From: Hyunsoonleella ulvae
GTDB lineage: Bacteria; Bacteroidota; Bacteroidia; Flavobacteriales; Flavobacteriaceae
Direction of reading: 5' to 3'
DNA: 64,000 nucleotides
Assembly: GCF_016827605.1 (NCBI RefSeq)
Contig: NZ_JAEPJQ010000001.1
Span: forward strand, 496,001 to 560,000
This document shows, piece by piece, positions 1 through 64,000 of this stretch (position 1 is the stretch's first letter; each line of letters starts with the position of its first letter). The notes beneath the pieces were generated by a model. It saw only the letters and a list, made by a program, of their open reading frames with translations, was not told where the DNA came from and made no database searches. Both the position numbers and the translations under genes were made by a program.

Positions 1-464
1 CCCTTAATGCTATTGGCCTTTAATAATGCTGAAAGTTTATAAGCACCTTCGTGTATAGTGGTTCTATCGATAAACTGAAAGAACGAACCTCTACCAAATA
101 AATCTATATCTAAACTATAAAAGTGTGTTGGGTCTTGATACTGTAAACCGTTGTTTCTATCGTGAAAATTCCCTGATGCTATCTGTATTTCTTCTTCGTT
201 TATTTTAACTAGCGCTTCATAAAATGCTTTCTCCTGTTTAACATCGGTGTATCTGGAGAGCAACTTCACAAACACAATAACACCCACCAAACCTATTATA
301 ACTGCTACTTGCCAGATATGAAAGAAAAAATAAATTGCCAATCCACACAACACAAATACCGTTAACCTTAGTAAGCTTAAACTTACCATGCTTTTTTGGC
401 AAGCTTTTACTTCTGCCTTGTATACATTTACATGTTCTTCGTAGTATTCTATAGGATTGTTCAT
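1..464 (-). CDS. MutS-related protein with N-terminal membrane anchor (partial, C-terminus beyond the window)
   Basis: Reading leftward from an ATG at 464 gives an open frame of 154 codons that runs off the window. Residues 29-48 and 51-68 are two adjacent hydrophobic segments, so the N-terminus is probably a membrane hairpin. Residues 117-140 (SLDIDLFGRGSFFQFIDRTT) resemble the start of the MutS core (domain III) as found in Bacteroidota MutS-like proteins, which would have a C-terminal MutS ATPase outside this window. Canonical MutS has no membrane anchor, so a role other than ordinary mismatch repair is likely. The family call rests on the short core motif and is moderate; the ATPase cannot be seen here. 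Confidence 0.7.
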   Translation of the reverse strand, partial: MNNPIEYYEEHVNVYKAEVKACQKSMVSLSLLRLTVFVLCGLAIYFFFHIWQVAVIIGLVGVIVFVKLLSRYTDVKQEKAFYEALVKINEEEIQIASGNFHDRNNGLQYQDPTHFYSLDIDLFGRGSFFQFIDRTTIHEGAYKLSALLKANSIK

Positions 465-472
465 ATGGGAAA

Positions 473-508
473 AAGAAAAAAGCCCTGAAATTATTCAGAG
501 CTTTTGTT
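473..508 (-). terminator. Rho-independent terminator after the zinc metallopeptidase gene
   Basis: On the minus strand an AAGCTCTGAA/TTCAGGGCTT stem (479-503) is followed by a T-rich run. It lies 17 bases beyond the stop of the metallopeptidase at 525 and just before the start of the MutS-like gene. Confidence 0.75.
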
Positions 509-524
509 TTTGTAATATTTTGTT

Positions 525-1217
525 TTAATCTCTTCCAAATACTTGAAGTGCCCAATATAATAGATTTGCCAGAGCACCAATTGCAGCTACCAAATAAGTT
601 CTTGCTGCCCATTTTAGTGCATCTTCAGAACCTTTATATTCATCTGGAGTTACAACATTTTTATTTTTTAACCAAGCTAAAGCTCTATTGCTTGCATCAT
701 ATTCAACTGGCAACGTTATAAAACTAAATAAAGTAGCAGCTCCCATCATTATTAAACCAGCAACAGCAACCCACCATCCTAGTCCTAAACCTGCAGCACC
801 ACCTAAAACAAGTCCTCCTATAATTAACCATTGAGACATTCCTGAACTCACACTAACTACCGGTACTAATGTAGAACGCATTTGCAACCAACTGTAGGCC
901 TGTGCATGTTGCACGGCATGACCTACTTCATGCGCAGCAACAGCTGCGGCTGCGGCATTTCTTTCATTATATACCGCTTCACTTAAATTAACCGTTTTAT
1001 TCTTAGGATTGTAATGATCCGTTAAACGCCCTGGAGTAGAGATAATTTCAACATCATAAATACCGTGATCTGCTAACATCTTTTGTGCTACCTCTGCACC
1101 ACTCATACCATTTCTTAAATGGATTTTAGAATACTTTGCAAACTTTCGCTTTAATGTATTACTTACTGCCCAACTCGCTAAAGTAATAGCTCCTATTAGT
1201 ATATAATATCCTAACAT
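525..1217 (-). CDS. Membrane zinc metallopeptidase, YugP-like (Zn_peptidase_2 family)
   Basis: This 230-residue protein carries the zincin motif HEVGH at residues 96-100, directly after an alanine-rich stretch, as in the YugP family of putative membrane neutral zinc metallopeptidases. Hydrophobic segments flank it: one at residues 2-19, a pair around 115-165 and one at the C-terminus (about 205-225). The active site therefore probably sits near the membrane. The native substrate is not known for the family. It appears to be a single-gene unit with its own terminator at 473-508; ald lies 78 bases upstream on the same strand. Length and motif agree with the family. Confidence 0.85.
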   Translation of the reverse strand: MLGYYILIGAITLASWAVSNTLKRKFAKYSKIHLRNGMSGAEVAQKMLADHGIYDVEIISTPGRLTDHYNPKNKTVNLSEAVYNERNAAAAAVAAHEVGHAVQHAQAYSWLQMRSTLVPVVSVSSGMSQWLIIGGLVLGGAAGLGLGWWVAVAGLIMMGAATLFSFITLPVEYDASNRALAWLKNKNVVTPDEYKGSEDALKWAARTYLVAAIGALANLLYWALQVFGRD

Positions 1218-1295
1218 AATTTTGGTTTTAATTCATAGTAAAGATAGCAATAATTACGCCATTTCTAAACCATGAAATTTTGTCAGATATTGTGG

Positions 1296-2396
1296 TTACA
1301 CATTTTCAAATTCCAAATCAAAAGCCTCTGCTATTTCTTTGTAAACAATCTTACCATTTACAACATTTAAGCCTTTAGCCAGAGCTTTATTATTTTTACA
1401 TGCCTTTTCCCAACCTTGTTCTGCTAACTTAATTACATAAGGCAAAGTGACATTAGTAAGACCAACAGTGGATGTATAAGGAACTGCCCCAGGCATATTA
1501 GCTACACAATAGTGTACAACATCATCAATTATATAGGTAGGATCTTGATGGGTAGTGGGTTTTGTTGTTTCAAAACATCCCCCTTGATCCACTGCGACAT
1601 CTACCATAACGGTACCAGGTCGCATCTCTTTTAACATATCTTCTGTGATTAACTTAGGGGCTTTTGCTCCTTTTATTAACACACCACCAATAATTAAATC
1701 GGCGTCCTTTATGTGTTTTCTAATATTATATTCACTAGAGAATTCACTAATCACATTATTTGGCATGGTTTCACTCACATGGCGTAAAGCTTTCATGTTG
1801 ATATCTAGAATAAAAACATTTGCCCCCAAGCCTGAAGCCATGCGGGCTGCTTGAACACCAACTATTCCAGCTCCTAAAATTAGTACTTTAGCGGGAGGTA
1901 CTCCAGGAATCCCTCCTAATAAAATACCACGCCCCATAATTGGTTTTTCTAAATATTTCGCTCCTTGCTGAATTGACATGCGTCCTGCCACTTCAGACAT
2001 TGGTATTAACAATGGTAGGGATCCATCACTATCTTCAACCGTTTCATAGGCGATACAGACAGCTTTACTTTCTATCATTGCTTTGGTTAATACTTCACTA
2101 GATGCGAAATGAAAATAGGTAAATACAACTTGATCTTCTTTTATCAAGGCGTATTCTTCTTCAATGGGTTCTTTTACTTTAACAATCATTTCTGCGACAT
2201 CATAAACCTCTTCTATGGTACTTAGAATAGTTGCCCCTGCGTTTATATAGTCTTCATCTGGAAACCCACTATTGTGTCCTGCATCTTTTTGAATAAATAC
2301 AGTATGGTTTCTTTTTGTTAATTCGAAAACACCTGAAGGTGTCATTCCTACACGGTTTTCATTATTTTTAATTTCAATGGGAACTCCAATTTTCAT
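1296..2396 (-). CDS. ald: Alanine dehydrogenase
   Basis: This 366-residue protein matches alanine dehydrogenase, which interconverts L-alanine and pyruvate plus ammonia with NAD. The N-terminus (KIGVPIEIKNNENRVGMTP) is the family signature. Lys73/Lys75 in VKVKEP, the active-site His96 in YFHFAS and Asp270 in VDVAVDQGG sit at the expected places. The Rossmann nucleotide-binding loop GAGIVG is at residues 175-180. It is probably transcribed alone, with a long AT-rich upstream gap of 327 bases. In Flavobacteria this enzyme usually serves alanine catabolism or nitrogen assimilation; nothing in the local context narrows that. Confidence 0.95.
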   Translation of the reverse strand: MKIGVPIEIKNNENRVGMTPSGVFELTKRNHTVFIQKDAGHNSGFPDEDYINAGATILSTIEEVYDVAEMIVKVKEPIEEEYALIKEDQVVFTYFHFASSEVLTKAMIESKAVCIAYETVEDSDGSLPLLIPMSEVAGRMSIQQGAKYLEKPIMGRGILLGGIPGVPPAKVLILGAGIVGVQAARMASGLGANVFILDINMKALRHVSETMPNNVISEFSSEYNIRKHIKDADLIIGGVLIKGAKAPKLITEDMLKEMRPGTVMVDVAVDQGGCFETTKPTTHQDPTYIIDDVVHYCVANMPGAVPYTSTVGLTNVTLPYVIKLAEQGWEKACKNNKALAKGLNVVNGKIVYKEIAEAFDLEFENV

Positions 2397-2723
2397 CTTT
2401 CAATTTTTAAGTTAAAAAACAATTTTGATTAAAAAACGTAATACGAGTGCAATATTACTATATTGAATTGAAAATAAATTATAAACCTTTATTTTTTTTG
2501 AATTTTCAATATCGATTTTAACAATATGTTAGGAATTACATAAAACACATCGATTTACTAGAGTTTTGTTACGTTTTCAATAATTGGGAAGAACTGCTTC
2601 TATACTATTCCAACAAAAGAAAAGTAGACTACTTAATCTACCTTACCTCCTTACAACAGACAGTAAAAAACGACAGAAGTAGTCTTAAACATCAATCAAA
2701 AATGATCTATATTAGTAGTGCAT
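2397..2723. other. Intergenic gap upstream of ald, no gene seen
   Basis: These 327 AT-rich bases contain no credible reading frame on either strand. The left part should hold the ald promoter on the minus strand, but I do not see a clean TTG/TAnnTTTG pair. The right part holds a 13-base palindrome AAGTAGACTACTT (2622-2634). An inverted 9-base match to part of it lies at 2677-2685, possibly a weak terminator or repeat remnant following the SemiSWEET gene. Confidence 0.5.
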
Positions 2724-2990
2724 CTATTGCTTTCCATATTTCAATTTATAGTATAGCAATAGTAGTGTGGATACCACAGTAATAGTATTGGCAAAAATCA
2801 TTGAATAACTATTTCTTAAAATCCCATATATAAGCCATAATATGATGCCAATAAAAAACAGAATTAGCATAGGCAATGATAAGCTAGAAACATCTTTGGT
2901 TTTGTAGGTTTTGTATACTTGTGGTAAAAATGCAATTGTTGTAAGTACTGCTGCACCAAAACCTATTGCTTCATTTACATCAAAACCCAT
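2724..2990 (-). CDS. SemiSWEET family sugar transporter
   Basis: The 88-residue product has three transmembrane helices (about 8-22, 38-58 and 62-82) and the PQ-loop Pro23-Gln24 in the first helix. Asn68 lies in the third helix, at the position of the family's substrate-binding Asn. This is the size and pattern of SemiSWEETs, which dimerise in the inner membrane to pass small sugars. The start lies 19 bases downstream of the TPR gene stop, so the two are probably cotranscribed. Substrate cannot be read from the sequence. Confidence 0.88.
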   Translation of the reverse strand: MGFDVNEAIGFGAAVLTTIAFLPQVYKTYKTKDVSSLSLPMLILFFIGIILWLIYGILRNSYSMIFANTITVVSTLLLLYYKLKYGKQ

Positions 2991-3009
2991 AATTTATTCA
3001 CCTTGGGTT

Positions 3010-4785
3010 TTAGTTAATGGCATCACCTCGAAGTTTTCTATATTTTTGACGAGCTTCAATGAAATAAATGCTATCAGCGTGATTAAAAATTAATTCTTTG
3101 TAAAGTTCTTTGGCTTTTTCAGGAGCATTTAAATGATACAAATACAATTCTGCTAAACTGTAAATTGCGTTGTCTATCAAAATACCTTCCCTGTAATTAT
3201 CAATAATTTGCTGATAATTATTGGCAGCATTTTCAAATTGTTTTTTAATTTCAAGAAGTTTCCCTTGTTTGTATAAAGCCTGTGGTATTATAGGTTCTGT
3301 CTTGTGCTCTTCTAGTATGAGTTCAAGTAAAGTAATAGCTTCATCATTTCTATTTTGAAACGCAAGTAGATCTGCCTTAGCATAGCGCTTTAGAGCTGTT
3401 TGAAGGGAATCTTCATATTTATTATCTGTGATTAATAACTTTAAGTCTAAAGCATCATTGGCTATTAGTTGGGAAGTGGAAGATTTTAAAATTTTAAGTT
3501 GAGATTCTGCCCACTTAAAATCTCCTTTATAGTAGCTCGCTTTTGCTACCTTAAATCGTGCTTTTTGAGAGATTTCACTATTCTTTAAATTCCTTTGAAT
3601 TTGGGTGTAGTAAATTAACGCTTTGTTGAATTCTTCTTTCAGTACTAGTATGTCTGCCAATTCTAATTTTATGTCTGCCGTTTGCAAATTATTTAATGGC
3701 AACTTTAAGGCCTTTTCTAAAAAAGAAATTGCCTCTTCTGTTTTATTCATGTAAAAAGCTAAGAAATGTGCGTAAGATATTTGCAAATCCAAAGTTTGGG
3801 CAAAGGTTCCATAAGTATCAAAAAGTGCCAGATATTTATTCTGTAAATCCTGATATGTTGATGCATAGGCTTCCTTGGTTTCAATTTGAAAAAGATCATA
3901 AAACGCCATCAATTTAGTATCGATATCCTGGGCCTCATCTATGACGTAATTAAAAATAGATTTTGCATTTTCGAACTCTTTTTCTTTTTCAGCAATTTTA
4001 CCCAAATTCATTATTCTATCTAGCCCATCTAGATTTCTGGTATATATTGCTTTTTCCTGTGCAAAGGCTTTACCGTAATCTTTCTGCTGAACAAATAACC
4101 AACCCAAGAGCTCATTCCAAAGAACATTTGGTTCTTGCTGAATTTTCTTTATGAGTAACTTTCGCAAAATAATATTACTCTGGTTATTATCATCCTCATT
4201 TATAAAGCTGTTTAATGCTCTTTTTACGTTATTTAATGAGACAGGATTTTTTTCGGCAAAATCAATATAGTTTAGCATCATTTTTTCAATGTCCCCATTT
4301 TCTCCATACAACTGTGCTAACGGTAACTTTAAGTTTAATTGTGGTTTTAATTCCATTGCTTTCTCATAAGTAGAAATAGCTTGGTCCAATAATGAATAAT
4401 CTTGAAAAGCTCTTGCCACAGCATAAGCATTATTAGAATTAACCAGTAAACTATTTATAGCAATGTTATAGTTTTGATTTGCTTCCTCTGTGTTATTTTG
4501 CAATTGGTAATTATAACCTAACGTTACATAAAACGCTGGATAATTTGTCTTGCTAATTATTTTGACTAAGAAATCTTCAGCTTCTTTATATTGTTCTAAT
4601 TGCTGGTGGATATCAATAATTTGCTTTATGTAGCTTATGTTTGATCTTGATTTGGCATACAGCCTTTTATATTCTACCAAGGCTTTCTCAAAATCGCCGT
4701 TTTTGTAATATTCTTTGGCAAATAAATCATCTTGGGCCAAAAGGATAGTTGGAACACATAAGAATAAAAACAGTAGTAATCTCAT
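3010..4785 (-). CDS. Secreted tetratricopeptide repeat protein
   Basis: The 591-residue protein begins with a signal peptide (MRLLLFLFLCVPTILLAQ). It then consists almost entirely of TPR-like helical pairs, recognisable by repeated W/Y-x2-L/Y-G-x3-Y and A-x3-F/Y patterns such as YKNGDFEKALVEYKRLY at 27-43 and YHLNAPEKAKELYKELIF near the C-terminus. It should be exported and act as a periplasmic or outer-membrane-associated scaffold. Partner and process are not evident. The SemiSWEET gene follows closely on the same strand. Similar long TPR exoproteins are common in Flavobacteriaceae. Confidence 0.8.
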   Translation of the reverse strand: MRLLLFLFLCVPTILLAQDDLFAKEYYKNGDFEKALVEYKRLYAKSRSNISYIKQIIDIHQQLEQYKEAEDFLVKIISKTNYPAFYVTLGYNYQLQNNTEEANQNYNIAINSLLVNSNNAYAVARAFQDYSLLDQAISTYEKAMELKPQLNLKLPLAQLYGENGDIEKMMLNYIDFAEKNPVSLNNVKRALNSFINEDDNNQSNIILRKLLIKKIQQEPNVLWNELLGWLFVQQKDYGKAFAQEKAIYTRNLDGLDRIMNLGKIAEKEKEFENAKSIFNYVIDEAQDIDTKLMAFYDLFQIETKEAYASTYQDLQNKYLALFDTYGTFAQTLDLQISYAHFLAFYMNKTEEAISFLEKALKLPLNNLQTADIKLELADILVLKEEFNKALIYYTQIQRNLKNSEISQKARFKVAKASYYKGDFKWAESQLKILKSSTSQLIANDALDLKLLITDNKYEDSLQTALKRYAKADLLAFQNRNDEAITLLELILEEHKTEPIIPQALYKQGKLLEIKKQFENAANNYQQIIDNYREGILIDNAIYSLAELYLYHLNAPEKAKELYKELIFNHADSIYFIEARQKYRKLRGDAIN

Positions 4786-4835
4786 TGAGTAAATATAATG
4801 AAGATAAATTGAAACTTATATTTACAAAACACCAA

Positions 4836-4865
4836 AAATGCCCGAATATTACATTCGGGCATAAC
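4836..4865 (-). terminator. Rho-independent terminator hairpin
   Basis: A near-perfect 10-base inverted repeat, ATGCCCGAAT (4839-4848) and ATTCGGGCAT (4853-4862), is followed on the minus strand by TTTTTGG. It lies downstream of the short gene ending at 4958 and upstream of the TPR gene, so it probably ends the ribF-serS transcript. Confidence 0.7.
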
Positions 4866-4957
4866 CAACCAAAATAATGTTCTATTAACTATACTACCGA
4901 AATTAAAAACGATAATATCACTCGATTGGGGACAGTTTTTTGTTTGTTTAAAACAAT

Positions 4958-5080
4958 TTATTTTTTCACAACTGCCAAGGTTTTATTTTCAGGTTTTTCT
5001 AAATTAAAATCTGAAAACAAAACTTTACTTCCAATAAAAACAAGTGCTAAAAGCAGAATAATACGTAGTACATTCTTCAT
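4958..5080 (-). CDS. Possible small single-span membrane protein
   Basis: A 40-codon frame from an ATG at 5080 encodes a basic N-terminus, one hydrophobic helix (about residues 4-22, MKNVLRIILLLALVFIGSKV) and a polar lysine-rich tail ending AVVKK. A longer in-frame extension to 5170 exists but its start is TTG-less and its composition looks non-coding, so the internal ATG is preferred. The gene follows serS on the same strand and ends before a good terminator. I do not recognise a family. It may be a real small inner-membrane protein or a lipoprotein-like leftover; conservation would decide. Confidence 0.35.
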   Translation of the reverse strand: MKNVLRIILLLALVFIGSKVLFSDFNLEKPENKTLAVVKK

Positions 5081-5220
5081 GGTTAAGTAGGTTAATAAAT
5101 TTGGTGTAGCTATATTCCAAAATATATTATAAACCACCAAGAAAACCATCAAAAAATCGTTAATCGTCACAACAAAAAGACATTTAATCGATTTTTATTC
5201 TTAAAAATGAAAGAAAAATA

Positions 5221-6489
5221 CTAAATTTTATTAAATCCTGTATAGGCGTGTAAAACTTCTGGGATGTCTATCCCATCTTCAACCTGGTAGTTTTCTAAAA
5301 TTCCTGCCAAAATCCTTGGTAATGCTAGAGAACTACCATTTAAAGTGTGCGCCAATTCATTTTTACCATTGGCATTTTTAAATCGTAGCTTTAAACGGTT
5401 AGCTTGAAATGTTTCAAAATTTGACACTGATGATACTTCTAACCACCTATTTTGAGCAGTAGAATACACTTCAAAATCATAGGTTAAAGCTGAAGCAAAA
5501 GATGTATCTCCTCCACACAGTTTTAAAATTCTGTATGGTAATTTTAATTCTTCCAGAATTATTTTCACATGATTTACCATACCGTCTAGAGACTCATAAG
5601 ATTTTTCAGGATGCTCTACTCTTATAATTTCAACTTTATCAAATTGATGTAATCTATTAAGACCTCTTACATGAGCACCATAACTTCCTGCCTCTCTTCT
5701 AAAACACGGAGTATATCCAGTAATACCTATTGGCAAGTCACTTTCATTCAATACCGTATTCCTAAAAATATTAGTCCCTGGTACTTCTGCCGTTGGAATT
5801 AAATACAGGTTATCTTCTGTAACATGATACATTTGCCCTTCTTTATCGGGTAACTGTCCTGTACCAATACCTGAAGCTTCATTTACCATTAGAGGTAACT
5901 GATACTCTGTGTATCCCGCCTCGGCATTCTTATCTAAAAAATAGGTAATTAAAGCTCGCTGTAATTTTGCACCTTTACCTTTATACACAGGGAAACCAGC
6001 TCCTGTAATTTTATTACCCAGCTCAAAATCTATAATATCATATTTTTTTGCCAATTCCCAATGTGGTAACGCACCTTGATGAAGTGTTGGTATACTTCCC
6101 CAGCTGAAGACCTCTTCGTTATCTTCTTCTGAATTTCCAGCTGGCACAGATTCATGGGGTACATTAGGAATTTGAAACAACAATTCCTGTAAATTGTTAG
6201 CCACCTCATTGAGTTGCTCTGTAAGTATTTTGGAAGCTTCCTTTAACTGTCCTGTTTTTTCCTTTAAGGTATTTGCTTCCTCGACCTTTCCAGATTTAAA
6301 CAAGCCTCCTATTTGTTTAGATATGGTATTAGACTCTGCTAGAGTATTATCCAATTCTGTTTGAATACTTCTACGCTTTTCGTCTAAAGCAATAACATCA
6401 TCAATCATTTTACTGGCATCTATACCTCGCTTTGCTAGACGCTGCACAACTATTGCTTTGTTATCTCTAATAAATGGAACTTGTAGCAT
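5221..6489 (-). CDS. serS: Seryl-tRNA synthetase
   Basis: This 422-residue class II synthetase charges tRNA-Ser with serine. Residues about 27-105 form the long antiparallel coiled-coil arm that grips the tRNA variable arm (TLAESNTISKQIGGLFKSGK). Motif 2 is seen in FRREAGSYGAHVRGLNRLHQ. Motif 3 is in the C-terminal NGSSLALPRILAGILENYQ, with the arginine that contacts ATP. Length is typical. It is downstream of ribF and the HTTM gene on the same strand, 42 bases from the HTTM stop, so probably in one transcript. Confidence 0.97.
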   Translation of the reverse strand: MLQVPFIRDNKAIVVQRLAKRGIDASKMIDDVIALDEKRRSIQTELDNTLAESNTISKQIGGLFKSGKVEEANTLKEKTGQLKEASKILTEQLNEVANNLQELLFQIPNVPHESVPAGNSEEDNEEVFSWGSIPTLHQGALPHWELAKKYDIIDFELGNKITGAGFPVYKGKGAKLQRALITYFLDKNAEAGYTEYQLPLMVNEASGIGTGQLPDKEGQMYHVTEDNLYLIPTAEVPGTNIFRNTVLNESDLPIGITGYTPCFRREAGSYGAHVRGLNRLHQFDKVEIIRVEHPEKSYESLDGMVNHVKIILEELKLPYRILKLCGGDTSFASALTYDFEVYSTAQNRWLEVSSVSNFETFQANRLKLRFKNANGKNELAHTLNGSSLALPRILAGILENYQVEDGIDIPEVLHAYTGFNKI

Positions 6490-6531
6490 GATCTAAAATT
6501 TAAGCGACAAATTTAATAAATACTGGTAGAC

Positions 6532-7845
6532 TTAATTCATTTTTGAAGGTAAAATCCAATCACTATGCTTTAAAGGTTGCCATGGCTGATCTGCAATGTC
6601 AATATCAGGATTTATAAGTTGTTTTAAACGCCTTCCATTTACACCAACCTTACAATTTACATATACTGAAACGTCTTTATTTTTCGTTCTAAATTCTTCT
6701 CTCAGATATTTAGAAAATTGCCAAATCACATCGGGTTTGGTACTTGCACTTCTCTGCTGCTTTTTGGTTAAATAATCGTCTAATACAATGATGGTTTTCT
6801 CCCCGGTATCCTTATCCATAACAGTGTATGTGACAGTGCCATACTTAGCCCTAAGCATCATACGCCATGACAAACGATGCCCTTCCTCTGTCCACAACAC
6901 GTTATCTTTAAAAATATGATGGCGTAATGGCAGCACTATTTGAAACACAAAATAAACTACAAATAAAGCTATATACATTTGCTTTAAACTGGGGGCTTTT
7001 ACTTCAGCTTTATCATAAAACACCCTCTTCCTTAAAAATATATTTCTAATAGTTTTAGGAGGAAAGAAAAATAGGTAAAAGGCTAATGCCAGATATGGAA
7101 AAATCCCTATCTGAAACACTACAGAATTAAATAGATGAAACCCAATTGAAATAATAAAAGCCCATTTTCTTGTTGGTTTATACAACAAAAAAGGCACAAT
7201 TAAACCATCAAAGAAAATACCTCCCCAAGTTAATATGTTTTGCAGCCACTCTTGTTGCAGTATATTTCCAATAAGTTGATAATTTTTTTTGCCTTTCATT
7301 AATACCTCCATCACTGTACCGTCTATCCAATCTGGGTAAAGCTTTGCTATTGATGCGTAGGTGTAAACAATAAAGAGTTGCAAAATAAAGACCAGCCTGC
7401 ACCAATTGGGCATGGCATTTGTTTTTAAAGAGGGGGTTAATTTCGCATCTATTGAAACGTCACGATGGGCTGGCATAAACACCATAATGGTACTTATTAA
7501 CACCAATAAATAATAATGATTGTTGTATGACGATTTTTGCATAAGATAGCTTCCTGTCCACAACAAAGTAAAACCAACCATACTTATACGGTACTTATAA
7601 CCTACCATAATAAGCAAACCAAAAATGCTCATTACAGCATAATACACATACATACCCTCTCCCTGAAATACTTGTAACCACTCAAAACCTATAAATGTGA
7701 ATGTGAATTTTGGTTCAACCAAAGTTCGCTTAACCCAACCCGTGAGTATTGCTCCAAAAGCCTCTAAAAAACAAAGCAACCCAAAAAACACCCTAAAAAC
7801 GACTAGCTGGGAATTATCGATATGTTTAAACAACCACCTAGTCAA
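6532..7845 (-). CDS. HTTM-domain membrane protein (vitamin K-dependent carboxylase-like)
   Basis: The 437-residue protein has about six hydrophobic helices in its first 300 residues. It contains the motif LPLRHHIFKDNVLWTEEGHR followed by SWRMMLR, which is characteristic of the HTTM family related to vertebrate gamma-glutamyl carboxylase. The last 130 residues are soluble, with a YTVMDKDTG beta segment, as in family members. The bacterial homologues have no established reaction, and vitamin K chemistry should not be assumed. It starts two bases after ribF, pointing to translational coupling, and serS follows. Enzymatic function is unknown. Confidence 0.82.
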   Translation of the reverse strand: MTRWLFKHIDNSQLVVFRVFFGLLCFLEAFGAILTGWVKRTLVEPKFTFTFIGFEWLQVFQGEGMYVYYAVMSIFGLLIMVGYKYRISMVGFTLLWTGSYLMQKSSYNNHYYLLVLISTIMVFMPAHRDVSIDAKLTPSLKTNAMPNWCRLVFILQLFIVYTYASIAKLYPDWIDGTVMEVLMKGKKNYQLIGNILQQEWLQNILTWGGIFFDGLIVPFLLYKPTRKWAFIISIGFHLFNSVVFQIGIFPYLALAFYLFFFPPKTIRNIFLRKRVFYDKAEVKAPSLKQMYIALFVVYFVFQIVLPLRHHIFKDNVLWTEEGHRLSWRMMLRAKYGTVTYTVMDKDTGEKTIIVLDDYLTKKQQRSASTKPDVIWQFSKYLREEFRTKNKDVSVYVNCKVGVNGRRLKQLINPDIDIADQPWQPLKHSDWILPSKMN

Positions 7846-7847
7846 TA

Positions 7848-8777
7848 TTACAACGTATTGATAAAGTTCAATGAGAATTGTTTATCCTTTTCAAGTTGTT
7901 TTTTTAATTCTAGAATTGATTGAAATTTTTGCTCATCCCGAATACGTTCTAGCACATCTACTTGAATGTTTTTACCATAAATTGTTTCATCGAAATTAAA
8001 AAAGTGTACTTCGATAGATTCACTACTACCATTTACTGTGGGGTTCATTCCTATATTCATCATACCAAAAACAGCCTTGTTATCTATAGTTGACCTTACA
8101 ACATAAGACCCTTGTTTGGGTATTAATTTATATGCTTCTTGAATGTTGATATTGGCTGTAGGGTAATCTAAATCTTTTCCTATGCCTTTACCTTTAACAA
8201 CGGTTCCTGTTAACATAAATGGATACCCTAAATATTTATTTGCTTTTTGAATATTGCCATCAGAAAGTGCCTTGCGTATTTTTGTAGAACTTACTGCTAC
8301 ATCATTAATATCTTGTGCTGATATTTCCTCAACATTAAAACCAAACACATCTCCATATTTTATCAAATCGTTAATATCTGCATTTCTATTTCTTCCAAAT
8401 CTATGATCGTAACCAATAATTACTTTTTTGGTGTTAAGTTTATCCACTAATACTTGCTTTACAAACTCCTCAGCTGATAATCTAGAAAAATCTTTTGTGA
8501 ATTCCTTTATTAGAAGATAGTCTAACCCTAAAGCATCTAGGATATCACTTCGTTCATCTATAGTATTGATAAGTTTAATATTAGAATCCTTTTGCAATAC
8601 CATTCTTGGATGTGGAAAAAAAGTAAGAATTACAGATTTAAAGTCTTCTTCTTTTCCTAAAGTGATAAGACGGTTAATAATTTTTTGATGCCCCACATGT
8701 ACACCATCAAATGTTCCAATCGTTACTATTGTAGGTGCTTTAGATTTATATTTTTCAATTGGCAATACCTTACCCAT
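7848..8777 (-). CDS. ribF: Bifunctional riboflavin kinase / FAD synthetase
   Basis: The 309-residue protein makes FMN and FAD from riboflavin and ATP. The N-terminal adenylyltransferase half starts with the nucleotidyl-transferase signature TIGTFDGVHVGHQKII at residues 18-33. The C-terminal riboflavin kinase half (from about residue 185) has GKGIGKDLDYPTANI, its flavin and ATP binding loop. Length is typical for bacterial RibF. It is the first gene of a probable ribF-HTTM-serS unit. The divergent T9SS protease starts 67 bases away on the other strand. Confidence 0.95.
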   Translation of the reverse strand: MGKVLPIEKYKSKAPTIVTIGTFDGVHVGHQKIINRLITLGKEEDFKSVILTFFPHPRMVLQKDSNIKLINTIDERSDILDALGLDYLLIKEFTKDFSRLSAEEFVKQVLVDKLNTKKVIIGYDHRFGRNRNADINDLIKYGDVFGFNVEEISAQDINDVAVSSTKIRKALSDGNIQKANKYLGYPFMLTGTVVKGKGIGKDLDYPTANINIQEAYKLIPKQGSYVVRSTIDNKAVFGMMNIGMNPTVNGSSESIEVHFFNFDETIYGKNIQVDVLERIRDEQKFQSILELKKQLEKDKQFSLNFINTL

Positions 8778-8790
8778 AGGTGTTCTGGAA

Positions 8791-8821
8791 TTGTTAATGT
8801 CGTTAAAATAAGCTAGATTTG
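8791..8821 (+). promoter_or_regulatory. Bacteroidota-type promoter of the metalloprotease gene
   Basis: TTG at 8791-8793 and TAGATTTG at 8814-8821 are separated by 20 bases, matching the Bacteroidota -33/-7 consensus TTG-N19-21-TAnnTTTG. The predicted transcript start is about 15 bases before the ATG at 8845. Confidence 0.65.
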
Positions 8822-8844
8822 TTTTAAAAGACCCCTGTTTCGTT

Positions 8845-11490
8845 ATGAAAACAAAACTACATTATGTTTTTACAACAACCATATTTTTAATTGCTTTTTC
8901 GGCATATGCACAAGATAACTTTTTTGTTAAAACAAAACAGTTGCATAAATCTATAGCATTAAAACCTGAATCTGAAACAGTTTCAACATATCAGTTTAAT
9001 TATAAAGCTTTAAACAAGGCTCTTCAGCAAGCCTCAGACAACAAAGCCTCTAAAGCATCAAATGTTATTATTAGTTTTCCAAACTTAAATGGTACTTTAG
9101 AAAAATACAAGATTGTTGAAGCCTCTGTAATGCATCCCGATTTACAGGAAAAGTATCCAGAAATCAGATCATATATTGGCTATGGTATAGACAATCCAAC
9201 AGGGTATTTAAGATTTAGTTTGTCGCCCTACAAGGGATTATCTGGGATTGTTTTAGGCAAGAAAAAAACGGAGATTTTTCATGCAGACGCTAAAAACACA
9301 TCTAAATTCACTGTTCTTAACAAACTTAGTCTAGATAATAATAAAAGATTTAAATGTAGCACTTTGAATGCATTTGCAGAGGCATCACATAAAAGTGAAG
9401 GTTTAAAAGATTCAGATGATAGCATAAATAGACTCTATACAATAGCTATTTCTGTAACCGGAGAATATTCTAGCTTCCACGGAGGCACTTTAACTTCTGT
9501 TAATGCTGCATTAGCAGCAACATTAACCAATGTTAACGCGGTTTTTGAAAACGATTTTAATGTATCTCTAGAGTTAGCTGCAAATAATGATAATGTAATT
9601 TATCTTAATTCTGCTACTGACCCTTATTCAGGTTTTAACAATTATAGTACTGAAGTACAAACCACTTTAGATAATGAAATTGGCAATACTAATTATGATG
9701 TTGGCCATTTAATTTCAGCAATTGGTTTTGATGGTAATGCAGGTTGTATCGGTTGCGTATGTACTACTGGACTTAAAGGTAGCGCTTATGCCTCTGACGA
9801 TGTACCTTCTGGTTTTAACTTTGATATTGATTTAGTAGCCCATGAAATTGGACACCAGTTTGGAGCTAACCACACGTGGACCCATGATGGTAATGAAGGC
9901 TCCGATGTACAAATGGAACCAGGAAGCGGTACAACTATAATGGGGTATGCGGGTATCGCAGCTTCAGCAAACATCCAGCTTAATAGCGATCCTTACTTTC
10001 ATGCGATTTCTATTGAACAAATCACTGATTTTATAAAAACAACATCCTGTGCTACCGAGACAAACACAGGCAACACCACTCCAACCGCCAATGCAGGTAA
10101 TGATATAACATTACCCGTTGGCACTGCTTTTAGACTTACAGGAATTGGTAGTGATGGAGATGGGGATAACATTACCTTTTGTTGGGAACAAATAAATGAA
10201 AACAATGCTTTAACCGTTTTTCCAAACCCCAATTCGGGTAATGACGATGCCGTTTTGGTTAGATCTTTTCCTCCTACTACAAGCCCCACAAGATATTTTC
10301 CCAACTTATCTGATTTAAAATTTGGTGTGAATGCCAATCAATGGGAGAAAGTTCCAAATGTAGGGAGGACTGCAGATTTTAGATTAACTGTGAGAGACAA
10401 TAAACCTGGAGGTGCCAATAATACTCACGACGATATGCGTGTTACTTTTGACCCTAGTTTTGGCCCCTTTGAAATCACTTCACAAAACACCACTGGTATT
10501 GCATGGTCTAGCGGAAGTACTGAAACCATCACTTGGAATGTTAACAACACAAATACAATGCCTGGTGCTTCAAACGTAAATATTTTATTGTCTACAGATG
10601 GAGGAGATACTTATAACGAAATAGTTAGTAATATTCCTAACAACGGTAGTTACTCGCTCACTGTACCAAATACACCTTCCCCTGAATGTAGGTTAATGAT
10701 AGAGCCTACAAATAATAATTTCTTTGCAATTAATTCTGAAGATTTCTCTATAGATTTTCAAGTGAACACTACATGTACGCAATATAGTTCTGCGAACAAT
10801 TTAGGTATTAATATCCCTGATAACACTGGGACTTTTAGCCAAAGTCATATTATTAACATACCCGATAATTCGACGATTACTGATATTAATATTGGAATGA
10901 ACATAACCCACAGTTATATTGGTGATTTGGGAATTGAGATTATAAGTCCTAGCAACACCACTGTTACTTTAAAAACATTAAATGATTGTGATTCTGAAGA
11001 AAATATTATTGGTGTTTTTGACGATGATGCAATTGCATTCAATTGTACTAATGCTAGTGATAACATTTCGCAAAAATCTTTAAATGACTTACTTGAAGTT
11101 TTTAATAATGAGAGCTCTTCTGGAGAATGGACAATAAGATTAGGGGATTTTCAACCAGGAGACACTGGCACCCTGAATTCTTGGTTTATTGAGGTTTGTG
11201 AAACCACCAGCTCCCCATTAGAAATAACCAATTTTAGTTTTAAAGATGTTAAAATATTTCCTAATCCCAGTAACGGCAGATTTACTATAAAGGTTGATTC
11301 TACACATACGAGAAAGAATATTAAGGTTGAAGTTTTTGATTTAAGAGGCAGACGTATTTACAAAGAAGATTTTAAGGAAGTCTCAAGATTAGATGAAACT
11401 ATACATTTACACAATGCACAATCTGGTATTTACATTTTATCTTTGAGTGATGAAACAACGACTGATATAAGAAGAATTGCTATTGAGTAA
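8845..11490 (+). CDS. Secreted reprolysin-like metalloprotease with P-domain and type IX secretion sorting domain
   Basis: This 881-residue exoprotein starts with a signal peptide (residues 1-22, ending SAYAQ) and a propeptide of about 170 residues. The metzincin catalytic domain follows, with the extended zinc motif HEIGHQFGANH at 333-343 and a downstream Met-turn in TTIMGYAG near 367. A beta-sandwich region with Ig-like or cadherin-like folds spans about 400-640. A proprotein-convertase P-domain spans about 653-786 (SYIGDLGIEIISPSNTTV). From residue 801 there is a type A T9SS sorting domain (FPNPSNGRFTI to the C-terminal IYILSL). It should be exported by T9SS and degrade extracellular or host protein. 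It stands alone under a clear promoter. Confidence 0.93.
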   Translation: MKTKLHYVFTTTIFLIAFSAYAQDNFFVKTKQLHKSIALKPESETVSTYQFNYKALNKALQQASDNKASKASNVIISFPNLNGTLEKYKIVEASVMHPDLQEKYPEIRSYIGYGIDNPTGYLRFSLSPYKGLSGIVLGKKKTEIFHADAKNTSKFTVLNKLSLDNNKRFKCSTLNAFAEASHKSEGLKDSDDSINRLYTIAISVTGEYSSFHGGTLTSVNAALAATLTNVNAVFENDFNVSLELAANNDNVIYLNSATDPYSGFNNYSTEVQTTLDNEIGNTNYDVGHLISAIGFDGNAGCIGCVCTTGLKGSAYASDDVPSGFNFDIDLVAHEIGHQFGANHTWTHDGNEGSDVQMEPGSGTTIMGYAGIAASANIQLNSDPYFHAISIEQITDFIKTTSCATETNTGNTTPTANAGNDITLPVGTAFRLTGIGSDGDGDNITFCWEQINENNALTVFPNPNSGNDDAVLVRSFPPTTSPTRYFPNLSDLKFGVNANQWEKVPNVGRTADFRLTVRDNKPGGANNTHDDMRVTFDPSFGPFEITSQNTTGIAWSSGSTETITWNVNNTNTMPGASNVNILLSTDGGDTYNEIVSNIPNNGSYSLTVPNTPSPECRLMIEPTNNNFFAINSEDFSIDFQVNTTCTQYSSANNLGINIPDNTGTFSQSHIINIPDNSTITDINIGMNITHSYIGDLGIEIISPSNTTVTLKTLNDCDSEENIIGVFDDDAIAFNCTNASDNISQKSLNDLLEVFNNESSSGEWTIRLGDFQPGDTGTLNSWFIEVCETTSSPLEITNFSFKDVKIFPNPSNGRFTIKVDSTHTRKNIKVEVFDLRGRRIYKEDFKEVSRLDETIHLHNAQSGIYILSLSDETTTDIRRIAIE

Positions 11491-11496
11491 ATGGTT

Positions 11497-12123
11497 TTAC
11501 TTTCCATTAAAGCTATTCATTGTATTATTTACTCCAGCTAGAACAAAAGACTTTATTAATTCTACTGATTTTTCCAATCGTTCTGGAAGTTTTTCCATTT
11601 CTTCGGTATTCCATTCGCCCAATACATAATCTACTTGTCTTCCCTTAGAAAACGTGTCGCTAATACCAAACCTAAAGCGATTATATTTTGTAGTATTTAG
11701 CTTAGCTTGAATATCTTTTAAACCATTATGTCCTCCGTCACTCCCTTTGGTTTTTAATCTTATACTTCCAAACGGTAGATTTAAATCATCAGTGATTACC
11801 AATAGGTTTTCATGAGGTACTTTTTCTTTTGTGAGCCAATAGGTAACTGCCTTACCACTCAAATTCATAAAGGTACTAGGTTTTAAAAACACTAATGTTC
11901 TGCCTTTTAATTTATAGGTAGCCATATCTCCTAGTTTTTGTGTTTCAAATGCAAAATCCTCTTGTTTTGCAAAAAAGTCCAGCACCTTAAACCCTATATT
12001 GTGTCGTGTTTCCTCATACTTATCTCCTATGTTACCTAATCCAACAATTAAAAATTTTTTCATGGGATCTTGACTTTCTTTTTGGGGTTTTAATTTAAAC
12101 CATTGCAACAAAAACCTAAACAT
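11497..12123 (-). CDS. pth: Peptidyl-tRNA hydrolase
   Basis: The enzyme releases tRNA from peptidyl-tRNAs that drop off the ribosome. FLIVGLGNIG followed by YEETRHNIGF contains the catalytic His41, and KPSTFMNLSG the substrate-binding Asn. The core begins at Met21 (MKKFLIVGL), so the first 20 residues are an extension or the true start is 12063; the extension is rich in Trp/Phe/Lys and occurs in some flavobacterial annotations. The gene sits just after the clpX terminator, facing the T9SS protease tail to tail with a six-base gap. Confidence 0.93.
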   Translation of the reverse strand: MFRFLLQWFKLKPQKESQDPMKKFLIVGLGNIGDKYEETRHNIGFKVLDFFAKQEDFAFETQKLGDMATYKLKGRTLVFLKPSTFMNLSGKAVTYWLTKEKVPHENLLVITDDLNLPFGSIRLKTKGSDGGHNGLKDIQAKLNTTKYNRFRFGISDTFSKGRQVDYVLGEWNTEEMEKLPERLEKSVELIKSFVLAGVNNTMNSFNGK

Positions 12124-12143
12124 TGTTTCATTTTTTGTAAAAA

Positions 12144-12175
12144 TAAAAAAGCATCCTAAATAAATTTAGAATGCT
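12144..12175 (-). terminator. Strong rho-independent terminator after clpX
   Basis: Inverted repeat AGCATCCTAAAT/ATTTAGAATGCT (12150-12175, one mismatch) is followed on the minus strand by a TTTTTTATTTTT tail. It closes the clpP-clpX unit. Confidence 0.85.
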
Positions 12176-12199
12176 AATATTAATTTATAGATCACTTAC

Positions 12200-13432
12200 T
12201 TAAGAAACAGCTTTGAGTTTTTTAAGCGTGGTTTTTGTTAATTTATCTTCAGCGTATGTCTTAGTTACATTCAACTTACTGTCGTTACTACTTGGCAGCT
12301 CAAACATAGCATCTGTTAATATCTCTTCACATAGAGAACGTAAACCTCTAGCTCCAAGCTTATATTCTATAGCTTTATCTACTATAAAACCTAAAGCTCC
12401 ATCTGTTATAGAGAATTCAATATCATCCATAGCAAACAATTTCTTGTATTGCTTAATTATTGCATTCTTAGGCTCTGTTAAAATGGCTCTTAGCGTTTTA
12501 GCATCTAAAGGATCCATGTATGTAAGCACTGGAAGCCTTCCAATGATTTCAGGAATTAGACCAAAATCCTTTAGATCCTTTGGTGTAATGTATTGCAGTA
12601 GATTATCCTGATCTATAACCTCATCGGACATTGATGCTGCATAACCAACGGCTTTCATATTTAAACGTTTGGTAATCATTCGTTCTATACCGTCAAAAGC
12701 CCCACCAGCTATAAACAAGATATTTTCGGTATTAACCTCAATAAATTTTTGATCTGGATGTTTTCTTCCTCCTTTTGGCGGCACATTAACAACTGTTCCT
12801 TCTAAAAGTTTTAATAAGGCTTGTTGCACCCCTTCTCCTGAAACATCTCTTGTTATAGATGGATTATCGCTCTTACGGGCAATTTTATCTATTTCATCTA
12901 TAAATACAATACCCTTTTCTGCCTTTTCTAAATTGTAATCTGCAGCTTGTAGCAATCGCGTTAAAATACTTTCTACATCTTCTCCTACATAGCCAGCCTC
13001 TGTTAATACAGTAGCATCAACAATAGCTAGAGGTACATTTAACATTCTTGCCACAGTTTTGGCCATTAATGTTTTTCCTGTACCCGTTTGCCCAACCATA
13101 ACGATATTACTCTTTTGTATCTCAATATCGTCGTTAGTAGGCTGTTGTAATAAACGTTTGTAATGATTGTATACCGCAACAGACATTACCTTTTTGGTCA
13201 TTTCCTGTCCAATAATATATTCATCAAGAAATGCCTTAATTTGCTGGGGTTTTCTGAGTTTTAACTCAGCTGATAAATCATTAGTATCGTTTTGCTTAGA
13301 TTCTTCTATAACTATGCCATGTGCTTGTTCTATACACCTATCACAAATATGTGCATCTAAACCAGCAATTAACAAGTTGGTTTCAGGCTTTTTTCTGCCA
13401 CAAAACGAACATTCTAATTCTTCTTTTGCCAT
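12200..13432 (-). CDS. clpX: ATP-dependent Clp protease ATP-binding subunit ClpX
   Basis: The 410-residue AAA+ unfoldase feeds tagged proteins into ClpP. The N-terminal zinc-binding domain has Cys8, Cys11, Cys30 and Cys33. Walker A GQTGTGKT is at 114-121, the substrate-gripping pore loop GYVG at 147-150, and Walker B VFIDEID at 176-182. Length and order are canonical. It lies 73 bases downstream of clpP on the same strand and is followed by a strong terminator, giving a clpP-clpX unit, as in many bacteria. Confidence 0.98.
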
Positions 13433-13505
13433 TAATCAGTTGAATTTGAGAGAAGCAAATAACTATTTACTTTTTCTATTATGACTCGTAAAAGTACGAA
13501 TTTTT

Positions 13506-14180
13506 TTAATTTCTCGCCAATATCTCGTCTATCATGCCATATTCCTTAGCTTTATCGGCCTTCATCCAATAGTCTCTATCACTATCTTCATACACTTTGT
13601 CGTAATCCTGACCCGAATGCTTACTAATAATCTTGTAAAGCTCTTCTTTTAGGGTTAAAATTTCCTTGGCTGTAATCTCAATATCACTAGCTTGCCCTTG
13701 TGCTCCACCCATAGGTTGATGAATCATTACCCTAGAATGGGTTAAACCACTACGCTTGCCCTTTTCTCCAGCACATAATAATACAGCTCCCATCGATGCT
13801 GCCATTCCAGTACATATTGTGGCGACATCTGGCTTAATAAATTGCATGGTATCATAAATACCTAAACCAGCATATACACTTCCTCCTGGAGAGTTTATAT
13901 AAATTTGTATGTCCTTTGTAGCATCAACACTCTCTAAAAACAATAGTTGTGCTTGAATGATATTTGCTACTTGATCGTTAATTCCTGTTCCTAGAAATAT
14001 AATACGGTCCATCATTAAACGTGAAAACACATCAAAGATGGCGATATTCATTTGGCGTTCTTCTATAATGTTTGGAGTTAGGTTAGTAGGATACATACTA
14101 CTTATAATTTTGTCGTAGTATGCACTGCTAATACCTTGATCTTTAATTGCAAATTTTTCGAATTCTTTAGCGTAATCCAT
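13506..14180 (-). CDS. clpP: ATP-dependent Clp protease proteolytic subunit ClpP
   Basis: This 224-residue serine peptidase forms the tetradecameric Clp barrel. The catalytic triad is visible: Ser129 in TGMAASM, His154 in RVMIHQP and Asp203 in SDRDYW. The glycine-rich strand NSPGGSV at 96-102 binds substrate. Residues 1-30 form an extended N-terminus that may be processed. It is preceded by tig with a terminator between them, so clpP probably has its own promoter; clpX follows. Confidence 0.98.
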
Positions 14181-14249
14181 AGTAAGCTATATCTTTTTAA
14201 TCTTAATATCCTGACCTACATCAAGATGAAGTAATTTTTAATGATTTGA

Positions 14250-14290
14250 TAAAATAAAATGCGCTTGAATCCCACCGATTCAAGCGCATA
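14250..14290 (-). terminator. Rho-independent terminator after tig
   Basis: A perfect 11-base stem GCGCTTGAATC/GATTCAAGCGC with loop CCACC (14261-14287) is followed on the minus strand by TTTTATTTTA. It separates tig from clpP. Confidence 0.88.
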
Positions 14291-14312
14291 AATATAATGA
14301 ATTATTCTTTGA

Positions 14313-15641
14313 TTATTTATCGCCGTAAACTTCTTTAACAAACTTTTCGTAACTCAATTCTTTTACCTTTAAGTTTGCTTTTTCTTTATACAGCTCTAAT
14401 AATTTTTGACTTACTATTTGCTCGGAAATTCTTCGTGCTTCTTCTTGATTTCCTAGTACTCTTGCCGCTATCCCTTCAAGCTCTTCATCAGAAGGATTCA
14501 TTTGCCCGAACTGTGCCATTTGCGCTTTAATCATCTCCTTAGCATGACCTTTGATATCTTCTAGGGATACTTGAATATCGTTTTCTTGAACCAGCTTACC
14601 TTCTATTAATTGGTAACGTAAGCTTTTTTCGGACTTCTCGTATTCTTCCTTAGCTTGAGACTCGTCCATCTCCTTTTCTCCTGAGGTCTGCATCCATTTG
14701 GTTAAGAATTCAGCAGGTAAATCGAACTTTGTATTGTCTACTAAATACTCAGTTACATCGTTCAAAAGTTTCTGGTCTGATTGCTGCTTAAATTGCTTCT
14801 CTGCATCTTCTTTTATTTTAGCCTTTAATTCTGTAACAGAAGTTACATCTTTAGAAGGAAAAATTTTATCAAATAATTCTTGATCTAAATCTGCCAATTC
14901 CCTTTTGTTAATCTCAGTAATGGTAAATGTTACCTCTATATCTAAACCATGTGCTTCATCATGACTTACTTTTAAGGCATGCATTAACTCATGGTCGTCT
15001 TCAAAAAGTCCTTTTGTTTTTAATGCAATAACATCTCCTACTTTAGCTCCCACAAATTTCTTTGCTGTAGCCTTACCTTTAAATTTATCCAGAGTTAAGG
15101 TAACCGTGTTATCTATCTCTTTTTCTTCGTTTTTGTATGCACCTGTTATTTCACTATCGTCTGCAACTACATTTTGAGATACTAATTTCCCATACTGTTT
15201 TTGAATACGCTCTATCTGTTCGTCTATCATTTTATCATCAGCAACGATATTGTAATGTGTAATTGCTTTTTTACTTTTCAAATTCACATCAAATTCTGGA
15301 GCCAAACCTAGTTCAAACTCAAAACTAAAACCATCTGCATCCCAATTGATATCATCTTGAGGCTTTGGTAATGGTTGCCCTAGTACATCTAACTTCTCTT
15401 CGGTAAGATATTTATTTAATGCATCTTGTAAAAGCTTGTTTACCTCATCTACCAATACCGCTTTTCCATATTGCTTTTTAACCATTCCCATAGGCACGTG
15501 CCCTTTTCTAAATCCTGGAATGTTAGCTGTTTTACGGTAATCTGATAAAATTTTCTCTACCTTATCACTATAATCTTCTTTAGCGATATCTACTTTTACT
15601 ACTGCATTTAATGCATCTAAGTTTTCTCTTGTAATATTCAT
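14313..15641 (-). CDS. tig: Trigger factor
   Basis: The 442-residue ribosome-bound chaperone shields nascent chains. The N-terminal ribosome-docking signature GFRKGHVPMGMVKKQYG lies at about residues 44-60. The middle FKBP-like domain (about 150-245) is diverged from active PPIases, as usual in Bacteroidota. The rest is the helical substrate-cradling C-terminal domain. It stands upstream of clpP-clpX, the common tig-clpP-clpX order. A GCCTA/TAGGC stem-loop lies 14 bases before the start codon, and a promoter-like site lies inside an inverted repeat at 15700-15737. Confidence 0.95.
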   Translation of the reverse strand: MNITRENLDALNAVVKVDIAKEDYSDKVEKILSDYRKTANIPGFRKGHVPMGMVKKQYGKAVLVDEVNKLLQDALNKYLTEEKLDVLGQPLPKPQDDINWDADGFSFEFELGLAPEFDVNLKSKKAITHYNIVADDKMIDEQIERIQKQYGKLVSQNVVADDSEITGAYKNEEKEIDNTVTLTLDKFKGKATAKKFVGAKVGDVIALKTKGLFEDDHELMHALKVSHDEAHGLDIEVTFTITEINKRELADLDQELFDKIFPSKDVTSVTELKAKIKEDAEKQFKQQSDQKLLNDVTEYLVDNTKFDLPAEFLTKWMQTSGEKEMDESQAKEEYEKSEKSLRYQLIEGKLVQENDIQVSLEDIKGHAKEMIKAQMAQFGQMNPSDEELEGIAARVLGNQEEARRISEQIVSQKLLELYKEKANLKVKELSYEKFVKEVYGDK

Positions 15642-15654
15642 TGTTACGATATAA

Positions 15655-15668
15655 GCCTATTATTAGGC
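15655..15668 (-). promoter_or_regulatory. Small stem-loop in the tig leader
   Basis: GCCTA and TAGGC flank a four-base loop in the 5' leader of tig, ending 14 bases before the ATG. It could shape translation initiation; no known motif is recognised. Confidence 0.3.
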
Positions 15669-15699
15669 ATTTAACTAATTGGATGTACCAAAATTAAAA

Positions 15700-15734
15700 T
15701 TGGGATGCAAAATTAGTACATTTTTACATCCCAA
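15700..15734 (-). terminator. Inverted repeat downstream of the 4-TM protein gene, overlapping the tig promoter
   Basis: TTGGGATG (15700-15707) and CATCCCAA (15727-15734) form an eight-base stem with a 19-base loop, followed on the minus strand by TTTTAATTTT. It may terminate the gene ending at 15762. The loop contains the tig -7 box, so an operator role is also possible. Confidence 0.5.
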
Positions 15735-15737
15735 CAA
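15708..15737 (-). promoter_or_regulatory. Candidate tig promoter
   Basis: On the minus strand TTG (15735-15737) and TAATTTTG (15708-15715) are 19 bases apart, matching TTG/TAnnTTTG. Transcription would start near 15704, about 60 bases before the tig ATG. Confidence 0.5.
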
Positions 15738-15761
15738 AGTTTTTAATTATTTGATTTAGAG

Positions 15762-16109
15762 TTACTTTTTATCTTTTCTGAAAAGCGAATGTAATATAGA
15801 TTGCAGTATGCATAATAAGACACTGAAAAGAAGCGCCCACCAAAAATTGGCTACGCCAAAACCATCAATTAATTGATCTGCCAAAAGAATAATAACAGCA
15901 TTTATAACCAATAGAAAAAGCCCTAGCGTTAAAATCGTAGCTGGTAATGTAAAAATTACGAGTATTGGTTTTACCAATAGATTAAGAATTGCTAACACTA
16001 CTGCAACAATTAGCGCACCAACATAACCATCTACATCAACACCAGAAAGTAAATGTGCTAAAATAAAGACCGCAGCTGCGTTAAGCAAAAGTTTGATAAT
16101 CCAGTTCAT
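15762..16109 (-). CDS. Phage holin family (mycobacterial holin-like, PF04020-type) membrane protein
   Basis: The 115-residue protein is almost wholly hydrophobic with four predicted helices: about 5-20, 28-45, 53-80 and 88-107. It has the loops LLSGVDVDGYVGA and NLLVKPILVIFTLPATILT typical of the widespread family annotated as 'phage holin family protein'. Despite that name it is a chromosomal membrane protein of unknown role and no phage genes are nearby. It follows the alpha/beta hydrolase on the same strand with a 31-base gap. Confidence 0.8.
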   Translation of the reverse strand: MNWIIKLLLNAAAVFILAHLLSGVDVDGYVGALIVAVVLAILNLLVKPILVIFTLPATILTLGLFLLVINAVIILLADQLIDGFGVANFWWALLFSVLLCILQSILHSLFRKDKK

Positions 16110-16140
16110 AAACTTAACTTTCTATAAATGTACAAAATAT

Positions 16141-16911
16141 TTATTCTAAGAAATTTAAAATAGCCTCAAAAAATGCCTTAGGATTCTCAGCATGCAACCA
16201 ATGGCCGGCATTTGCTATAGTTTCTATCTTCGCTTTTGGAAAATGGCTCTTAATAATGGTTTCATCACCTACTCCAATGTATTCAGATCGGTCACCTCTT
16301 AAAAACAAGGTGTCTTTATCAAATCTAGCGTAACTAGGCAGAGCTTCCCCTACTTCGTCCACTTCATCCTGTAACACCTCTAGGTTAATTCTTAATGCTA
16401 ACCTCCCTTTTTCAACCCAATAAAGGTTTTTCAATAAAAATTGACGCGTTCCTATTTCTGAAACATAGTCACTTAAAATTTTATCGGCTTCCCCTCTACT
16501 TTTTATCACATTAAAATCCAACGCACTCAAACCACTTAGTATCATATCGTGATGTACTGGATAAAATCTTGGAGAAATATCTGCCACTATTAATTTTGAA
16601 ACGAGTTCTGGGGATTCAGTAGAAAACAACATCGCTGTTTTTCCACCCATGGAATGCCCTAAAAGGACAATATCTTCTAGGTTTTTAGCTTCACAATAAC
16701 GCTTTAAATCTTCCGCCATTACTTCATAGTTAAATGTATCATCATGAAAACTATGCCCGTGGTTACGCTGATCTACCAAATGCACCTCATACCCTAACTC
16801 AGACAGGTTTTTACCATGGGTTTTCCAATTATCACTCATACCTAAAAACCCATGTAAAATTACTATTGGCGTCCCTTCTCCTAATATATTTGAATGTAAA
16901 ATCATATACAT
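16141..16911 (-). CDS. Alpha/beta-fold hydrolase (YbfF-like esterase)
   Basis: The 256-residue protein has the alpha/beta hydrolase landmarks: the oxyanion segment LHGFLGMSDNW (19-29), nucleophile elbow GHSMGG with Ser87, and the late His in NAGHWLHAENP. The similarity pattern, including HLVDQRNHGHS, fits the YbfF subgroup of short-chain acyl-ester or acyl-CoA thioesterases. The physiological substrate is unknown. Translation can start at 16911 or two codons later at 16905. It lies between pdxJ and the 4-TM gene on the same strand. Confidence 0.88.
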   Translation of the reverse strand: MYMILHSNILGEGTPIVILHGFLGMSDNWKTHGKNLSELGYEVHLVDQRNHGHSFHDDTFNYEVMAEDLKRYCEAKNLEDIVLLGHSMGGKTAMLFSTESPELVSKLIVADISPRFYPVHHDMILSGLSALDFNVIKSRGEADKILSDYVSEIGTRQFLLKNLYWVEKGRLALRINLEVLQDEVDEVGEALPSYARFDKDTLFLRGDRSEYIGVGDETIIKSHFPKAKIETIANAGHWLHAENPKAFFEAILNFLE

Positions 16912-17020
16912 ACTTTAACCCTTCTACAGGAAGGGAAATCATTTTAAATAAAAACTAATATTTTCAATTAAATCCATTCACTTGAATACTTCTTCCATCG
17001 TAAGAAGATCAAACGGGCTT

Positions 17021-17734
17021 TTAACTAAGCTTTCTTAAATACATCTGTATCACATTTTCCACTCCTAGATACAAACTTTCAGCAACCAATGCATGCCCGA
17101 TAGACACTTCTAAAAGATTTGGAATGTTTTCTTTAAAAAACTTAATATTATCCAAAGATAAATCATGCCCTGCATTAATACCTAACCCCAATTCACTAGC
17201 TAAAACAGCACTTTCGGTATATGCCAAAACCCCATCTTTATTGCCCAAACTGTATTGATGGGCAAAACCTTCGGTGTATAATTCAATTCTATCAGTACCT
17301 GTTACTTTTGCACCTTCAATTTGCTGTAAAACAGGATCTACAAAAATAGATGTTCTAATGCCATTAGCTTGAAACTCTTTAATCACATCAATTAAAAAAT
17401 CTTTATGTTTTATAGTATCCCAACCTGCATTGCTTGTTATGGCATCTTCTGCATCGGGCACCAGTGTTACTTGCGTAGGCTTTACACTTAGCACTAAATC
17501 CATAAATGACGGTATCGGGTTACCCTCAATATTAAACTCTGTATAGACCTCAGGATCTAAATCCCTTGCATCTTGATAACGTATATGGCGTTCGTCCGGT
17601 CTTGGATGTATCGTTACGCCTTCTGCCCCAAAACGCTGTACATCTTTAGCAAACTGTACCACATTTGGTACATCTCCTCCACGAGAGTTCCTTAATGTTG
17701 CTATCTTGTTAATATTTACGCTTAACTTTGTCAT
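17021..17734 (-). CDS. pdxJ: Pyridoxine 5'-phosphate synthase
   Basis: PdxJ condenses 3-amino-2-oxopropyl phosphate with deoxyxylulose phosphate, the last ring-closing step of de novo vitamin B6 synthesis. The protein begins TKLSVNINKIATLRNSRGG and carries GAEGVTIHPRPDERHI, the phosphate and substrate loop typical of the family, and GINAGHDL near residue 190. I start it at the ATG at 17734, because the seven residues upstream (from 17755) are not family-like. Resulting length is 237 residues, as expected. The divergent CBS-nadK unit begins about 90 bases away. Confidence 0.95.
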   Translation of the reverse strand: MTKLSVNINKIATLRNSRGGDVPNVVQFAKDVQRFGAEGVTIHPRPDERHIRYQDARDLDPEVYTEFNIEGNPIPSFMDLVLSVKPTQVTLVPDAEDAITSNAGWDTIKHKDFLIDVIKEFQANGIRTSIFVDPVLQQIEGAKVTGTDRIELYTEGFAHQYSLGNKDGVLAYTESAVLASELGLGINAGHDLSLDNIKFFKENIPNLLEVSIGHALVAESLYLGVENVIQMYLRKLS

Positions 17735-17822
17735 GTATTCTTTTTTAAAGCACAAAAATACAAACTAGAAGAGGCTTAAGTAGCTTTTTTTTGATTAATT
17801 TGCATTGTAATACATAGTGTAT

Positions 17823-18482
17823 ATGAGACTTTCAGAATTTATTATAAACGATATAAAACCCACAAAGACGAGCAGTAAAATTAGTGAGCTACAAGAGCTT
17901 TTTAATCAGCTTACTTATTCGCATATTCCAATCCAAGACGAAAATGGTGTTTTTACTGGTACCTTTTTTGAAACTGACGTGCATTGTTTTGACAGTAATA
18001 AATCAGTAAGTGACTATTTGTATAGTATTGAAGATTTTTACGTTAGGGAAAATACGATGTGGTTAGATGTTCTGGAAGCATTTGCACAAAACTCGGCTAA
18101 TATTATGCCCGTTTTAAATGAAAAAGGAGATTATTTAGGCTATTACGAGCTCAATGATATCATAGGCTTATTTAACGAATCTCCCTTTTTCTATGAGGCT
18201 GGTGGTGTTTTAGTTGTAGAAAAAGGTATTAATGATTACTCCTTTAGTGAAATAAGCCAAATTGTAGAATCCAATAATGGAAAACTACTAGGAGCATTTA
18301 TTTCAAAAATGAAAAATGATATTGTACAAGTTACCTTAAAAATAGGGAATACTAGTCTAAATGATGTTATTCAAACCTTTAGGCGCTACAGTTATAATAT
18401 TGCCTCTGGACATGAAGAAGATAGTTTTACGCAGAATTTAAAAGAACGGTCGGACTATTTAAAAAAATATTTAAATATTTAA
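17823..18482 (+). CDS. CBS-domain protein
   Basis: This protein of about 219 residues has two CBS-type segments in the first 130 residues (IPIQDENGVFTGTFFETDV and IMPVLNEKGDYLGYYELNDI), the usual adenosine-nucleotide binding fold. A C-terminal region with alternating strands (GAFISKMKNDIVQVTLKI) looks ACT-like. I use the ATG at 17823 rather than a GTG two codons upstream. It ends three bases before nadK, so the pair is translationally linked, and an adenylate-sensing role in NAD(P) metabolism is a reasonable guess only. Confidence 0.8.
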   Translation: MRLSEFIINDIKPTKTSSKISELQELFNQLTYSHIPIQDENGVFTGTFFETDVHCFDSNKSVSDYLYSIEDFYVRENTMWLDVLEAFAQNSANIMPVLNEKGDYLGYYELNDIIGLFNESPFFYEAGGVLVVEKGINDYSFSEISQIVESNNGKLLGAFISKMKNDIVQVTLKIGNTSLNDVIQTFRRYSYNIASGHEEDSFTQNLKERSDYLKKYLNI

Positions 18483-18485
18483 TGT

Positions 18486-19370
18486 ATGAAGTTAGCCGTT
18501 TTTGGTCGTTTTAATAATACCTACACACTCACATCAGTAGACACACTGCTAAACTATGTAATGCAGAAGAATGTGGAAGTATATATAGAATCTGAATTTT
18601 CAGAATTACTACAATCCGTTTCAACAAAAAGAGATTTTTATAATTCATTTAAAACGTTTAAAACACTAGATAAGTCATTCGACTTATTGGTTAGTATTGG
18701 TGGGGATGGTACTATTTTAAGAGCCATAACATTTGTTGCAAATTTAGATATCCCTATTGTTGGCATCAATACCGGGAGACTGGGTTTTCTTGCCACGATT
18801 CAAGTGGAGGATATCGAAAATGCTGTTCAAAATATTATAGACGGTAAGTATAAAATTTCAGAGCGTAGTTTACTCTCTGTAGAAACTTCTCCTGAAAATA
18901 GTGATATTTTAGAACTAAACTTTGCGCTAAACGAAATAGCGGTTAGCCGTAAGAATACAACATCTATGATTACCGTAGAAACGCTTCTTGATGGACAATA
19001 CCTAACCTCGTACTGGAGTGATGGCTTAATTATATCTACCCCTACTGGCTCTACAGGTTATTCTCTAAGTTGTGGAGGCCCAGTAATTACGCCCGGAGCC
19101 AATAGCTTTGTACTTACACCCATTGCACCACATAATTTAAGTGCAAGACCTTTGATAATTCCCGACTCTACCGAAATTCAATTAAAGGTAAGTGGCCGTG
19201 AGGAGCAACATCTAGTATCTTTGGACTCAAGAATTGCTACCTTAGACAATGGTACTATTATAAAAATTAAAAAAGCTGACTTTAAAATTAAGATGATTGA
19301 TTTACTTGATGAAAGCTTTTTAAAAACACTTCGTAAAAAAATGTTGTGGGGTGAGGATAACCGAAATTAA
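18486..19370 (+). CDS. nadK: NAD kinase
   Basis: The 294-residue enzyme phosphorylates NAD to NADP with ATP or polyphosphate. The defining GGDGT motif is at 72-76, followed by GINTGRLGFLATI. The NAD-binding NE box appears as NEIAVSR, and the conserved glycine-rich stretch as STPTGSTGYSLSCGGP. The C-terminal PIAPHNLSARPLI is also characteristic. It is cotranscribed with the CBS protein immediately upstream. Confidence 0.97.
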   Translation: MKLAVFGRFNNTYTLTSVDTLLNYVMQKNVEVYIESEFSELLQSVSTKRDFYNSFKTFKTLDKSFDLLVSIGGDGTILRAITFVANLDIPIVGINTGRLGFLATIQVEDIENAVQNIIDGKYKISERSLLSVETSPENSDILELNFALNEIAVSRKNTTSMITVETLLDGQYLTSYWSDGLIISTPTGSTGYSLSCGGPVITPGANSFVLTPIAPHNLSARPLIIPDSTEIQLKVSGREEQHLVSLDSRIATLDNGTIIKIKKADFKIKMIDLLDESFLKTLRKKMLWGEDNRN

Positions 19371-19420
19371 ACAATAATTCCGTAGAAAATCTGTTTTACG
19401 TTCATACTATTCAATTCAAA

Positions 19421-19452
19421 TTGCAATAGGCTCATCTTATTTATTATATTTG
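19421..19452 (+). promoter_or_regulatory. Bacteroidota-type promoter for the DUF6089-uppS-bamA group
   Basis: TTG (19421-19423) and TATATTTG (19445-19452) are 21 bases apart, a full match to the Bacteroidota consensus. The predicted start leaves a leader of only about 10 bases before the ATG at 19469. Confidence 0.7.
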
Positions 19453-19468
19453 CAAACTTTAAATAGCT

Positions 19469-20155
19469 ATGCGGCACTTAAACCTATTAATAATTAGCTT
19501 GTTAACATTACAACTTAGCTTCTCTCAAATCAACGAAATTGGCGTATTTGTGGGTGGTAGTAATTTTATTGGTGATGTTGGTGCTACAGATTATATATCG
19601 CCAAACCAAACTGCTTTTGGTGGTATTTATAAATGGAATAGAAGCGCAAGACACTCCTACAGAGTATCCTTGATTTATGCAGAGTTAGAGGGCATAGATT
19701 TAAATTCTCACGATATAAGACGCCAACAACGTGGCTATAGTTTCAGCAATAGCTTGCTTGAAGTATCAGCTGGAATGGAATTTACCTTTCTAGATTTTAA
19801 TCTACACAATGGTAAACCCGTTGCAACACCATACTTGTACACTGGTATAAGTGTAGCAAGACATGATAATTACTTTTTTTTCAATGATGTTTTAACCTCA
19901 GAAAATAGCAAAAGTTGGGCTTATGGCATACCAATGGTTTTAGGTTTTAAAATGCGTTTAATTGGAAACTTTATATTTGCCATGGAAGTAGGTGCACGTT
20001 ATACATTTTCTGATGAAATTGATGGCAGTGTACCCGATGCAGATTTTAGGCAACAATTTCGTTTTGGAAATATAAATAATAACGATTGGTATACATTTAC
20101 GGGAATAACCTTAACTTACACTTTTGGGCAAAACCCATGCTACTGTATTAATTAA
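19469..20155 (+). CDS. DUF6089 family outer-membrane beta-barrel-like protein
   Basis: The 228-residue protein has a signal peptide (MRHLNLLIISLLTLQLSFSQ). Amphipathic strands with alternating aromatic residues follow, together with GGSNFIGDVG and a terminal TGITLTYTFGQN strand, as in small flavobacterial outer-membrane barrels of the DUF6089 type. Its function is unknown. It always tends to sit directly upstream of uppS and bamA in Bacteroidota; here it overlaps uppS by one base, so it is likely tied to envelope assembly. It has its own clear promoter. Confidence 0.82.
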   Translation: MRHLNLLIISLLTLQLSFSQINEIGVFVGGSNFIGDVGATDYISPNQTAFGGIYKWNRSARHSYRVSLIYAELEGIDLNSHDIRRQQRGYSFSNSLLEVSAGMEFTFLDFNLHNGKPVATPYLYTGISVARHDNYFFFNDVLTSENSKSWAYGIPMVLGFKMRLIGNFIFAMEVGARYTFSDEIDGSVPDADFRQQFRFGNINNNDWYTFTGITLTYTFGQNPCYCIN

Positions 20156-20895
20156 TGGATTTAAAAAGCAATATATTACTCGAAGCATTGCCTAAGCATA
20201 TCGCCATTATCATGGACGGTAATGGGCGTTGGGCAAAACAGCAGGGTATGATACGAGCTTTTGGACATGAAAATGGCACAAAATCTGTACGTAGAGTAGT
20301 AGAAGCATCAGCAGAACTAGGTGTGAAAAATTTAACACTTTATGCATTTTCCACTGAAAACTGGAACCGTCCAAAACTAGAAGTTAAAACATTAATGAAG
20401 CTGTTAATTTCATCCTTGAAAAAAGAAATAAAAACGCTTCAGGACAACAATATAAAGCTCTCTGCCATTGGTAACCTAACCCTATTACCACCAAAGGTAC
20501 ACAAAGAACTAAACGATGTAATCTCTGCAACAGAAAAGAACTCTAGAATGACCCTAACTTTAGCCTTAAGTTATGGTTCCAGGGAAGAATTACTAAACAC
20601 TGTTAAAGAAATTAGTAATAAAGTTAAAAATAACATAATTTCGCCCGAAGCTATTGATGAATCAATTATAAATAAGCATCTTTACACGCAAAATTTACCA
20701 GACGTAGACTTGCTCATAAGAACTAGTGGCGAACAACGTATTAGTAATTTTTTGCTTTGGCAAATAGCTTATGCCGAATTGTATTTTACAAAAGTACTTT
20801 GGCCTGATTTTACAAAAGAAGACTTGTATAAAGCTATTATAGAATATCAAAAAAGAGAAAGACGATTTGGGAAAACAAGTGAACAACTTAGCTAA
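20155..20895 (+). CDS. uppS: Isoprenyl transferase (undecaprenyl diphosphate synthase type)
   Basis: This 246-residue cis-prenyltransferase builds the C55 carrier lipid for peptidoglycan and other surface polymers. The pyrophosphate-binding motif HIAIIMDGNGRWAK carries the essential Asp21. TLYAFSTENWNRP and the C-terminal LLIRTSGEQRISNFLLWQIAYAEL-type block (around residues 180-205) are the other family signatures. It overlaps DUF6089 by one base and extends 29 bases into the most upstream possible bamA start. Its product feeds the same carrier cycle as uppP at 35.8 kb. Confidence 0.96.
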   Translation: MDLKSNILLEALPKHIAIIMDGNGRWAKQQGMIRAFGHENGTKSVRRVVEASAELGVKNLTLYAFSTENWNRPKLEVKTLMKLLISSLKKEIKTLQDNNIKLSAIGNLTLLPPKVHKELNDVISATEKNSRMTLTLALSYGSREELLNTVKEISNKVKNNIISPEAIDESIINKHLYTQNLPDVDLLIRTSGEQRISNFLLWQIAYAELYFTKVLWPDFTKEDLYKAIIEYQKRERRFGKTSEQLS

Positions 20896-23482
20896 TACAT
20901 TTCTATTGAAACCTTATTTAAAAGCATGTATTACAATATTCTTTATTGTATTTAGCTTTACGCTTCAAGCTCAGAACATAGAATTTGAAAATGGAAAAAC
21001 TTATGTTATAGGTGGTGTTTCCGTGTCTGGCAACACAAGTTTTAACGAACAAACTGTAGTGGCCTACTCTGGCTTAAAAAAAGGCAAGGAAATTAAAATC
21101 CCAGGAGAAGATATTGCCAATGCTATTAAAAAGCTTTGGGGATCTAAGTTATTTAGTGATATTGAAATATATCTAAAAAACATCGAAGGCAATTCTGCTT
21201 TTCTGGAAATTCGTTTGTCAGACCTACCTCAATTAATAGATGTAAAAGTTACTGGTGTTAAAAAGAGTAAGGTAGAAAGTATTGTAAACGAAAACAAACT
21301 TAAAAAGGGCGCAAAAGTCACAGAAAACCTTATAACTACCACCAAAAACTTCCTTGAGAAAAAGTATAAGAAAAAAGGGTTTTATAACGCTAAAGTCAAT
21401 ATAAACACTATAGAAGTTAAAGATACTCTGGATAAAGCTAGAGTAAATATGGTAGTAGCTATAGATAAAGGAGAGAAAGTAAAAATAAAAGATATTATTT
21501 TTGAAGGCGATTCTGCTTTAAAAGAAAAAGTGCTTAGAAAAGCCATGAAAAGCACTAAAAAGATTAATCGTTTACGCATCTTAAAGCGCTCTAAATTTAT
21601 AGATTCGGCATATCAAGCTGACCTTGCTAGTGTAATAGATAAATATGCAGAAAATGGGTATCGCGACGCACGTATTATTTCTGATAGTATTAGTGTTAAT
21701 AACGATAAAACCATTTCTATACACGTTAAATTGGAAGAAGGTGACCTATACAAGTTTGGAAAGATCAGTTTTATTGGCAACACTGTTTATACAGATGAAC
21801 AATTAGATAGATACATTCGCATTAAAGAAGGTGAGACATATAATGGTGTGATGCTGCAAAAACGTATACAAGACAACACCAAACCCGATGGTGATGATAT
21901 AGCCAATCTATATCAAAATAACGGATACCTGTTTTCCTCTATAAATCCAGTAGAAGTAAGTGCCGAAGACAATGTTATCGATTTAGAAATTAGAATTTCT
22001 GAAGGGAAACCAGCTTACTTTAATAATGTATCAGTTGTAGGTAATGATAGGACAAACGATCATGTTATCTACAGAGAATTACGCACACGCCCTGGACAAT
22101 TATATAGTAAAGCGGATGTTGTACGCACAGTGAGAGAATTGGGACAATTAGGCTTTTTTGATGCTCAAGAAATCGCTCCTAATTTTAACAACCCGAATCC
22201 TAATGAAGGGACAATAGACATGGAATTTTCTATTAAAGAAACAGGTTCCAGCCAAATAGAATTACAAGGTGGTTATGGTGGTGGTGGCTTTATTGGTACC
22301 TTGGGGTTATCCTTTAACAACTTCTCTATGAAGGATATTTTTAATAAGGATGCCTACAAACCTATCCCAATGGGAGATGGGCAAAAACTAGCATTACGCT
22401 TGCAAGCCAGTCGTTTTTTCCAAACCTATAGCTTTTCATTTTCAGAGCCTTGGTTAGGAGGTAAACGTCCCGTACAGTTCTCGGTATCACTATCCCATAC
22501 AAAGCAGTTTTTGTTTAATCGTTTCAATGGCCGTGCAGACAGAAGCAGAAGTTTCAACATCACAGGGATTACCCTAGGTTTAGCAAAACGTTTAACAGTC
22601 CCAGATAACTTTTTTACACTATCGCAAGCATTAAGTTATCAAGTTTACGATTTAAATAACTACAACACCGGTTTATTTACATTTGGAGATGGAAGTTCTA
22701 AAAACTTATCTTATACCTTAGGAATTACTAGAAATAATACACGCATAGACCCTATATTCCCAACAGGGGGTTCTAATTTTTCAATTACCGCTAAGCTATC
22801 GCCGCCGTGGTCTTTATTTGATGGTGTAGATTATGAAGGCTTAATTAATGAGCGAGACGAACAAAATGAAATTTTAAGGGATCAATCATCCAGTGAAGTA
22901 GAAAGAACAGCTGCAAATAACAGAATAAGTGAAATAGACCAAGAACGTTTTAATTGGTTAGAGTTTTATAAAGTGAACTTTAAGGCCGATTGGTATACCG
23001 AACTCACGAAAAACTTAGTGTTACGCCCAAGTATAGAATTTGGATTTTTAGGTGCTTATAATAATGATAGAGGAGTTATTCCTTTTGAACGTTTCTTTGT
23101 TGGTGGGGATGGGTTAGGCAATTTTGCGCTAGATGGTCGCCAAGTAGTACAGTTAAGAGGATATCCAAATCAATCACTTTCTTCCCAAGACGGTGGAAGT
23201 ATTTATAACAAATTCTCCTTAGAATTGCGTTATCCTGTAACATTAAAAGCTTCTGCAAAAATTTATGCACTAGGCTTTTTAGAAGGTGGTAATTCTTATA
23301 ATAGTTTTAGAGATTTTAATCCGTTTAACATAAAGCGATCTGCTGGTTTGGGAGTAAGGATTTTTATGCCAGCATTTGGTTTATTAGGGATAGATTTTGG
23401 GCGTCGTTTCGATGATATTCCAGGTCAGCCAGGATCGAGTGGTGCATGGGAAACACACTTTATTATAGGTCAGCAATTTTAG
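20867..23482 (+). CDS. bamA: Outer membrane protein assembly factor BamA
   Basis: The 871-residue frame encodes a signal peptide (hydrophobic core ACITIFFIVFSFTL, cleavage after QAQ). Five POTRA domains follow (about 45-450), with recurrent GNTSF/GNTVY-type strands, then the C-terminal Omp85 barrel ending in Phe (HFIIGQQF). BamA inserts beta-barrel proteins into the outer membrane. There is no ATG before the signal peptide; usable starts are TTG 20867 or GTG 20879, both inside uppS. That suggests translation coupled to uppS. Two Skp-like chaperones follow. Confidence 0.95.
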   Translation: MGKQVNNLANTFLLKPYLKACITIFFIVFSFTLQAQNIEFENGKTYVIGGVSVSGNTSFNEQTVVAYSGLKKGKEIKIPGEDIANAIKKLWGSKLFSDIEIYLKNIEGNSAFLEIRLSDLPQLIDVKVTGVKKSKVESIVNENKLKKGAKVTENLITTTKNFLEKKYKKKGFYNAKVNINTIEVKDTLDKARVNMVVAIDKGEKVKIKDIIFEGDSALKEKVLRKAMKSTKKINRLRILKRSKFIDSAYQADLASVIDKYAENGYRDARIISDSISVNNDKTISIHVKLEEGDLYKFGKISFIGNTVYTDEQLDRYIRIKEGETYNGVMLQKRIQDNTKPDGDDIANLYQNNGYLFSSINPVEVSAEDNVIDLEIRISEGKPAYFNNVSVVGNDRTNDHVIYRELRTRPGQLYSKADVVRTVRELGQLGFFDAQEIAPNFNNPNPNEGTIDMEFSIKETGSSQIELQGGYGGGGFIGTLGLSFNNFSMKDIFNKDAYKPIPMGDGQKLALRLQASRFFQTYSFSFSEPWLGGKRPVQFSVSLSHTKQFLFNRFNGRADRSRSFNITGITLGLAKRLTVPDNFFTLSQALSYQVYDLNNYNTGLFTFGDGSSKNLSYTLGITRNNTRIDPIFPTGGSNFSITAKLSPPWSLFDGVDYEGLINERDEQNEILRDQSSSEVERTAANNRISEIDQERFNWLEFYKVNFKADWYTELTKNLVLRPSIEFGFLGAYNNDRGVIPFERFFVGGDGLGNFALDGRQVVQLRGYPNQSLSSQDGGSIYNKFSLELRYPVTLKASAKIYALGFLEGGNSYNSFRDFNPFNIKRSAGLGVRIFMPAFGLLGIDFGRRFDDIPGQPGSSGAWETHFIIGQQF

Positions 23483-23565
23483 TATAAAAATACTTTGGCA
23501 CGATATTTTCTAATAACCTTTTGATGATTTGAATGAGAATTAAAATTTTTAAGATTAAATTTCGT

Positions 23566-23573
23566 TAATTTTG
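23566..23573 (+). promoter_or_regulatory. Candidate -7 box upstream of the OmpH genes
   Basis: TAATTTTG matches TAnnTTTG, but no TTG lies at the right distance. It would give a leader of about 80 bases containing a weak TGACAG/CTGTCG hairpin (23593-23618). Confidence 0.3.
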
Positions 23574-23658
23574 AAGATGAGATTCAAAGAAGTGACAGGA
23601 AAATAAAATCATCTGTCGTTTTTAGAATTTATAAAACATAAATTAAACTATAACACAG

Positions 23659-24687
23659 ATGCAAAAAAACGTTCTTTTTTTATTGACATTAGTAGTTATG
23701 CTAAGTGTTTCTGTACATGCACAACGCGGTGTAAGAATCGCATATATTGACACAGAATATATTTTAGAAAATGTCCCTGAATACCAAGAAGCAATGTCTC
23801 AATTAGACAGTAAAGCACAAAAATGGAAAAACGATATTCAGGCTAAACTATCTGAAATTGTACAAAAACGAAAAGACTTAAGTAACGAAAAAGTACTCTT
23901 AACCAATGAGCTTATTGAAGAACGTGAAGAAGATATTGCTTTTGAGGAAAAAGAAATTTTAGACTATCAGCAAAAGCGTTTTGGGCCAAATGGAGATTTA
24001 ATGATTCAACAGAAACAATTAATGCAACCTATACAGGACCAAATTTTTGCAGCAGTTCAAGATATGGCAGCCAGTAGAAAGTATGATTTTATTTTTGATA
24101 AATCTGCCGATGTTGTAATGCTTTATTCTGCAGAACGATTTGATATCAGCGATCAAGTTTTAAGGGCTATTACTAGGTCCTCAAAACGTAAACAAGCACA
24201 AACCAAAGCAGAACGAAAAGCGGCTCAAGCCGAGGAGACTATTCCTGAGATTAATGACGAACAGGAAGCTAGAGAAAAGGCTCTAGAAGAGAAAAAAGCA
24301 GCGAGAGAGAGTGCCGTTGAAAAACGCAGACAAGAAATATTAGCAGCACGAGAAGCAAAGAAAAAAGAAGCTGAGGAAAGACGTCAAAAAATAATAGAAG
24401 AACGCGAAAAAGCTAAACAAGCCAAGCTAGAAACCAGAAATAAAGCTGCAGCTAGTAATACTGAAAACGAAGCTACTAAAGCTAAAGAAGAGAACACTAC
24501 AAAAAGTGAGCAAACGGAAACTAAAACCAGAGCCCAACTTATTGAAGAAAATAGACAAAAGAAATTAGAGGAGAGAGAAGCTCGTAAAAAAGCGTTAGAG
24601 GAAAAGAAAAAGAAAATATTAGAGGATCGTAAAAAAGCTCTAGAAGAAAAGCAAAAAGTTAGAGATAGCATAAACAACAATAAATAA
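23659..24687 (+). CDS. OmpH/Skp family periplasmic chaperone with long charged extension
   Basis: The 342-residue protein has a signal peptide (1-21). Residues 25-175 form a Skp/OmpH-like domain (IAYIDTEYILENVPEYQEAM and a long coiled coil). Residues about 180-342 are a Lys/Glu/Ala/Arg-rich single helix made of near-repeats such as EEKKAARE, EAKKKEAEERRQ and EARKKALEEKKKK. The extension roughly doubles the usual Skp length of 160-170. Position after bamA and before a normal-length paralogue fits a chaperone that escorts outer-membrane proteins to BamA. What the charged arm does is unknown. Confidence 0.9.
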   Translation: MQKNVLFLLTLVVMLSVSVHAQRGVRIAYIDTEYILENVPEYQEAMSQLDSKAQKWKNDIQAKLSEIVQKRKDLSNEKVLLTNELIEEREEDIAFEEKEILDYQQKRFGPNGDLMIQQKQLMQPIQDQIFAAVQDMAASRKYDFIFDKSADVVMLYSAERFDISDQVLRAITRSSKRKQAQTKAERKAAQAEETIPEINDEQEAREKALEEKKAARESAVEKRRQEILAAREAKKKEAEERRQKIIEEREKAKQAKLETRNKAAASNTENEATKAKEENTTKSEQTETKTRAQLIEENRQKKLEEREARKKALEEKKKKILEDRKKALEEKQKVRDSINNNK

Positions 24688-24722
24688 ACTTAAAAATATA
24701 ACACATTAATACTATTTTGAAA

Positions 24723-25229
24723 ATGAAACATTTAAAATCAATTTTATTCGCAACTGCTTTATGTATAGGTATGGTTAGTTTTGTTGGGGCGCAAAGCAAA
24801 ATTGCTCATATAAATACCCAAGAACTAATTCAAGCTATGCCTGAAATGAAAGAGGCAAAGTCTCAATTAGAAACATTGTCCAAGACTTATCAAACTGAGT
24901 TACAGAATTTAGGTGCTGAATTCCAAAAAAAGGTAGAGCTTTATGATAAAGAAGCGGCAACAAAAACTAAAGAAGAAAACACAAATCGTGCTAAAGAAGT
25001 ACAAACCATGGAACAAAGTATCCGTGAGTATCAAGTAAATGCACAGCAAGATTTACAGAAAAAAGAATTTGATTTATTAAAACCTATTACTGAAAAAGCC
25101 AAAGCTAAAATTTTAGAAGTAGCTAGAGCCCAAGGTTTTGACTATGTATTGGATTCATCTCAAAGCGTAACTATTATGGCTGATGGTAAAGATTTATTAC
25201 CAGATGTAAAAGCATCTTTAGGAATTTAA
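24723..25229 (+). CDS. OmpH/Skp family periplasmic chaperone
   Basis: The 168-residue protein has a signal peptide (MKHLKSILFATALCIGMVSF, cleavage near VGAQ). It has the standard Skp layout: a short beta body (KIAHINTQELIQAMPEMKEA) with long helical tentacles, and a C-terminal FDYVLDSSQSV strand. I take the ATG at 24723 rather than a TTG two codons upstream. It is 35 bases downstream of the longer paralogue and ends before a clear terminator, so bamA and these two genes form an outer-membrane biogenesis group. Confidence 0.92.
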   Translation: MKHLKSILFATALCIGMVSFVGAQSKIAHINTQELIQAMPEMKEAKSQLETLSKTYQTELQNLGAEFQKKVELYDKEAATKTKEENTNRAKEVQTMEQSIREYQVNAQQDLQKKEFDLLKPITEKAKAKILEVARAQGFDYVLDSSQSVTIMADGKDLLPDVKASLGI

Positions 25230-25253
25230 TCTACCCACACAAATAACTTACTT

Positions 25254-25291
25254 AAAGCTGCTTTTTAACGAAGCAGCTTTTTTTATTTTTG
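25254..25291 (+). terminator. Rho-independent terminator after the OmpH genes
   Basis: A perfect 10-base stem AAAGCTGCTT/AAGCAGCTTT (25254-25279) is followed by TTTTATTTTT. The T-run also contains TATTTTTG (25284-25291), a -7-like box eight bases before murI. Confidence 0.85.
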
Positions 25292-25298
25292 TTAAACT

Positions 25299-26078
25299 AT
25301 GAGTAATAACCCCATTGGTATTTTTGATTCTGGCGTTGGTGGCACTTCCATATGGAAAGAAATCCATGGATTGTTACCATATGAGGATACTATTTACCTT
25401 TCCGATAGCATTAATGCACCTTATGGTCCAAAAGGCACAGAAAAAATTAAAGAGCTAAGTATAAAAAACACAGAGCTTCTATTAAAAAAAGGGTGCAAAA
25501 TTATAGTTGTAGCTTGCAATACCGCCACCACCAATGCCATAGCTTATTTACGTAATACCTATGACGTACCTTTTATTGGAATAGAACCCGCCATAAAACC
25601 AGCAGCACTCAATACAAAAACCAATGCTATTGGTATACTTGCTACTAAAGGTACTCTGTCTAGCGCTTTATTCTCTGAAACTTCAGATCGTTTTGCTAGT
25701 CATATTAAAGTTATTGAGCGTGAAGGTAAAGGTATTGTAGAGCTGATTGAAAATGGAAGGCTATATTCTGATACTATGAGGGCATTACTTTTAGAATATT
25801 TACAACCCATGCTCAACGCTAATATTGACCATTTAGTTTTGGGATGCACGCACTACCCTTATTTAATTCCTATACTTTTAGAATTACTGCCTAATCATGT
25901 GAAAATAATTGATTCTGGAGAAGCCGTAGCACGACAGACTAAAGCTGTACTAGAAAAAAATAATCTATTGAATTTATCAGCTGAGGCTATAAATCTTAAG
26001 TTTTATACTAATGGTAGTATAGATGTGATGTATTCCCTTTTGGGTAAAGGTTTTGACGTTAAACACCTAAATTTTTAA
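25299..26078 (+). CDS. murI: Glutamate racemase
   Basis: The 259-residue enzyme supplies D-glutamate for peptidoglycan. The two catalytic cysteines are seen: Cys73 in VACNTATT and Cys184 in LGCTHYP. FDSGVGG at 9-15 is the substrate-binding N-terminal signature. It follows the OmpH terminator and is itself followed by a dispersed repeat and mgtE on the other strand. Confidence 0.96.
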   Translation: MSNNPIGIFDSGVGGTSIWKEIHGLLPYEDTIYLSDSINAPYGPKGTEKIKELSIKNTELLLKKGCKIIVVACNTATTNAIAYLRNTYDVPFIGIEPAIKPAALNTKTNAIGILATKGTLSSALFSETSDRFASHIKVIEREGKGIVELIENGRLYSDTMRALLLEYLQPMLNANIDHLVLGCTHYPYLIPILLELLPNHVKIIDSGEAVARQTKAVLEKNNLLNLSAEAINLKFYTNGSIDVMYSLLGKGFDVKHLNF

Positions 26079-26090
26079 AATTAAACGAAC

Positions 26091-26196
26091 TGCGTTAGGG
26101 ATTGCAACGGCATCCTTTTTTGCTTTTTCTGCAAAAAAGATATAGTAGAAAGCCTGTCTGCCGACAGGTAGGCCCGACCCCTTGTGGGTAACGCCC
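26091..26196 (+). repeat. Dispersed intergenic repeat, GCGTTAGGG family, copy 1
   Basis: Begins TGCGTTAGGGATTGCAACGG and ends TGGGTAACGCCC. A 20-base palindrome, CCTGTCTGCCGACAGGTAGG (26153-26172), interrupts the internal AAAGCCCGACCC block. It fills the space between murI and mgtE. Other copies are at 33961-34069 and 61559-61697. Confidence 0.8.
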
Positions 26197-26201
26197 AAAT
26201 A

Positions 26202-27575
26202 TTAAATACCAAGAATCATTTTTGCAATCCAGAAATAGAGCAGAATTCCTAAAATATCATTGCTTGTTGTAATGAATGGCCCAGTTGCAATAGCTGGATC
26301 TACACCACGTTTATCCAAAAACAAGGGCACAAATGTACCTATGAGACCTGCTACAATAATGACCACTACTAATGAGACCGATATGGCTAATGCAGTGTTT
26401 AGCTCTCCTTCAAATATCCAAATAAACACAAATAAGAAAAGGGCGAGTATAATTCCATTTAACGCTGCTAATAGCATTTCTTTTAATAAACGACTATTTA
26501 CACTTCCTTTTACATCATCGTTCGCTAAACCTTGCACAATAATTGCACTAGATTGCACCCCTACATTCCCTGCCATAGCAGCAATAAGGGGTGTAAAAAA
26601 GAATAGTATTACTGCTTTACCAGTAAACAGGCCTTTAAAACCTTCCATAATAATAAATGCACCTACTCCGCCTATTAATCCTAAAAACAACCAGGGCAAC
26701 CTTGCTCTTGTGAGTTGAAGAATACTATCATCAGAATCTACATCGCCTGTAATACCAGCAGCCATTTGGTAATCTTTATCTGCTTCCTCTTTTAATACAT
26801 CTACAATATCATCAATGGTAATACGCCCCAAAAGTGTTTTATGCTCATCAACTACGGGAATAGCCTCTAAGTCGTATTTTGCCATGATTTTAGCAACATC
26901 TTCAACATCCTCTTTTACGTTAACATAATCCACATTTACCTTAACCAAATCAGAGATTTTTTGCTCGCTTTTAGCTACTATTAAATCTTTTAAAGATAGC
27001 CTACCTATAAGCTTTTCTTCTTTATTTACGACATAGATGGAATGTACGCGCGTTACTTCCTTTGCTTGACCGCGAATACGGCGCATACAACCAGCTACCG
27101 TCCAAGTTTCATAGACTTTAACCAGCTCTTTTGCCATTAAACTACCCGCTGTGTCCTCATCATAAGCTAATAATTCCTCAATTTCAGCCTTATGTTCTTC
27201 GTCTTCAATACGGTCTATTACCGCTTGTTGACGTTCTTCTGGAAGTTCTGCGATAATATCTGCGGCATCATCGGTATCAAGCTCTTCAACCTCTTCGGCA
27301 ATTTCCTGAGCGGTAAGGTTTTTTAAAACTTTCTCTCGAATATCCTCATCTAGCTCTGTTAGTATATCAGAAGTCGTTTCAGAATCTAGCAATTTAATGA
27401 CATAGATAGCTTGTTCTAGATTAAGTTCATCTAGAATTTCAGCTATATCGGCGTAATGAAAGTCATTCAGCAATTTTTGAAGCTCCTTATCCTCTCGGGA
27501 TGCAATAAGATCTTCAACCTGTGCCAAAAGTTCATCGGTTAGCTCAAATTGTATGTTTTCTTTTTCTTCTTCCAT
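26202..27575 (-). CDS. mgtE: Magnesium transporter MgtE
   Basis: The 457-residue protein follows the MgtE plan. It has an acidic N-domain of helical repeats (EELDTDDAADIIAELPEERQ), paired CBS domains (about 140-270) that sense magnesium, and a C-terminal channel with five helices containing PLIAAMAGNVGVQSSAI and the final TTSNDILGILLYFWIAK. It imports Mg2+ and closes when internal magnesium is high. The ATG at 27575 is used instead of a TTG one codon upstream. rsmA lies 54 bases upstream on the same strand. Confidence 0.96.
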   Translation of the reverse strand: MEEEKENIQFELTDELLAQVEDLIASREDKELQKLLNDFHYADIAEILDELNLEQAIYVIKLLDSETTSDILTELDEDIREKVLKNLTAQEIAEEVEELDTDDAADIIAELPEERQQAVIDRIEDEEHKAEIEELLAYDEDTAGSLMAKELVKVYETWTVAGCMRRIRGQAKEVTRVHSIYVVNKEEKLIGRLSLKDLIVAKSEQKISDLVKVNVDYVNVKEDVEDVAKIMAKYDLEAIPVVDEHKTLLGRITIDDIVDVLKEEADKDYQMAAGITGDVDSDDSILQLTRARLPWLFLGLIGGVGAFIIMEGFKGLFTGKAVILFFFTPLIAAMAGNVGVQSSAIIVQGLANDDVKGSVNSRLLKEMLLAALNGIILALFLFVFIWIFEGELNTALAISVSLVVVIIVAGLIGTFVPLFLDKRGVDPAIATGPFITTSNDILGILLYFWIAKMILGI

Positions 27576-27629
27576 CAACTTGACTTATAAATTTCCCTTT
27601 TGGAAAATTCAAATAAAAAAATGTGATGC

Positions 27630-28406
27630 TTATTTGCTGTCGGATTGTATCAACTGCGTCAATTCAATAAACTCTTGAACTGTCAATTGTTCCGGACGTT
27701 TGCCAAATATAACATTTGCTTTTAAAATATCAGACAAATCCAATGTTTTTAAACTGTTACGAAGCGTTTTTCTGCGTTGTTGAAATGCTGTTTTTACCAC
27801 TCTAAAAAACAACACCTCATCGCATGGTAGTTTAAAATTTTCTTTTCTTGTGAGTCGTAATACGCCTGAATCTACTTTTGGTGGCGGATTAAAAACCGAA
27901 GGTGGTACCGTAAATAAATATTCAGCATCATAAAAGGCTTGGGTCAACACAGACAAAATACCATAAATTTTATTACCTCCTTTAGAGCAGATACGTTGCG
28001 CGACTTCTTTTTGAAACATCCCTGAAAACTCAGGAATTTGATGGCGCATCTCCAACGTTTTAAATACAATTTGCGAAGAAATATTATAAGGAAAGTTACC
28101 GATAATCGCCAAAGGCTCTCCTTTAAAAACCTCGTTTAAATCGTACTTTAAAAAGTCCTTTTCAATAATTCTTGGAGCGAGATTAAGATAATTAGCTTGC
28201 AGGTACTCTACCGATTCTGAATCGATTTCAATTACATAGGTTGTAGTATCCCTTTTCAGCAAATATTTGGTAAGCACACCCATACCAGGACCAATCTCTA
28301 AAACGTTTTTATAGCCATTTAAAGATAAGGTGTCTGCTATTTTTTGAGCGATGTTTTCATCCCTTAAAAAATGTTGACCTAGGTGTTTTTTTGCTCTTAC
28401 GCTCAT
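27630..28406 (-). CDS. rsmA: 16S rRNA (adenine(1518)-N(6)/adenine(1519)-N(6))-dimethyltransferase
   Basis: The 258-residue KsgA/RsmA enzyme dimethylates two adenines near the 3' end of 16S rRNA. The start [15 protein letters not shown] is characteristic. The SAM motif [15 protein letters not shown] is at about 36-50, and the catalytic motif NFPYNISS near 105 precedes the target-adenine site. The C-terminal helical domain is present. A degenerate tandem repeat separates it from the GIY-YIG-like gene upstream; mgtE follows. Confidence 0.96.
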
Positions 28407-28460
28407 TGGCTTTTGGGTGTTGGCTTTTGGGTGTTGGCTGTTGGGTTTTAGCTGTTAGTT
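28407..28460. repeat. Degenerate tandem repeat (TTGGCTTTTGGGTG units) upstream of rsmA
   Basis: Two copies of TTGGCTTTTGGGTG are followed by TTGGCTGTTGGGTTTTAGCTG, filling the gap between rsmA and the upstream gene. A related short tract, TTGGCTTTTAGCTTTTAGC, lies at the thiD/thiE junction (50192-50217). Confidence 0.75.
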
Positions 28461-28465
28461 AAAAA

Positions 28466-29023
28466 TTATTGTTTACCTACCCAAGGGTTATACCTCTCTC
28501 TTAATTCTTTTTCTAAGTTAGTTATTATGAATTGAATTATCGGTTTATCTAAATCATCAATATTCTTATTTGTGATTTCAAAATAACTTACATAAACATC
28601 AACAAATTGTAGGAGGTATTTTTGATGTTTCAACTTTAAACTATACGTACTACTGTTAGTTTTCAGAAAACAATGTTCTTTTATTCTTGATGTTAATTTT
28701 TCGGATTTCCCAATATAAAAATAAAACTCTTTATCTACATCATTCCTTTTTTCAAATCTTTTAAGTGATATGTTTGGAACTTTTCTTGGAAGTTGTGTTG
28801 ATTTCCATTGCTTTTGGAATTCAATAGGACAGAACCCCTCTTTTCTTTTAATACGGAAAAGATATATTCCATATTCAAGGTGGTTAGGAAGTCCATGCAC
28901 AAAATTTTTATCAAAATTAACTTTACAAAAATTTTTAGAAAGTTCTGTTTGAGCCTTTACTAATAAACTTGGAAGCATCTTTTGCCAATTCGTAGAGGTA
29001 CTTTCCAAAAAATTTTCAATCAT
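28466..29023 (-). CDS. GIY-YIG nuclease-like protein
   Basis: The 185-residue protein has GIY at 52-54 and, after an unusually long spacer, YIG at 103-105 (FYFYIGKSEKLTSRIKEH). Arg113 and His117 follow at plausible catalytic spacing, and an E-x2-LRERYNPWVGKQ ending resembles the Glu/Asn end of GIY-YIG domains. That supports a GIY-YIG fold with an insertion, but it is a tentative assignment. It lies between rsmA and DUF4286, three bases from the latter, in a slot where Flavobacteria often have no gene, so it may be an acquired accessory gene. A DUF559 nuclease domain lies in leuS just upstream. Confidence 0.55.
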   Translation of the reverse strand: MIENFLESTSTNWQKMLPSLLVKAQTELSKNFCKVNFDKNFVHGLPNHLEYGIYLFRIKRKEGFCPIEFQKQWKSTQLPRKVPNISLKRFEKRNDVDKEFYFYIGKSEKLTSRIKEHCFLKTNSSTYSLKLKHQKYLLQFVDVYVSYFEITNKNIDDLDKPIIQFIITNLEKELRERYNPWVGKQ

Positions 29024-29026
29024 AAT

Positions 29027-29353
29027 TTACGTGAAATTCACAGTATACTCATCTATAATTTGAAGCTCGGTTCTAAATGCCAACATTTTATCGGCAAACT
29101 TTTTTAAGCCCTCTTGTCGTAATCTATCAGCATCCTCACGATAATAAGCATCTAAAGCCTCTCTTGAATAACTATGGTATTGAATGGAATAGGTTACACC
29201 ACCCATATCTTCCTCTACTAATACTCTGGTTAAGGTAGCCTTTTCAAACTTACCTGTTCCCAAAACTTGTGGAATATGTTCTTTAATCCATTTTAACCAT
29301 TCGTCATGGATAGATGCGTCTATGTTTGCTGTAACGTTGTAAATAAACTTCAT
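29027..29353 (-). CDS. DUF4286 family protein
   Basis: The 108-residue protein begins MKFIYNVTANIDASIHDEWLKW and has the compact ferredoxin-like pattern of DUF4286 (TYSIQYHSYSREALDAYYRE), resembling small antibiotic-monooxygenase-type or dimeric alpha-beta barrel proteins. No function is established. It starts two bases after leuS and is followed by the GIY-YIG-like gene; the leuS-DUF4286-rsmA order is common in Bacteroidota. Confidence 0.85.
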   Translation of the reverse strand: MKFIYNVTANIDASIHDEWLKWIKEHIPQVLGTGKFEKATLTRVLVEEDMGGVTYSIQYHSYSREALDAYYREDADRLRQEGLKKFADKMLAFRTELQIIDEYTVNFT

Positions 29354-29355
29354 GA

Positions 29356-32300
29356 TTACCCGACAATATTTACAATTTTACCAGGAACAACAATTACTTT
29401 TTTAGGTGTTCTACCCTGTAATTGGTCTTGGGTTTTTTCGTTTGCTAAAACTGCCTTTTCAATCTCATCTTTACTCATATCCATGGGTAACTCCATGGTA
29501 AAACGCATTTTCCCATTGAAGGAAATAGGATAGTTTTTACTACGCTCTACCAAATATTTCTCTTCAAATTTTGGGAATGGTGCTGTTGAAATGGACTCAC
29601 TATTTCCTAATTTTTCCCAAAGCTCTTCAGCAATATGCGGCGCATAAGGTGAGATTAAAATCAATAACGGCTCTAAAATGGCTTTTGAAGTACACTTTTG
29701 TTTTGTTAACTCATTTACTGCAATCATAAAGGTTGATACTGATGTGTTGAATGAAAAATTCTCAATATCTTCCTGAACCTTTTTGATGGTTTTATGTAAA
29801 GTCTTGAAGGCCTCCCCTAACCCCTCCGAAGGAGGGGAACTCTCACTCGAAAGGTAAAAACTTCCATTTTCGCCTTGGTGGTACAGTTTCCATAATTTTT
29901 TCAAAAAAGAATGTACACCAGTAATACCAGCAGTATTCCAAGGTTTGTATTGCTCTAACGGGCCTAAGAACATTTCGTAAAGACGAAGACTGTCTGCACC
30001 GTAATCTGCAACAATATCGTCTGGATTTACGACGTTGTATTTTGATTTGGACATTTTTTCGACTTCACGAGAAACTTTAAAAGTTCCATCTTCTTCAGTT
30101 ATAAACTCGGCATCTTTAAACTCTTCTCTCCAATTCTTAAAAGATTCAATATCAAGTTCGTCAGATGAGTTAATAAATGAAACATCTGCATGAATTTTTG
30201 TTTTACCAAAAATCACTTCAGGAATACTTTTATCTTGAATATATTTATCAAAAACTTCTCGAAGCTTTGACATGTATGTTTCAACTCTAAACTCCTCTTG
30301 TCCTTCAATACCCTCTTCATATAAATAAGCAGAAATAAAAACTTGAGGGACTTTATCATTATTGTGATTCAATCTGTACACAAAAGCACTAGTCCCTAAA
30401 ATCATCCCTTGGTTAATCAGCTTTTTAGCATATTCATCCGTAGGTACTAACCCTTTATCAAACAAGAATTTTTGCCAAAAACGAGAGTATAGTAAATGCC
30501 CGGTGGCATGTTCGCTACCGCCAATGTATAAATCTACATCTTGCCAATAGTCAAGCGCTGCTGCACTTGCAAATGCATCTGGATTGTTAGCATCCATATA
30601 ACGATTAAAATACCACGAACTTCCTGCCCACCCAGGCATGGTATTTAGCTCTAGAGCCCCACCTAACCTCCCCAAAGGGGAGGAATTCTCAAACTCCTCT
30701 TTAGAAACTATTTCTGCTTTGTCTCCATACTGTAACCAATGCCACTTTTTAGCATTACCTAATGGTGGTTCGCCAGTTTCTGTTGGTAAATACTTATCTA
30801 CCTCAGGCAATTCTAATGGTAAAAATTGCTCATCTATCATCTGTGGCAACCCATGCGCATCGTAATACACAGGAAATGGCTCTCCCCAGTAACGCTGTCT
30901 TGAAAATACAGCGTCTCGTAAACGATAGTTTGTGGTTCCTTTACCCTGCCCTATTTTTTCAAGTTCGTAAATAGCACGTTTAGTTGCTTTTTTGTAGTTC
31001 AATCCGTTTAGGAAATCACTATTAGCTATGATGGTTTTTTCTTTATCTGCAAAAGCTTCCTCAGAAATATCTACACCATCAAAAATATTTGGAATAGGAA
31101 TATTAAAATGTTTCGCAAAATCATAATCGCGTTGGTCTCCACAAGGCACACTCATAACTGCACCTGTACCGTATCCTGCCAATACATAATCACCTATCCA
31201 AATTGGGATGGGCACTTTAGTAAACGGATGCTCCGCATAGGCTCCCGTAAACGCTCCAGTAATAGTTTTTACATCTGCCATTCTATCGCGTTCACTTCGT
31301 TTTGCGGTTGCTTCAATATAAGCTTCAACCTCAGCTTTTTGTTCTGGAGTTGTTATTTGCGGCACTAAATCGTGTTCTGGAGCCAAAGTCATAAAACTTA
31401 CTCCAAAAATGGTATCAGGTCTAGTAGTAAATACTGAAATTGTATCCCCTCCTAAATCCTCCCCTAAGGGAAGGACTTGCTCACTCTCACGATTTTCACT
31501 CTTGATGGATTTTCTTTGTGATAATTCTTCTTGAATTTTAGTTAAAACACGATCAATATCTCCAATAACTTCCTCATTCTTAAATCGAATAACTTTATAG
31601 CAATCATTCTCTAATCGTTCTGTTCTTATTGCATCTTCTTCAATTTGCGACTCATGTATTTTCCCGTCAACCTCAATAATCAGCTTTTTATCTAGGCAAA
31701 CAAAATCTACAATATAATCTCCTATTAAATGTTGTTGCCTGAACTTAGCATTCAATTTTTTATTTCTCAACTGTTCCCAAAGTGTAGCCTCAGCCTCAGT
31801 TGGGTTAGCACGCATTTCTTTTGCTCTTTCTAACAACAAATGAGAATTATTCCCACCTGTCATATACACTGGTTGAGTTTTAATACTTGGTTTCGCTTCC
31901 CCTGTGGGGAAGGATAGGATGGGGAATTCAACTTGCGCTCCAACCGATTTCCCTATCCAGTTACGTTGACTTTCTTTTAGCGAATCCGTCCAATCTATCT
32001 TCTCTAAACCTTGAAGCAGCCGCTCAGCATAGGCAGAAATACGCATGCTCCATTGCGTCATTTTTTTACGAATTACAGGATGTCCTCCACGTTCTGAAAC
32101 ACCATTTACAATCTCATCATTTGCTAACACCGTCCCTAGTGCTGGACACCAGTTTACTTCGGTTTCAGCTAAATACGTTAATCTATATTGTAACAAGATT
32201 TGCTGCTGTTTTTCAGAAGAAAAATCATTCCAATCTTTAGCTGCAAATATTTCAACATCATCATCACTAACAGCATTTACATTAGCGTTTCCTTCAGTTT

Positions 32301-32793
32301 TAAAAATGGCAATCAATTCTGAAATGTCTTCAGCTTTATTACTTGTATTATTATACCACGAGTTAAATAATTGGATAAAAATCCATTGCGTCCATTTATA
32401 ATAACTAGGATCAGACGTGCGCACTTCACGAGACCAATCAAAAGAAAAGCCTATTTGGTCTAACTGTCTACGATATGTTGTAATATTTTCCTTGGTGGTA
32501 ATCGCTGGATGTTGTCCTGTTTGTATAGCATATTGTTCAGCAGGTAATCCAAAAGAATCGTACCCCTGCGGGTGCAATACATTAAACCCTTGATGACGTT
32601 TGTAACGTGCATAAATATCAGAAGCAATATATCCTAACGGGTGACCAACATGCAATCCCGCACCACTTGGGTATGGGAACATATCCAAAACATAATATTT
32701 TGGTTTGTCACTATTATTTTCGGCTTTAAACGTTTGGTGTTTTGCCCAATAGTTTTGCCATTTCTTTTCAATTTCGTTGAAATCGTATGTCAT
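29356..32793 (-). CDS. leuS: Leucyl-tRNA synthetase with in-frame DUF559 nuclease insertion
   Basis: The 1145-residue class I synthetase charges tRNA-Leu. The HIGH-type motif HVGH is at 48-51 and KMSKS at about 912-916, so both active-site halves are intact. Normal homologues are about 160 residues shorter. The excess is one block at about residues 290-451, between VGAQVEF and SVFTTRPDTIFG, at the entry to the CP1 editing domain. Within it, residues about 315-430 are a DUF559 domain (PTEAEATLWEQLRNKKLNAK, Asp363, Glu374 and Asp376 in VDF...IIEVDG). Two further short in-frame insertions encoded by a palindromic repeat lie near residues 704-713 and 985-994. The frame is uninterrupted, so the enzyme is probably made and active. 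A TAAATTTG promoter box lies at 32862-32869. Confidence 0.95.
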   Translation of the reverse strand: MTYDFNEIEKKWQNYWAKHQTFKAENNSDKPKYYVLDMFPYPSGAGLHVGHPLGYIASDIYARYKRHQGFNVLHPQGYDSFGLPAEQYAIQTGQHPAITTKENITTYRRQLDQIGFSFDWSREVRTSDPSYYKWTQWIFIQLFNSWYNNTSNKAEDISELIAIFKTEGNANVNAVSDDDVEIFAAKDWNDFSSEKQQQILLQYRLTYLAETEVNWCPALGTVLANDEIVNGVSERGGHPVIRKKMTQWSMRISAYAERLLQGLEKIDWTDSLKESQRNWIGKSVGAQVEFPILSFPTGEAKPSIKTQPVYMTGGNNSHLLLERAKEMRANPTEAEATLWEQLRNKKLNAKFRQQHLIGDYIVDFVCLDKKLIIEVDGKIHESQIEEDAIRTERLENDCYKVIRFKNEEVIGDIDRVLTKIQEELSQRKSIKSENRESEQVLPLGEDLGGDTISVFTTRPDTIFGVSFMTLAPEHDLVPQITTPEQKAEVEAYIEATAKRSERDRMADVKTITGAFTGAYAEHPFTKVPIPIWIGDYVLAGYGTGAVMSVPCGDQRDYDFAKHFNIPIPNIFDGVDISEEAFADKEKTIIANSDFLNGLNYKKATKRAIYELEKIGQGKGTTNYRLRDAVFSRQRYWGEPFPVYYDAHGLPQMIDEQFLPLELPEVDKYLPTETGEPPLGNAKKWHWLQYGDKAEIVSKEEFENSSPLGRLGGALELNTMPGWAGSSWYFNRYMDANNPDAFASAAALDYWQDVDLYIGGSEHATGHLLYSRFWQKFLFDKGLVPTDEYAKKLINQGMILGTSAFVYRLNHNNDKVPQVFISAYLYEEGIEGQEEFRVETYMSKLREVFDKYIQDKSIPEVIFGKTKIHADVSFINSSDELDIESFKNWREEFKDAEFITEEDGTFKVSREVEKMSKSKYNVVNPDDIVADYGADSLRLYEMFLGPLEQYKPWNTAGITGVHSFLKKLWKLYHQGENGSFYLSSESSPPSEGLGEAFKTLHKTIKKVQEDIENFSFNTSVSTFMIAVNELTKQKCTSKAILEPLLILISPYAPHIAEELWEKLGNSESISTAPFPKFEEKYLVERSKNYPISFNGKMRFTMELPMDMSKDEIEKAVLANEKTQDQLQGRTPKKVIVVPGKIVNIVG
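29811..29840 (+). repeat. GC-rich palindromic repeat, solo copy inside leuS (3' part)
   Basis: The CCTCCCCTAACCCCTCC half is followed by GAAGGAGGGGAAC, giving a CCCCTCC/GGAGGGG hairpin plus a conserved CCTCCCCTAA arm. Read on the leuS strand it encodes SPPSEGLGEA, in frame. Same family as 30657-30684, 31446-31474, 31895-31924 and 34087-34115. Confidence 0.85.
30657..30684 (+). repeat. GC-rich palindromic repeat, solo copy inside leuS (middle)
   Basis: CCCCACCTAACCTCCCC, AAA, GGGGAGG: a CCTCCCC/GGGGAGG hairpin with the conserved CCTAA arm, same orientation as the copies at 29811 and 31446. It encodes SPLGRLGGA in the leuS frame. Confidence 0.88.
31446..31924. mobile_element. DUF559-encoding insertion bounded by inverted palindromic repeats, in frame within leuS
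   Basis: The right boundary (31446-31474) is CCCCTCCTAAATCCTCCCC, TAA, GGGAAGGA. The left boundary (31895-31924) is the same motif in inverse orientation, CTTCCCC, TGT, GGGGAAGGATAGGATGGGG. Between them lie about 420 bases encoding a DUF559 (Vsr-like PD-(D/E)XK) domain with no stop codon. The boundaries coincide with where leuS homology is interrupted. I infer a mobile or once-mobile unit. It has no splicing motifs of an intein and no intron-like features. Confidence 0.75.
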
Positions 32794-32817
32794 CGTTTTT
32801 TTAATATAATTTTCAGG

Positions 32818-32857
32818 TTACCGCTAACTGTCACTGCGCACTGCATACTGAATTAAA
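32818..32857. repeat. Short repeat-like tract in the leuS leader
   Basis: On the leuS strand it reads CAGTATGCAGTGCGCAGTGA followed by CAGTTAGCGGTAACC, a run of degenerate CAGT-type units between the promoter box and the start codon. It resembles simple repeat debris rather than a regulatory site. Confidence 0.4.
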
Positions 32858-32861
32858 GTCG

Positions 32862-32869
32862 CAAATTTA
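32862..32869 (-). promoter_or_regulatory. Candidate leuS promoter -7 box
   Basis: TAAATTTG on the minus strand matches TAnnTTTG; no clear TTG at -33. It would start the leuS-DUF4286-GIY-YIG-rsmA-mgtE transcript. Confidence 0.4.
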
Positions 32870-32961
32870 AACTTATTATACCACTATTAAAAGTTTACAC
32901 GTTCTTATTGAAAACGATTTATTTTACTTTAGTATTTTTACAACATTAATCCAGTTTCTTT

Positions 32962-33840
32962 ATGAGTTCATCCTTTGAAAAACACCAAAAACGTCGCCTA
33001 GTATCCTCGTACATATCTGTGGTCATCAGCATAGCTTTGGTATTATTTTTATTGGGCTTATTGGGGATGCTGGTATTGAATGCCAAAAAAGTATCCGACC
33101 ATTTTAAAGAGCAAGTAGTAGTTACCATTTACCTAAAAGACACGGCCAAAGACGTAGAACGCAAACAACTTGAAAAAAGTTTAGCCATGGCTAATTATGT
33201 AAAGTCTACCGAATATGTCTCAAAAGAACAGGCTGCAGCTTTTATGAAAGCTGAAACTGGCGAGGATTTTATGGATTTTGTGGGTTATAATCCGCTACAA
33301 AACTCTATAGATGTACATTTAAAAGCAGATTTTGTGACTTCTGAGCACCTGGAAAAAATTTCAACAGAAGCATTAAATAAAAAGTTTGTTGATGAAGTTA
33401 TTTATGATAACGACCTAGTAAATTTAGTAAATGATAATGTTAAAAAGATTAGCTTCTGGGTTTTGTTTATTAGTGGCATTTTTACGCTGATTGCTGTTTT
33501 ACTGATTAATAGTTCCATAAGGCTAGCTGTTTACTCTAAACGTTTTACAATTAAGACCATGCAAATGGTGGGCGCAACCAAGCGTTTTATTCGTCGTCCG
33601 TTCATCTGGAAAAGTATTCGTTTGGGTATTGTAGGAGCTATTTTAGCTCAAATAGGTATGGGATTCATTCTTTACTTTGTGAACCAATCTTATTCTGAGC
33701 TAAACTTATTAGCAAATCCCTTTTTAATGGTATTGTTATTTGTGATAGTTTTTGCCTTAGGCATCGTAATTACTTGGATAAGCACCCATTTTGCCACACA
33801 GCGCTTCTTGAATTTAAAAACAGATGAGTTGTATTATTAG
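32962..33840 (+). CDS. ftsX: Cell division protein FtsX
   Basis: The 292-residue ABC-type permease subunit partners FtsE to control cell-wall hydrolases at the septum. A cytoplasmic N-terminus is followed by one helix (about 18-42), a large periplasmic loop (about 45-165) and three C-terminal helices in the FtsX-domain arrangement. SKRFTIKTMQMVGATKRFIRRPF is the cytoplasmic coupling segment (around 190-212). ftsE is not in this window, as usual in Bacteroidota, where ftsX is followed by DUF3098 and uppP. Confidence 0.95.
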   Translation: MSSSFEKHQKRRLVSSYISVVISIALVLFLLGLLGMLVLNAKKVSDHFKEQVVVTIYLKDTAKDVERKQLEKSLAMANYVKSTEYVSKEQAAAFMKAETGEDFMDFVGYNPLQNSIDVHLKADFVTSEHLEKISTEALNKKFVDEVIYDNDLVNLVNDNVKKISFWVLFISGIFTLIAVLLINSSIRLAVYSKRFTIKTMQMVGATKRFIRRPFIWKSIRLGIVGAILAQIGMGFILYFVNQSYSELNLLANPFLMVLLFVIVFALGIVITWISTHFATQRFLNLKTDELYY

Positions 33841-33960
33841 TAAAACTCTATTTTGAAAAGTCTATAAGACGCACTCAAAATTGTTAGTTGAACTAATCCC
33901 GCTTCTTAGCGAGATCTTTGCCTGTAAACCATATGCATGAATTAATTTTTAAAATTTTTT
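33841..33960. other. Intergenic stretch after ftsX with a small hairpin
   Basis: No gene. ATCCCGC/GCGAGAT (33896-33915) forms a hairpin with one wobble pair on the minus strand. Nearly the same hairpin is in the greA leader at 46047-46066, suggesting a short dispersed palindrome. Confidence 0.45.
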
Positions 33961-34069
33961 GGGCGCCTGCCTGCCGGCAGGCAGGTTACCACAAGGGTCG
34001 GGCTTTACGTTCCAAGTCCTCGCACCTCCTGCGTCGGGCTGTGGGCTTTCCTCTGCAATCCCTAACGCG
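33961..34069 (-). repeat. Dispersed intergenic repeat, GCGTTAGGG family, copy 2
   Basis: Read on the minus strand it begins GCGTTAGGGATTGCAGAGG and ends in CGCCC. Here the AAAGCCCGACCC block is uninterrupted. The perfect palindrome CCTGCCTGCCGGCAGGCAGG (33966-33985) instead splits the terminal GGTAACGCCC. Confidence 0.8.
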
Positions 34070-34086
34070 CCACTCTTGCTCTAAAA

Positions 34087-34115
34087 CCTTCCCCTAACCC
34101 CTCCAAGGAGGGGAA
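34087..34115 (+). repeat. GC-rich palindromic repeat, intergenic copy
   Basis: CCTTCCCCTAACCCCTCC, AA, GGAGGGGAAC. Nearly identical to the copy at 29811-29840 in leuS, here in non-coding DNA between ftsX and the DUF3098 gene, next to a GCGTTAGGG-family repeat. Confidence 0.88.
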
Positions 34116-34263
34116 CACCTTGCTTTCCCAAGAGGACTTGGAAATATAAACAGTTAGACTTTCTAAGTTTCAAAGTAGAACCTTAAAAACAAAAGAAATT
34201 TTAAACCCATATTAACACTTCATCTTAAATAAATCATTTACTTTGCATTAATTCTATTAAACC

Positions 34264-34518
34264 ATGGGAGAAAAAAAACGTAAGGACGCCGCAAAACCAA
34301 CATTTGTTTTTGGCAAGAAAAACTACAAATTCATGTTTATCGGTTTAGCTTGTATTGCTCTTGGCTTTATTTTAATGGCTGGTGGCGGTAGCGACGACCC
34401 AAATGTTTTCAATCCCGAAATATTTTCTTGGAGACGTATTCGTCTGGCACCAACTTTAGTTTTAATAGGCTTTGTTATCCAGATTTATGCCATTTTATTG
34501 AATCCTGATAAGAAGTAA
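34264..34518 (+). CDS. DUF3098 domain membrane protein
   Basis: This 84-residue protein has two helices (about 22-41 and 60-79) separated by a short loop (GGGSDDPNVFNPEIFSWRRI) characteristic of DUF3098. The N-terminus is basic. It normally lies between ftsX and uppP in Bacteroidota, as here, and may assist FtsX or envelope synthesis, but no function is established. A TTACTTTG near-consensus box lies about 20 bases upstream. Confidence 0.88.
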   Translation: MGEKKRKDAAKPTFVFGKKNYKFMFIGLACIALGFILMAGGGSDDPNVFNPEIFSWRRIRLAPTLVLIGFVIQIYAILLNPDKK

Positions 34519-34553
34519 CTCATTCCTGCTTACGTAGAAAAGACAAAGCCAAT

Positions 34554-35681
34554 TCATATCAAATGCTGTTTAGCAAAATGCTCTGCCATTTTTGTTACAT
34601 AACTAAAATCGTTTTTCATAGCATCTTCAAAATCTTTGGCATGATGTATAATCGCATCGGTGTATTCCAAACCTAATCTTTTAATATCAGTTTCGTTTAA
34701 ATCTACAGCACCACAAAACGCAGCTACTTTTATCTTTTGTGCTTCCGTAGAAGCTAAAACCCCTTTTATTGTTTTTCCTGAAAAAGTTTGAGCATCCAAC
34801 TTACCTTCACCTGTAATAATCCAATCTGCATCTTTTATATTTTTATCAAATTGCGCCAAATCCTTTATCAATTCAATTCCCGATTTTAAATATCCATTAA
34901 GAAACACTTTTGATGCTATCCCCATACCGCCAGCTGCACCTGCACCCATAACCAACTGTGCATCAACATTAAAAGTGCGTTGTAATATTTTAGAGAAATC
35001 TTCAAGTCCTGTATTCAACATTTCAACATCCAAATGGGTTGCGCCTTTTTGTTTCGCATACACATAAGCCGCTCCGTTTTCTCCATATAAAGGGTTAGAC
35101 ACATCACAAGCTACTTTAAAATTCACATCTTTAAGTTTCGGATGTACTTTGGAAATATCTATTGTTTCTATCTGTGATAAATTTGCCCCAATGGGTTTTA
35201 CCTCAGCGTCATCCCCATCTAAAAAATGATACCCCAAAGCACTGGCCATTCCAATGCCACAATCGTTTGTAGCACTTCCACCAATACCCAAAATCACTGT
35301 TTTTACCCCTCTTTTTATAGCATCTTTTATTAATTCTCCAGTACCAAAGGTTGTAGCATTCTTACAATCCAATTGTTCTGGATTAAGCAATTTTACACCG
35401 GATGCCTCTGCCATCTCTATAAAGGCGGTTTTTGTTGATGATGCATACAAATACGATGCCTCTACAGGTTTAAAAAACGGATTACTAACCTTTACTTTAA
35501 CAACCTTACCCGCTAAATAATAATTTACAACTGCAATAGTACCATCCCCACCATCAGCAAGTGGTAATTTTATAATATCACAATTTGGAATTATTGTTCG
35601 AATACCACTTTCTACAGCATTACAAAACTCCAATCCTGTTAACGAGTTTTTAAACTTATCTGGTGCTAAAACAATTTTCAT
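34554..35681 (-). CDS. Glycerate kinase
   Basis: The protein of about 375 residues matches the GarK/GlxK glycerate kinase family, which phosphorylates D-glycerate with ATP. It begins KIVLAPDKFKNSLTGLE and has the core LGIGGSATNDCGIGMASALG, followed by GAGAAGGMG and TGEGKLDAQTFSGK. I start at ATG 35681; five upstream residues to 35696 are not family-like. It opposes the ftsX-uppP-truB genes as an inserted single gene, and nothing nearby shows which glycerate route it serves. Confidence 0.94.
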   Translation of the reverse strand: MKIVLAPDKFKNSLTGLEFCNAVESGIRTIIPNCDIIKLPLADGGDGTIAVVNYYLAGKVVKVKVSNPFFKPVEASYLYASSTKTAFIEMAEASGVKLLNPEQLDCKNATTFGTGELIKDAIKRGVKTVILGIGGSATNDCGIGMASALGYHFLDGDDAEVKPIGANLSQIETIDISKVHPKLKDVNFKVACDVSNPLYGENGAAYVYAKQKGATHLDVEMLNTGLEDFSKILQRTFNVDAQLVMGAGAAGGMGIASKVFLNGYLKSGIELIKDLAQFDKNIKDADWIITGEGKLDAQTFSGKTIKGVLASTEAQKIKVAAFCGAVDLNETDIKRLGLEYTDAIIHHAKDFEDAMKNDFSYVTKMAEHFAKQHLI

Positions 35682-35748
35682 TCCTCTAAAATACAACTCA
35701 TTTTCCTAAAGTTTAGACCACAAAACTTCATTTGTATCACTATTTTAA

Positions 35749-35756
35749 TATTTTTG
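35749..35756 (+). promoter_or_regulatory. Candidate uppP -7 box
   Basis: TATTTTTG matches TAnnTTTG but ends only four bases before the ATG, so the transcript would be nearly leaderless; no TTG at a proper distance. Confidence 0.25.
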
Positions 35757-35760
35757 CGGC

Positions 35761-36558
35761 ATGGATATTATAGACGCTATCATACTTGGTATTATTCAAG
35801 GACTTACTGAGTTTTTACCTGTATCTTCAAGTGGACATTTAGAACTGGGAAAAGCCATTTTAGGCGATAATTCTGTACCTGAGGAAAGCTTATTGTTTAC
35901 TGTTGTGCTTCATTTTGCAACAGCATTAAGCACCATAGTTGTATTTAGAAAAGACATACTGGACATTATTAAAGGCATTCTAAAATTTAAATGGAATGAG
36001 GATATGCAATTTTTAGCAAAAATTGTGGTGTCGATGCTACCAGCTGTAATTGTAGGTTTATTTTTTGAAGAACAATTAGAAGCTTTATTTGGCGGTAACA
36101 TTTTACTAGTAGGTTGTATGCTAATCATAACAGCTTTACTCCTATTTCTTGCAGACAAGGCGAAAGACACTAATAAAAAGGTAAGTTTTGCCAATGCTTT
36201 TATGATAGGTATTTCTCAAGCCATTGCCATGCTTCCCGGAATTTCACGTTCTGGAGCTACTATTTCAACTTCAGTATTATTAGGAAATGATAAAACCAAA
36301 GCCGCACGTTTCTCATTTTTAATGGTGGTGCCTTTAATTTTTGGAAAGATTGCTAAAGATATTTTAAGTGGCGATATTTCTACTGAAAGTCAAAATTTTA
36401 CGGCCTTATCCATAGGTTTTGTAGCAGCTTTTGTAGCAGGTCTTTTTGCCTGTACTTGGATGATTGCCTTGGTAAAGAAAAGCAAATTATCGTATTTCGC
36501 TATCTACTGTGTTATTGTTGGTGTGATTGCAATTATTGTATCTCTTTTGAATAACTAA
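35761..36558 (+). CDS. uppP: Undecaprenyl-diphosphatase
   Basis: The 265-residue membrane enzyme recycles the C55 lipid carrier by removing a phosphate (BacA/UppP). Both signatures are present: GLTEFLPVSSSGHLEL near the N-terminus, with the catalytic Glu and His, and LPGISRSGATISTS at about 158-171 with the key Arg. There are around seven to eight helices. The stop overlaps the truB start by one base (TAATG), so the two are translationally coupled. It acts in the same cycle as UppS at 20.2 kb. Confidence 0.96.
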   Translation: MDIIDAIILGIIQGLTEFLPVSSSGHLELGKAILGDNSVPEESLLFTVVLHFATALSTIVVFRKDILDIIKGILKFKWNEDMQFLAKIVVSMLPAVIVGLFFEEQLEALFGGNILLVGCMLIITALLLFLADKAKDTNKKVSFANAFMIGISQAIAMLPGISRSGATISTSVLLGNDKTKAARFSFLMVVPLIFGKIAKDILSGDISTESQNFTALSIGFVAAFVAGLFACTWMIALVKKSKLSYFAIYCVIVGVIAIIVSLLNN

Positions 36559-37247
36559 TGACTGCTGAAGATTACCTTTCTGGACAGGTTTTACTCATTG
36601 ATAAACCTTTAAACTGGACGTCATTTCAAGTGGTTAACAAATTGCGTTGGGAAATACGGCAAGCCTTCAACATTAAAAAAATAAAAGTAGGACATGCCGG
36701 CACTTTAGATCCTTTAGCAACAGGGTTATTAGTAATTTGTACAGGCAAAAAAACTAAGGAAATAAATACGTATCAAGGGCAAGTAAAGGAATATACTGGT
36801 ACATTTATATTGGGAAGCACAACCCCTTCTTTTGATTTAGAAACTGAAATAGATAAGACATTTCCAACGGAACACATCACGGAAGATGCAATTCATAACA
36901 CCACTAAGGCTTTTATTGGAGACATTCAACAATTTCCTCCTGTATTTTCAGCTATAAAAAAAGACGGAAAACGTTTGTATGAGTTTGCCAGAGCGGGAGA
37001 AGACGTTGAAATAAAATCGAGAACGGTATCTATTTTAGAATTTGAAATTACTAAAATTAATGACCTCCAACTTGACTTTAGGGTGGTTTGTAGTAAGGGC
37101 ACTTACATTCGTTCCTTAGCTAACGATTTTGGTAAAGCATTAAACTCTGGAGCGCATTTGTCAACTTTAAGACGCACCAAAATTGGAGACTTTAATGTAG
37201 AAAATGGCATGTCTATTGAGGCCTTTATCAGTAGTTTAAAAAACTAA
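36558..37247 (+). CDS. truB: tRNA pseudouridine(55) synthase
   Basis: The 229-residue TruB makes the T-loop pseudouridine 55 in tRNAs. The catalytic Asp51 sits in GHAGTLDPLATGLLV. Further family blocks are QFPPVFSAIKKDGKRLYEFAR and CSKGTYIRSLANDFG. The extra C-terminal PUA domain of some homologues is absent, as is common in Bacteroidota. It overlaps uppP by one base and precedes the TonB-C-like gene. Confidence 0.96.
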   Translation: MTAEDYLSGQVLLIDKPLNWTSFQVVNKLRWEIRQAFNIKKIKVGHAGTLDPLATGLLVICTGKKTKEINTYQGQVKEYTGTFILGSTTPSFDLETEIDKTFPTEHITEDAIHNTTKAFIGDIQQFPPVFSAIKKDGKRLYEFARAGEDVEIKSRTVSILEFEITKINDLQLDFRVVCSKGTYIRSLANDFGKALNSGAHLSTLRRTKIGDFNVENGMSIEAFISSLKN

Positions 37248-37299
37248 AATCTAAATATTTACGTATATTTCAGTGTAAAAACATTGCTAAAACATCGAT

Positions 37300-38022
37300 T
37301 TGAACCTAACAAATCAACATAAAGCCCTATTATTAACACTACTCATTACAGGTACCGTAGTACTCTCTGTTTTTAACTTAAGTTTAAAAAAACAGAATGA
37401 GAGAATGGCCGAAAGCTATTATGAACTAGAACCTGAAAAAGAACTTACCGAGGAAGAAATTAAAGTACTGGAAGCTTTAGAAAACAACAATAATGCTAAA
37501 GCAGAAACCAACAAAGCATTTAACGAAACCAAAAACAACAAACATTTTGCACAAGCTTATAAAACCATTGCGCCTCCTGAGGATTATGAACCTCGCTCTA
37601 ATTCCATAAATAGTGAGGAAGCCTTAGAAAGCTTTAAATCTAAATATAAAAACAACAACCAAGCTAAGCTTAAAAGTGAGGATTTATCATCTTTTAGTAA
37701 AGTAAATGATGTACTAAAAAAACAACAAGGAGAAGGGGCTAATACTAAAAGTACTGTAAGCTATTCGCTAAAAAACCGTGATGATATTTATATTCCTATT
37801 CCCGTGTATCTCTGTGAAACAAGTGGGAAAATTGTAGTAAACATAACGGTAAACGCAAGTGGCAATGTGATTGACGCCTACACAAACACATCATCTACCT
37901 CATCAAATGAATGTTTAATTGAGCATGCACTGCAATATGCTAAAGACTCAAGGTTTAGCAAAGATGCTTCTAAAAAAAGTCAAATAGGCTCAATTACCTT
38001 TAACTTTATAGGCAAACGTTAG
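37300..38022 (+). CDS. Single-span protein with TonB-C-like domain
   Basis: The 240-residue frame begins with TTG (37300); the first ATG would cut off the only membrane helix (about 7-24), so TTG is the likely start. After the helix come a Lys/Glu/Asn-rich periplasmic linker (30-160). The final 75 residues resemble the TonB C-terminal fold (GKIVVNITVNASGNVIDAYT, then ALQYAKDSRFS and GSITFNF). It follows truB by 52 bases. It may be an energy-transducer-like protein for a TonB-dependent receptor, or only share the fold. Its end overlaps the opposing thioredoxin-like gene by 17 bases. Confidence 0.7.
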   Translation: MNLTNQHKALLLTLLITGTVVLSVFNLSLKKQNERMAESYYELEPEKELTEEEIKVLEALENNNNAKAETNKAFNETKNNKHFAQAYKTIAPPEDYEPRSNSINSEEALESFKSKYKNNNQAKLKSEDLSSFSKVNDVLKKQQGEGANTKSTVSYSLKNRDDIYIPIPVYLCETSGKIVVNITVNASGNVIDAYTNTSSTSSNECLIEHALQYAKDSRFSKDASKKSQIGSITFNFIGKR

Positions 38023-38626
38023 AGGGTTCTAGCCTAATTAATATTTCAATAATATCTTCTATTATATTTTTCCCTTTATTGTCATTATACCAATGCTGCA
38101 AATCTTTTTTAAAGCCCTCTGTAAGCATACCATTAATTGCTTTAAATCTATTCACATAACTAGTAGCTTCACTTGGTCTCGGGCCATAAGTATCTATAAC
38201 ATCTCCAGTAGTACTATCAATGATTATGAGTTTAGGAATAGCTTTACTGCCATATGTTAAAAATGCATCCATCAACCGCGGATTTTCATCACGAAGTACT
38301 ACTCTAAAGGTAATATTAGGATTAATTTCGGCAATTTTATTTAAGACAGGCAAAACATGTGCAGCGTCTCCACACCAACTTTCGGCAATTACCAACCAAG
38401 TGATTTTAAGATTGAATTGCAAAAGTTTTGCTCTTGATGAAGCTGGGACTTTTAAAGTTTTATCCCAACGCCTCATGCGTCTATCATTCAACTTTGTATA
38501 GTTTACCAATACTTCTGATTGATTATGACCAGTTGTTGCATTGTTTTGCGTCAATTCTTTCACTAGCGCACGATATGTTTTGTACGACATACTGTGCTTA
38601 ATCCCAGATTCTATAATACGTTTCAT
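38006..38626 (-). CDS. Thioredoxin-fold protein with single active-site Cys (paralogue 1)
   Basis: The 206-residue cytoplasmic protein has the thioredoxin-like segment TWLVIAESWCGDAAHVLPVL, with Cys85 but no second Cys: the CxxC motif is CGDA. The N-terminal 60 residues (YTKLNDRRMRRWDKTLKV) are a helical extension. Flavobacteria widely carry this 'thioredoxin family protein' with the SWCGDA signature; no reaction is known. It may work by a monothiol mechanism. A second copy of the same length lies just upstream. Both end in a short tail containing Cys. Confidence 0.82.
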   Translation of the reverse strand: MKRIIESGIKHSMSYKTYRALVKELTQNNATTGHNQSEVLVNYTKLNDRRMRRWDKTLKVPASSRAKLLQFNLKITWLVIAESWCGDAAHVLPVLNKIAEINPNITFRVVLRDENPRLMDAFLTYGSKAIPKLIIIDSTTGDVIDTYGPRPSEATSYVNRFKAINGMLTEGFKKDLQHWYNDNKGKNIIEDIIEILIRLEPSNVCL

Positions 38627-38720
38627 GATACATACTTTTTAAGACTGTGTGGCAAATTTAATCGGAAGGCTATCGTAATCCGCTGACTTTTATCATGTTT
38701 AAAAAAAACAGGTATATTTT

Positions 38721-38755
38721 AACAAAAAAAGTAGCGCAAAGCGCTACTTTTTATA
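38721..38755 (-). terminator. Rho-independent terminator between the two thioredoxin-like genes
   Basis: A perfect AAAGTAGCGC/GCGCTACTTT stem with loop AAA (38728-38750) is followed on the minus strand by TTTTTTTGTT. It ends the upstream paralogue's transcript. Confidence 0.88.
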
Positions 38756-38777
38756 TTAGTATTAACCTTATTCAACA

Positions 38778-39398
38778 CTAAATACAAACTTCAGGTTTAA
38801 ACCTGCAAAGCATTTTTGTTATATCATCAATAATATTTTGTCCCTTGTTTTTATTATACCAGACTTGTAAAGTTTCCTTAAATTCTGGAGTTAATTTACC
38901 ATATTCGGCTTTATAATTATTTACCAAAGCGGTTGCCTCGCTTGGTCTTGGCCCATAAGAATCCTGAACTTGCCCTGTCTCATTATCAATTACAACCAAC
39001 TTAGCAATAGCTCTACCACCATTAGTTAAAAACATGTCCATAAGCTCTAAATTCTCGTCGCGAAGCACTAATTTTAAATTGATATTGGGATTGAGCTCAG
39101 CTAACTTATTTAAAACAGGAATAACATGTGCTGCATCGCCACACCAGCTTTCCGTAATAACCAACCATGTTGTAGGTGTATTGAACTCTAAAACCTTGGC
39201 TTTAGTAGCTTCCGATACTTTTAAGGTTTTATCCCAACGTTTCATACGGCGAGCATTAAGCTTGGTGTAATTAATTAATGCTTCTGTTTGTTCTATACCT
39301 GTAGTACCGTTAGTCTCTGCCAAAGTGTTTACTAAATCTTTGTAGGCTTTATAAGATATGCTCTTATTTAAACTTTCTTGAATTGTTGGGTGTATCAT
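38778..39398 (-). CDS. Thioredoxin-fold protein with single active-site Cys (paralogue 2)
   Basis: This 206-residue protein has the same architecture as the neighbour at 38006-38626: helical N-terminus with YTKLNARRMKRWDKTLKV, then TWLVITESWCGDAAHVIPVL with Cys86, and a GPRPSEATALVN block near 150. Equal length and colinear similarity point to tandem duplication. A terminator between them means each is transcribed separately, so they may be expressed under different conditions. As in the paralogue, the resolving Cys of ordinary thioredoxins is missing. Confidence 0.82.
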   Translation of the reverse strand: MIHPTIQESLNKSISYKAYKDLVNTLAETNGTTGIEQTEALINYTKLNARRMKRWDKTLKVSEATKAKVLEFNTPTTWLVITESWCGDAAHVIPVLNKLAELNPNINLKLVLRDENLELMDMFLTNGGRAIAKLVVIDNETGQVQDSYGPRPSEATALVNNYKAEYGKLTPEFKETLQVWYNKNKGQNIIDDITKMLCRFKPEVCI

Positions 39399-39592
39399 TT
39401 TCTTTCATTTAATATCTTGTTTGTCTCACTTTTAATAACATCCTTACGAAATGCAATACAATGCTTTTTTTTACCGACCAAATGTGGCATGGGGTGTATT
39501 ATCTTGTTCTTATTTTTAAGAATATTTTACTGAATTTTTGCTTACTAAATATTTAAAAAAAGAGTAACTTTAATCCTTAAAACCATAAACAT

Positions 39593-40156
39593 ATGAATAA
39601 ACAAAGATGTGGCTGGTGCATAGGCGACCCGCTTTATGAGGCATATCACGATGAAGAATGGGGCGTTCCTGTATATGATGATGACACACTGTTTGAATTT
39701 TTAATTTTAGAAACTTTTCAGGCTGGATTAAGTTGGATAACTGTATTACGTAAACGTGAAAACTTTAGAAACGCTTTTGATAATTTTGATTATAAAAAAA
39801 TAGCACTTTACAATCAAGATAAAATAGCTGAATTACTGCAAAACACTGGTATTATTCGTAACAAATTAAAAGTTAACGCTACCGTTACCAATGCCCAAGC
39901 TTTTATTAAGGTACAAGAAGAATTTGGTAGTTTTAGTAAGTACATTTGGGGTTTTGTAAATGGTAAGCCCATAAAAAATGCTTTAACGGATTATAAAAAT
40001 GCACCTGCAAATACAACTTTAAGTGATACAATTAGTAAAGATTTAAAAAAACGGGGGTTTAAGTTTGTAGGTACAACAGTGGTATATGCATACATGCAAG
40101 CTATTGGTATAGTAAACGATCATGAAGTAAGTTGTTTTAGGTATCATGAAGTATAG
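39593..40156 (+). CDS. tag: DNA-3-methyladenine glycosylase I
   Basis: The 187-residue base-excision repair enzyme removes 3-methyladenine from DNA. The zinc ligands are visible: Cys6 and His19 at the N-terminus and the His-x3-Cys pair in DHEVSCF at the C-terminus. The catalytic region LFEFLILETFQAGLSWITVL is intact. Length matches Tag. It overlaps the next gene by 11 bases. Confidence 0.95.
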   Translation: MNKQRCGWCIGDPLYEAYHDEEWGVPVYDDDTLFEFLILETFQAGLSWITVLRKRENFRNAFDNFDYKKIALYNQDKIAELLQNTGIIRNKLKVNATVTNAQAFIKVQEEFGSFSKYIWGFVNGKPIKNALTDYKNAPANTTLSDTISKDLKKRGFKFVGTTVVYAYMQAIGIVNDHEVSCFRYHEV

Positions 40157-40718
40157 TTTTATTTGCCTTTTATGGTTTTCTTTTTCCTTTTCCCAAACTA
40201 AAGATGAAAGGGAAGAGCGTATACCGCTTTCTGAGTTTCCCAAAGTTGCCCAAAACTACTTTAACAATTTCTCTGATAAAGTGAAATACCTAAAATTTTA
40301 TCGTGAGACTGATGGTAATAAAAAAAGCTTTGAGGCAAAGTTTAAAATACACCAACTCTATTACAGTGCAGAGTTTGATACTCTGGGCAAATTGGAAGAT
40401 ATTGAAATAGTAATTAAAAAAAGACATATTCCTCAAGAAGTCTTCACTAAAATCATGACTTTTTTTGATGCCAATTATAAAAAAACACGACTGTTAAAAA
40501 TTCAGAAACAGTATGTAAATTACACTGATGCAAACGATAAAACCTTTATACAACACATTATTGACAACCCTAATGATAGACATACAAATTTTGAAATTAT
40601 TGCCGAAACAAAAACTGATAAACTACGTGAATTAAGCGAATTTACTTTTGACAAAAATGGCAACTTTAAAAGTTCTCGTAAAGTTACCTCATCTTCATAC
40701 GAACATGCGCTATATTAA
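40146..40718 (+). CDS. Small secreted protein of unknown function
   Basis: The 190-residue protein has a signal peptide (MKYSFICLLWFSFSFSQ) and a compact body with repeated beta-strand patterns (KSFEAKFKIHQLYYSAEFDT, EIIAETKTDK) like the PepSY/BLIP-type folds of small periplasmic proteins. I do not recognise a family. It overlaps tag at its start and the next outer-membrane gene by 11 bases at its end, so the three are coupled; the next gene's product is a likely partner. Confidence 0.7.
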   Translation: MKYSFICLLWFSFSFSQTKDEREERIPLSEFPKVAQNYFNNFSDKVKYLKFYRETDGNKKSFEAKFKIHQLYYSAEFDTLGKLEDIEIVIKKRHIPQEVFTKIMTFFDANYKKTRLLKIQKQYVNYTDANDKTFIQHIIDNPNDRHTNFEIIAETKTDKLRELSEFTFDKNGNFKSSRKVTSSSYEHALY

Positions 40719-41388
40719 ATTGTTTATTCTTTTCTTTGGGTTGTATATTACAAATGTAAACTTGTCTGCACAAAATAACTTTACAGGTTTTGGCGAATCG
40801 GTATTAGCAGTAAACCATAAAGCATCACAATCTTACACCGTAAGTTTCGCCCTGGAAGCGCGTTATTTCTTGTATAAAAACAATGCCCTACTGTTAAAGC
40901 AGCAACAAGTTGATTTCGCTCATTTTTCCACCTTACATTTTAACTATAACCATTCTTTGAGTTTAGGTGTTGAATACAGAAATAGGGTTGTATTTAATGA
41001 GGGTTCTAATGAATTAAGACTCACAGAACAGTACAATTACAAAACACAAAAACTAGGTGTACGTTATGGACATCGTTTTAGAAGTGAGCAACGTTTTTTT
41101 GAAAACGAAACCGTTTTTAGGCAGCGCTACCGTTTCGCTGTAGATTTTCCAATAAATGGCGAAAAGTTAGATATTGGTGAGGCTTACCTAGTTAGCACTG
41201 TTGAAAGCTTATTAAGCTTAAGCCAGGCCAATAAACCAGAAACAGATATTAGGTTAGCATCTCAAATAGGTTGGCAAATTACCGAAGATTTAAAATTACA
41301 AACGGGATTAGAATACCGTTTAGGTGCATTTAATGTAGACACGACACATCAACTGTTCTTGTTGACTACTGGAGTTTTAAAGATTTAA
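40708..41388 (+). CDS. DUF2490-like outer-membrane beta-barrel protein
   Basis: Starting at ATG 40708, the protein of about 226 residues has a clean signal peptide (MRYIKLFILFFGLYITNVNL, cleavage near SAQ). Strands alternate aromatic and polar residues (YNYKTQKLGVRYGHRFRSE, ETVFRQRYRF), as in DUF2490 barrels. Twenty residues upstream of that start overlap the previous gene and look unrelated. It probably lies in the outer membrane. Function is unknown. It overlaps the preceding secreted protein by 11 bases. Confidence 0.75.
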   Translation, partial: RYIKLFILFFGLYITNVNLSAQNNFTGFGESVLAVNHKASQSYTVSFALEARYFLYKNNALLLKQQQVDFAHFSTLHFNYNHSLSLGVEYRNRVVFNEGSNELRLTEQYNYKTQKLGVRYGHRFRSEQRFFENETVFRQRYRFAVDFPINGEKLDIGEAYLVSTVESLLSLSQANKPETDIRLASQIGWQITEDLKLQTGLEYRLGAFNVDTTHQLFLLTTGVLKI

Positions 41389-41402
41389 AAAAACAAAGCA
41401 AC

Positions 41403-42032
41403 CTAACCTTTTAACAATTTTAAAAAGTCATCTCTAGACATATCTTCAGCACCTAAACTAGCCAAATGATTGGTAAACACTTGACAATCTATAAGTTTGT
41501 AATTGGTATTTTGAATAAATGTAATAAACCCCACTTTACTCGCATTACTTTCTCTAGAAAACATACTCTCTCCTGTAAAAATCCCATTGCCTAAATCTAT
41601 TCCATATAATCCACCAACAAGTGCATTGTTATTCCATACCTCAATAGATTTTGCATAACCTAATTCATGCATTTCAGTAAAAGCTTCAATCATGGTATTT
41701 GTAATCCAAGTGCCCTGTTGTCCACTACGTTTTGTCTCAGCACACGCTTTAATTACATCAACAAATGCCTTATTAATTGTAACAGAATAACTTTTGTTAC
41801 GTAACACTTGCCGCATACTCTTAGAAATCTTAAGCTTTTTAGGAAACAATACAAAACGCGGGTCTGGACTCCACCATAAAATGGGCTCATCACTTTCAAA
41901 CCAAGGGAAAATACCAGAGCGGTAAGCCAGTAGCAAGCGCGCCACAGACAAATCACCGCCAATAGCCAAAATACCCTCCTCGGTGGCCTCTGAGATATCA
42001 GGAAACCATAACTCGTCAGTTAAGAACTTCAC
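41403..42032 (-). CDS. aat: Leucyl/phenylalanyl-tRNA--protein transferase
   Basis: The 209-residue enzyme adds Leu or Phe to proteins with N-terminal Arg or Lys, marking them for ClpS-ClpAP type degradation. Family blocks LLLAYRSGIFPWFESDEPILWWSP-type (about 32-54), GQQGTWITNTMIEAF and GIDLGNGIFTGESMFS are all present. Length is typical. It follows DUF3127 on the same strand after a terminator. Confidence 0.95.
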   Translation of the reverse strand: MKFLTDELWFPDISEATEEGILAIGGDLSVARLLLAYRSGIFPWFESDEPILWWSPDPRFVLFPKKLKISKSMRQVLRNKSYSVTINKAFVDVIKACAETKRSGQQGTWITNTMIEAFTEMHELGYAKSIEVWNNNALVGGLYGIDLGNGIFTGESMFSRESNASKVGFITFIQNTNYKLIDCQVFTNHLASLGAEDMSRDDFLKLLKG

Positions 42033-42082
42033 TTTAGAATTTAATTTTTCTTGGTCTAATTAAAGACAAATGCAATTTTCTA

Positions 42083-42125
42083 TAAAAATAAGAAACCTCA
42101 ATGCCTTTTAAAAACATTGAGGTTT
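42083..42125 (-). terminator. Rho-independent terminator after the DUF3127 gene
   Basis: A perfect 11-base stem AAACCTCAATG/CATTGAGGTTT (42093-42125) is followed on the minus strand by CTTATTTTTA. It separates DUF3127 from aat. Confidence 0.8.
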
Positions 42126-42187
42126 ATTTTGTAACCTTTCAACTGCGCTTAGGGTAAAATCTAATTGAAAGGAAAAAAATCTTTGAC

Positions 42188-42565
42188 TTAGAATGGTAAA
42201 TCGTCGTGATCTTCTTCTTTTAAATCGCCAGCAGGTTCGAAAGCATCCGCTGGAGGCACTGGAGGCATGTTTTCTCCTGTTGCTACGGGTTGTAATGCTT
42301 CAATTCTCCATCCCTGTACAGAGTTAAAATATTTAGTCTCTCCTTGAGGGTTTACCCATTCTCTACCACGAAGATTAATATTGATTTTTACTTGTTGACC
42401 TACTTGATAATTATTTAGCAAATCAGTCTTATCTTGTACAAACTCAACCAATATATGCTGCGGATATTGCTCTTCTGTAGTTACAACAACCTCTCTTTTT
42501 CTAAATCCGTTGCTCCCAAAAGTTTGGGTTTCCCCAATCATTTTAATGCTTCCTTGAACTTCCAT
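42188..42565 (-). CDS. DUF3127 domain protein, SSB-like
   Basis: The 125-residue protein has an OB-fold pattern (MEVQGSIKMIGETQTFGSNG, KREVVVTTEEQYPQHILVEF, VKININLRGREW) and a disordered tail ending EEDHDDLPF. That tail resembles the acidic tip of SSB proteins, which recruits repair and replication partners. DUF3127 proteins are widespread in Bacteroidota. A role in single-stranded DNA metabolism is an inference from fold and tail, not established. It lies 29 bases downstream of the flavin reductase gene. Confidence 0.82.
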   Translation of the reverse strand: MEVQGSIKMIGETQTFGSNGFRKREVVVTTEEQYPQHILVEFVQDKTDLLNNYQVGQQVKININLRGREWVNPQGETKYFNSVQGWRIEALQPVATGENMPPVPPADAFEPAGDLKEEDHDDLPF

Positions 42566-42594
42566 GTATTCTATAATTTATTTTAATTTGATTT

Positions 42595-43461
42595 CTAACT
42601 TAATAATACTTTCCATGCACTTTGCACATCTCCAAAACTTAAATACTTATGTGCTAGTTTATGCTTCTCTCTGTGGTTAGCTTCTTTTATTTTAGGATAA
42701 CGCTCCCCTATATCACTTATAAAACTGGCAACTTCAGTTTCACTCGGTAATGCTTCTACGTTACCTAACATCCCTAAATCGTTTCCCGTTAAAATCATAC
42801 TGTTTTTCACATGATCTGGAAAACTATCAACCCCTACACCTTTAGCTAAAGGTTTGGGTATTTCAAAAAAACCTTTATTAGCTCTTGTATAAAAACTACC
42901 TCCAGCTCGTGCCACTAAATCCAACTTTTTCTGATCGATGGTACCATCTTCATTTAAAAACTCATCATCTATATGAAATTTAAGCACTTCACAAATCACT
43001 AGATTTCCGGCACCTCCTTCGGTACCTAATGCTACAACTTCGTTAACCTTACATTCAAACTGAATGGGAGATTCCGCAACACGAAATGGTTTTACAACAT
43101 CAGATGCCAACATTGTTAAACCCGCCTTTTCAAACTCATTAACATCTTGAGCGTACTCTGCACTTGCTAGAGACATTTGATACACCAAATCATAATTAAT
43201 CACATTTATAACTACCTCTTTAATAGCTTCAACATTATTCAAGGTGTGTTTCACAGTGTTATCCCTTACACGCCTGGCAGGAGAAAAAATTAACACTGGT
43301 GGATTGGCACTAAACACATTAAAAAAACTAAATGGCGATACGTTTGGGTTTCCATCAGCATCAATAGTACTGGCAAAAGCAATTGGTCTTGGGGCTATAG
43401 CGCTCAACAAAAGACCATGTAATTTACTGGTTGTTAAAGCATTTGGAGTATACGATGCCAT
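42595..43461 (-). CDS. Flavin reductase family protein (FMN-binding split barrel)
   Basis: The 288-residue protein has the flavin-reductase split-barrel core: LLLSAIAPRPIAFASTIDADG at about 17-37, PNVSPFSFFNVFSANPPVLIF after it, and the FMN-contacting NTVKHTLNN. The C-terminal 90 residues add a helical cap, as in the longer Bacteroidota members. It probably uses NAD(P)H and FMN; the partner oxygenase is not apparent. The divergent histidine kinase starts 121 bases away. Confidence 0.88.
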   Translation of the reverse strand: MASYTPNALTTSKLHGLLLSAIAPRPIAFASTIDADGNPNVSPFSFFNVFSANPPVLIFSPARRVRDNTVKHTLNNVEAIKEVVINVINYDLVYQMSLASAEYAQDVNEFEKAGLTMLASDVVKPFRVAESPIQFECKVNEVVALGTEGGAGNLVICEVLKFHIDDEFLNEDGTIDQKKLDLVARAGGSFYTRANKGFFEIPKPLAKGVGVDSFPDHVKNSMILTGNDLGMLGNVEALPSETEVASFISDIGERYPKIKEANHREKHKLAHKYLSFGDVQSAWKVLLS

Positions 43462-43582
43462 TTATTTTTTTCAATTTGAACAAATGTAACCATTCTTACA
43501 CTTATCTAAAAACCGATTTACTAACAAGTTGAACAATAATATTAACAGATTTACATTATATTACAGGTTAAATAATTTTTGA

Positions 43583-44737
43583 ATGATTTTCACTAAATAC
43601 TCCAACTCTTTTCGCTGGATAATGATAGCGCTTTCGTTCATTATCGTAATCTTGATTTTGTGGAATACTTATGTGTTTTTTCAGAACTTTAAGGAAGAAG
43701 AACGGGTAAAGATGGAAAACTGGTCGTTTGCTCAAGATGAACTTATAAAGTCTGACAAAAATACCAACTTAAACCTTACCCTTAAAATCCTACAAAGTAA
43801 CAATACTACACCTATGATTGTTATAAATACAGATGGTAGTATTGATAATCATTCCAATTTAAACGATAATAAAATAAACGACCCTAAATATGTTGAGAAG
43901 ATTGTAAATCGTTTTAAACAGGAAAACGCTCCAATTAATGTGATTATAAATGGAAAAGTACTGCAAACTATTTATTATGGTAATTCCCCTTTACTAAACA
44001 AATTGAAATACTACCCTCTGGCTTTATTATTGATTATTTTTCTTTTCGCAGGTGTGATCTACTTTTTTTATAAGAGCAATAAAAATGCTAGTCAAAATAA
44101 ATTATGGAGTGGTATGGCAAAAGAAACCGCACACCAAATTGGCACACCGCTATCCTCTTTAATTGGGTGGACTGAGTTATTAAAAACCGAAAACGTTAAC
44201 CCTGAATATATTACTGAAATTGAAAAAGATATAGACAGGTTACAAACTATTACAGAACGTTTTAGCAAAATAGGATCGTTACCAACATTAGAAACAACTG
44301 ATATTGTTGAAGAGACTAAACAAGCCTACGAATATTTAAAACGACGTTCTTCAGATTTAGTGGAATTTAATATTATTACTCCTGACGACAATATCCTAGT
44401 AAAAATAAACAAACAACTATATGGGTGGACTATTGAAAACTTAGTTAAAAATGGCATTGACGCTATGAAAGGCAGAGGTAAAATTACCATTGAAATTACA
44501 CAACTAGAACACCATGTAAAAATAAATGTAAGTGATACAGGTAAAGGTATCCCTAAAAAGAATTTTAATACAATTTTTGAACCTGGCTATACTACCAAAA
44601 AGCGAGGTTGGGGTCTAGGTTTATCGCTTACAAAACGTATTGTTGAAGATTTTCATAATGGCAAAATAAAAGTACTAGAATCTACCCTAGGCAAAGGTTC
44701 TACTATACAAATAAGTTTAAACAGAGCGCATCAATGA
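43583..44737 (+). CDS. Membrane sensor histidine kinase
   Basis: The 384-residue kinase has helices at about 13-33 and 146-166 enclosing a small periplasmic sensor loop. The H-box AKETAHQIGTPLSSLIGW carries the phospho-accepting His184. The ATP-binding domain has an N box (LVKNGIDAM), G1 (DTGKGIP) and G2 (GWGLGLSLTKRIV). No HAMP domain is evident, and no response regulator lies next to it, so its partner is elsewhere. It overlaps the next gene by four bases (ATGA), which makes that zinc-ribbon protein a candidate accessory factor. Confidence 0.92.
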   Translation: MIFTKYSNSFRWIMIALSFIIVILILWNTYVFFQNFKEEERVKMENWSFAQDELIKSDKNTNLNLTLKILQSNNTTPMIVINTDGSIDNHSNLNDNKINDPKYVEKIVNRFKQENAPINVIINGKVLQTIYYGNSPLLNKLKYYPLALLLIIFLFAGVIYFFYKSNKNASQNKLWSGMAKETAHQIGTPLSSLIGWTELLKTENVNPEYITEIEKDIDRLQTITERFSKIGSLPTLETTDIVEETKQAYEYLKRRSSDLVEFNIITPDDNILVKINKQLYGWTIENLVKNGIDAMKGRGKITIEITQLEHHVKINVSDTGKGIPKKNFNTIFEPGYTTKKRGWGLGLSLTKRIVEDFHNGKIKVLESTLGKGSTIQISLNRAHQ

Positions 44738-45087
44738 GAACCGAAAACCTAATTACAATACATACTGCTGCTTTAAAAAATAATTGTCCTGAATGCTTTA
44801 GTAAAGATGGGTTGCAACTTACATTTAAACAAAAATGCATTGAAACTTCATTCTATAAAGCTATCACTAATAGCATAAGTCATGAAATATATTGTAACTC
44901 CTGCAACAGCAGTATTTACCCAGAGCGTTGGACGGATGATATAGAACGTGTTTTTGAATACCATAAAAAAGCATTAACATCTAAACCAACATCAAAAAAA
45001 TTTAAAAAAATATTCTGGGCAGTATTTATTATAGGAACATTAATCGCTATTGCATTAATAGCTTTAGCGCTATTTAACTCAAAGTAA
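44734..45087 (+). CDS. Zinc-ribbon membrane-anchored protein
   Basis: The 117-residue protein has two CxxC pairs, NCPECFSKDG (about 17-26) and YCNSCNS (about 53-59), forming a probable zinc ribbon. A basic linker and one C-terminal helix (about 91-112) follow. The start overlaps the histidine kinase stop by four bases, so translation is coupled. I know of no function. The topology places the ribbon in the cytoplasm, where it could touch the kinase. Confidence 0.7.
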   Translation: MRTENLITIHTAALKNNCPECFSKDGLQLTFKQKCIETSFYKAITNSISHEIYCNSCNSSIYPERWTDDIERVFEYHKKALTSKPTSKKFKKIFWAVFIIGTLIAIALIALALFNSK

Positions 45088-45092
45088 TTATC

Positions 45093-45482
45093 CTAAAAAT
45101 TCTTAGCAATGGCTGCTGCTGTTTTTTCAAAATTTTCAGGACCCATTTTCACTTTTTTAATAAAACGGGCATCGTCCATGGAATGTAACGGAATTAAATG
45201 CACATGCGCATGTGGTACCTCCAGACCTATAACTGAGATCCCTACTCTATTGCAAGGTATTGTTTTCTCAATCGCTATTGCGACCTTTCTAGAAAAATGC
45301 ATCAATCCATTGTAAGTAGCCTCATCTAAATCAAACAATTTATCAACTTCTTTTTTGGGTATACACAAGGTATGGCCTTCTGTATTTGGGTTTATATCCA
45401 AAAATGCAAAAAACTCATCAGTTTCAGCTACCTTATAACAAGGAATTTCTCCGTTAACTATTTTAGTGAAAATTGAAGCCAT
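45093..45482 (-). CDS. HIT family nucleotide-binding protein
   Basis: The 129-residue protein has the histidine triad HAHVHL (His91, His93, His95) with catalytic His93. The N-terminal SIFTKIVNGEIPCYKVAETD is standard for HINT/HIT hydrolases. These split nucleoside phosphoramidates or AMP-linked substrates; the physiological substrate is unclear. It lies 12 bases after greA on the same strand, a pairing common in Bacteroidota. Confidence 0.93.
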   Translation of the reverse strand: MASIFTKIVNGEIPCYKVAETDEFFAFLDINPNTEGHTLCIPKKEVDKLFDLDEATYNGLMHFSRKVAIAIEKTIPCNRVGISVIGLEVPHAHVHLIPLHSMDDARFIKKVKMGPENFEKTAAAIAKNF

Positions 45483-45494
45483 TAATAATTACAA

Positions 45495-45968
45495 TTACCT
45501 AGATATTTCAATGATATCAAATTTCATTACACCATTAGGTACTTGAATTTCAGCTACCTCCCCGACAGATTTTCCGAGAAGCCCTTTACCTATAGGAGAA
45601 TTTACAGAAATTTTACCCGAAGCCAAATCTGCTTCTCCATCAGCAACTAAAGTATAGGTCATTTCCATACCATTAGTTTGATTTTTTATTTTCACTTTAG
45701 ATAGTACCAAGGCTTTAGAAGTATCCAATTGGGATTCATCAATCACACGGGCGCCTGCCAAAGCTTCTTCCAATTTAGAAATACGCATCTCCAACATACC
45801 TTGAGCTTCTTTTGCAGCATCATACTCAGCATTCTCACTTAAATCGCCTTTATCTCTTGCCTCGGCAATCGCTTTTGATGCCTTTACGCGCTCAACATCC
45901 TTTAGTTGTTGTAACTCGTCTCGCAATTTTTTTAATCCCTCAGGTGTATAGTAAGATACTTTACTCAT
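45495..45968 (-). CDS. greA: Transcription elongation factor GreA
   Basis: The 157-residue factor rescues backtracked RNA polymerase by stimulating transcript cleavage. The N-terminal coiled coil holds the acidic tip and ARDKGDLSENAEYDAAKEAQ (around 41-60). The C-terminal FKBP-like domain ends SPIGKGLLGKSVGEVAEIQVP. Its leader is unusual: two terminator-like hairpins lie between the promoter box at 46073-46080 and the start codon. The HIT gene follows. Confidence 0.96.
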   Translation of the reverse strand: MSKVSYYTPEGLKKLRDELQQLKDVERVKASKAIAEARDKGDLSENAEYDAAKEAQGMLEMRISKLEEALAGARVIDESQLDTSKALVLSKVKIKNQTNGMEMTYTLVADGEADLASGKISVNSPIGKGLLGKSVGEVAEIQVPNGVMKFDIIEISR

Positions 45969-46009
45969 AACTTCATATTAAATAATTAATAATTTCTTTC
46001 GTTATAGCT

Positions 46010-46037
46010 AAAAAAGATCCCGAAACAAGTTCGGGAC
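46010..46037 (-). terminator. Terminator-like hairpin 2 in the greA leader
   Basis: On the minus strand GTCCCGAA...TTCGGGATC (stem 46018-46036) is followed by TTTTTT (46010-46015). It stands before, not after, greA. Confidence 0.6.
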
Positions 46038-46042
46038 AAAAG

Positions 46043-46066
46043 AAAAAATCCCGCTTTCACGAGATT
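46043..46066 (-). terminator. Terminator-like hairpin 1 in the greA leader
   Basis: On the minus strand AATCTCG/CGGGATT (46047-46066, a seven-pair stem with one G-U) is followed by TTTTTTC. It begins at or very near the predicted transcript start. Confidence 0.5.
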
Positions 46067-46072
46067 GTAAAG

Positions 46073-46080
46073 CAAATATA
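46073..46080 (-). promoter_or_regulatory. Candidate greA promoter -7 box
   Basis: TATATTTG on the minus strand matches TAnnTTTG. No TTG is found at the proper -33 distance. It would start transcription near 46067, giving a leader of about 100 bases. Confidence 0.45.
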
Positions 46081-46139
46081 CAAAATATTTAAGTGCGTTT
46101 GTATTTTATTGTAAATTGCGGTCTAATTTTCAAGATTTT

Positions 46140-46568
46140 ATGAGAATCCTCATTGCCTTTATAAGTTTACTTGTATTTACCAACTGTAGCAGTAATTCAG
46201 TAAACGACCAAAACTGCCAGTTTCTATTAGATGTCACAGTAAACGAGTCTATTAATTTAAACTTTCCTGTATATAGTCAGTTGCAATTTCCAAGCAACCC
46301 TACCTATATTCCAAATATTGGCAATGGAGGCATCATAGTAACAAACACAGGTAGTGGTTTTGCCGCTTTTGATGCCGCAGATCCTAATCGCATATTTGAA
46401 GCCTGTTCTATTTTAACTATTGAGGGTCTCAATGGTGTAACCAGTTGCGACGATAAAAATGAATATAATTTATTTACAGGGGAACCCGTTAATAACGGCA
46501 ATTTAAGATGCTCCCTTAGGCGGTATCGTACGGAATTAAATGGTAATATTTTGGTAATATTTAACTAA
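46140..46568 (+). CDS. Lipoprotein with degenerate Rieske-like domain
   Basis: Starting at ATG 46140 the 142-residue protein has a lipoprotein signal (MRILIAFISLLVFTNCSS, lipobox Cys16). The C-terminal half resembles a Rieske fold (FEACSILTIEGLNGVTSCDD, then YNLFTGEPVNNGNLRCSLRR and YRTELNGNILVIF). The Cys-x-His and Cys-x2-His cluster ligands are not complete: no His accompanies the Cys. It probably binds no [2Fe-2S] cluster and keeps only the fold. Function is unknown. It stands alone between greA and the thiamine operon. Confidence 0.7.
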   Translation: MRILIAFISLLVFTNCSSNSVNDQNCQFLLDVTVNESINLNFPVYSQLQFPSNPTYIPNIGNGGIIVTNTGSGFAAFDAADPNRIFEACSILTIEGLNGVTSCDDKNEYNLFTGEPVNNGNLRCSLRRYRTELNGNILVIFN

Positions 46569-46577
46569 ACTATCAAC

Positions 46578-47630
46578 CTAATCAATACCACCTTTTAGAT
46601 TTACAAAAGAAACATTCTCTAAATTGTTTTCTAAAAAAGTTATGGCTCTTGCACTTCTAATTCCAGATTTGCAGTAGACTACCAATGGCTTAGTTGTATC
46701 AATTTCTTTATACCTAATAGCCAATTCGCCTAAAGGTATGTGTTGCCCTCCAATATGGTGTTGTTCTCTTTCCCAAGCTTCTCTTACATCTAACAAATTG
46801 TATATGTCTTTATTAGCATCTAAATCTTCTAGCGTAATTTCTTTTTCTATTTGAGGAATGCCACAAAAGACATCGTAATTCGATTCTAAATTTGTAATGT
46901 TTAAGCTTTCGTTTTTACCAAACTTAAATTGCATTTGTTGCATTGTAAGCGCATTAAACGTCAATAGTTTTCCAGAAAGTATTTCTCCTAATCCTAAAAT
47001 TATCTTCAGTGTTTCGTTGGCTTGATAGTTACCTACAATACCTGGTAGCACACCTAAAACGCCAATCTCTGAACACGAAGGCACAGACCCATGTGAAGGA
47101 GGTGTTGGATACAAACATCTATAGGTTGGTCCGTTGTTATAATTGAATACGGTTACTTGCCCTTCAAACTTAAAAATTGAACCAAAAACTAGTGGCTTAT
47201 TGGTTATTACTGCAGCATCATTGCACAAATATCTGGTTTGAAAATTATCGGAACCATCAACAATAATATCATAATTTTCAAATAATACTAAGGCATTTGT
47301 AGTACTTAAAAACTCTTGATGTACATTAAATTCCACATAAGGATTTAGTTGTTTTAACCTAATGGCTGCACATTTTGCTTTTGGTTTTTCTACATCATCA
47401 ACTGTATATAAAATTTGACGTTGTAGGTTAGACATATCAACGGTATCTCCATCTACAATTCCTATAGTACCCACACCTGCTGCTGTTAAGTATTGAAGAA
47501 TTGGGCAACCTAATCCGCCAGCACCAACTACCAATACTTTGGCTTGTTTTAGCTTTTCTTGTCCTTCTAAACCAATTTCATTTAATAGTAAATGACGGCT
47601 ATAGATTTTTTTTTCGTTTTGACTTAACAT
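46578..47630 (-). CDS. thiF: ThiF/MoeB-type adenylyltransferase with rhodanese domain
   Basis: The 350-residue protein adenylates the C-terminal Gly of ThiS, preparing it to receive sulfur for thiazole synthesis. The ATP-binding loop GAGGLGCPILQYL is at about 37-49, followed by DGDTVDMSNLQRQ. The last 85 residues are a rhodanese domain with active Cys320 in VVYCKSGIRSA, which can supply sulfur. The zinc Cys motif is reduced to YRCLYP. It is the last gene of the thiamine operon, so ThiS activation rather than molybdopterin synthesis is likely. Confidence 0.88.
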   Translation of the reverse strand: MLSQNEKKIYSRHLLLNEIGLEGQEKLKQAKVLVVGAGGLGCPILQYLTAAGVGTIGIVDGDTVDMSNLQRQILYTVDDVEKPKAKCAAIRLKQLNPYVEFNVHQEFLSTTNALVLFENYDIIVDGSDNFQTRYLCNDAAVITNKPLVFGSIFKFEGQVTVFNYNNGPTYRCLYPTPPSHGSVPSCSEIGVLGVLPGIVGNYQANETLKIILGLGEILSGKLLTFNALTMQQMQFKFGKNESLNITNLESNYDVFCGIPQIEKEITLEDLDANKDIYNLLDVREAWEREQHHIGGQHIPLGELAIRYKEIDTTKPLVVYCKSGIRSARAITFLENNLENVSFVNLKGGID

Positions 47631-47654
47631 TGTTTTTGAACTAAAGATATCTGA

Positions 47655-48767
47655 TTAGTTAAATGCTTCCCAATCTTTCCAAACAGGTTCTAAACCTTGT
47701 TTTACCAACATACTGGCAATGTCTTCTGTTGGTCTTTCATCTGAAATTTCAAACTGCTCTAAAGTTTGTGGATCTACAGTATAACCTCCTGGATTGGTTT
47801 TAGATTCTGCACTTATAGAAGTAATTCCTAAATTAACGATGTTGTTTCTAAAGGTTTCACTTTCTCTGGTAGATAATGACAATTCTACGTCTTCATCTAA
47901 CAATCGAAATGCACAGATAGTCTGCACTAAATCTCTATCGGTCATTTCAACTTTAGGTTCTAAACCTCCACTATGTGGTCGTAATCTTGGAAATGAAATA
48001 GAGTATTTAGTTTTCCAGTAGGTTTTCTGTAAATATTTTAAGTGTAAAGCTGTAAAAAAACTATCTGCTCTCCAATCTTCTAAACCAAACAAAGCACCTA
48101 AACCAATTTTATGGATGCCTGCTTTTCCTAATCTATCTGGTGTATCTAAACGGAAGTTAAAATTAGATTTTTTTCCTTTGGGATGATGTTTTTTATATTC
48201 GGCTCTATGGTAGGTTTCTTGGTAAACCAAAACTGCGTACAAGCCAGCTTCTATCAAATCTTCATATTCGTCTTGATGTAATGGCTGTACTTCTATAGTA
48301 ATGTTAGAAAATTTATCATTAATAAGTGCTATAGCATGTTTAATATAAGGCACACCTACTGTTTTATTGGCTTCTCCTGTTACCAGTAAAATATGGTCAT
48401 AGCCTTTTTGTTTTATAAACTCAACTTCTTTAATAATTTCAGCATCTGTTAGAGTTCTTCTTGGAATTTTATTGGTCATGCTAAACCCACAATAGGTACA
48501 AATGTTTTGGCATTCGTTAGACAAATACATAGGGATGTACATTTGAATGGTATTGCCAAATCGTTTCTTGGTAATGGCTTTACTCTGAATGGCCATTTGC
48601 TCTAAAAAAGGGGTAGCTGCAGGAGATAGTAATGCTTTAAAATCTTCTAAATCTCTTTTTGATTTTTGTAATGCAAACGTTACGTCTTGGCCTGTTTTGG
48701 CATTAATACTGGCCAAAGTTTCATCCCAGCTATAAGTATCGAATATGTCTTGAAATGTACTATTCAT
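47655..48767 (-). CDS. thiH: 2-iminoacetate synthase
   Basis: The 370-residue radical-SAM enzyme makes dehydroglycine from tyrosine for the thiazole ring. The cluster motif Cys86-x3-Cys90-x2-Cys93 (NECQNICTYCGFS) is visible. Other ThiH blocks include VTGEANKTVGVPYI and FPRLRPHSGG. It starts one base after thiG on the same strand. It is the anaerobic-type alternative to ThiO glycine oxidase, and no thiO is seen here. Confidence 0.95.
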   Translation of the reverse strand: MNSTFQDIFDTYSWDETLASINAKTGQDVTFALQKSKRDLEDFKALLSPAATPFLEQMAIQSKAITKKRFGNTIQMYIPMYLSNECQNICTYCGFSMTNKIPRRTLTDAEIIKEVEFIKQKGYDHILLVTGEANKTVGVPYIKHAIALINDKFSNITIEVQPLHQDEYEDLIEAGLYAVLVYQETYHRAEYKKHHPKGKKSNFNFRLDTPDRLGKAGIHKIGLGALFGLEDWRADSFFTALHLKYLQKTYWKTKYSISFPRLRPHSGGLEPKVEMTDRDLVQTICAFRLLDEDVELSLSTRESETFRNNIVNLGITSISAESKTNPGGYTVDPQTLEQFEISDERPTEDIASMLVKQGLEPVWKDWEAFN

Positions 48768-48768
48768 T

Positions 48769-49539
48769 TTAATTTAAAAAACTAGTTAGTGGGCTACTTG
48801 CTTCTGCATGTTGTTTTACACTTGCTAATTTTGCATTGTATGCCATTCTACCCGCTTGCACCGACATTTTAAATGCTTTTGCCATTTCAACTGGATTTTG
48901 TGACACAGCAATTGCTGTATTTACCAAAACGGCATCTGCACCCAATTCCATAGCATAAGCGGCATGAGATGGTGCTCCAATACCTGCATCTACCACTACA
49001 GGTACGTTACTTTGTTCTATTATTATTTCTAAGAAATCATCGGTTTTCAACCCTTTATTTGTTCCAATTGGTGCTCCTAAAGGCATTACACATTGCGTTC
49101 CTACTTCTTCTAAACGTTTACACAATACTGGGTCTGCATGAATGTATGGCATTACAACAAAACCTAATTTTACCAGTTCTTCTGCTGCTTTTAAGGTTTC
49201 AATTGGGTCTGGCAATAAATATTTTGGGTCTGGATGAATTTCCAATTTAATCCAGTTGGTTTCTAAAGCTTCACGTGCTAATTGTGCTGCAAAAACAGCT
49301 TCTTTAGCATCTCTTACTCCAGAGGTGTTAGGTAACAAATTTACATGTGGTTGATTGATACTTTGCAACATTTTGTCTTGCTCATCTTCTACATCAACTC
49401 GTTTTAAAGCCACTGTTACTAGCTCACTTTCTGAAGCTAAAATGGCATCAGCCATGAGTGCATTAGAACTAAATTTACCTGTTCCCGTAAATAGTCTCGA
49501 GTTAAATTCTTTATTGGCTATTTTTAATGTATCGCTCAT
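48769..49539 (-). CDS. thiG: Thiazole synthase
   Basis: The 256-residue ThiG joins deoxyxylulose phosphate, dehydroglycine and ThiS-thiocarboxylate into the thiazole phosphate. Characteristic blocks are [38 protein letters not shown] and the phosphate-binding [21 protein letters not shown] start at ATG 49539 (MSDTLKIA); thirteen residues upstream lack family similarity and would overlap thiE. thiH follows at once. Confidence 0.95.
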
Positions 49540-49543
49540 TTTT

Positions 49544-50191
49544 TTATTTTTTAAAACTATAACGCTGTTCCATAACACTTCCGGTATTTAAGAGTGTATG
49601 GAATGCTTTAATTTTAGTAAAGTCTTTGGTTATTTCTCCTGAAATTGCAATGCCGTGAATTCCTGTGGTTAGCAACTCAGTAACGTCTTCTATTGTAATG
49701 CCTCCAATGGCTATTACAGGCGTTTCCGTCTTTAATTCTTCTATTATGGATTGATATCCCTCATTGCCTAAAATAGGACTTAAATTGTCTTTTGTACTTG
49801 TAAATCTAAATGGTCCTAAACCAATATAATTTACTTGCTTTTCAATAAGTGTTTTGCAATCTTCAAGGGTATTTGCTGTGCCTCCTATAATTTGCCAGCT
49901 TTTCAATTCCTTTTTTGCAACTGTTGGGCAGGTATCTGTTTTTCCTAAATGCACTCCATCTGCATTTACCTTTTTTGCAATCTTATAATGATCATTAATA
50001 ATTAACCTTGTTTGGTAATAGCTCGTTATTTCTCTAACTTCTTCAGCGGCTTTTAATACTTTTTTTTCTGAAATATTTTTTAATCGCAATTGCACCAATT
50101 CTGCTCCATGTTGACATGCTTTTTGAATATTTTCTATATGCGCCTTAGCGTTTGCGCCTTGTGATATGTAGTGTAGTTTGTTAATAGCCAT
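49544..50191 (-). CDS. thiE: Thiamine phosphate synthase
   Basis: The 215-residue TIM-barrel enzyme couples hydroxymethylpyrimidine diphosphate to thiazole phosphate. It has [20 protein letters not shown], the HMP-diphosphate contact region [19 protein letters not shown], and the phosphate-binding [11 protein letters not shown] near residue 175. All catalytic blocks of ThiE are present, unlike the shorter paralogue at 50986. The start is separated from thiD by only six bases, in a short repeat tract that also supplies the end of thiD. Confidence 0.93.
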
Positions 50192-50217
50192 TGGCTTTTA
50201 GCTTTTAGCTATTGGCT
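50192..50217. repeat. Short TTTTAGCTTTTAGC-type repeat at the thiD/thiE junction
   Basis: GGCTTTTAGCTTTTAGCTA overlaps the thiD stop codon and abuts thiE. The last thiD codons (PIAKS) come from this tract. It is similar to the tract upstream of rsmA at 28407-28460. Confidence 0.5.
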
Positions 50218-50962
50218 GATGATAACCCAATAGCGTTTTATTTGAATTTAAAAATTGCTCTGTATAATATTTGGCTGCTCTAGCTGCATCTTCTAACTGC
50301 ATTTCTAAAGCGATGTTACTTGCTAAAGATGATGACAGCACACAACCACTACCATGTTTTTCGAACACGCTTTTTGCTTTAGGTGCTATATTGGTTTGTA
50401 CAATGGTATTGTAGTATAACACATCCCATCCTTTTTTGTCGTTTCTATGTCCGCCTTTTAAATAGATATTGGTTTTTTCTGAAATATGTGCAATAGTGTC
50501 TTCTAAATTTTTTGCTGGATAAAGTTGCTTAATTTCATCATAATTGGGTGTAATGACGAAACACTTCTCAAAAATTTGGTCTAACACATCTTGATTTTCG
50601 GTGGTATGAAAATCAAAACCTGCTGTAGCTTTAATTACTGGATCTAACACTATTTTTATGTTTGCGTTTAATTGATGAAGTGTATTCAATATTGCTAACA
50701 ATACATTCCAACTTTTTACAATACCTATTTTAACTACTGAAATTTCAAAACGTTCAAATAATGTTTCTATTTGAGAAACAATAGTATCTGTTTCAACCCA
50801 AACACAATCTTTAAAGTCAACATCATTTTGAATGGTAATAGCCGTACAAACCGATAATCCATACAAACCATGTGCTTCAAATGTTTTGATATCTGAAGTT
50901 AGTCCTGCTCCTCCTGATGGGTCATGACCTGCAATGGTTAGTATGTATTGTTGTGTTTTCAA
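50198..50962 (-). CDS. thiD: Hydroxymethylpyrimidine/phosphomethylpyrimidine kinase
   Basis: The 254-residue ribokinase-fold enzyme phosphorylates HMP twice to HMP diphosphate. The N-terminal TIAGHDPSGGAGLTSDIKTFE, the VLDPVIKATAGFDFH segment and the ATP-site KHGSGCVLSSSLASNIAL with its GSGC anion hole are all present. The final residues PIAKS derive from a local repeat tract, implying a slightly altered C-terminus. It lies in the operon between the ThiE-like gene and thiE. Confidence 0.95.
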   Translation of the reverse strand: MKTQQYILTIAGHDPSGGAGLTSDIKTFEAHGLYGLSVCTAITIQNDVDFKDCVWVETDTIVSQIETLFERFEISVVKIGIVKSWNVLLAILNTLHQLNANIKIVLDPVIKATAGFDFHTTENQDVLDQIFEKCFVITPNYDEIKQLYPAKNLEDTIAHISEKTNIYLKGGHRNDKKGWDVLYYNTIVQTNIAPKAKSVFEKHGSGCVLSSSLASNIALEMQLEDAARAAKYYTEQFLNSNKTLLGYHQPIAKS

Positions 50963-50985
50963 CTATTTTTTGATTTGCTTAAATC

Positions 50986-51609
50986 TTAAATGATATTCAT
51001 CAATTTAAAGTCTGAAACAGGATGTTCACTGTTCCAAATGCCTCCTAAAACACCAACACCTTTAAAGCCTAACTTTGTAAACTCATCTAGGTTTTTGGTA
51101 GTAACACCTCCCATGCCTACAATGGTTTTATTAATATGATTGACATCAAATCCTCTGCCTTCATATCCTTTTTTTGATATGGATGAAAATACCGGACTCA
51201 ACAAATGGTAATCAAAATGAATTGGGCAACTTTCTATGTCTTCTGTTTCATGAAAAGAGGAACTTATACTCTTATTTGTTAATATTGAGTAGTTGGTATC
51301 GAGTTTTTTTGCATATTGTTGCAAAACAAACGCTTTACTTTGTACTGAATTTTTACTAAAAATACTTCGTCTTTTTGCTTCCTGAAAATGAATGCCTTTT
51401 AAATTAAATTCATTTAGTAATTCATGATAATAATGTGTTACGATTTTATCATGATGTTTCTCGTCTATTTGATTTAAGTATTTAGTATGCTCACTATAAT
51501 CTTTGTTTGGCTTTCTTAAATGATAATATTGCAATCCTTCTTCAAACAATTGATGAAGTATTTCAATTTCATTAATAACATCATGTTCTGGAGCTATAAG
51601 TACAACCAT
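50986..51609 (-). CDS. ThiE/TenI-like thiamine phosphate synthase family protein
   Basis: The 207-residue protein has the ThiE/TenI TIM-barrel layout (LFEEGLQYYHLRKPNKDYS, IHFQEAKRRSIF, then YHLLSPVFSSISKKGYEGRG and VGMGGVTTKNLDEF). The N-terminal half is diverged and the pyrimidine-diphosphate Asn/Asp residues of ThiE are not evident. It is more likely TenI-like, the thiazole tautomerase that aids ThiG, than a second synthase. Its place between thiC and thiD within the TPP-controlled operon supports a thiamine role. Confidence 0.82.
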   Translation of the reverse strand: MVVLIAPEHDVINEIEILHQLFEEGLQYYHLRKPNKDYSEHTKYLNQIDEKHHDKIVTHYYHELLNEFNLKGIHFQEAKRRSIFSKNSVQSKAFVLQQYAKKLDTNYSILTNKSISSSFHETEDIESCPIHFDYHLLSPVFSSISKKGYEGRGFDVNHINKTIVGMGGVTTKNLDEFTKLGFKGVGVLGGIWNSEHPVSDFKLMNII

Positions 51610-51684
51610 GCTTCAACTAACAAATAGTCAATTAGCAATGTATCTCACAAAAATTGCAAGAATACATTGCCAATTGTAAATTGA

Positions 51685-53550
<1,866 letters not shown>

Positions 53551-53623
53551 TTATTGGGTTTTGCCTTAGGCGTTTAAACTGGTATTATATATTTCACTAA
53601 TGGATAACCAAAAGTTCTGTTTT

Positions 53624-53827
53624 TTATCCTCCTTGGGTAGCCTGAATGATTAACACATCATCTCCTTCATTCAAAACTTCTTGAGCCCAATTGTCTTTTG
53701 AAACTATTGATTGATTAATCGCTATTGCAATACCTTGATTAGGTTGCTTTAAATCCATTAGCAATTGAGCTAAAGATGTAGAAGAAGAAATTTGTTTTGT
53801 TTGATTGTTAACGCTAATTGTTATCAT
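53624..53827 (-). CDS. thiS: Sulfur carrier protein ThiS
   Basis: The 67-residue ubiquitin-like protein ends in the required Gly-Gly (IIQATQGG), where ThiF adds AMP and sulfur is loaded for ThiG. Strands MITISVNNQTKQI and GDDVLIIQA fit the fold. It is the first gene of the operon, about 90 bases downstream of the TPP riboswitch. Confidence 0.95.
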   Translation of the reverse strand: MITISVNNQTKQISSSTSLAQLLMDLKQPNQGIAIAINQSIVSKDNWAQEVLNEGDDVLIIQATQGG

Positions 53828-53914
53828 TCCGCTTAAATTCTTAAAATGACAACCTTAGGATTATTGTGTTGAAGAAAGTTTTTAAAACCTATATTACTTC
53901 TAATAATAACTACT

Positions 53915-53997
53915 TTTCCCTACGTAAGCTCTAACTTAATCAGGTTCAAAGGGTAACTCTCAGTTAACATTGTTATTCAACAAATTAACACCCCTAA
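53915..53997 (-). promoter_or_regulatory. TPP riboswitch (THI element)
   Basis: Read on the minus strand it contains the conserved pieces in order: AGGGGTGTTAA at the 5' stem, CTGAGAGTTACCC, TTGAACCTGAT and the closing TACGTAGGGA. This is the standard aptamer that binds thiamine diphosphate and shuts off thiamine synthesis genes. It lies in the leader of thiS and should control the whole eight-gene operon down to thiF. No obvious terminator follows, so translational control of thiS is likely. Confidence 0.95.
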
Positions 53998-54065
53998 AGT
54001 TGTATAGCACAAAGATAGTTAAAAATAAAAAAGTGACCTATGTATTATTTTTAATTAACAGTTTG

Positions 54066-54473
54066 CTAATCGATATCTGGTTTCTTTCTATTGGCCTTTT
54101 TTTCAGAATTGTAACGCTTGTTTTTTAAACGCTTTTTAATAACAGATTTTGGAATTTTTGTAGGAACACGTTCTTTCTCTTCTTTTAAAGCGATTTTTAT
54201 TAGCTCTAAAAAACGACCAATTACTATTTCTTTATTTTTATGTTGACTACGAGAGTCATCACATTGTAGTATTAAAATACTTCCTTTGGTTAATCTATTC
54301 TTAAGTTTTTCAGTAATGGTATTTTTCTGAATATCGTCCAATGCTACAGAAGCTAAAACATCAAAGCTTAATTCTACTTTCGAAGATACCTTATTTACAT
54401 GCTGACCTCCAGCTCCAGAACTTCTTACTGCTTTAAATTTTAGTTCTTTTAGTAAATTATCTTCGTCGAACAT
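54066..54473 (-). CDS. arfB: Ribosome-rescue peptidyl-tRNA hydrolase ArfB
   Basis: The 135-residue protein has the release-factor GGQ motif at 22-24 (SGAGGQHVNKVSSKVEL) and a basic disordered C-terminal tail (VIKKRLKNKRYNSEKKANRK), the two halves of ArfB/YaeJ. It hydrolyses peptidyl-tRNA on ribosomes stalled without a stop codon; the tail occupies the empty mRNA channel. It starts two bases after the DUF4301 gene. Confidence 0.92.
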   Translation of the reverse strand: MFDEDNLLKELKFKAVRSSGAGGQHVNKVSSKVELSFDVLASVALDDIQKNTITEKLKNRLTKGSILILQCDDSRSQHKNKEIVIGRFLELIKIALKEEKERVPTKIPKSVIKKRLKNKRYNSEKKANRKKPDID

Positions 54474-54475
54474 TG

Positions 54476-56026
54476 TTAATTTTGGTGTGCTGGTTTTAGT
54501 AAATCATTCACAGTTTTTACAGGATTGAACGTTTCTACAGGAACTTCAACAAAGATGGAATTCCAATGTGCCATACTCCCATTCCATAATCCTGGAAGTT
54601 CAAGTGCTTGTATATCTATCCCATTTTGTGTTTTCATGGTAATAAAAGCGGCTTCAGGATCTACGTAATCTAGTAAATTAAACTTTTCTCCTTTATAATT
54701 TTTCACACCACAAACCAAATCAGTAGGATTAAAATGAGTTGCTTTGTAAACAATGGATTGCTGTTGACGTTTTGTGAAATCTATCTGAGCAAACTCTACT
54801 ATCTGTAAAGAAATCTCACCATTTTTATGTTCTACCCAAAATGGACCACCTCCAGGCTCTCCTTCATTTTTAACCATTCCGCAAACTCTTATAGGACGAT
54901 TTAGCTTTTCACGTAAATAGCTTACCTTCCGCTCAAAACTAAAACTTCCAAAATCTGGATTAACATCTATATTTAGTTGCTTTCTTAAAAAATAAGCCAT
55001 AGCAGTAATATCTGCTTCATTAATCTCTCCTCCATCAAGTTGATGTAAGTATTCAAAAACTTGCTTTTGCTTGTGTAATAAAACACCCGCAAGTAGTTTT
55101 TTGTATTTCGCATCAACTTCATTCTTTTGTCTTACAATGATGTTATCTATATTTTTTATAAAAATAACATCACTATCAAGATCGTTTAAGTTTTCTAATA
55201 ATGCACCATGTCCTCCAGGTCTGAATAAAATTGAGCCATCTTCATTTCTAAAAACTTTTTCATCTTTAGTTAATGCCAAAGTCTCTGTAGCTTCTTTTTG
55301 GTATGAAAATGAGACATGAAAAGCTACTTCTAGTGCTCCCTCTAATTTAGACTTTACCTTTTCCAATTCCTTCTTAAAATAAGGTTGGTGCTTTTCTGAA
55401 ACAGTAAAGTGAAGTGCAGCCTTTTTCTTTGAAGATGCGTACAAAGAGGATTCGAACAGATGCTCCTCAAAAGCAGTGACATACTTACCATTATACTTAT
55501 GAAATGGCAATAACCCCTTAGGGAAAAAGCTGTAGTTTAATTGATCTTCACTAAGCATCATATTTACAAACTGCAAATACCTTTCCTCATTACTTAAATC
55601 TGAATAATTTGGAACTTGTGCTTTTATGCAATGCATTACCTCATCATAAAAAGGGAATTCCCCCAATCGCGATGTAAATGTCTCAATTAAATCATCCCCA
55701 TATTTTTCAAGATATTTTTTTATACTATCTCTAGATGGATTAAAACGCTTTAAAAATTGAAATAAAAACTTAAACATACGTGTTGCTGCCCCTGAGGCTG
55801 GTACAAACTTCACAATATCTAATCCTTCTTTTTCTTTTAAATAAAAGTCTATAAAATCATTAGTTTGTTCGCTATCATAAGCATGAATCCCACGTCCAAT
55901 CGTTGCTGCAGACAACAAATTAGAATGTGTCATTCCGTTTTTTAAACGCTCAACCTGAGCATTTACTTGATCGATAGAAATCCCTTTATCTTCAATTTGT
56001 TTTATGTCTTTATTCGTAAACATCAC
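54476..56026 (-). CDS. DUF4301 family protein
   Basis: The 516-residue protein matches the Bacteroidota DUF4301 family. Notable blocks are FVPASGAATRMFKFLFQF, FRPGGHGALLENLNDLDSDVIFIKNIDN and RVCGMVKNEGEPGGGPFW. The GAATRM and GGHGALL segments resemble the nucleotide-sugar pyrophosphorylase fold, so a nucleotidyltransferase-like activity is plausible but unproved. There is no signal peptide. It is coupled to arfB. Confidence 0.85.
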   Translation of the reverse strand: MMFTNKDIKQIEDKGISIDQVNAQVERLKNGMTHSNLLSAATIGRGIHAYDSEQTNDFIDFYLKEKEGLDIVKFVPASGAATRMFKFLFQFLKRFNPSRDSIKKYLEKYGDDLIETFTSRLGEFPFYDEVMHCIKAQVPNYSDLSNEERYLQFVNMMLSEDQLNYSFFPKGLLPFHKYNGKYVTAFEEHLFESSLYASSKKKAALHFTVSEKHQPYFKKELEKVKSKLEGALEVAFHVSFSYQKEATETLALTKDEKVFRNEDGSILFRPGGHGALLENLNDLDSDVIFIKNIDNIIVRQKNEVDAKYKKLLAGVLLHKQKQVFEYLHQLDGGEINEADITAMAYFLRKQLNIDVNPDFGSFSFERKVSYLREKLNRPIRVCGMVKNEGEPGGGPFWVEHKNGEISLQIVEFAQIDFTKRQQQSIVYKATHFNPTDLVCGVKNYKGEKFNLLDYVDPEAAFITMKTQNGIDIQALELPGLWNGSMAHWNSIFVEVPVETFNPVKTVNDLLKPAHQN

Positions 56027-56213
56027 GTAGTTTTGTCTTATTAATTCATCTTTAAAAGCACTAAATATTGCTTTTATATTGTTGGTTTATTTTTTTTAAC
56101 AACAACTTCTCCAACAGGGTGGTTAATATAAGTTAAAAATGTAAACTGAAAGCGTTTTCTATATCACATTGTTCTTTTAAAACTAAAAAAATACAATAGT
56201 CCTCTTTAAAATA

Positions 56214-56939
56214 TCATCGCTTTGACAATGTGTTTAAAAACGATTCATCTTCCTCAAAAGCAGTGCCAACAACAACCAGATCTGCTCCTGCCGCAAAAGC
56301 ATCGTTCAACTGCGTTTTAGTTTTAATACCACCTCCAACAATTAAAGGGATCTTTACCTCTTTTTTTACTCTTTTAATAATTTCCTTTGGAATGGGGTAA
56401 CTTGCTCCACTTCCAGCTTCTAAATACATCAATTGCATTCCTAATAACTGCCCTGCCTTTGCAGTATCAACAATAGTTTGCAAATTCTCTCTTGATATAG
56501 CTTCTGTTTGAGTTACTCTGGATACCGCTGTTTTTACACCTCCATCAATTAATATATATCCCGTAGGTATTACTTCTAGAGTAGTCTCTCTCAATTTAGA
56601 AACTGCCTCAACATGCTTTCCTATTAAATAATCAGCATTTCTCCCAGACAATAACGACAAAAACAACAAGGCATTCGCCGAATTAGTGATTTGAGTAACA
56701 TCTCCTGGAAATAAAATAATCGGTAAATCGGTAAATGTTTTTATTTTATGAACCAAAGCCTCAGTAGCATCTGCATCTACTATACTGCCACCAACAAAAA
56801 TATGGGTAGCAATAGAGTTATTTACTTTTTCAATGAAACCTCCAGTATTTTTCAATTCAAATTTATCTGGATCAATTAACACAGCAAATAATTGTTCTCC
56901 TTTTTCTTTAGCCTTTAATATATTTTGGTAAACATTCAT
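56214..56939 (-). CDS. Geranylgeranylglyceryl/heptaprenylglyceryl phosphate synthase
   Basis: The 241-residue TIM-barrel prenyltransferase matches the GGGPS/PcrB family, with FAVLIDPDKFELKNTGGF, IFVGGSIVDA, ILFPGDVTQI and the phosphate loop PLIVGGGIKTKTQL. Archaeal members make ether lipids by joining geranylgeranyl diphosphate to glycerol-1-phosphate. Bacteroidota members have that activity in vitro but their lipid product is not settled. It overlaps the phosphopantetheinyl transferase by one base. Confidence 0.9.
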   Translation of the reverse strand: MNVYQNILKAKEKGEQLFAVLIDPDKFELKNTGGFIEKVNNSIATHIFVGGSIVDADATEALVHKIKTFTDLPIILFPGDVTQITNSANALLFLSLLSGRNADYLIGKHVEAVSKLRETTLEVIPTGYILIDGGVKTAVSRVTQTEAISRENLQTIVDTAKAGQLLGMQLMYLEAGSGASYPIPKEIIKRVKKEVKIPLIVGGGIKTKTQLNDAFAAGADLVVVGTAFEEDESFLNTLSKR

Positions 56940-57565
56940 TATGCAATAGCGTAAGCACAGGTAAAACCTTCAAACTCAAGAAACTCAATATTATATCGCT
57001 TTTTAACACTATTATAATCAATCCAAGCAACTGTTTCAGCATCAGTAATATTAAATGGAATGACAAGACAATGCGCTTTAAAACTTAATCCAGGTGTGCA
57101 AAACAACTTGTATAACGATTCTTTTACACACCAAATTATGGTTAATTTTTTGATATAATCTTCATCTACTTCTTTTAAATAGGAAAACTCATAATCCACA
57201 AACTTATGAGCTATTATCGAAATTTTATCGCGTTGTTTCTCCACATCTATCCCTACAATAAAATCGCTAATAATAACCGCAGAAAAATTAAAGGAATGTG
57301 TTATAGAAATTTGCTTACCATCTGTTAGGTGTGGTTTCCCAAATTCATCATAAAACAAATCTTTATCAGAATACCCAAATTCTTGCAACAACCATCTTAC
57401 ACTTAAAAATCCCCTTTGGTGCAATTCACTTTTCATCCCTAAAACACGCTCAAGGGAATTGGGTTTTAAATTTACACGTGCCATCAGCGCATCAAAAGAC
57501 TCGGTAATCTTCCAGATTTTAACAGTAGTTTGTGAATTTGGACTAATAGTTTTGTAAAGTGGCAT
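56939..57565 (-). CDS. 4'-phosphopantetheinyl transferase superfamily protein
   Basis: The 208-residue Sfp-type transferase loads a phosphopantetheine arm onto carrier proteins. The magnesium and CoA motifs are seen in ITHSFNFSAVIISDFIVGIDVE and the later WCVKESLYKLF. It overlaps GGGPS by one base and lies opposite ahcY. Which acyl or peptidyl carrier it serves is unclear; no polyketide or peptide synthase lies here. Confidence 0.9.
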   Translation of the reverse strand: MPLYKTISPNSQTTVKIWKITESFDALMARVNLKPNSLERVLGMKSELHQRGFLSVRWLLQEFGYSDKDLFYDEFGKPHLTDGKQISITHSFNFSAVIISDFIVGIDVEKQRDKISIIAHKFVDYEFSYLKEVDEDYIKKLTIIWCVKESLYKLFCTPGLSFKAHCLVIPFNITDAETVAWIDYNSVKKRYNIEFLEFEGFTCAYAIA

Positions 57566-57588
57566 TTAGTATTCTAAAACTTAATAGT

Positions 57589-57596
57589 TATCTTTG
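57589..57596 (+). promoter_or_regulatory. ahcY promoter -7 box
   Basis: TATCTTTG matches TAnnTTTG. Transcription should begin around 57600, giving a leader of about 97 bases before ahcY. No TTG is present at -33. Confidence 0.5.
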
Positions 57597-57599
57597 CAA

Positions 57600-57661
57600 C
57601 GCCTAAGACGAGTTACATAATTGGGTAGGCGAATTTAACCAAATTATAGGCCAATCCCAAT
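57600..57661 (+). promoter_or_regulatory. Predicted H-type pseudoknot in the ahcY leader
   Basis: CGCCTA (57600-57605) pairs with TAGGCG (57626-57631). The loop segment ATTGGG (57620-57625), immediately before the second strand, pairs with CCCAAT (57656-57661). This is an H-type pseudoknot with two six-pair stems, placed at the very 5' end of the predicted transcript. I match it to no known riboswitch by sequence, but the position suits sensing of S-adenosylhomocysteine or S-adenosylmethionine. Confidence 0.45.
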
Positions 57662-57696
57662 CAACTTTAGGTTTAAAATAAAAGAAAAAAGTTACT

Positions 57697-59013
57697 ATGA
57701 GCACAAAAACAATTCCTTACGTTGCAAACAAAGTAAAAGACATCACTTTAGCAGATTGGGGTAGAAAAGAAATAGAATTAGCAGAGGCAGAAATGCCAGG
57801 CTTAATGAGTCTTCGTGAAGAATATAAAGATTCCCAGCCTTTAAAAGGGGCAAGAATTGCTGGTTGTTTACACATGACTATACAGACTGCTGTTTTAATT
57901 GAAACACTACAAGCACTGGGTGCAGAAGTTACTTGGAGTTCTTGTAATATCTTTTCAACACAGGATCAAGCTGCTGCCGCTATTGCCGCTGCAGGCACTG
58001 CTGTATACGCTTGGAAAGACATGACCGAAGAAGAGTTTGATTGGTGTATTGAGCAAACCTTATTTTTTGGAGAAGATAGACAGCCTCTTAATATGATTTT
58101 AGATGATGGTGGTGATTTAACCAATATGGTTTTAGATAAATACCCAGAACTAGTTCCAGGAATTAAAGGCTTGAGTGAAGAAACCACAACTGGTGTACAT
58201 AGATTATATGAACGTGTAAAAAACAGCACATTACCATTACCAGCTATAAATGTAAATGATTCTGTTACGAAATCTAAATTCGATAACAAGTACGGCTGTA
58301 AAGAAAGTGCTGTTGATGCTATACGTCGCGCTACTGATGTAATGCTTGCTGGGAAACGTGTGGTAGTTTGTGGTTATGGCGATGTTGGTAAAGGTACTGC
58401 AGCATCATTTAGAGGTGCAGGAAGTATTGTAACTGTTACTGAAATTGATCCTATTTGTGCATTACAAGCTGCAATGGATGGTTTTGAAGTTAAAAAACTG
58501 GAAACTGTTGCCCCTGTAGCAGATATAGTAATTACTACTACTGGGAACAAAGACATTGTTCAAGCACAACATTTTAAAGCTTTAAAAGACAAAGCTATTG
58601 TGTGTAATATTGGACATTTTGATAATGAAATTGATATGGCTTGGTTAAACGAAAACCATGGACATACAAAAAACACCATTAAGCCTCAAGTTGATAAATA
58701 TACCGTGAACGGAAAGGATATCATCATTCTTGCTGAAGGCAGATTAGTAAATCTTGGTTGTGCAACTGGGCATCCAAGTTTTGTAATGAGTAACTCATTC
58801 ACTAATCAAACATTAGCTCAAATTGAACTTTGGAACAATAGTGACAAGTACGAAAATGATGTATACATGTTACCAAAGCATTTAGATGAAAAAGTAGCAA
58901 AACTACACTTAGCTAAAATTGGTGTTGAGCTTACCGAACTTAGAGAAGAGCAGGCTGAATATATTGGTGTAAAAGTTGAAGGGCCTTTTAAGCCTGAGTA
59001 TTACAGATACTAA
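57697..59013 (+). CDS. ahcY: Adenosylhomocysteinase
   Basis: The 438-residue enzyme splits S-adenosylhomocysteine into adenosine and homocysteine, relieving product inhibition of methyltransferases. The NAD-binding loop [18 protein letters not shown] lies near 221-238. [20 protein letters not shown] and the ending [10 protein letters not shown] (C-terminal tail closing the partner's NAD site) are family hallmarks. It has its own promoter, a structured leader and a terminator. Confidence 0.98.
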
Positions 59014-59042
59014 TATAGATTTATTAGATTACTAGATATTTA

Positions 59043-59077
59043 GAAATCCCAAGCAGTAATGTTTGGGATTTTTTTAT
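59043..59077 (+). terminator. Rho-independent terminator after ahcY
   Basis: AAATCCCAA/TTTGGGATTT stem followed by a T-run ending ATTG; 30 bases past the ahcY stop. Confidence 0.85.
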
Positions 59078-59240
59078 TGACATCTACTTTAAATTAATGA
59101 ACTCGTGAGTATAAAAATTTTACCTGTCACTGCTGTTGGGTCGGGAACCCCGATATAAAACTTGTGCTCAGCACAGACAAAGCATTCATTCCTTAATGTA
59201 TAAAAAATCGTTAAAATCTAAAATAGAGGTAGCTGTTTTT

Positions 59241-59248
59241 TATCTTTG
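59241..59248 (+). promoter_or_regulatory. Candidate promoter -7 box of the aldo/keto reductase gene
   Basis: TATCTTTG matches TAnnTTTG, about 100 bases before the gene start, without a clear -33 TTG. Confidence 0.35.
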
Positions 59249-59317
59249 TTTGCCTAAAGAATTATCATTCCTTACTTAGGTAGGAATCCACATAAGACAC
59301 ATATATTAAACAACAAG

Positions 59318-59337
59318 ATTCCTGCCTTCGCAGGAAT
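59318..59337. repeat. REP-like palindrome ATTCCTGC/GCAGGAAT
   Basis: A perfect eight-base inverted repeat around CTTC. This kind of palindrome is common in many bacterial genomes. A possible upstream ATG of the next gene (59336) falls inside it. Confidence 0.7.
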
Positions 59338-59350
59338 GACAATAGTTACT

Positions 59351-60388
59351 ATGAAATACACAACACTACCACATACCGATATAAAAGTTAGTAAAATATG
59401 CTTGGGGTCTATGACCTGGGGTAACCAAAATACAGAAGCTGAAGGCCACGAGCAACTTGACTATGCTTTTGATAAAGGTGTAAACTTTATTGATACGGCA
59501 GAATTATATCCCGTACCGGCAACCCCAGAAACCCAGGGAAAAACCAGTGAGATTATAGGCACATGGCTTAAGAAAACTGGGTTTAGGGACAAGGTAGTAT
59601 TAGCGACAAAAATTGCTGGTCCTGGAGATTACACAGCGCATATCCGCAAAACAGGGTTTAGTCCGCAGTCTATAAAAGAAGCGGTAGATGCTGAGTTAAA
59701 ACGTTTACAAACAGATTATATAGACCTCTACCAATTGCATTGGCCAGAGCGCGAAACAAACACATTTGGGGTAAGAGACTATAAGCACAACCCTAGTGAT
59801 GCTTGGGAAGATAATTTTAAAACCGTATTGGAAACTTTAAACGAGCAGGTTAAAGCTGGGAAAATTAGGCACATAGGCTTATCTAATGAAAAAGCTTGGG
59901 GCACCATGCGCTATCTAGAAGAAAGCAAGAGTAATAATTTGCCAAGGCCTATTACTATACAAAACCCTTACTCTATGTTATGCAGAACTTTTGAAGGGGA
60001 TTTGGCAGAGGTATCTTTAAGAGAAAATATTGGGCTATTAGCATACTCACCAATGGCATTTGGTGTACTTTCAGGAAAGTATATCACAGGCAACGTAGCA
60101 GACAATGCACGTTTAAAATTGTTTCCAAACTTTGCAAGATACAGTGGTACGCAATCTACAGAAGCCACTAAACGTTATTTAGAAATTGCAGAGAACAACG
60201 GATTAACACTAGCACAAATGGCATTGGCATTTGTAAACCTACGCCCATTTGTAACTGCAAATATCATAGGTGCCACCACTATGAAACAACTTAAAGAGAA
60301 TATTGATAGTATTACTATAGATTTAAGTGAAGATATCCTATCGCAAATAAATGATGTGCATGGTGCTATTCCTAATCCTGCGCCTTGA
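59351..60388 (+). CDS. Aldo/keto reductase
   Basis: The 345-residue enzyme resembles the Tas/YajO group of NADPH-dependent aldo/keto reductases. Catalytic residues are seen: Asp and Tyr in FIDTAELYPV, Lys in VLATKIAG and His in LYQLHWPE. The NADPH-binding C-terminus includes ANIIGATTMKQLKENI. I choose ATG 59351 (MKYTTLPHTDIKV) over 59336, which lies in a palindromic repeat. Substrate is unknown. The RES gene follows after 21 bases. Confidence 0.92.
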   Translation: MKYTTLPHTDIKVSKICLGSMTWGNQNTEAEGHEQLDYAFDKGVNFIDTAELYPVPATPETQGKTSEIIGTWLKKTGFRDKVVLATKIAGPGDYTAHIRKTGFSPQSIKEAVDAELKRLQTDYIDLYQLHWPERETNTFGVRDYKHNPSDAWEDNFKTVLETLNEQVKAGKIRHIGLSNEKAWGTMRYLEESKSNNLPRPITIQNPYSMLCRTFEGDLAEVSLRENIGLLAYSPMAFGVLSGKYITGNVADNARLKLFPNFARYSGTQSTEATKRYLEIAENNGLTLAQMALAFVNLRPFVTANIIGATTMKQLKENIDSITIDLSEDILSQINDVHGAIPNPAP

Positions 60389-60409
60389 TAACTAAGAAGA
60401 ATTCAATTC

Positions 60410-61507
60410 ATGAAGAAATTTGAAGAAGTTATTCGTTCAAAGTCTTTAAATCTAAACGAGGATAATTCATATAGTGGAAGTTTTAGAGACTATTTTAATT
60501 CTAGATTGGATGAATATTTAGATTTGATATCATTGTTGGATGTCTCCACTATAGACTTTAAGAAGCATAAATCAACTAATAGAGGGATCAATTTAAATCA
60601 AACAGATTTGGTTGAAGGCTTAAAAGAAACTATTGCATATTACTATGATGGAAATCCAGCAAAAGCTTATAATAGGTTAAAAAAAGCTATAGATCAAAGG
60701 TTAAAAAGGTATAGGGGACTACTCAAAATTGGGGAATACTCTTTGGGTGAGGATTTTTATAGAATTAGAATTACAAAGGGGAATTCAAGCTATAATTCGA
60801 AAAATTTTTTTCATATACCATTTGATTTGAGAGGTAAGGTTTCTACACAAAGATTCAGTATCCCTGGTTTTCCTTCTTTATACCTTGGTAGAACTGCTTA
60901 TGTCTGCTGGGAAGAATTGAATAGACCAAATTTGAGCGATTTTCATGTTGTTCGTTTAGAGTCTATTGAAAAGATAAAGTTTATTGATTTAGCACCACCT
61001 TACTTAAATTCTAATATCAACGATATTGAATACTATAAGTATTTAATGACATGGCCATTAATTTTTGCTTGCACGATTAAGGTTAAACATCCAGACGAAG
61101 TTTTTAAGCCAGAGTATGTTATTCCCCAGCTATTGCTGCAATGGACAAGGCAAGAAAAAGAAATAGATGGAATTAGATATTGGTCGACTCACATCCAACA
61201 CAGCCCTTTGAGTTTTAAAGGTGAACTCTACAATATTGTTTTACCTGTTAAAGAAAATTTGACTGAGGGACTATGCCCTCAATTAACAAATATCTTTGAA
61301 GCCACAGAAGTTGTTTCATGGCAAAGCATAGAACTAGCTACTGGAGGGCAGACATATTTGTATTCAGATAAAGAGAATGAAAAAATTGATAAGAAAATGG
61401 AATATTTGGAACTGATTAAGGGAACAAAATATCCTTATAGTAGTTCTGTTTTTGGTAATATAGAGAGACAACTTTCATTCTTACCGTCTAAACGGATTAG
61501 TTCTTAA
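60410..61507 (+). CDS. RES-domain protein (possible NAD-consuming enzyme)
   Basis: The 365-residue protein has a C-terminal RES domain from about 118: FYRIRI (Arg), then FHIPFDLRGKVSTQRFSIPG and SLYLGRTAYVCWEEL with the conserved Tyr and Glu. RES domains of toxin-antitoxin systems degrade NAD. This one belongs to a longer subgroup with an N-terminal helical region (1-117) and no recognisable antitoxin gene beside it. It is read 21 bases after the aldo/keto reductase. Whether it is a toxin, a defence effector or a housekeeping enzyme cannot be told here. Confidence 0.75.
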   Translation: MKKFEEVIRSKSLNLNEDNSYSGSFRDYFNSRLDEYLDLISLLDVSTIDFKKHKSTNRGINLNQTDLVEGLKETIAYYYDGNPAKAYNRLKKAIDQRLKRYRGLLKIGEYSLGEDFYRIRITKGNSSYNSKNFFHIPFDLRGKVSTQRFSIPGFPSLYLGRTAYVCWEELNRPNLSDFHVVRLESIEKIKFIDLAPPYLNSNINDIEYYKYLMTWPLIFACTIKVKHPDEVFKPEYVIPQLLLQWTRQEKEIDGIRYWSTHIQHSPLSFKGELYNIVLPVKENLTEGLCPQLTNIFEATEVVSWQSIELATGGQTYLYSDKENEKIDKKMEYLELIKGTKYPYSSSVFGNIERQLSFLPSKRISS

Positions 61508-61558
61508 AAAGTTAACTTAAAATGCATATTACTTAAATTTATGAACGTAATATTTCCA

Positions 61559-61697
61559 CGTTAGGGATTGAACGGCATGTTTTAAATCCCCGACACAGGA
61601 GGGATTGAGTAGTGAAAGCCTGCCTAATGGCAGGCAGGCCCGACCCGAGAACTAAAGTTTCATGAAACTTTCTAAAGTATCATCGAGGGGAACGCCA
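61559..61697 (+). repeat. Dispersed intergenic repeat, GCGTTAGGG family, copy 3
   Basis: Begins CGTTAGGGATTGAACGGCAT and ends GGAACGCC. The palindrome CCTGCCTAATGGCAGGCAGG (61619-61638) interrupts the AAAGCCCGACCC block, as in copy 1. It also includes an insertion with AAAGTTTCATGAAACTTT, a further palindrome. Confidence 0.78.
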
Positions 61698-61699
61698 AA

Positions 61700-61740
61700 A
61701 AACAAAAAACCCGCAAACTTTAAAAGTAGCGGGTTTTTTA
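61700..61740. terminator. Bidirectional terminator between the RES gene and rng
   Basis: AAAAACCCGC/GCGGGTTTTT (61705-61738) has A/T runs on both sides and serves both converging genes. Confidence 0.85.
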
Positions 61741-61741
61741 A

Positions 61742-63286
61742 TTATTTAATTTGATTACCATCTTTATCGAAAAAATGGTACTCTAGATATGTGTAAGCAT
61801 CTCGGGGTAAAACTTTAACCCATTTTTTGTGTTCTAAAAACCATTTAGAACGTACAGATGGAAAGCCTTTGGTTAAAAAGGCTGCTATAAAAGGATGTGT
61901 GTTTAAGGTCACCTTCTTATAGTCTTTTTTAAATAGTCTTTCAAGATCTTGGTTAATTTTTTGCACTATACTTATTGGTGCTTCAACCTCTGCGCCATTT
62001 AAACCGTTGGGGTTTTCCTCTCGGGTTTTTATATTCATTTCTGGGCGCGTGCGTTGTCTTGTTATTTGTATCAAACCAAATTTACTTGGTGGCAGTATTT
62101 TGTGTTTTGCTCTGTCGTCCTTCATTTCTTCTCGAAGATGGTTAAAGAGCTTCTGCCTGTTTTCGGTTTTAGTCATGTCAATAAAATCCACCACTATAAT
62201 ACCACCCATATCGCGTAAGCGCAATTGGCGTGCAATTTCAGTAGCTGAAATTAAATTAACTTCTAAAGCAGTTTCCTCTTGGTTGTTCGATTTATTAGAT
62301 CTGTTACCGCTGTTTACATCTATAACATGAAGGGCTTCGGTATGTTCTATCACCAAATAGGCACCTTTTGTCATGGAAACGGTTTTTCCAAATGAGGTTT
62401 TTATCTGTCGCTCTATCCCGAACTTTTCGAAAATAGGGACACGATTTTGATACAGTTTTACTATTGATTCTTTCTTTGGTGCAATTTCTTGCAAATACTC
62501 TTTAATTTGGTAGTACAATGTTTCGTCATCAACTGTTATTCCTGTAAAGGTGTCGTTAAATATGTCTCGTAGAATAGACGAGGCTTTATTCATTTCTCCT
62601 AATACTTTACTGGGATGATGGGCTTTGTACAGTTTTTTACACATTGCATTCCATCGCTGGAGCAAATTTTGTAAATCTTTGTCTAATTCGGCTACTTTTT
62701 TGCCTTGTGCTACAGTACGAACAATAATACCAAAACCTTGCGGTGTGATACTTTTTACCAAACGTTTTAAACGATCTTTTTCTTCGCGAGAGTCTATTTT
62801 CTGTGAAATAGAGATGCGATTGGAAAAAGGCATTAAAACAATATATCTACCGGCTATAGACAACTCTGATGTTATTCTTGGGCCTTTTGTAGATATTGGT
62901 TCTTTTACTACTTGTACTAATAGCGATTGATTGGATTTTAAGACGTCGGCTATTTTGCCATCTTTCTCAATATCCTTTTCAAATGGGAAGTTTTTTAAAG
63001 AAAAATCTTTTAGTTTACCTGTGCTTACACGTTTTGTGAATTTTAAAAGAGAAGGCAATTTAGGACCTAAATCATGATAGTGTAAAAATGCATCTTTATC
63101 ATAGCCTACATTTACAAATGCTGCATTTAGTCCTGGAACAGTTTTTCGTATTTTGGCAATAAACACGTCGCCAACCGAAAAATTGTTGTCATCTTCATCC
63201 TTTTGTAATTCAATAAGTTTTCCATCTTTTAATAAGGCAAAATCAACAGCTTCTGAATTAGATCGAATAATCAATTCTTTATCCAT
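61742..63286 (-). CDS. rng: Ribonuclease E/G family protein
   Basis: The 514-residue RNase G-like enzyme cleaves single-stranded RNA in rRNA maturation and mRNA decay. It starts with an S1 domain interrupted by a linker of about 45 residues (LGPKLPSLLKFTKRVSTGKL). The two catalytic Asp are in HVIDVNSGNRS and IIVVDFIDMT. The zinc-link Cys-x2-Cys that ties E. coli RNase E/G subunits is absent; the region reads RPEMNIKTREENPNGLNG. It lies downstream of hup and the 30-residue basic gene, with a structured 265-base leader. Confidence 0.93.
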   Translation of the reverse strand: MDKELIIRSNSEAVDFALLKDGKLIELQKDEDDNNFSVGDVFIAKIRKTVPGLNAAFVNVGYDKDAFLHYHDLGPKLPSLLKFTKRVSTGKLKDFSLKNFPFEKDIEKDGKIADVLKSNQSLLVQVVKEPISTKGPRITSELSIAGRYIVLMPFSNRISISQKIDSREEKDRLKRLVKSITPQGFGIIVRTVAQGKKVAELDKDLQNLLQRWNAMCKKLYKAHHPSKVLGEMNKASSILRDIFNDTFTGITVDDETLYYQIKEYLQEIAPKKESIVKLYQNRVPIFEKFGIERQIKTSFGKTVSMTKGAYLVIEHTEALHVIDVNSGNRSNKSNNQEETALEVNLISATEIARQLRLRDMGGIIVVDFIDMTKTENRQKLFNHLREEMKDDRAKHKILPPSKFGLIQITRQRTRPEMNIKTREENPNGLNGAEVEAPISIVQKINQDLERLFKKDYKKVTLNTHPFIAAFLTKGFPSVRSKWFLEHKKWVKVLPRDAYTYLEYHFFDKDGNQIK

Positions 63287-63300
63287 TGTGTTAATTTTAA

Positions 63301-63490
63301 TTTCGCCATTGGCGAAATGGATTAAACTTTATTTTTTATGACCTGATAGATAACATTTTTTAATCTGTCAGGTCGAATACCTTAATGTTATTTAGAACAA
63401 TTCGTTTCTAAATATTTCTAAGGTATTTCACAGGATTTTAATCCGTGGAGTTCAAATACATCTGTTAGATGCTAAAAAAATGTTGAACTC
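63301..63490. other. Cluster of five consecutive hairpins upstream of rng
   Basis: In order: TTTCGCCA/TGGCGAAA (63301-63317); GACCTGATAGAT/ATCTGTCAGGTC (63340-63374); AATACCTTA/TAAGGTATT with an inner TTTAGAA/TTCTAAA (63376-63427); CAC-GGAT/ATCC-GTG (63429-63447); GAGTTCAA/TTGAACTC with an inner CATCT/AGATG (63448-63490). It holds no gene. It may be a structured rng leader, an independent RNA or clustered palindromic repeats. Confidence 0.6.
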
Positions 63491-63517
63491 ATTTCAAAGA
63501 ACTTTGTTGTGTTTTTA

Positions 63518-63548
63518 AATAAAAAAAGTAGTTGTCTAACTACTTTTC
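63518..63548 (-). terminator. Rho-independent terminator after the small basic protein gene
   Basis: AAGTAGTT/AACTACTT stem (63527-63545) is followed on the minus strand by TTTTTTTATTT, a few bases past the stop at 63552. Confidence 0.85.
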
Positions 63549-63551
63549 TAT

Positions 63552-63644
63552 TTATTTTTTCTTTTTGTGACGGTTAGCGCGTCTACGTTTTTTTCGCTTA
63601 TGCGTCGCTACCTTATGTCTCTTGCGTTTTTTACCACTTGGCAT
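63552..63644 (-). CDS. 30-residue highly basic protein, probably ribosome-associated
   Basis: An ATG at 63644 opens a 30-codon frame: MPSGKKRKRHKVATHKRKKR followed by RRANRHKKKK. More than half the residues are Lys or Arg. It resembles the very short COX24/mS38-type basic ribosomal proteins (a KR-rich segment with ATHKRKKR). A near-identical peptide is recurrent in Bacteroidota, located between hup and rng as here. I infer a structural role in the ribosome; it is not proved by sequence alone. Its own terminator follows. Confidence 0.85.
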   Translation of the reverse strand: MPSGKKRKRHKVATHKRKKRRRANRHKKKK

Positions 63645-63685
63645 AAATAGTGTCTTTTAAATTAATGATTTATTTTAAATGCTTT

Positions 63686-63976
63686 TTACTTAACTTCTAC
63701 GTTAGTTTTAACACCCTCAACAAAAACTTTTGCAGGCTTAAATGCTGGTATGTTGTGAGCTGGTATTTTTATAGTAGTATTTTTAGAAATGTTTCTTCCA
63801 GTTTTTTCTGCTCTCGTTTTAATTATGAAACTTCCAAAACCTCTTAAATACACATTGTCACCACTTTCTAAAGATGTTTTTACTTCTTCCATGAAAGATT
63901 CTACAGTTGCTTGTACATCTCCTTTTTCAATTCCTAGCTTCTCAGAAATCTTTGCTACTAAATCAGCCTTTGTCAT
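63686..63976 (-). CDS. HU family DNA-binding protein
   Basis: The 96-residue nucleoid protein binds and bends DNA. It has the HU/IHF layout: N-terminal helices (TKADLVAKISEKLGIEKGDV), the saddle GDNVYLRGFGSFIIKTRAEK, and the DNA-contacting arm GRNISKNTTIKIPAHNIPAF with Pro and Ile at the intercalating tip. It lies 41 bases upstream of the basic peptide gene on the same strand and is likely cotranscribed with it. Confidence 0.96.
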   Translation of the reverse strand: MTKADLVAKISEKLGIEKGDVQATVESFMEEVKTSLESGDNVYLRGFGSFIIKTRAEKTGRNISKNTTIKIPAHNIPAFKPAKVFVEGVKTNVEVK

Positions 63977-64000
63977 TTTTCAGTCTTTTTAATATTTGGG

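Follow-up and report, generated by a model that had tools for sequence, protein, structure and literature searches.

The presence of a nuclease domain in the middle of a leucyl-tRNA synthetase (LeuRS) raises the question of how it came to be there and how it persists. The case comes from a 64,000-nucleotide stretch of the Hyunsoonleella ulvae genome, hereafter called the window, to which all positions refer. Here leuS (29356..32793, minus strand; identified from its ORF, Pfam matches and alignment to 1h3n) is a single uninterrupted frame of 1145 amino acids, in which the class I synthetase matches are followed by a DUF559 domain (PF04480) and then by the LeuRS editing domain. The DUF559 match spans residues 322–424 (31522..31830, minus strand), with an E-value of 9.9e-35 and 119.2 bits against a curated cut-off of 20.6. 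On alignment, residues 236 and 243 of the T. thermophilus LeuRS (1h3n) bracket the extra block, which lies directly ahead of the TTRPDT motif. The filled loop, between NWIGKSVGA and TTRPDT, measures 507 nt (residues 287–455; 31429..31935, minus strand) as against 48 nt in the empty loop of G132, a genome of the same genus. An earlier note on this DNA had claimed that a DUF559 domain is inserted in frame in leuS, and this is borne out by the reading frame, the Pfam match, the 1h3n alignment and the 48-nt empty loop alike.

The insert and its edges in LeuRS

The edges of the insert are palindromic. On the 5' side of the gene the element's end (31896..31924), which reads CCCCATCCTATCCTTCCCCACAGGGGAAG in the gene sense, passes our hairpin rule; the end on the gene's 3' side (31446..31474) is inverted and diverged, and is too imperfect to pass it. 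The earlier note had described these edges as the same palindrome in opposite orientation: the opposite orientation stands, while the two ends of the window have diverged too far to be called the same. A match as good as their inverted one arose in 8 of 2000 shuffles and in 33 of 1986 cases when 100-base stretches of the window were paired at random; since chance pairs also reach it, the window pair alone is modest evidence, and the strong evidence on the ends comes from relatives in which they match at up to 42 of 42 bases (see below). Two further palindromes of the same kind as the element ends are translated within this LeuRS: a solo, in-frame copy in a second loop (30655..30684), which in L235, L237 and L239 is filled by a full DUF559 element, and another in frame in the C-terminal part (29808..29841, encoding SSPPSEGLGEA). 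In the vicinity of leuS, a small ORF (28466–29023, minus strand) gives a weak, below cut-off match to the GIY-YIG nucleases, and an intergenic palindrome of the CCTGCCGGCAGG type (about 33968–33985) is unlike the DUF559 ends.

An AlphaFold2 model of a 404-residue stretch of the LeuRS (mean pLDDT 68, pTM 0.51, with the first 60 residues poor) served as a guide only. In it, a strand over AQVEFPI leads into a low-confidence linker (block means 32 and 39), followed by the DUF559 domain, mostly at pLDDT 83–93 with its lowest blocks at 58 and 65, and beyond it another linker of low confidence (55 and 24) runs up to a strand over ISVFT. The palindrome-encoded stretches fall within the two linkers. 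The picture suggested by this model of moderate quality is thus of DUF559 as a guest domain held by two flexible tethers and replacing a hairpin turn. The whole LeuRS is presumably made and working. Comparison with VIA-align places the predicted fold, which is restriction-endonuclease-like, close to the homing endonuclease I-Bth0305I and to Vsr. Of the traits of the EDxHD homing endonucleases, the Vsr-like catalytic fold and the active-site residues are present, the latter in the stretch DFVCLDKKLIIEVDGKIH (residues 363–380; 31654..31707, minus strand), and residence in a self-splicing intron or intein is absent for the window copy. Both anatomy and fold fit the earlier comparison to a palindromic element combined with a homing-like nuclease. 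The active-site motif is retained in 11 of 13 LeuRS copies of DUF559; the other two, L058 and L059, lack both palindromes as well as the motif, and are possibly domesticated or decaying relics.

We then examined the state of this loop in relatives. A PF04480 match is present in 72 of 149 genomes of the family (strong in 54), and a LeuRS match in 147 of 149; 14 genomes carry a DUF559 copy in LeuRS, one of them frameshifted. A set of 40 LeuRS genes chosen from genomes lacking DUF559 in LeuRS, so that their count is not a frequency, had a loop of 48 nt in 23 cases and of 60–153 nt in 17, with DUF559 in none. Among the 12 genomes of the window's genus, the loop is full in two (G000 and G157), is without the element in seven, and in two (G149 and G156) holds a 117-nt in-frame internal deletion form, in which the left palindrome is retained along with the beginning of the DUF559 extension (YMTGGNNS) and the last part of the right palindrome. 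In the remaining genome, G153, one DUF559-type end adjoins another repeat. Thus, the empty sites that the earlier note had proposed to seek in close relatives exist in both genus and family. RecG offers a comparable series in the genus, with four full copies, one copy without a palindrome, three empty loops, and a lone palindrome both in G157 and in the genome of the window itself (G153 was not matched by the reading pattern and no match was found in G155). In several relatives the same LeuRS loop holds an unrelated repeat, coding for IASEAKQS or close to it, which looks like a CGTC-type REP, and in others yet another, coding for SAVEGS (L174, L175, L120, L134, L137 and L148). The occupation of the loop by other repeat types marks it as a tolerant or general landing site rather than a proven target.

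Hosts, free copies and palindromic ends

The collection of strong DUF559 places comprised 91 domain pieces, 84 of them full-length, with weak, mostly Vsr-like matches set aside; the longer list was sampled as the automatic loci plus 20 stretches. Across Bacteroidota, we found DUF559 in frame, either inside or at the end of the host, in about two dozen protein families, as read by Pfam. The internal cases are LeuRS (in two different loops), a second class I synthetase, MetH, RecG, HsdR, HsdM, Type ISP and Eco57I-type enzymes, other methylases, a UvrD-type helicase, an M23 peptidase, SpoIID, an epimerase/polysaccharide enzyme, a poly(A)-polymerase-family enzyme and a DegT aminotransferase. The terminal ones are HisD, a GATase_5 (PurL/PurQ-type) protein, N-formylglutamate amidohydrolase, HemD, HemF, QueG, a PLP enzyme, guanylate kinase and RNase H; these may represent read-through or true fusions. 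For the DegT, SpoIID, polysaccharide-synthesis and Type ISP hosts, Pfam recovers the domain native to the protein in two separate pieces, and alignment of the DegT protein to 2po3 places the insert between them. In the second synthetase, represented by L303 and by L320, whose surroundings of the insert are near-identical, and which Pfam assigns to class I and which we take from its motifs to be ValRS, the insert lies directly before TTRPET, a position corresponding to the LeuRS loop. Where the host is a restriction enzyme or the fusion is terminal, DUF559 could serve as a functional part of the protein instead of being a guest.

Named genomes were scanned as well. The best 80 of 173 loci, with 81 domain hits, comprise 26 LeuRS, one Sphingobacterium LeuRS, two second synthetases (both initially scored as LeuRS by BLAST), two UvrD-type proteins, 13 other frames longer than 230 aa and 37 free copies; three of these loci (L259, L262 and L264) duplicate genomes G157, G134 and G036 and are not new. 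The LeuRS carriers include Flavivirga, Mariniflexile, Confluentibacter, Flavobacterium, and uncultured Algibacter and Polaribacter. Thus, the same DUF559 unit with its palindromes does recur in other genes, as the earlier note had suggested might be found, and in-frame palindromic insertion in unrelated genes, a trait of the Rickettsia palindromic elements, is present.

The association with palindromes holds against controls. Among 59 in-protein copies, which include close relatives and are thus not all independent, and whose host list leaves out the frameshifted L060 and the intein case L061, a GC-rich hairpin lies within 150 nt on the left in 48, within 180 nt on the right in 42, and on both sides in 37, as against 75 of 445 control windows from the same reading frames (p of 4e-23 and 4e-17). 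The left end matches the reverse complement of its own right end with a median score of 24, compared to 18 for the right ends of other host genes (n = 77); the own pair ranks in the top 5% for 31 of 77 in-protein copies (direct orientation, 19). Of the 77 in-protein copies, 21 have inverted ends scoring at least 38, as do 15 of the 56 free ones, and the terminal inverted repeats are near-perfect in L215 (42 of 42 bases) and L234 (41 of 42).

The palindromic ends vary from locus to locus. By eye, those around in-protein copies show (A)GCCCC or ATCCCC together with a TAA-like step, and CGTC appears in some free-copy palindromes, such as that of L041, in an unsystematic inspection. L215 and L234 share a genome (G319) and pair on the tree (92, quick support), yet their end sequences differ, which suggests that the ends may belong to the site, as a palindrome pair already present there, and not to the nuclease. 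The same genome has ten palindromes related to the ends of the UvrD copy, four of which form two inverted pairs, each with fewer than 100 bases between its members and no DUF559. Inspection by eye of the 21 in-protein ends in best condition showed no target-site duplication, the outer limits being taken from local alignments. Also in G319, an inverted palindrome pair without DUF559 lies in a long reading frame (L354/L355) and may be translated in frame, and the protein upstream of the L215 DUF559 copy (L350) has an extra in-frame solo palindrome reading PHPPAPSPGGEGE.

Two further ideas were dropped. We had considered the in-protein ends to be the CGTC REPs of PMC3733652; in the available part of that source, the REP stems start with AT and have CCA tails. 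Those REPs may correspond to the IASEAKQS-coding repeat of the other LeuRS loops rather than to the DUF559 ends. A Y-x-T-A/G motif upstream of in-protein DUF559 seemed specific at first but is no clean marker: its pattern matched 34 of the 81 internal copies, 8 of the 18 N-terminal ones and none of the 3 C-terminal ones, yet also 24 of the 90 free copies.

Palindromes also frame DUF559 where it stands alone as a gene. Of 56 free DUF559 genes of the family (a count that omits loci L042, L060, L103 and L105), 41 have a hairpin upstream, 36 downstream and 31 on both sides; the corresponding figures for 24 control genes are three, four and none. Counted by gaps, hairpins occur in 69 of 97 beside DUF559 versus 6 of 41 others. 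Palindromes do occur beside other DUF559 genes; of the two outcomes that the earlier note had named as refuting a mobile unit, neither came about, and its interpretation is supported. Outside Bacteroidota, 10 of 39 records of plasmid copies were taken, from cyanobacteria (3), alphaproteobacteria (6) and Deinococcus (1), with three of the ten coming from one Sphingomonas strain; nine have hairpins on both sides and one, L346 of Sinorhizobium, on one side only, these being counts to which no control genes correspond. In that Sphingomonas strain, the plasmid copies (L342–L344) lie among operon genes, namely at sufB/sufC, at transhydrogenase genes and upstream of dnaG, with palindromes on both sides. 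Among other loci, L080 has an identical DUF559 tandem pair (at 2042 and 3434, about 1.4 kb apart) beside similar gene starts, and the free copy L104 is a very divergent DUF559.

Further, a particular palindrome tracks a particular DUF559 clade. The palindrome ACACCCCTAAAGTCCCCTNAAGGGGACA, a pattern taken from a clade member (L003) and searched with up to three mismatches, is found in 15 of 149 family genomes, while its backward control pattern is found in none. It is present in 9 of 11 genomes with the matching clade, defined as a 10-row subclade of the 84-domain tree plus a broken copy in G044, versus 6 of 138 others; these six are 5 of 43 genomes with another strong DUF559 and 1 of 95 without. 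With the next wider, 13-row clade, the counts are 9 of 14 versus 6 of 135 (p = 1e-7). In three of the nine clade genomes (G038, G044 and G083) the sole copies of ACACCCCTAAAGTCCCCTNAAGGGGACA adjoin DUF559 itself, and the palindrome reaches 27 copies per genome (G077 and G134). Thus, palindromes that frame a cognate gene and occur elsewhere solo or paired, a trait of the REP/REPIN systems, are present for DUF559.

History of the element and competing explanations

In the 84-domain family tree, which drops seven pieces shorter than 270 nt (L060 twice, L042 twice, L103, L105 and L061) and whose root is not fixed, the copies from LeuRS, RecG, MetH and HisD form one group (99/93), apart from the free, HemD and PALP copies; LeuRS requires at least two changes on it by starred branches. 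A 192-row tree, made without the 231–600 aa frames outside the host list and domains shorter than 88 aa, places many in-protein copies, in the part listed, together with some free Bacteroidales copies and is poorly resolved for these short domains. On a tree of 64 LeuRS proteins with 17 filled (two deletion forms scored as filled and G153 as empty), 13 changes are needed, nine or more of which are counted by starred branches. With the labels shuffled, the mean is 15, and roughly a tenth of the shuffles come out as low as 13. The identity of DUF559 between two genomes goes with that of LeuRS (Spearman 0.56 over the 45 pairs that exclude L038, L058 and L059, and 0.30 over all 78), and among the 40 of 78 pairs listed, the similarity of the insert exceeds that of leuS by one point at most. 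Since the identities correlate and the insert is hardly more alike than its host gene, the data do not support a recent horizontal passage of the LeuRS insert from one sampled genome to another. At LeuRS, mostly vertical descent from one old gain with many losses would fit these comparisons, and so may repeated gain; across host genes, it is hard to do without movement at some point.

Sequence comparison shows in-frame insertion, empty sites, many hosts and inverted ends, together with palindrome association against controls, clade-to-palindrome matching and decay forms. Our best reading is that a class of REP-like palindromes has DUF559 as its nuclease partner, one lineage of which lives inside proteins, and that the LeuRS insert is probably a copy of a palindrome-bounded nuclease element that is, or once was, mobile. 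In such an element, inverted palindromic ends would stand on either side of a DUF559 nuclease with the Vsr/EDxHD homing-endonuclease fold, with copies sitting alone between genes or within reading frames. In one lineage, the in-protein copies would have no start or stop codon of their own and be expressed solely as a tethered domain of the host protein, persisting where they landed in frame in a tolerant loop; in-frame survival in loops would reflect selection after the insertion event. We infer that DUF559 is the driver, cutting at or near its cognate palindromes, and that repair by recombination or annealing between palindrome copies may spread the unit, delete it internally or leave a solo palindrome. 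Cutting at palindromes followed by such repair would fit the absence of a visible target duplication, the deletion forms and the solo palindromes. The wider formulation, to which we give slightly better than even weight, is that DUF559 is the autonomous nuclease of REP-like palindromes in several phyla, in parallel to RAYT and REP but based on a homing-endonuclease fold, with a protein-dwelling parasite branch that moves between host proteins, essential ones among them, and leaves in-frame palindromic peptide scars.

Several other explanations could be entertained for the insert. If DUF559 had entered LeuRS once in the distant past, as a useful or tolerated domain, and been lost many times since, then the correlated identities, the clustering of LeuRS copies on the DUF559 tree and the losses demonstrated by deletion and single-palindrome remnants would all be expected. 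We nonetheless regard an old fixed domain as rather unlikely: HisD, UvrD, PurL-type and HsdR copies fall among the LeuRS copies (with many forks weakly supported), some two dozen further protein families contain similar elements, the filled states lie near-randomly on the LeuRS tree, and a passive relic would not need the active site that most LeuRS copies retain. The retained active site would also suit a domain that gives its hosts a function, such as editing control or a DNA-damage response, and helicase and restriction-enzyme hosts could employ a nuclease; the range of unrelated hosts (HemD, DegT, MetH, SpoIID and others), the empty or deleted sites of close relatives and the linkers predicted at low confidence, as for disorder, make this quite improbable.

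A different possibility is that the palindromes are moved by an unrelated transposase, as RAYTs move REPs, with DUF559 as a passenger or frequent neighbour. Other repeat types do occupy the same LeuRS loop without DUF559, palindrome pairs without an intervening DUF559 exist, and the Y1 family PF01797 is matched in 10 of 12 genomes of the genus, many of the matches being weak and some broken, with RAYTs and IS200 kin undistinguished. Against this, G154 has a full RecG element and no PF01797 match, the clade-to-palindrome match and the repeated framing of DUF559 in four phyla favour DUF559 as the partner, and DUF559 is itself a nuclease related to a homing endonuclease; we therefore consider the transposase explanation unlikely, while giving it some weight. 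That the insert is a spliced element, namely an intein or a self-splicing intron carrying a nuclease, appears very improbable indeed. It draws on weak intein/HINT matches in the DUF559-bearing protein L061 and on a Thermosynechococcus intein paper, the available part of which names a DUF559-containing gene of the EDxHD family (PMC9403480). In the window LeuRS, a Pfam scan found no intein or HINT domain, and a search of 29300–32850 against Rfam up to an E-value of 1 found no group I or II intron family, giving three unrelated hits far below their cut-offs. With the frame open throughout and low-confidence linkers around a folded domain, the earlier view that the element is translated rather than spliced fits. 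In L061 itself, the DUF559/Vsr-like stretch occupies residues 505–568, and the protein is possibly a spliced relative of the same nuclease.

Relation to known systems and significance

The preferred reading, of DUF559 as the nuclease of a palindromic element, invites comparison with several described systems. Like the REP/REPIN sequences and their RAYT (TnpA-REP) transposases, the DUF559 elements have short palindromes, solo or in inverted pairs, that frame a single-gene nuclease and recur elsewhere in copies without the gene; by eye, no target duplication was seen beside the best-preserved DUF559 ends. They differ in that the framed gene belongs to the Vsr-fold family PF04480 rather than to the HUH (Y1) tyrosine transposases, in that, by eye, the in-protein ends show the (A)GCCCC or ATCCCC sequence and TAA-like step rather than the GTAG or CGTC tags of REPs, and in that one lineage lives inside proteins. 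To our knowledge, the palindromic elements of Rickettsia carry no nuclease; in the DUF559 element, the palindromes are the ends of a nuclease-encoding unit. Shared with those elements, and with REPs inside genes, is the presence of palindromic DNA that lies in frame in unrelated genes and is translated, as described in the available part of PMC3733652.

Among nucleases of related fold, the EDxHD homing endonucleases such as I-Bth0305I, as presented in the accessible part of PMC3943268, differ from the LeuRS DUF559, which lies outside any intron or intein, is palindrome-framed and is apparently unspliced. The in-protein location and palindromic ends likewise set the DUF559 element apart from the Vsr mismatch endonuclease and, going by a partial text, the Caulobacter VsrA (PMC12907096). 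The closest described case appears to be the ShiLan domain of a phage methylase (PMC11855218, available in part), an open insertion within a host protein that involves a homing-type nuclease without known splicing. There, the enzyme is an HNH nuclease in another reading frame, and in phages; DUF559 is in the host's own frame, in many hosts and with palindromic ends. Terminal inverted repeats, the mark of a classical insertion sequence, are present in DUF559 elements, though weak in the window copy. A survey by title and the start of the abstract found no literature in open-access text that joins DUF559 to palindromes or places it in LeuRS, and an earlier description is possible.

These findings bear on the spread of palindromes that lack a RAYT. 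One class, CGTC, is reported in the accessible part of PMC3733652 to lack a dedicated transposase, and DUF559 offers a testable nuclease partner for another palindrome class than CGTC. If the proposed reading is true, it would add a route by which selfish DNA survives in essential genes without splicing, explain palindrome-coded low-complexity peptides in the proteins of Bacteroidota, and mark protein loops that tolerate whole extra domains. Thus, DUF559, a little-studied domain, becomes a testable question about genetic elements.
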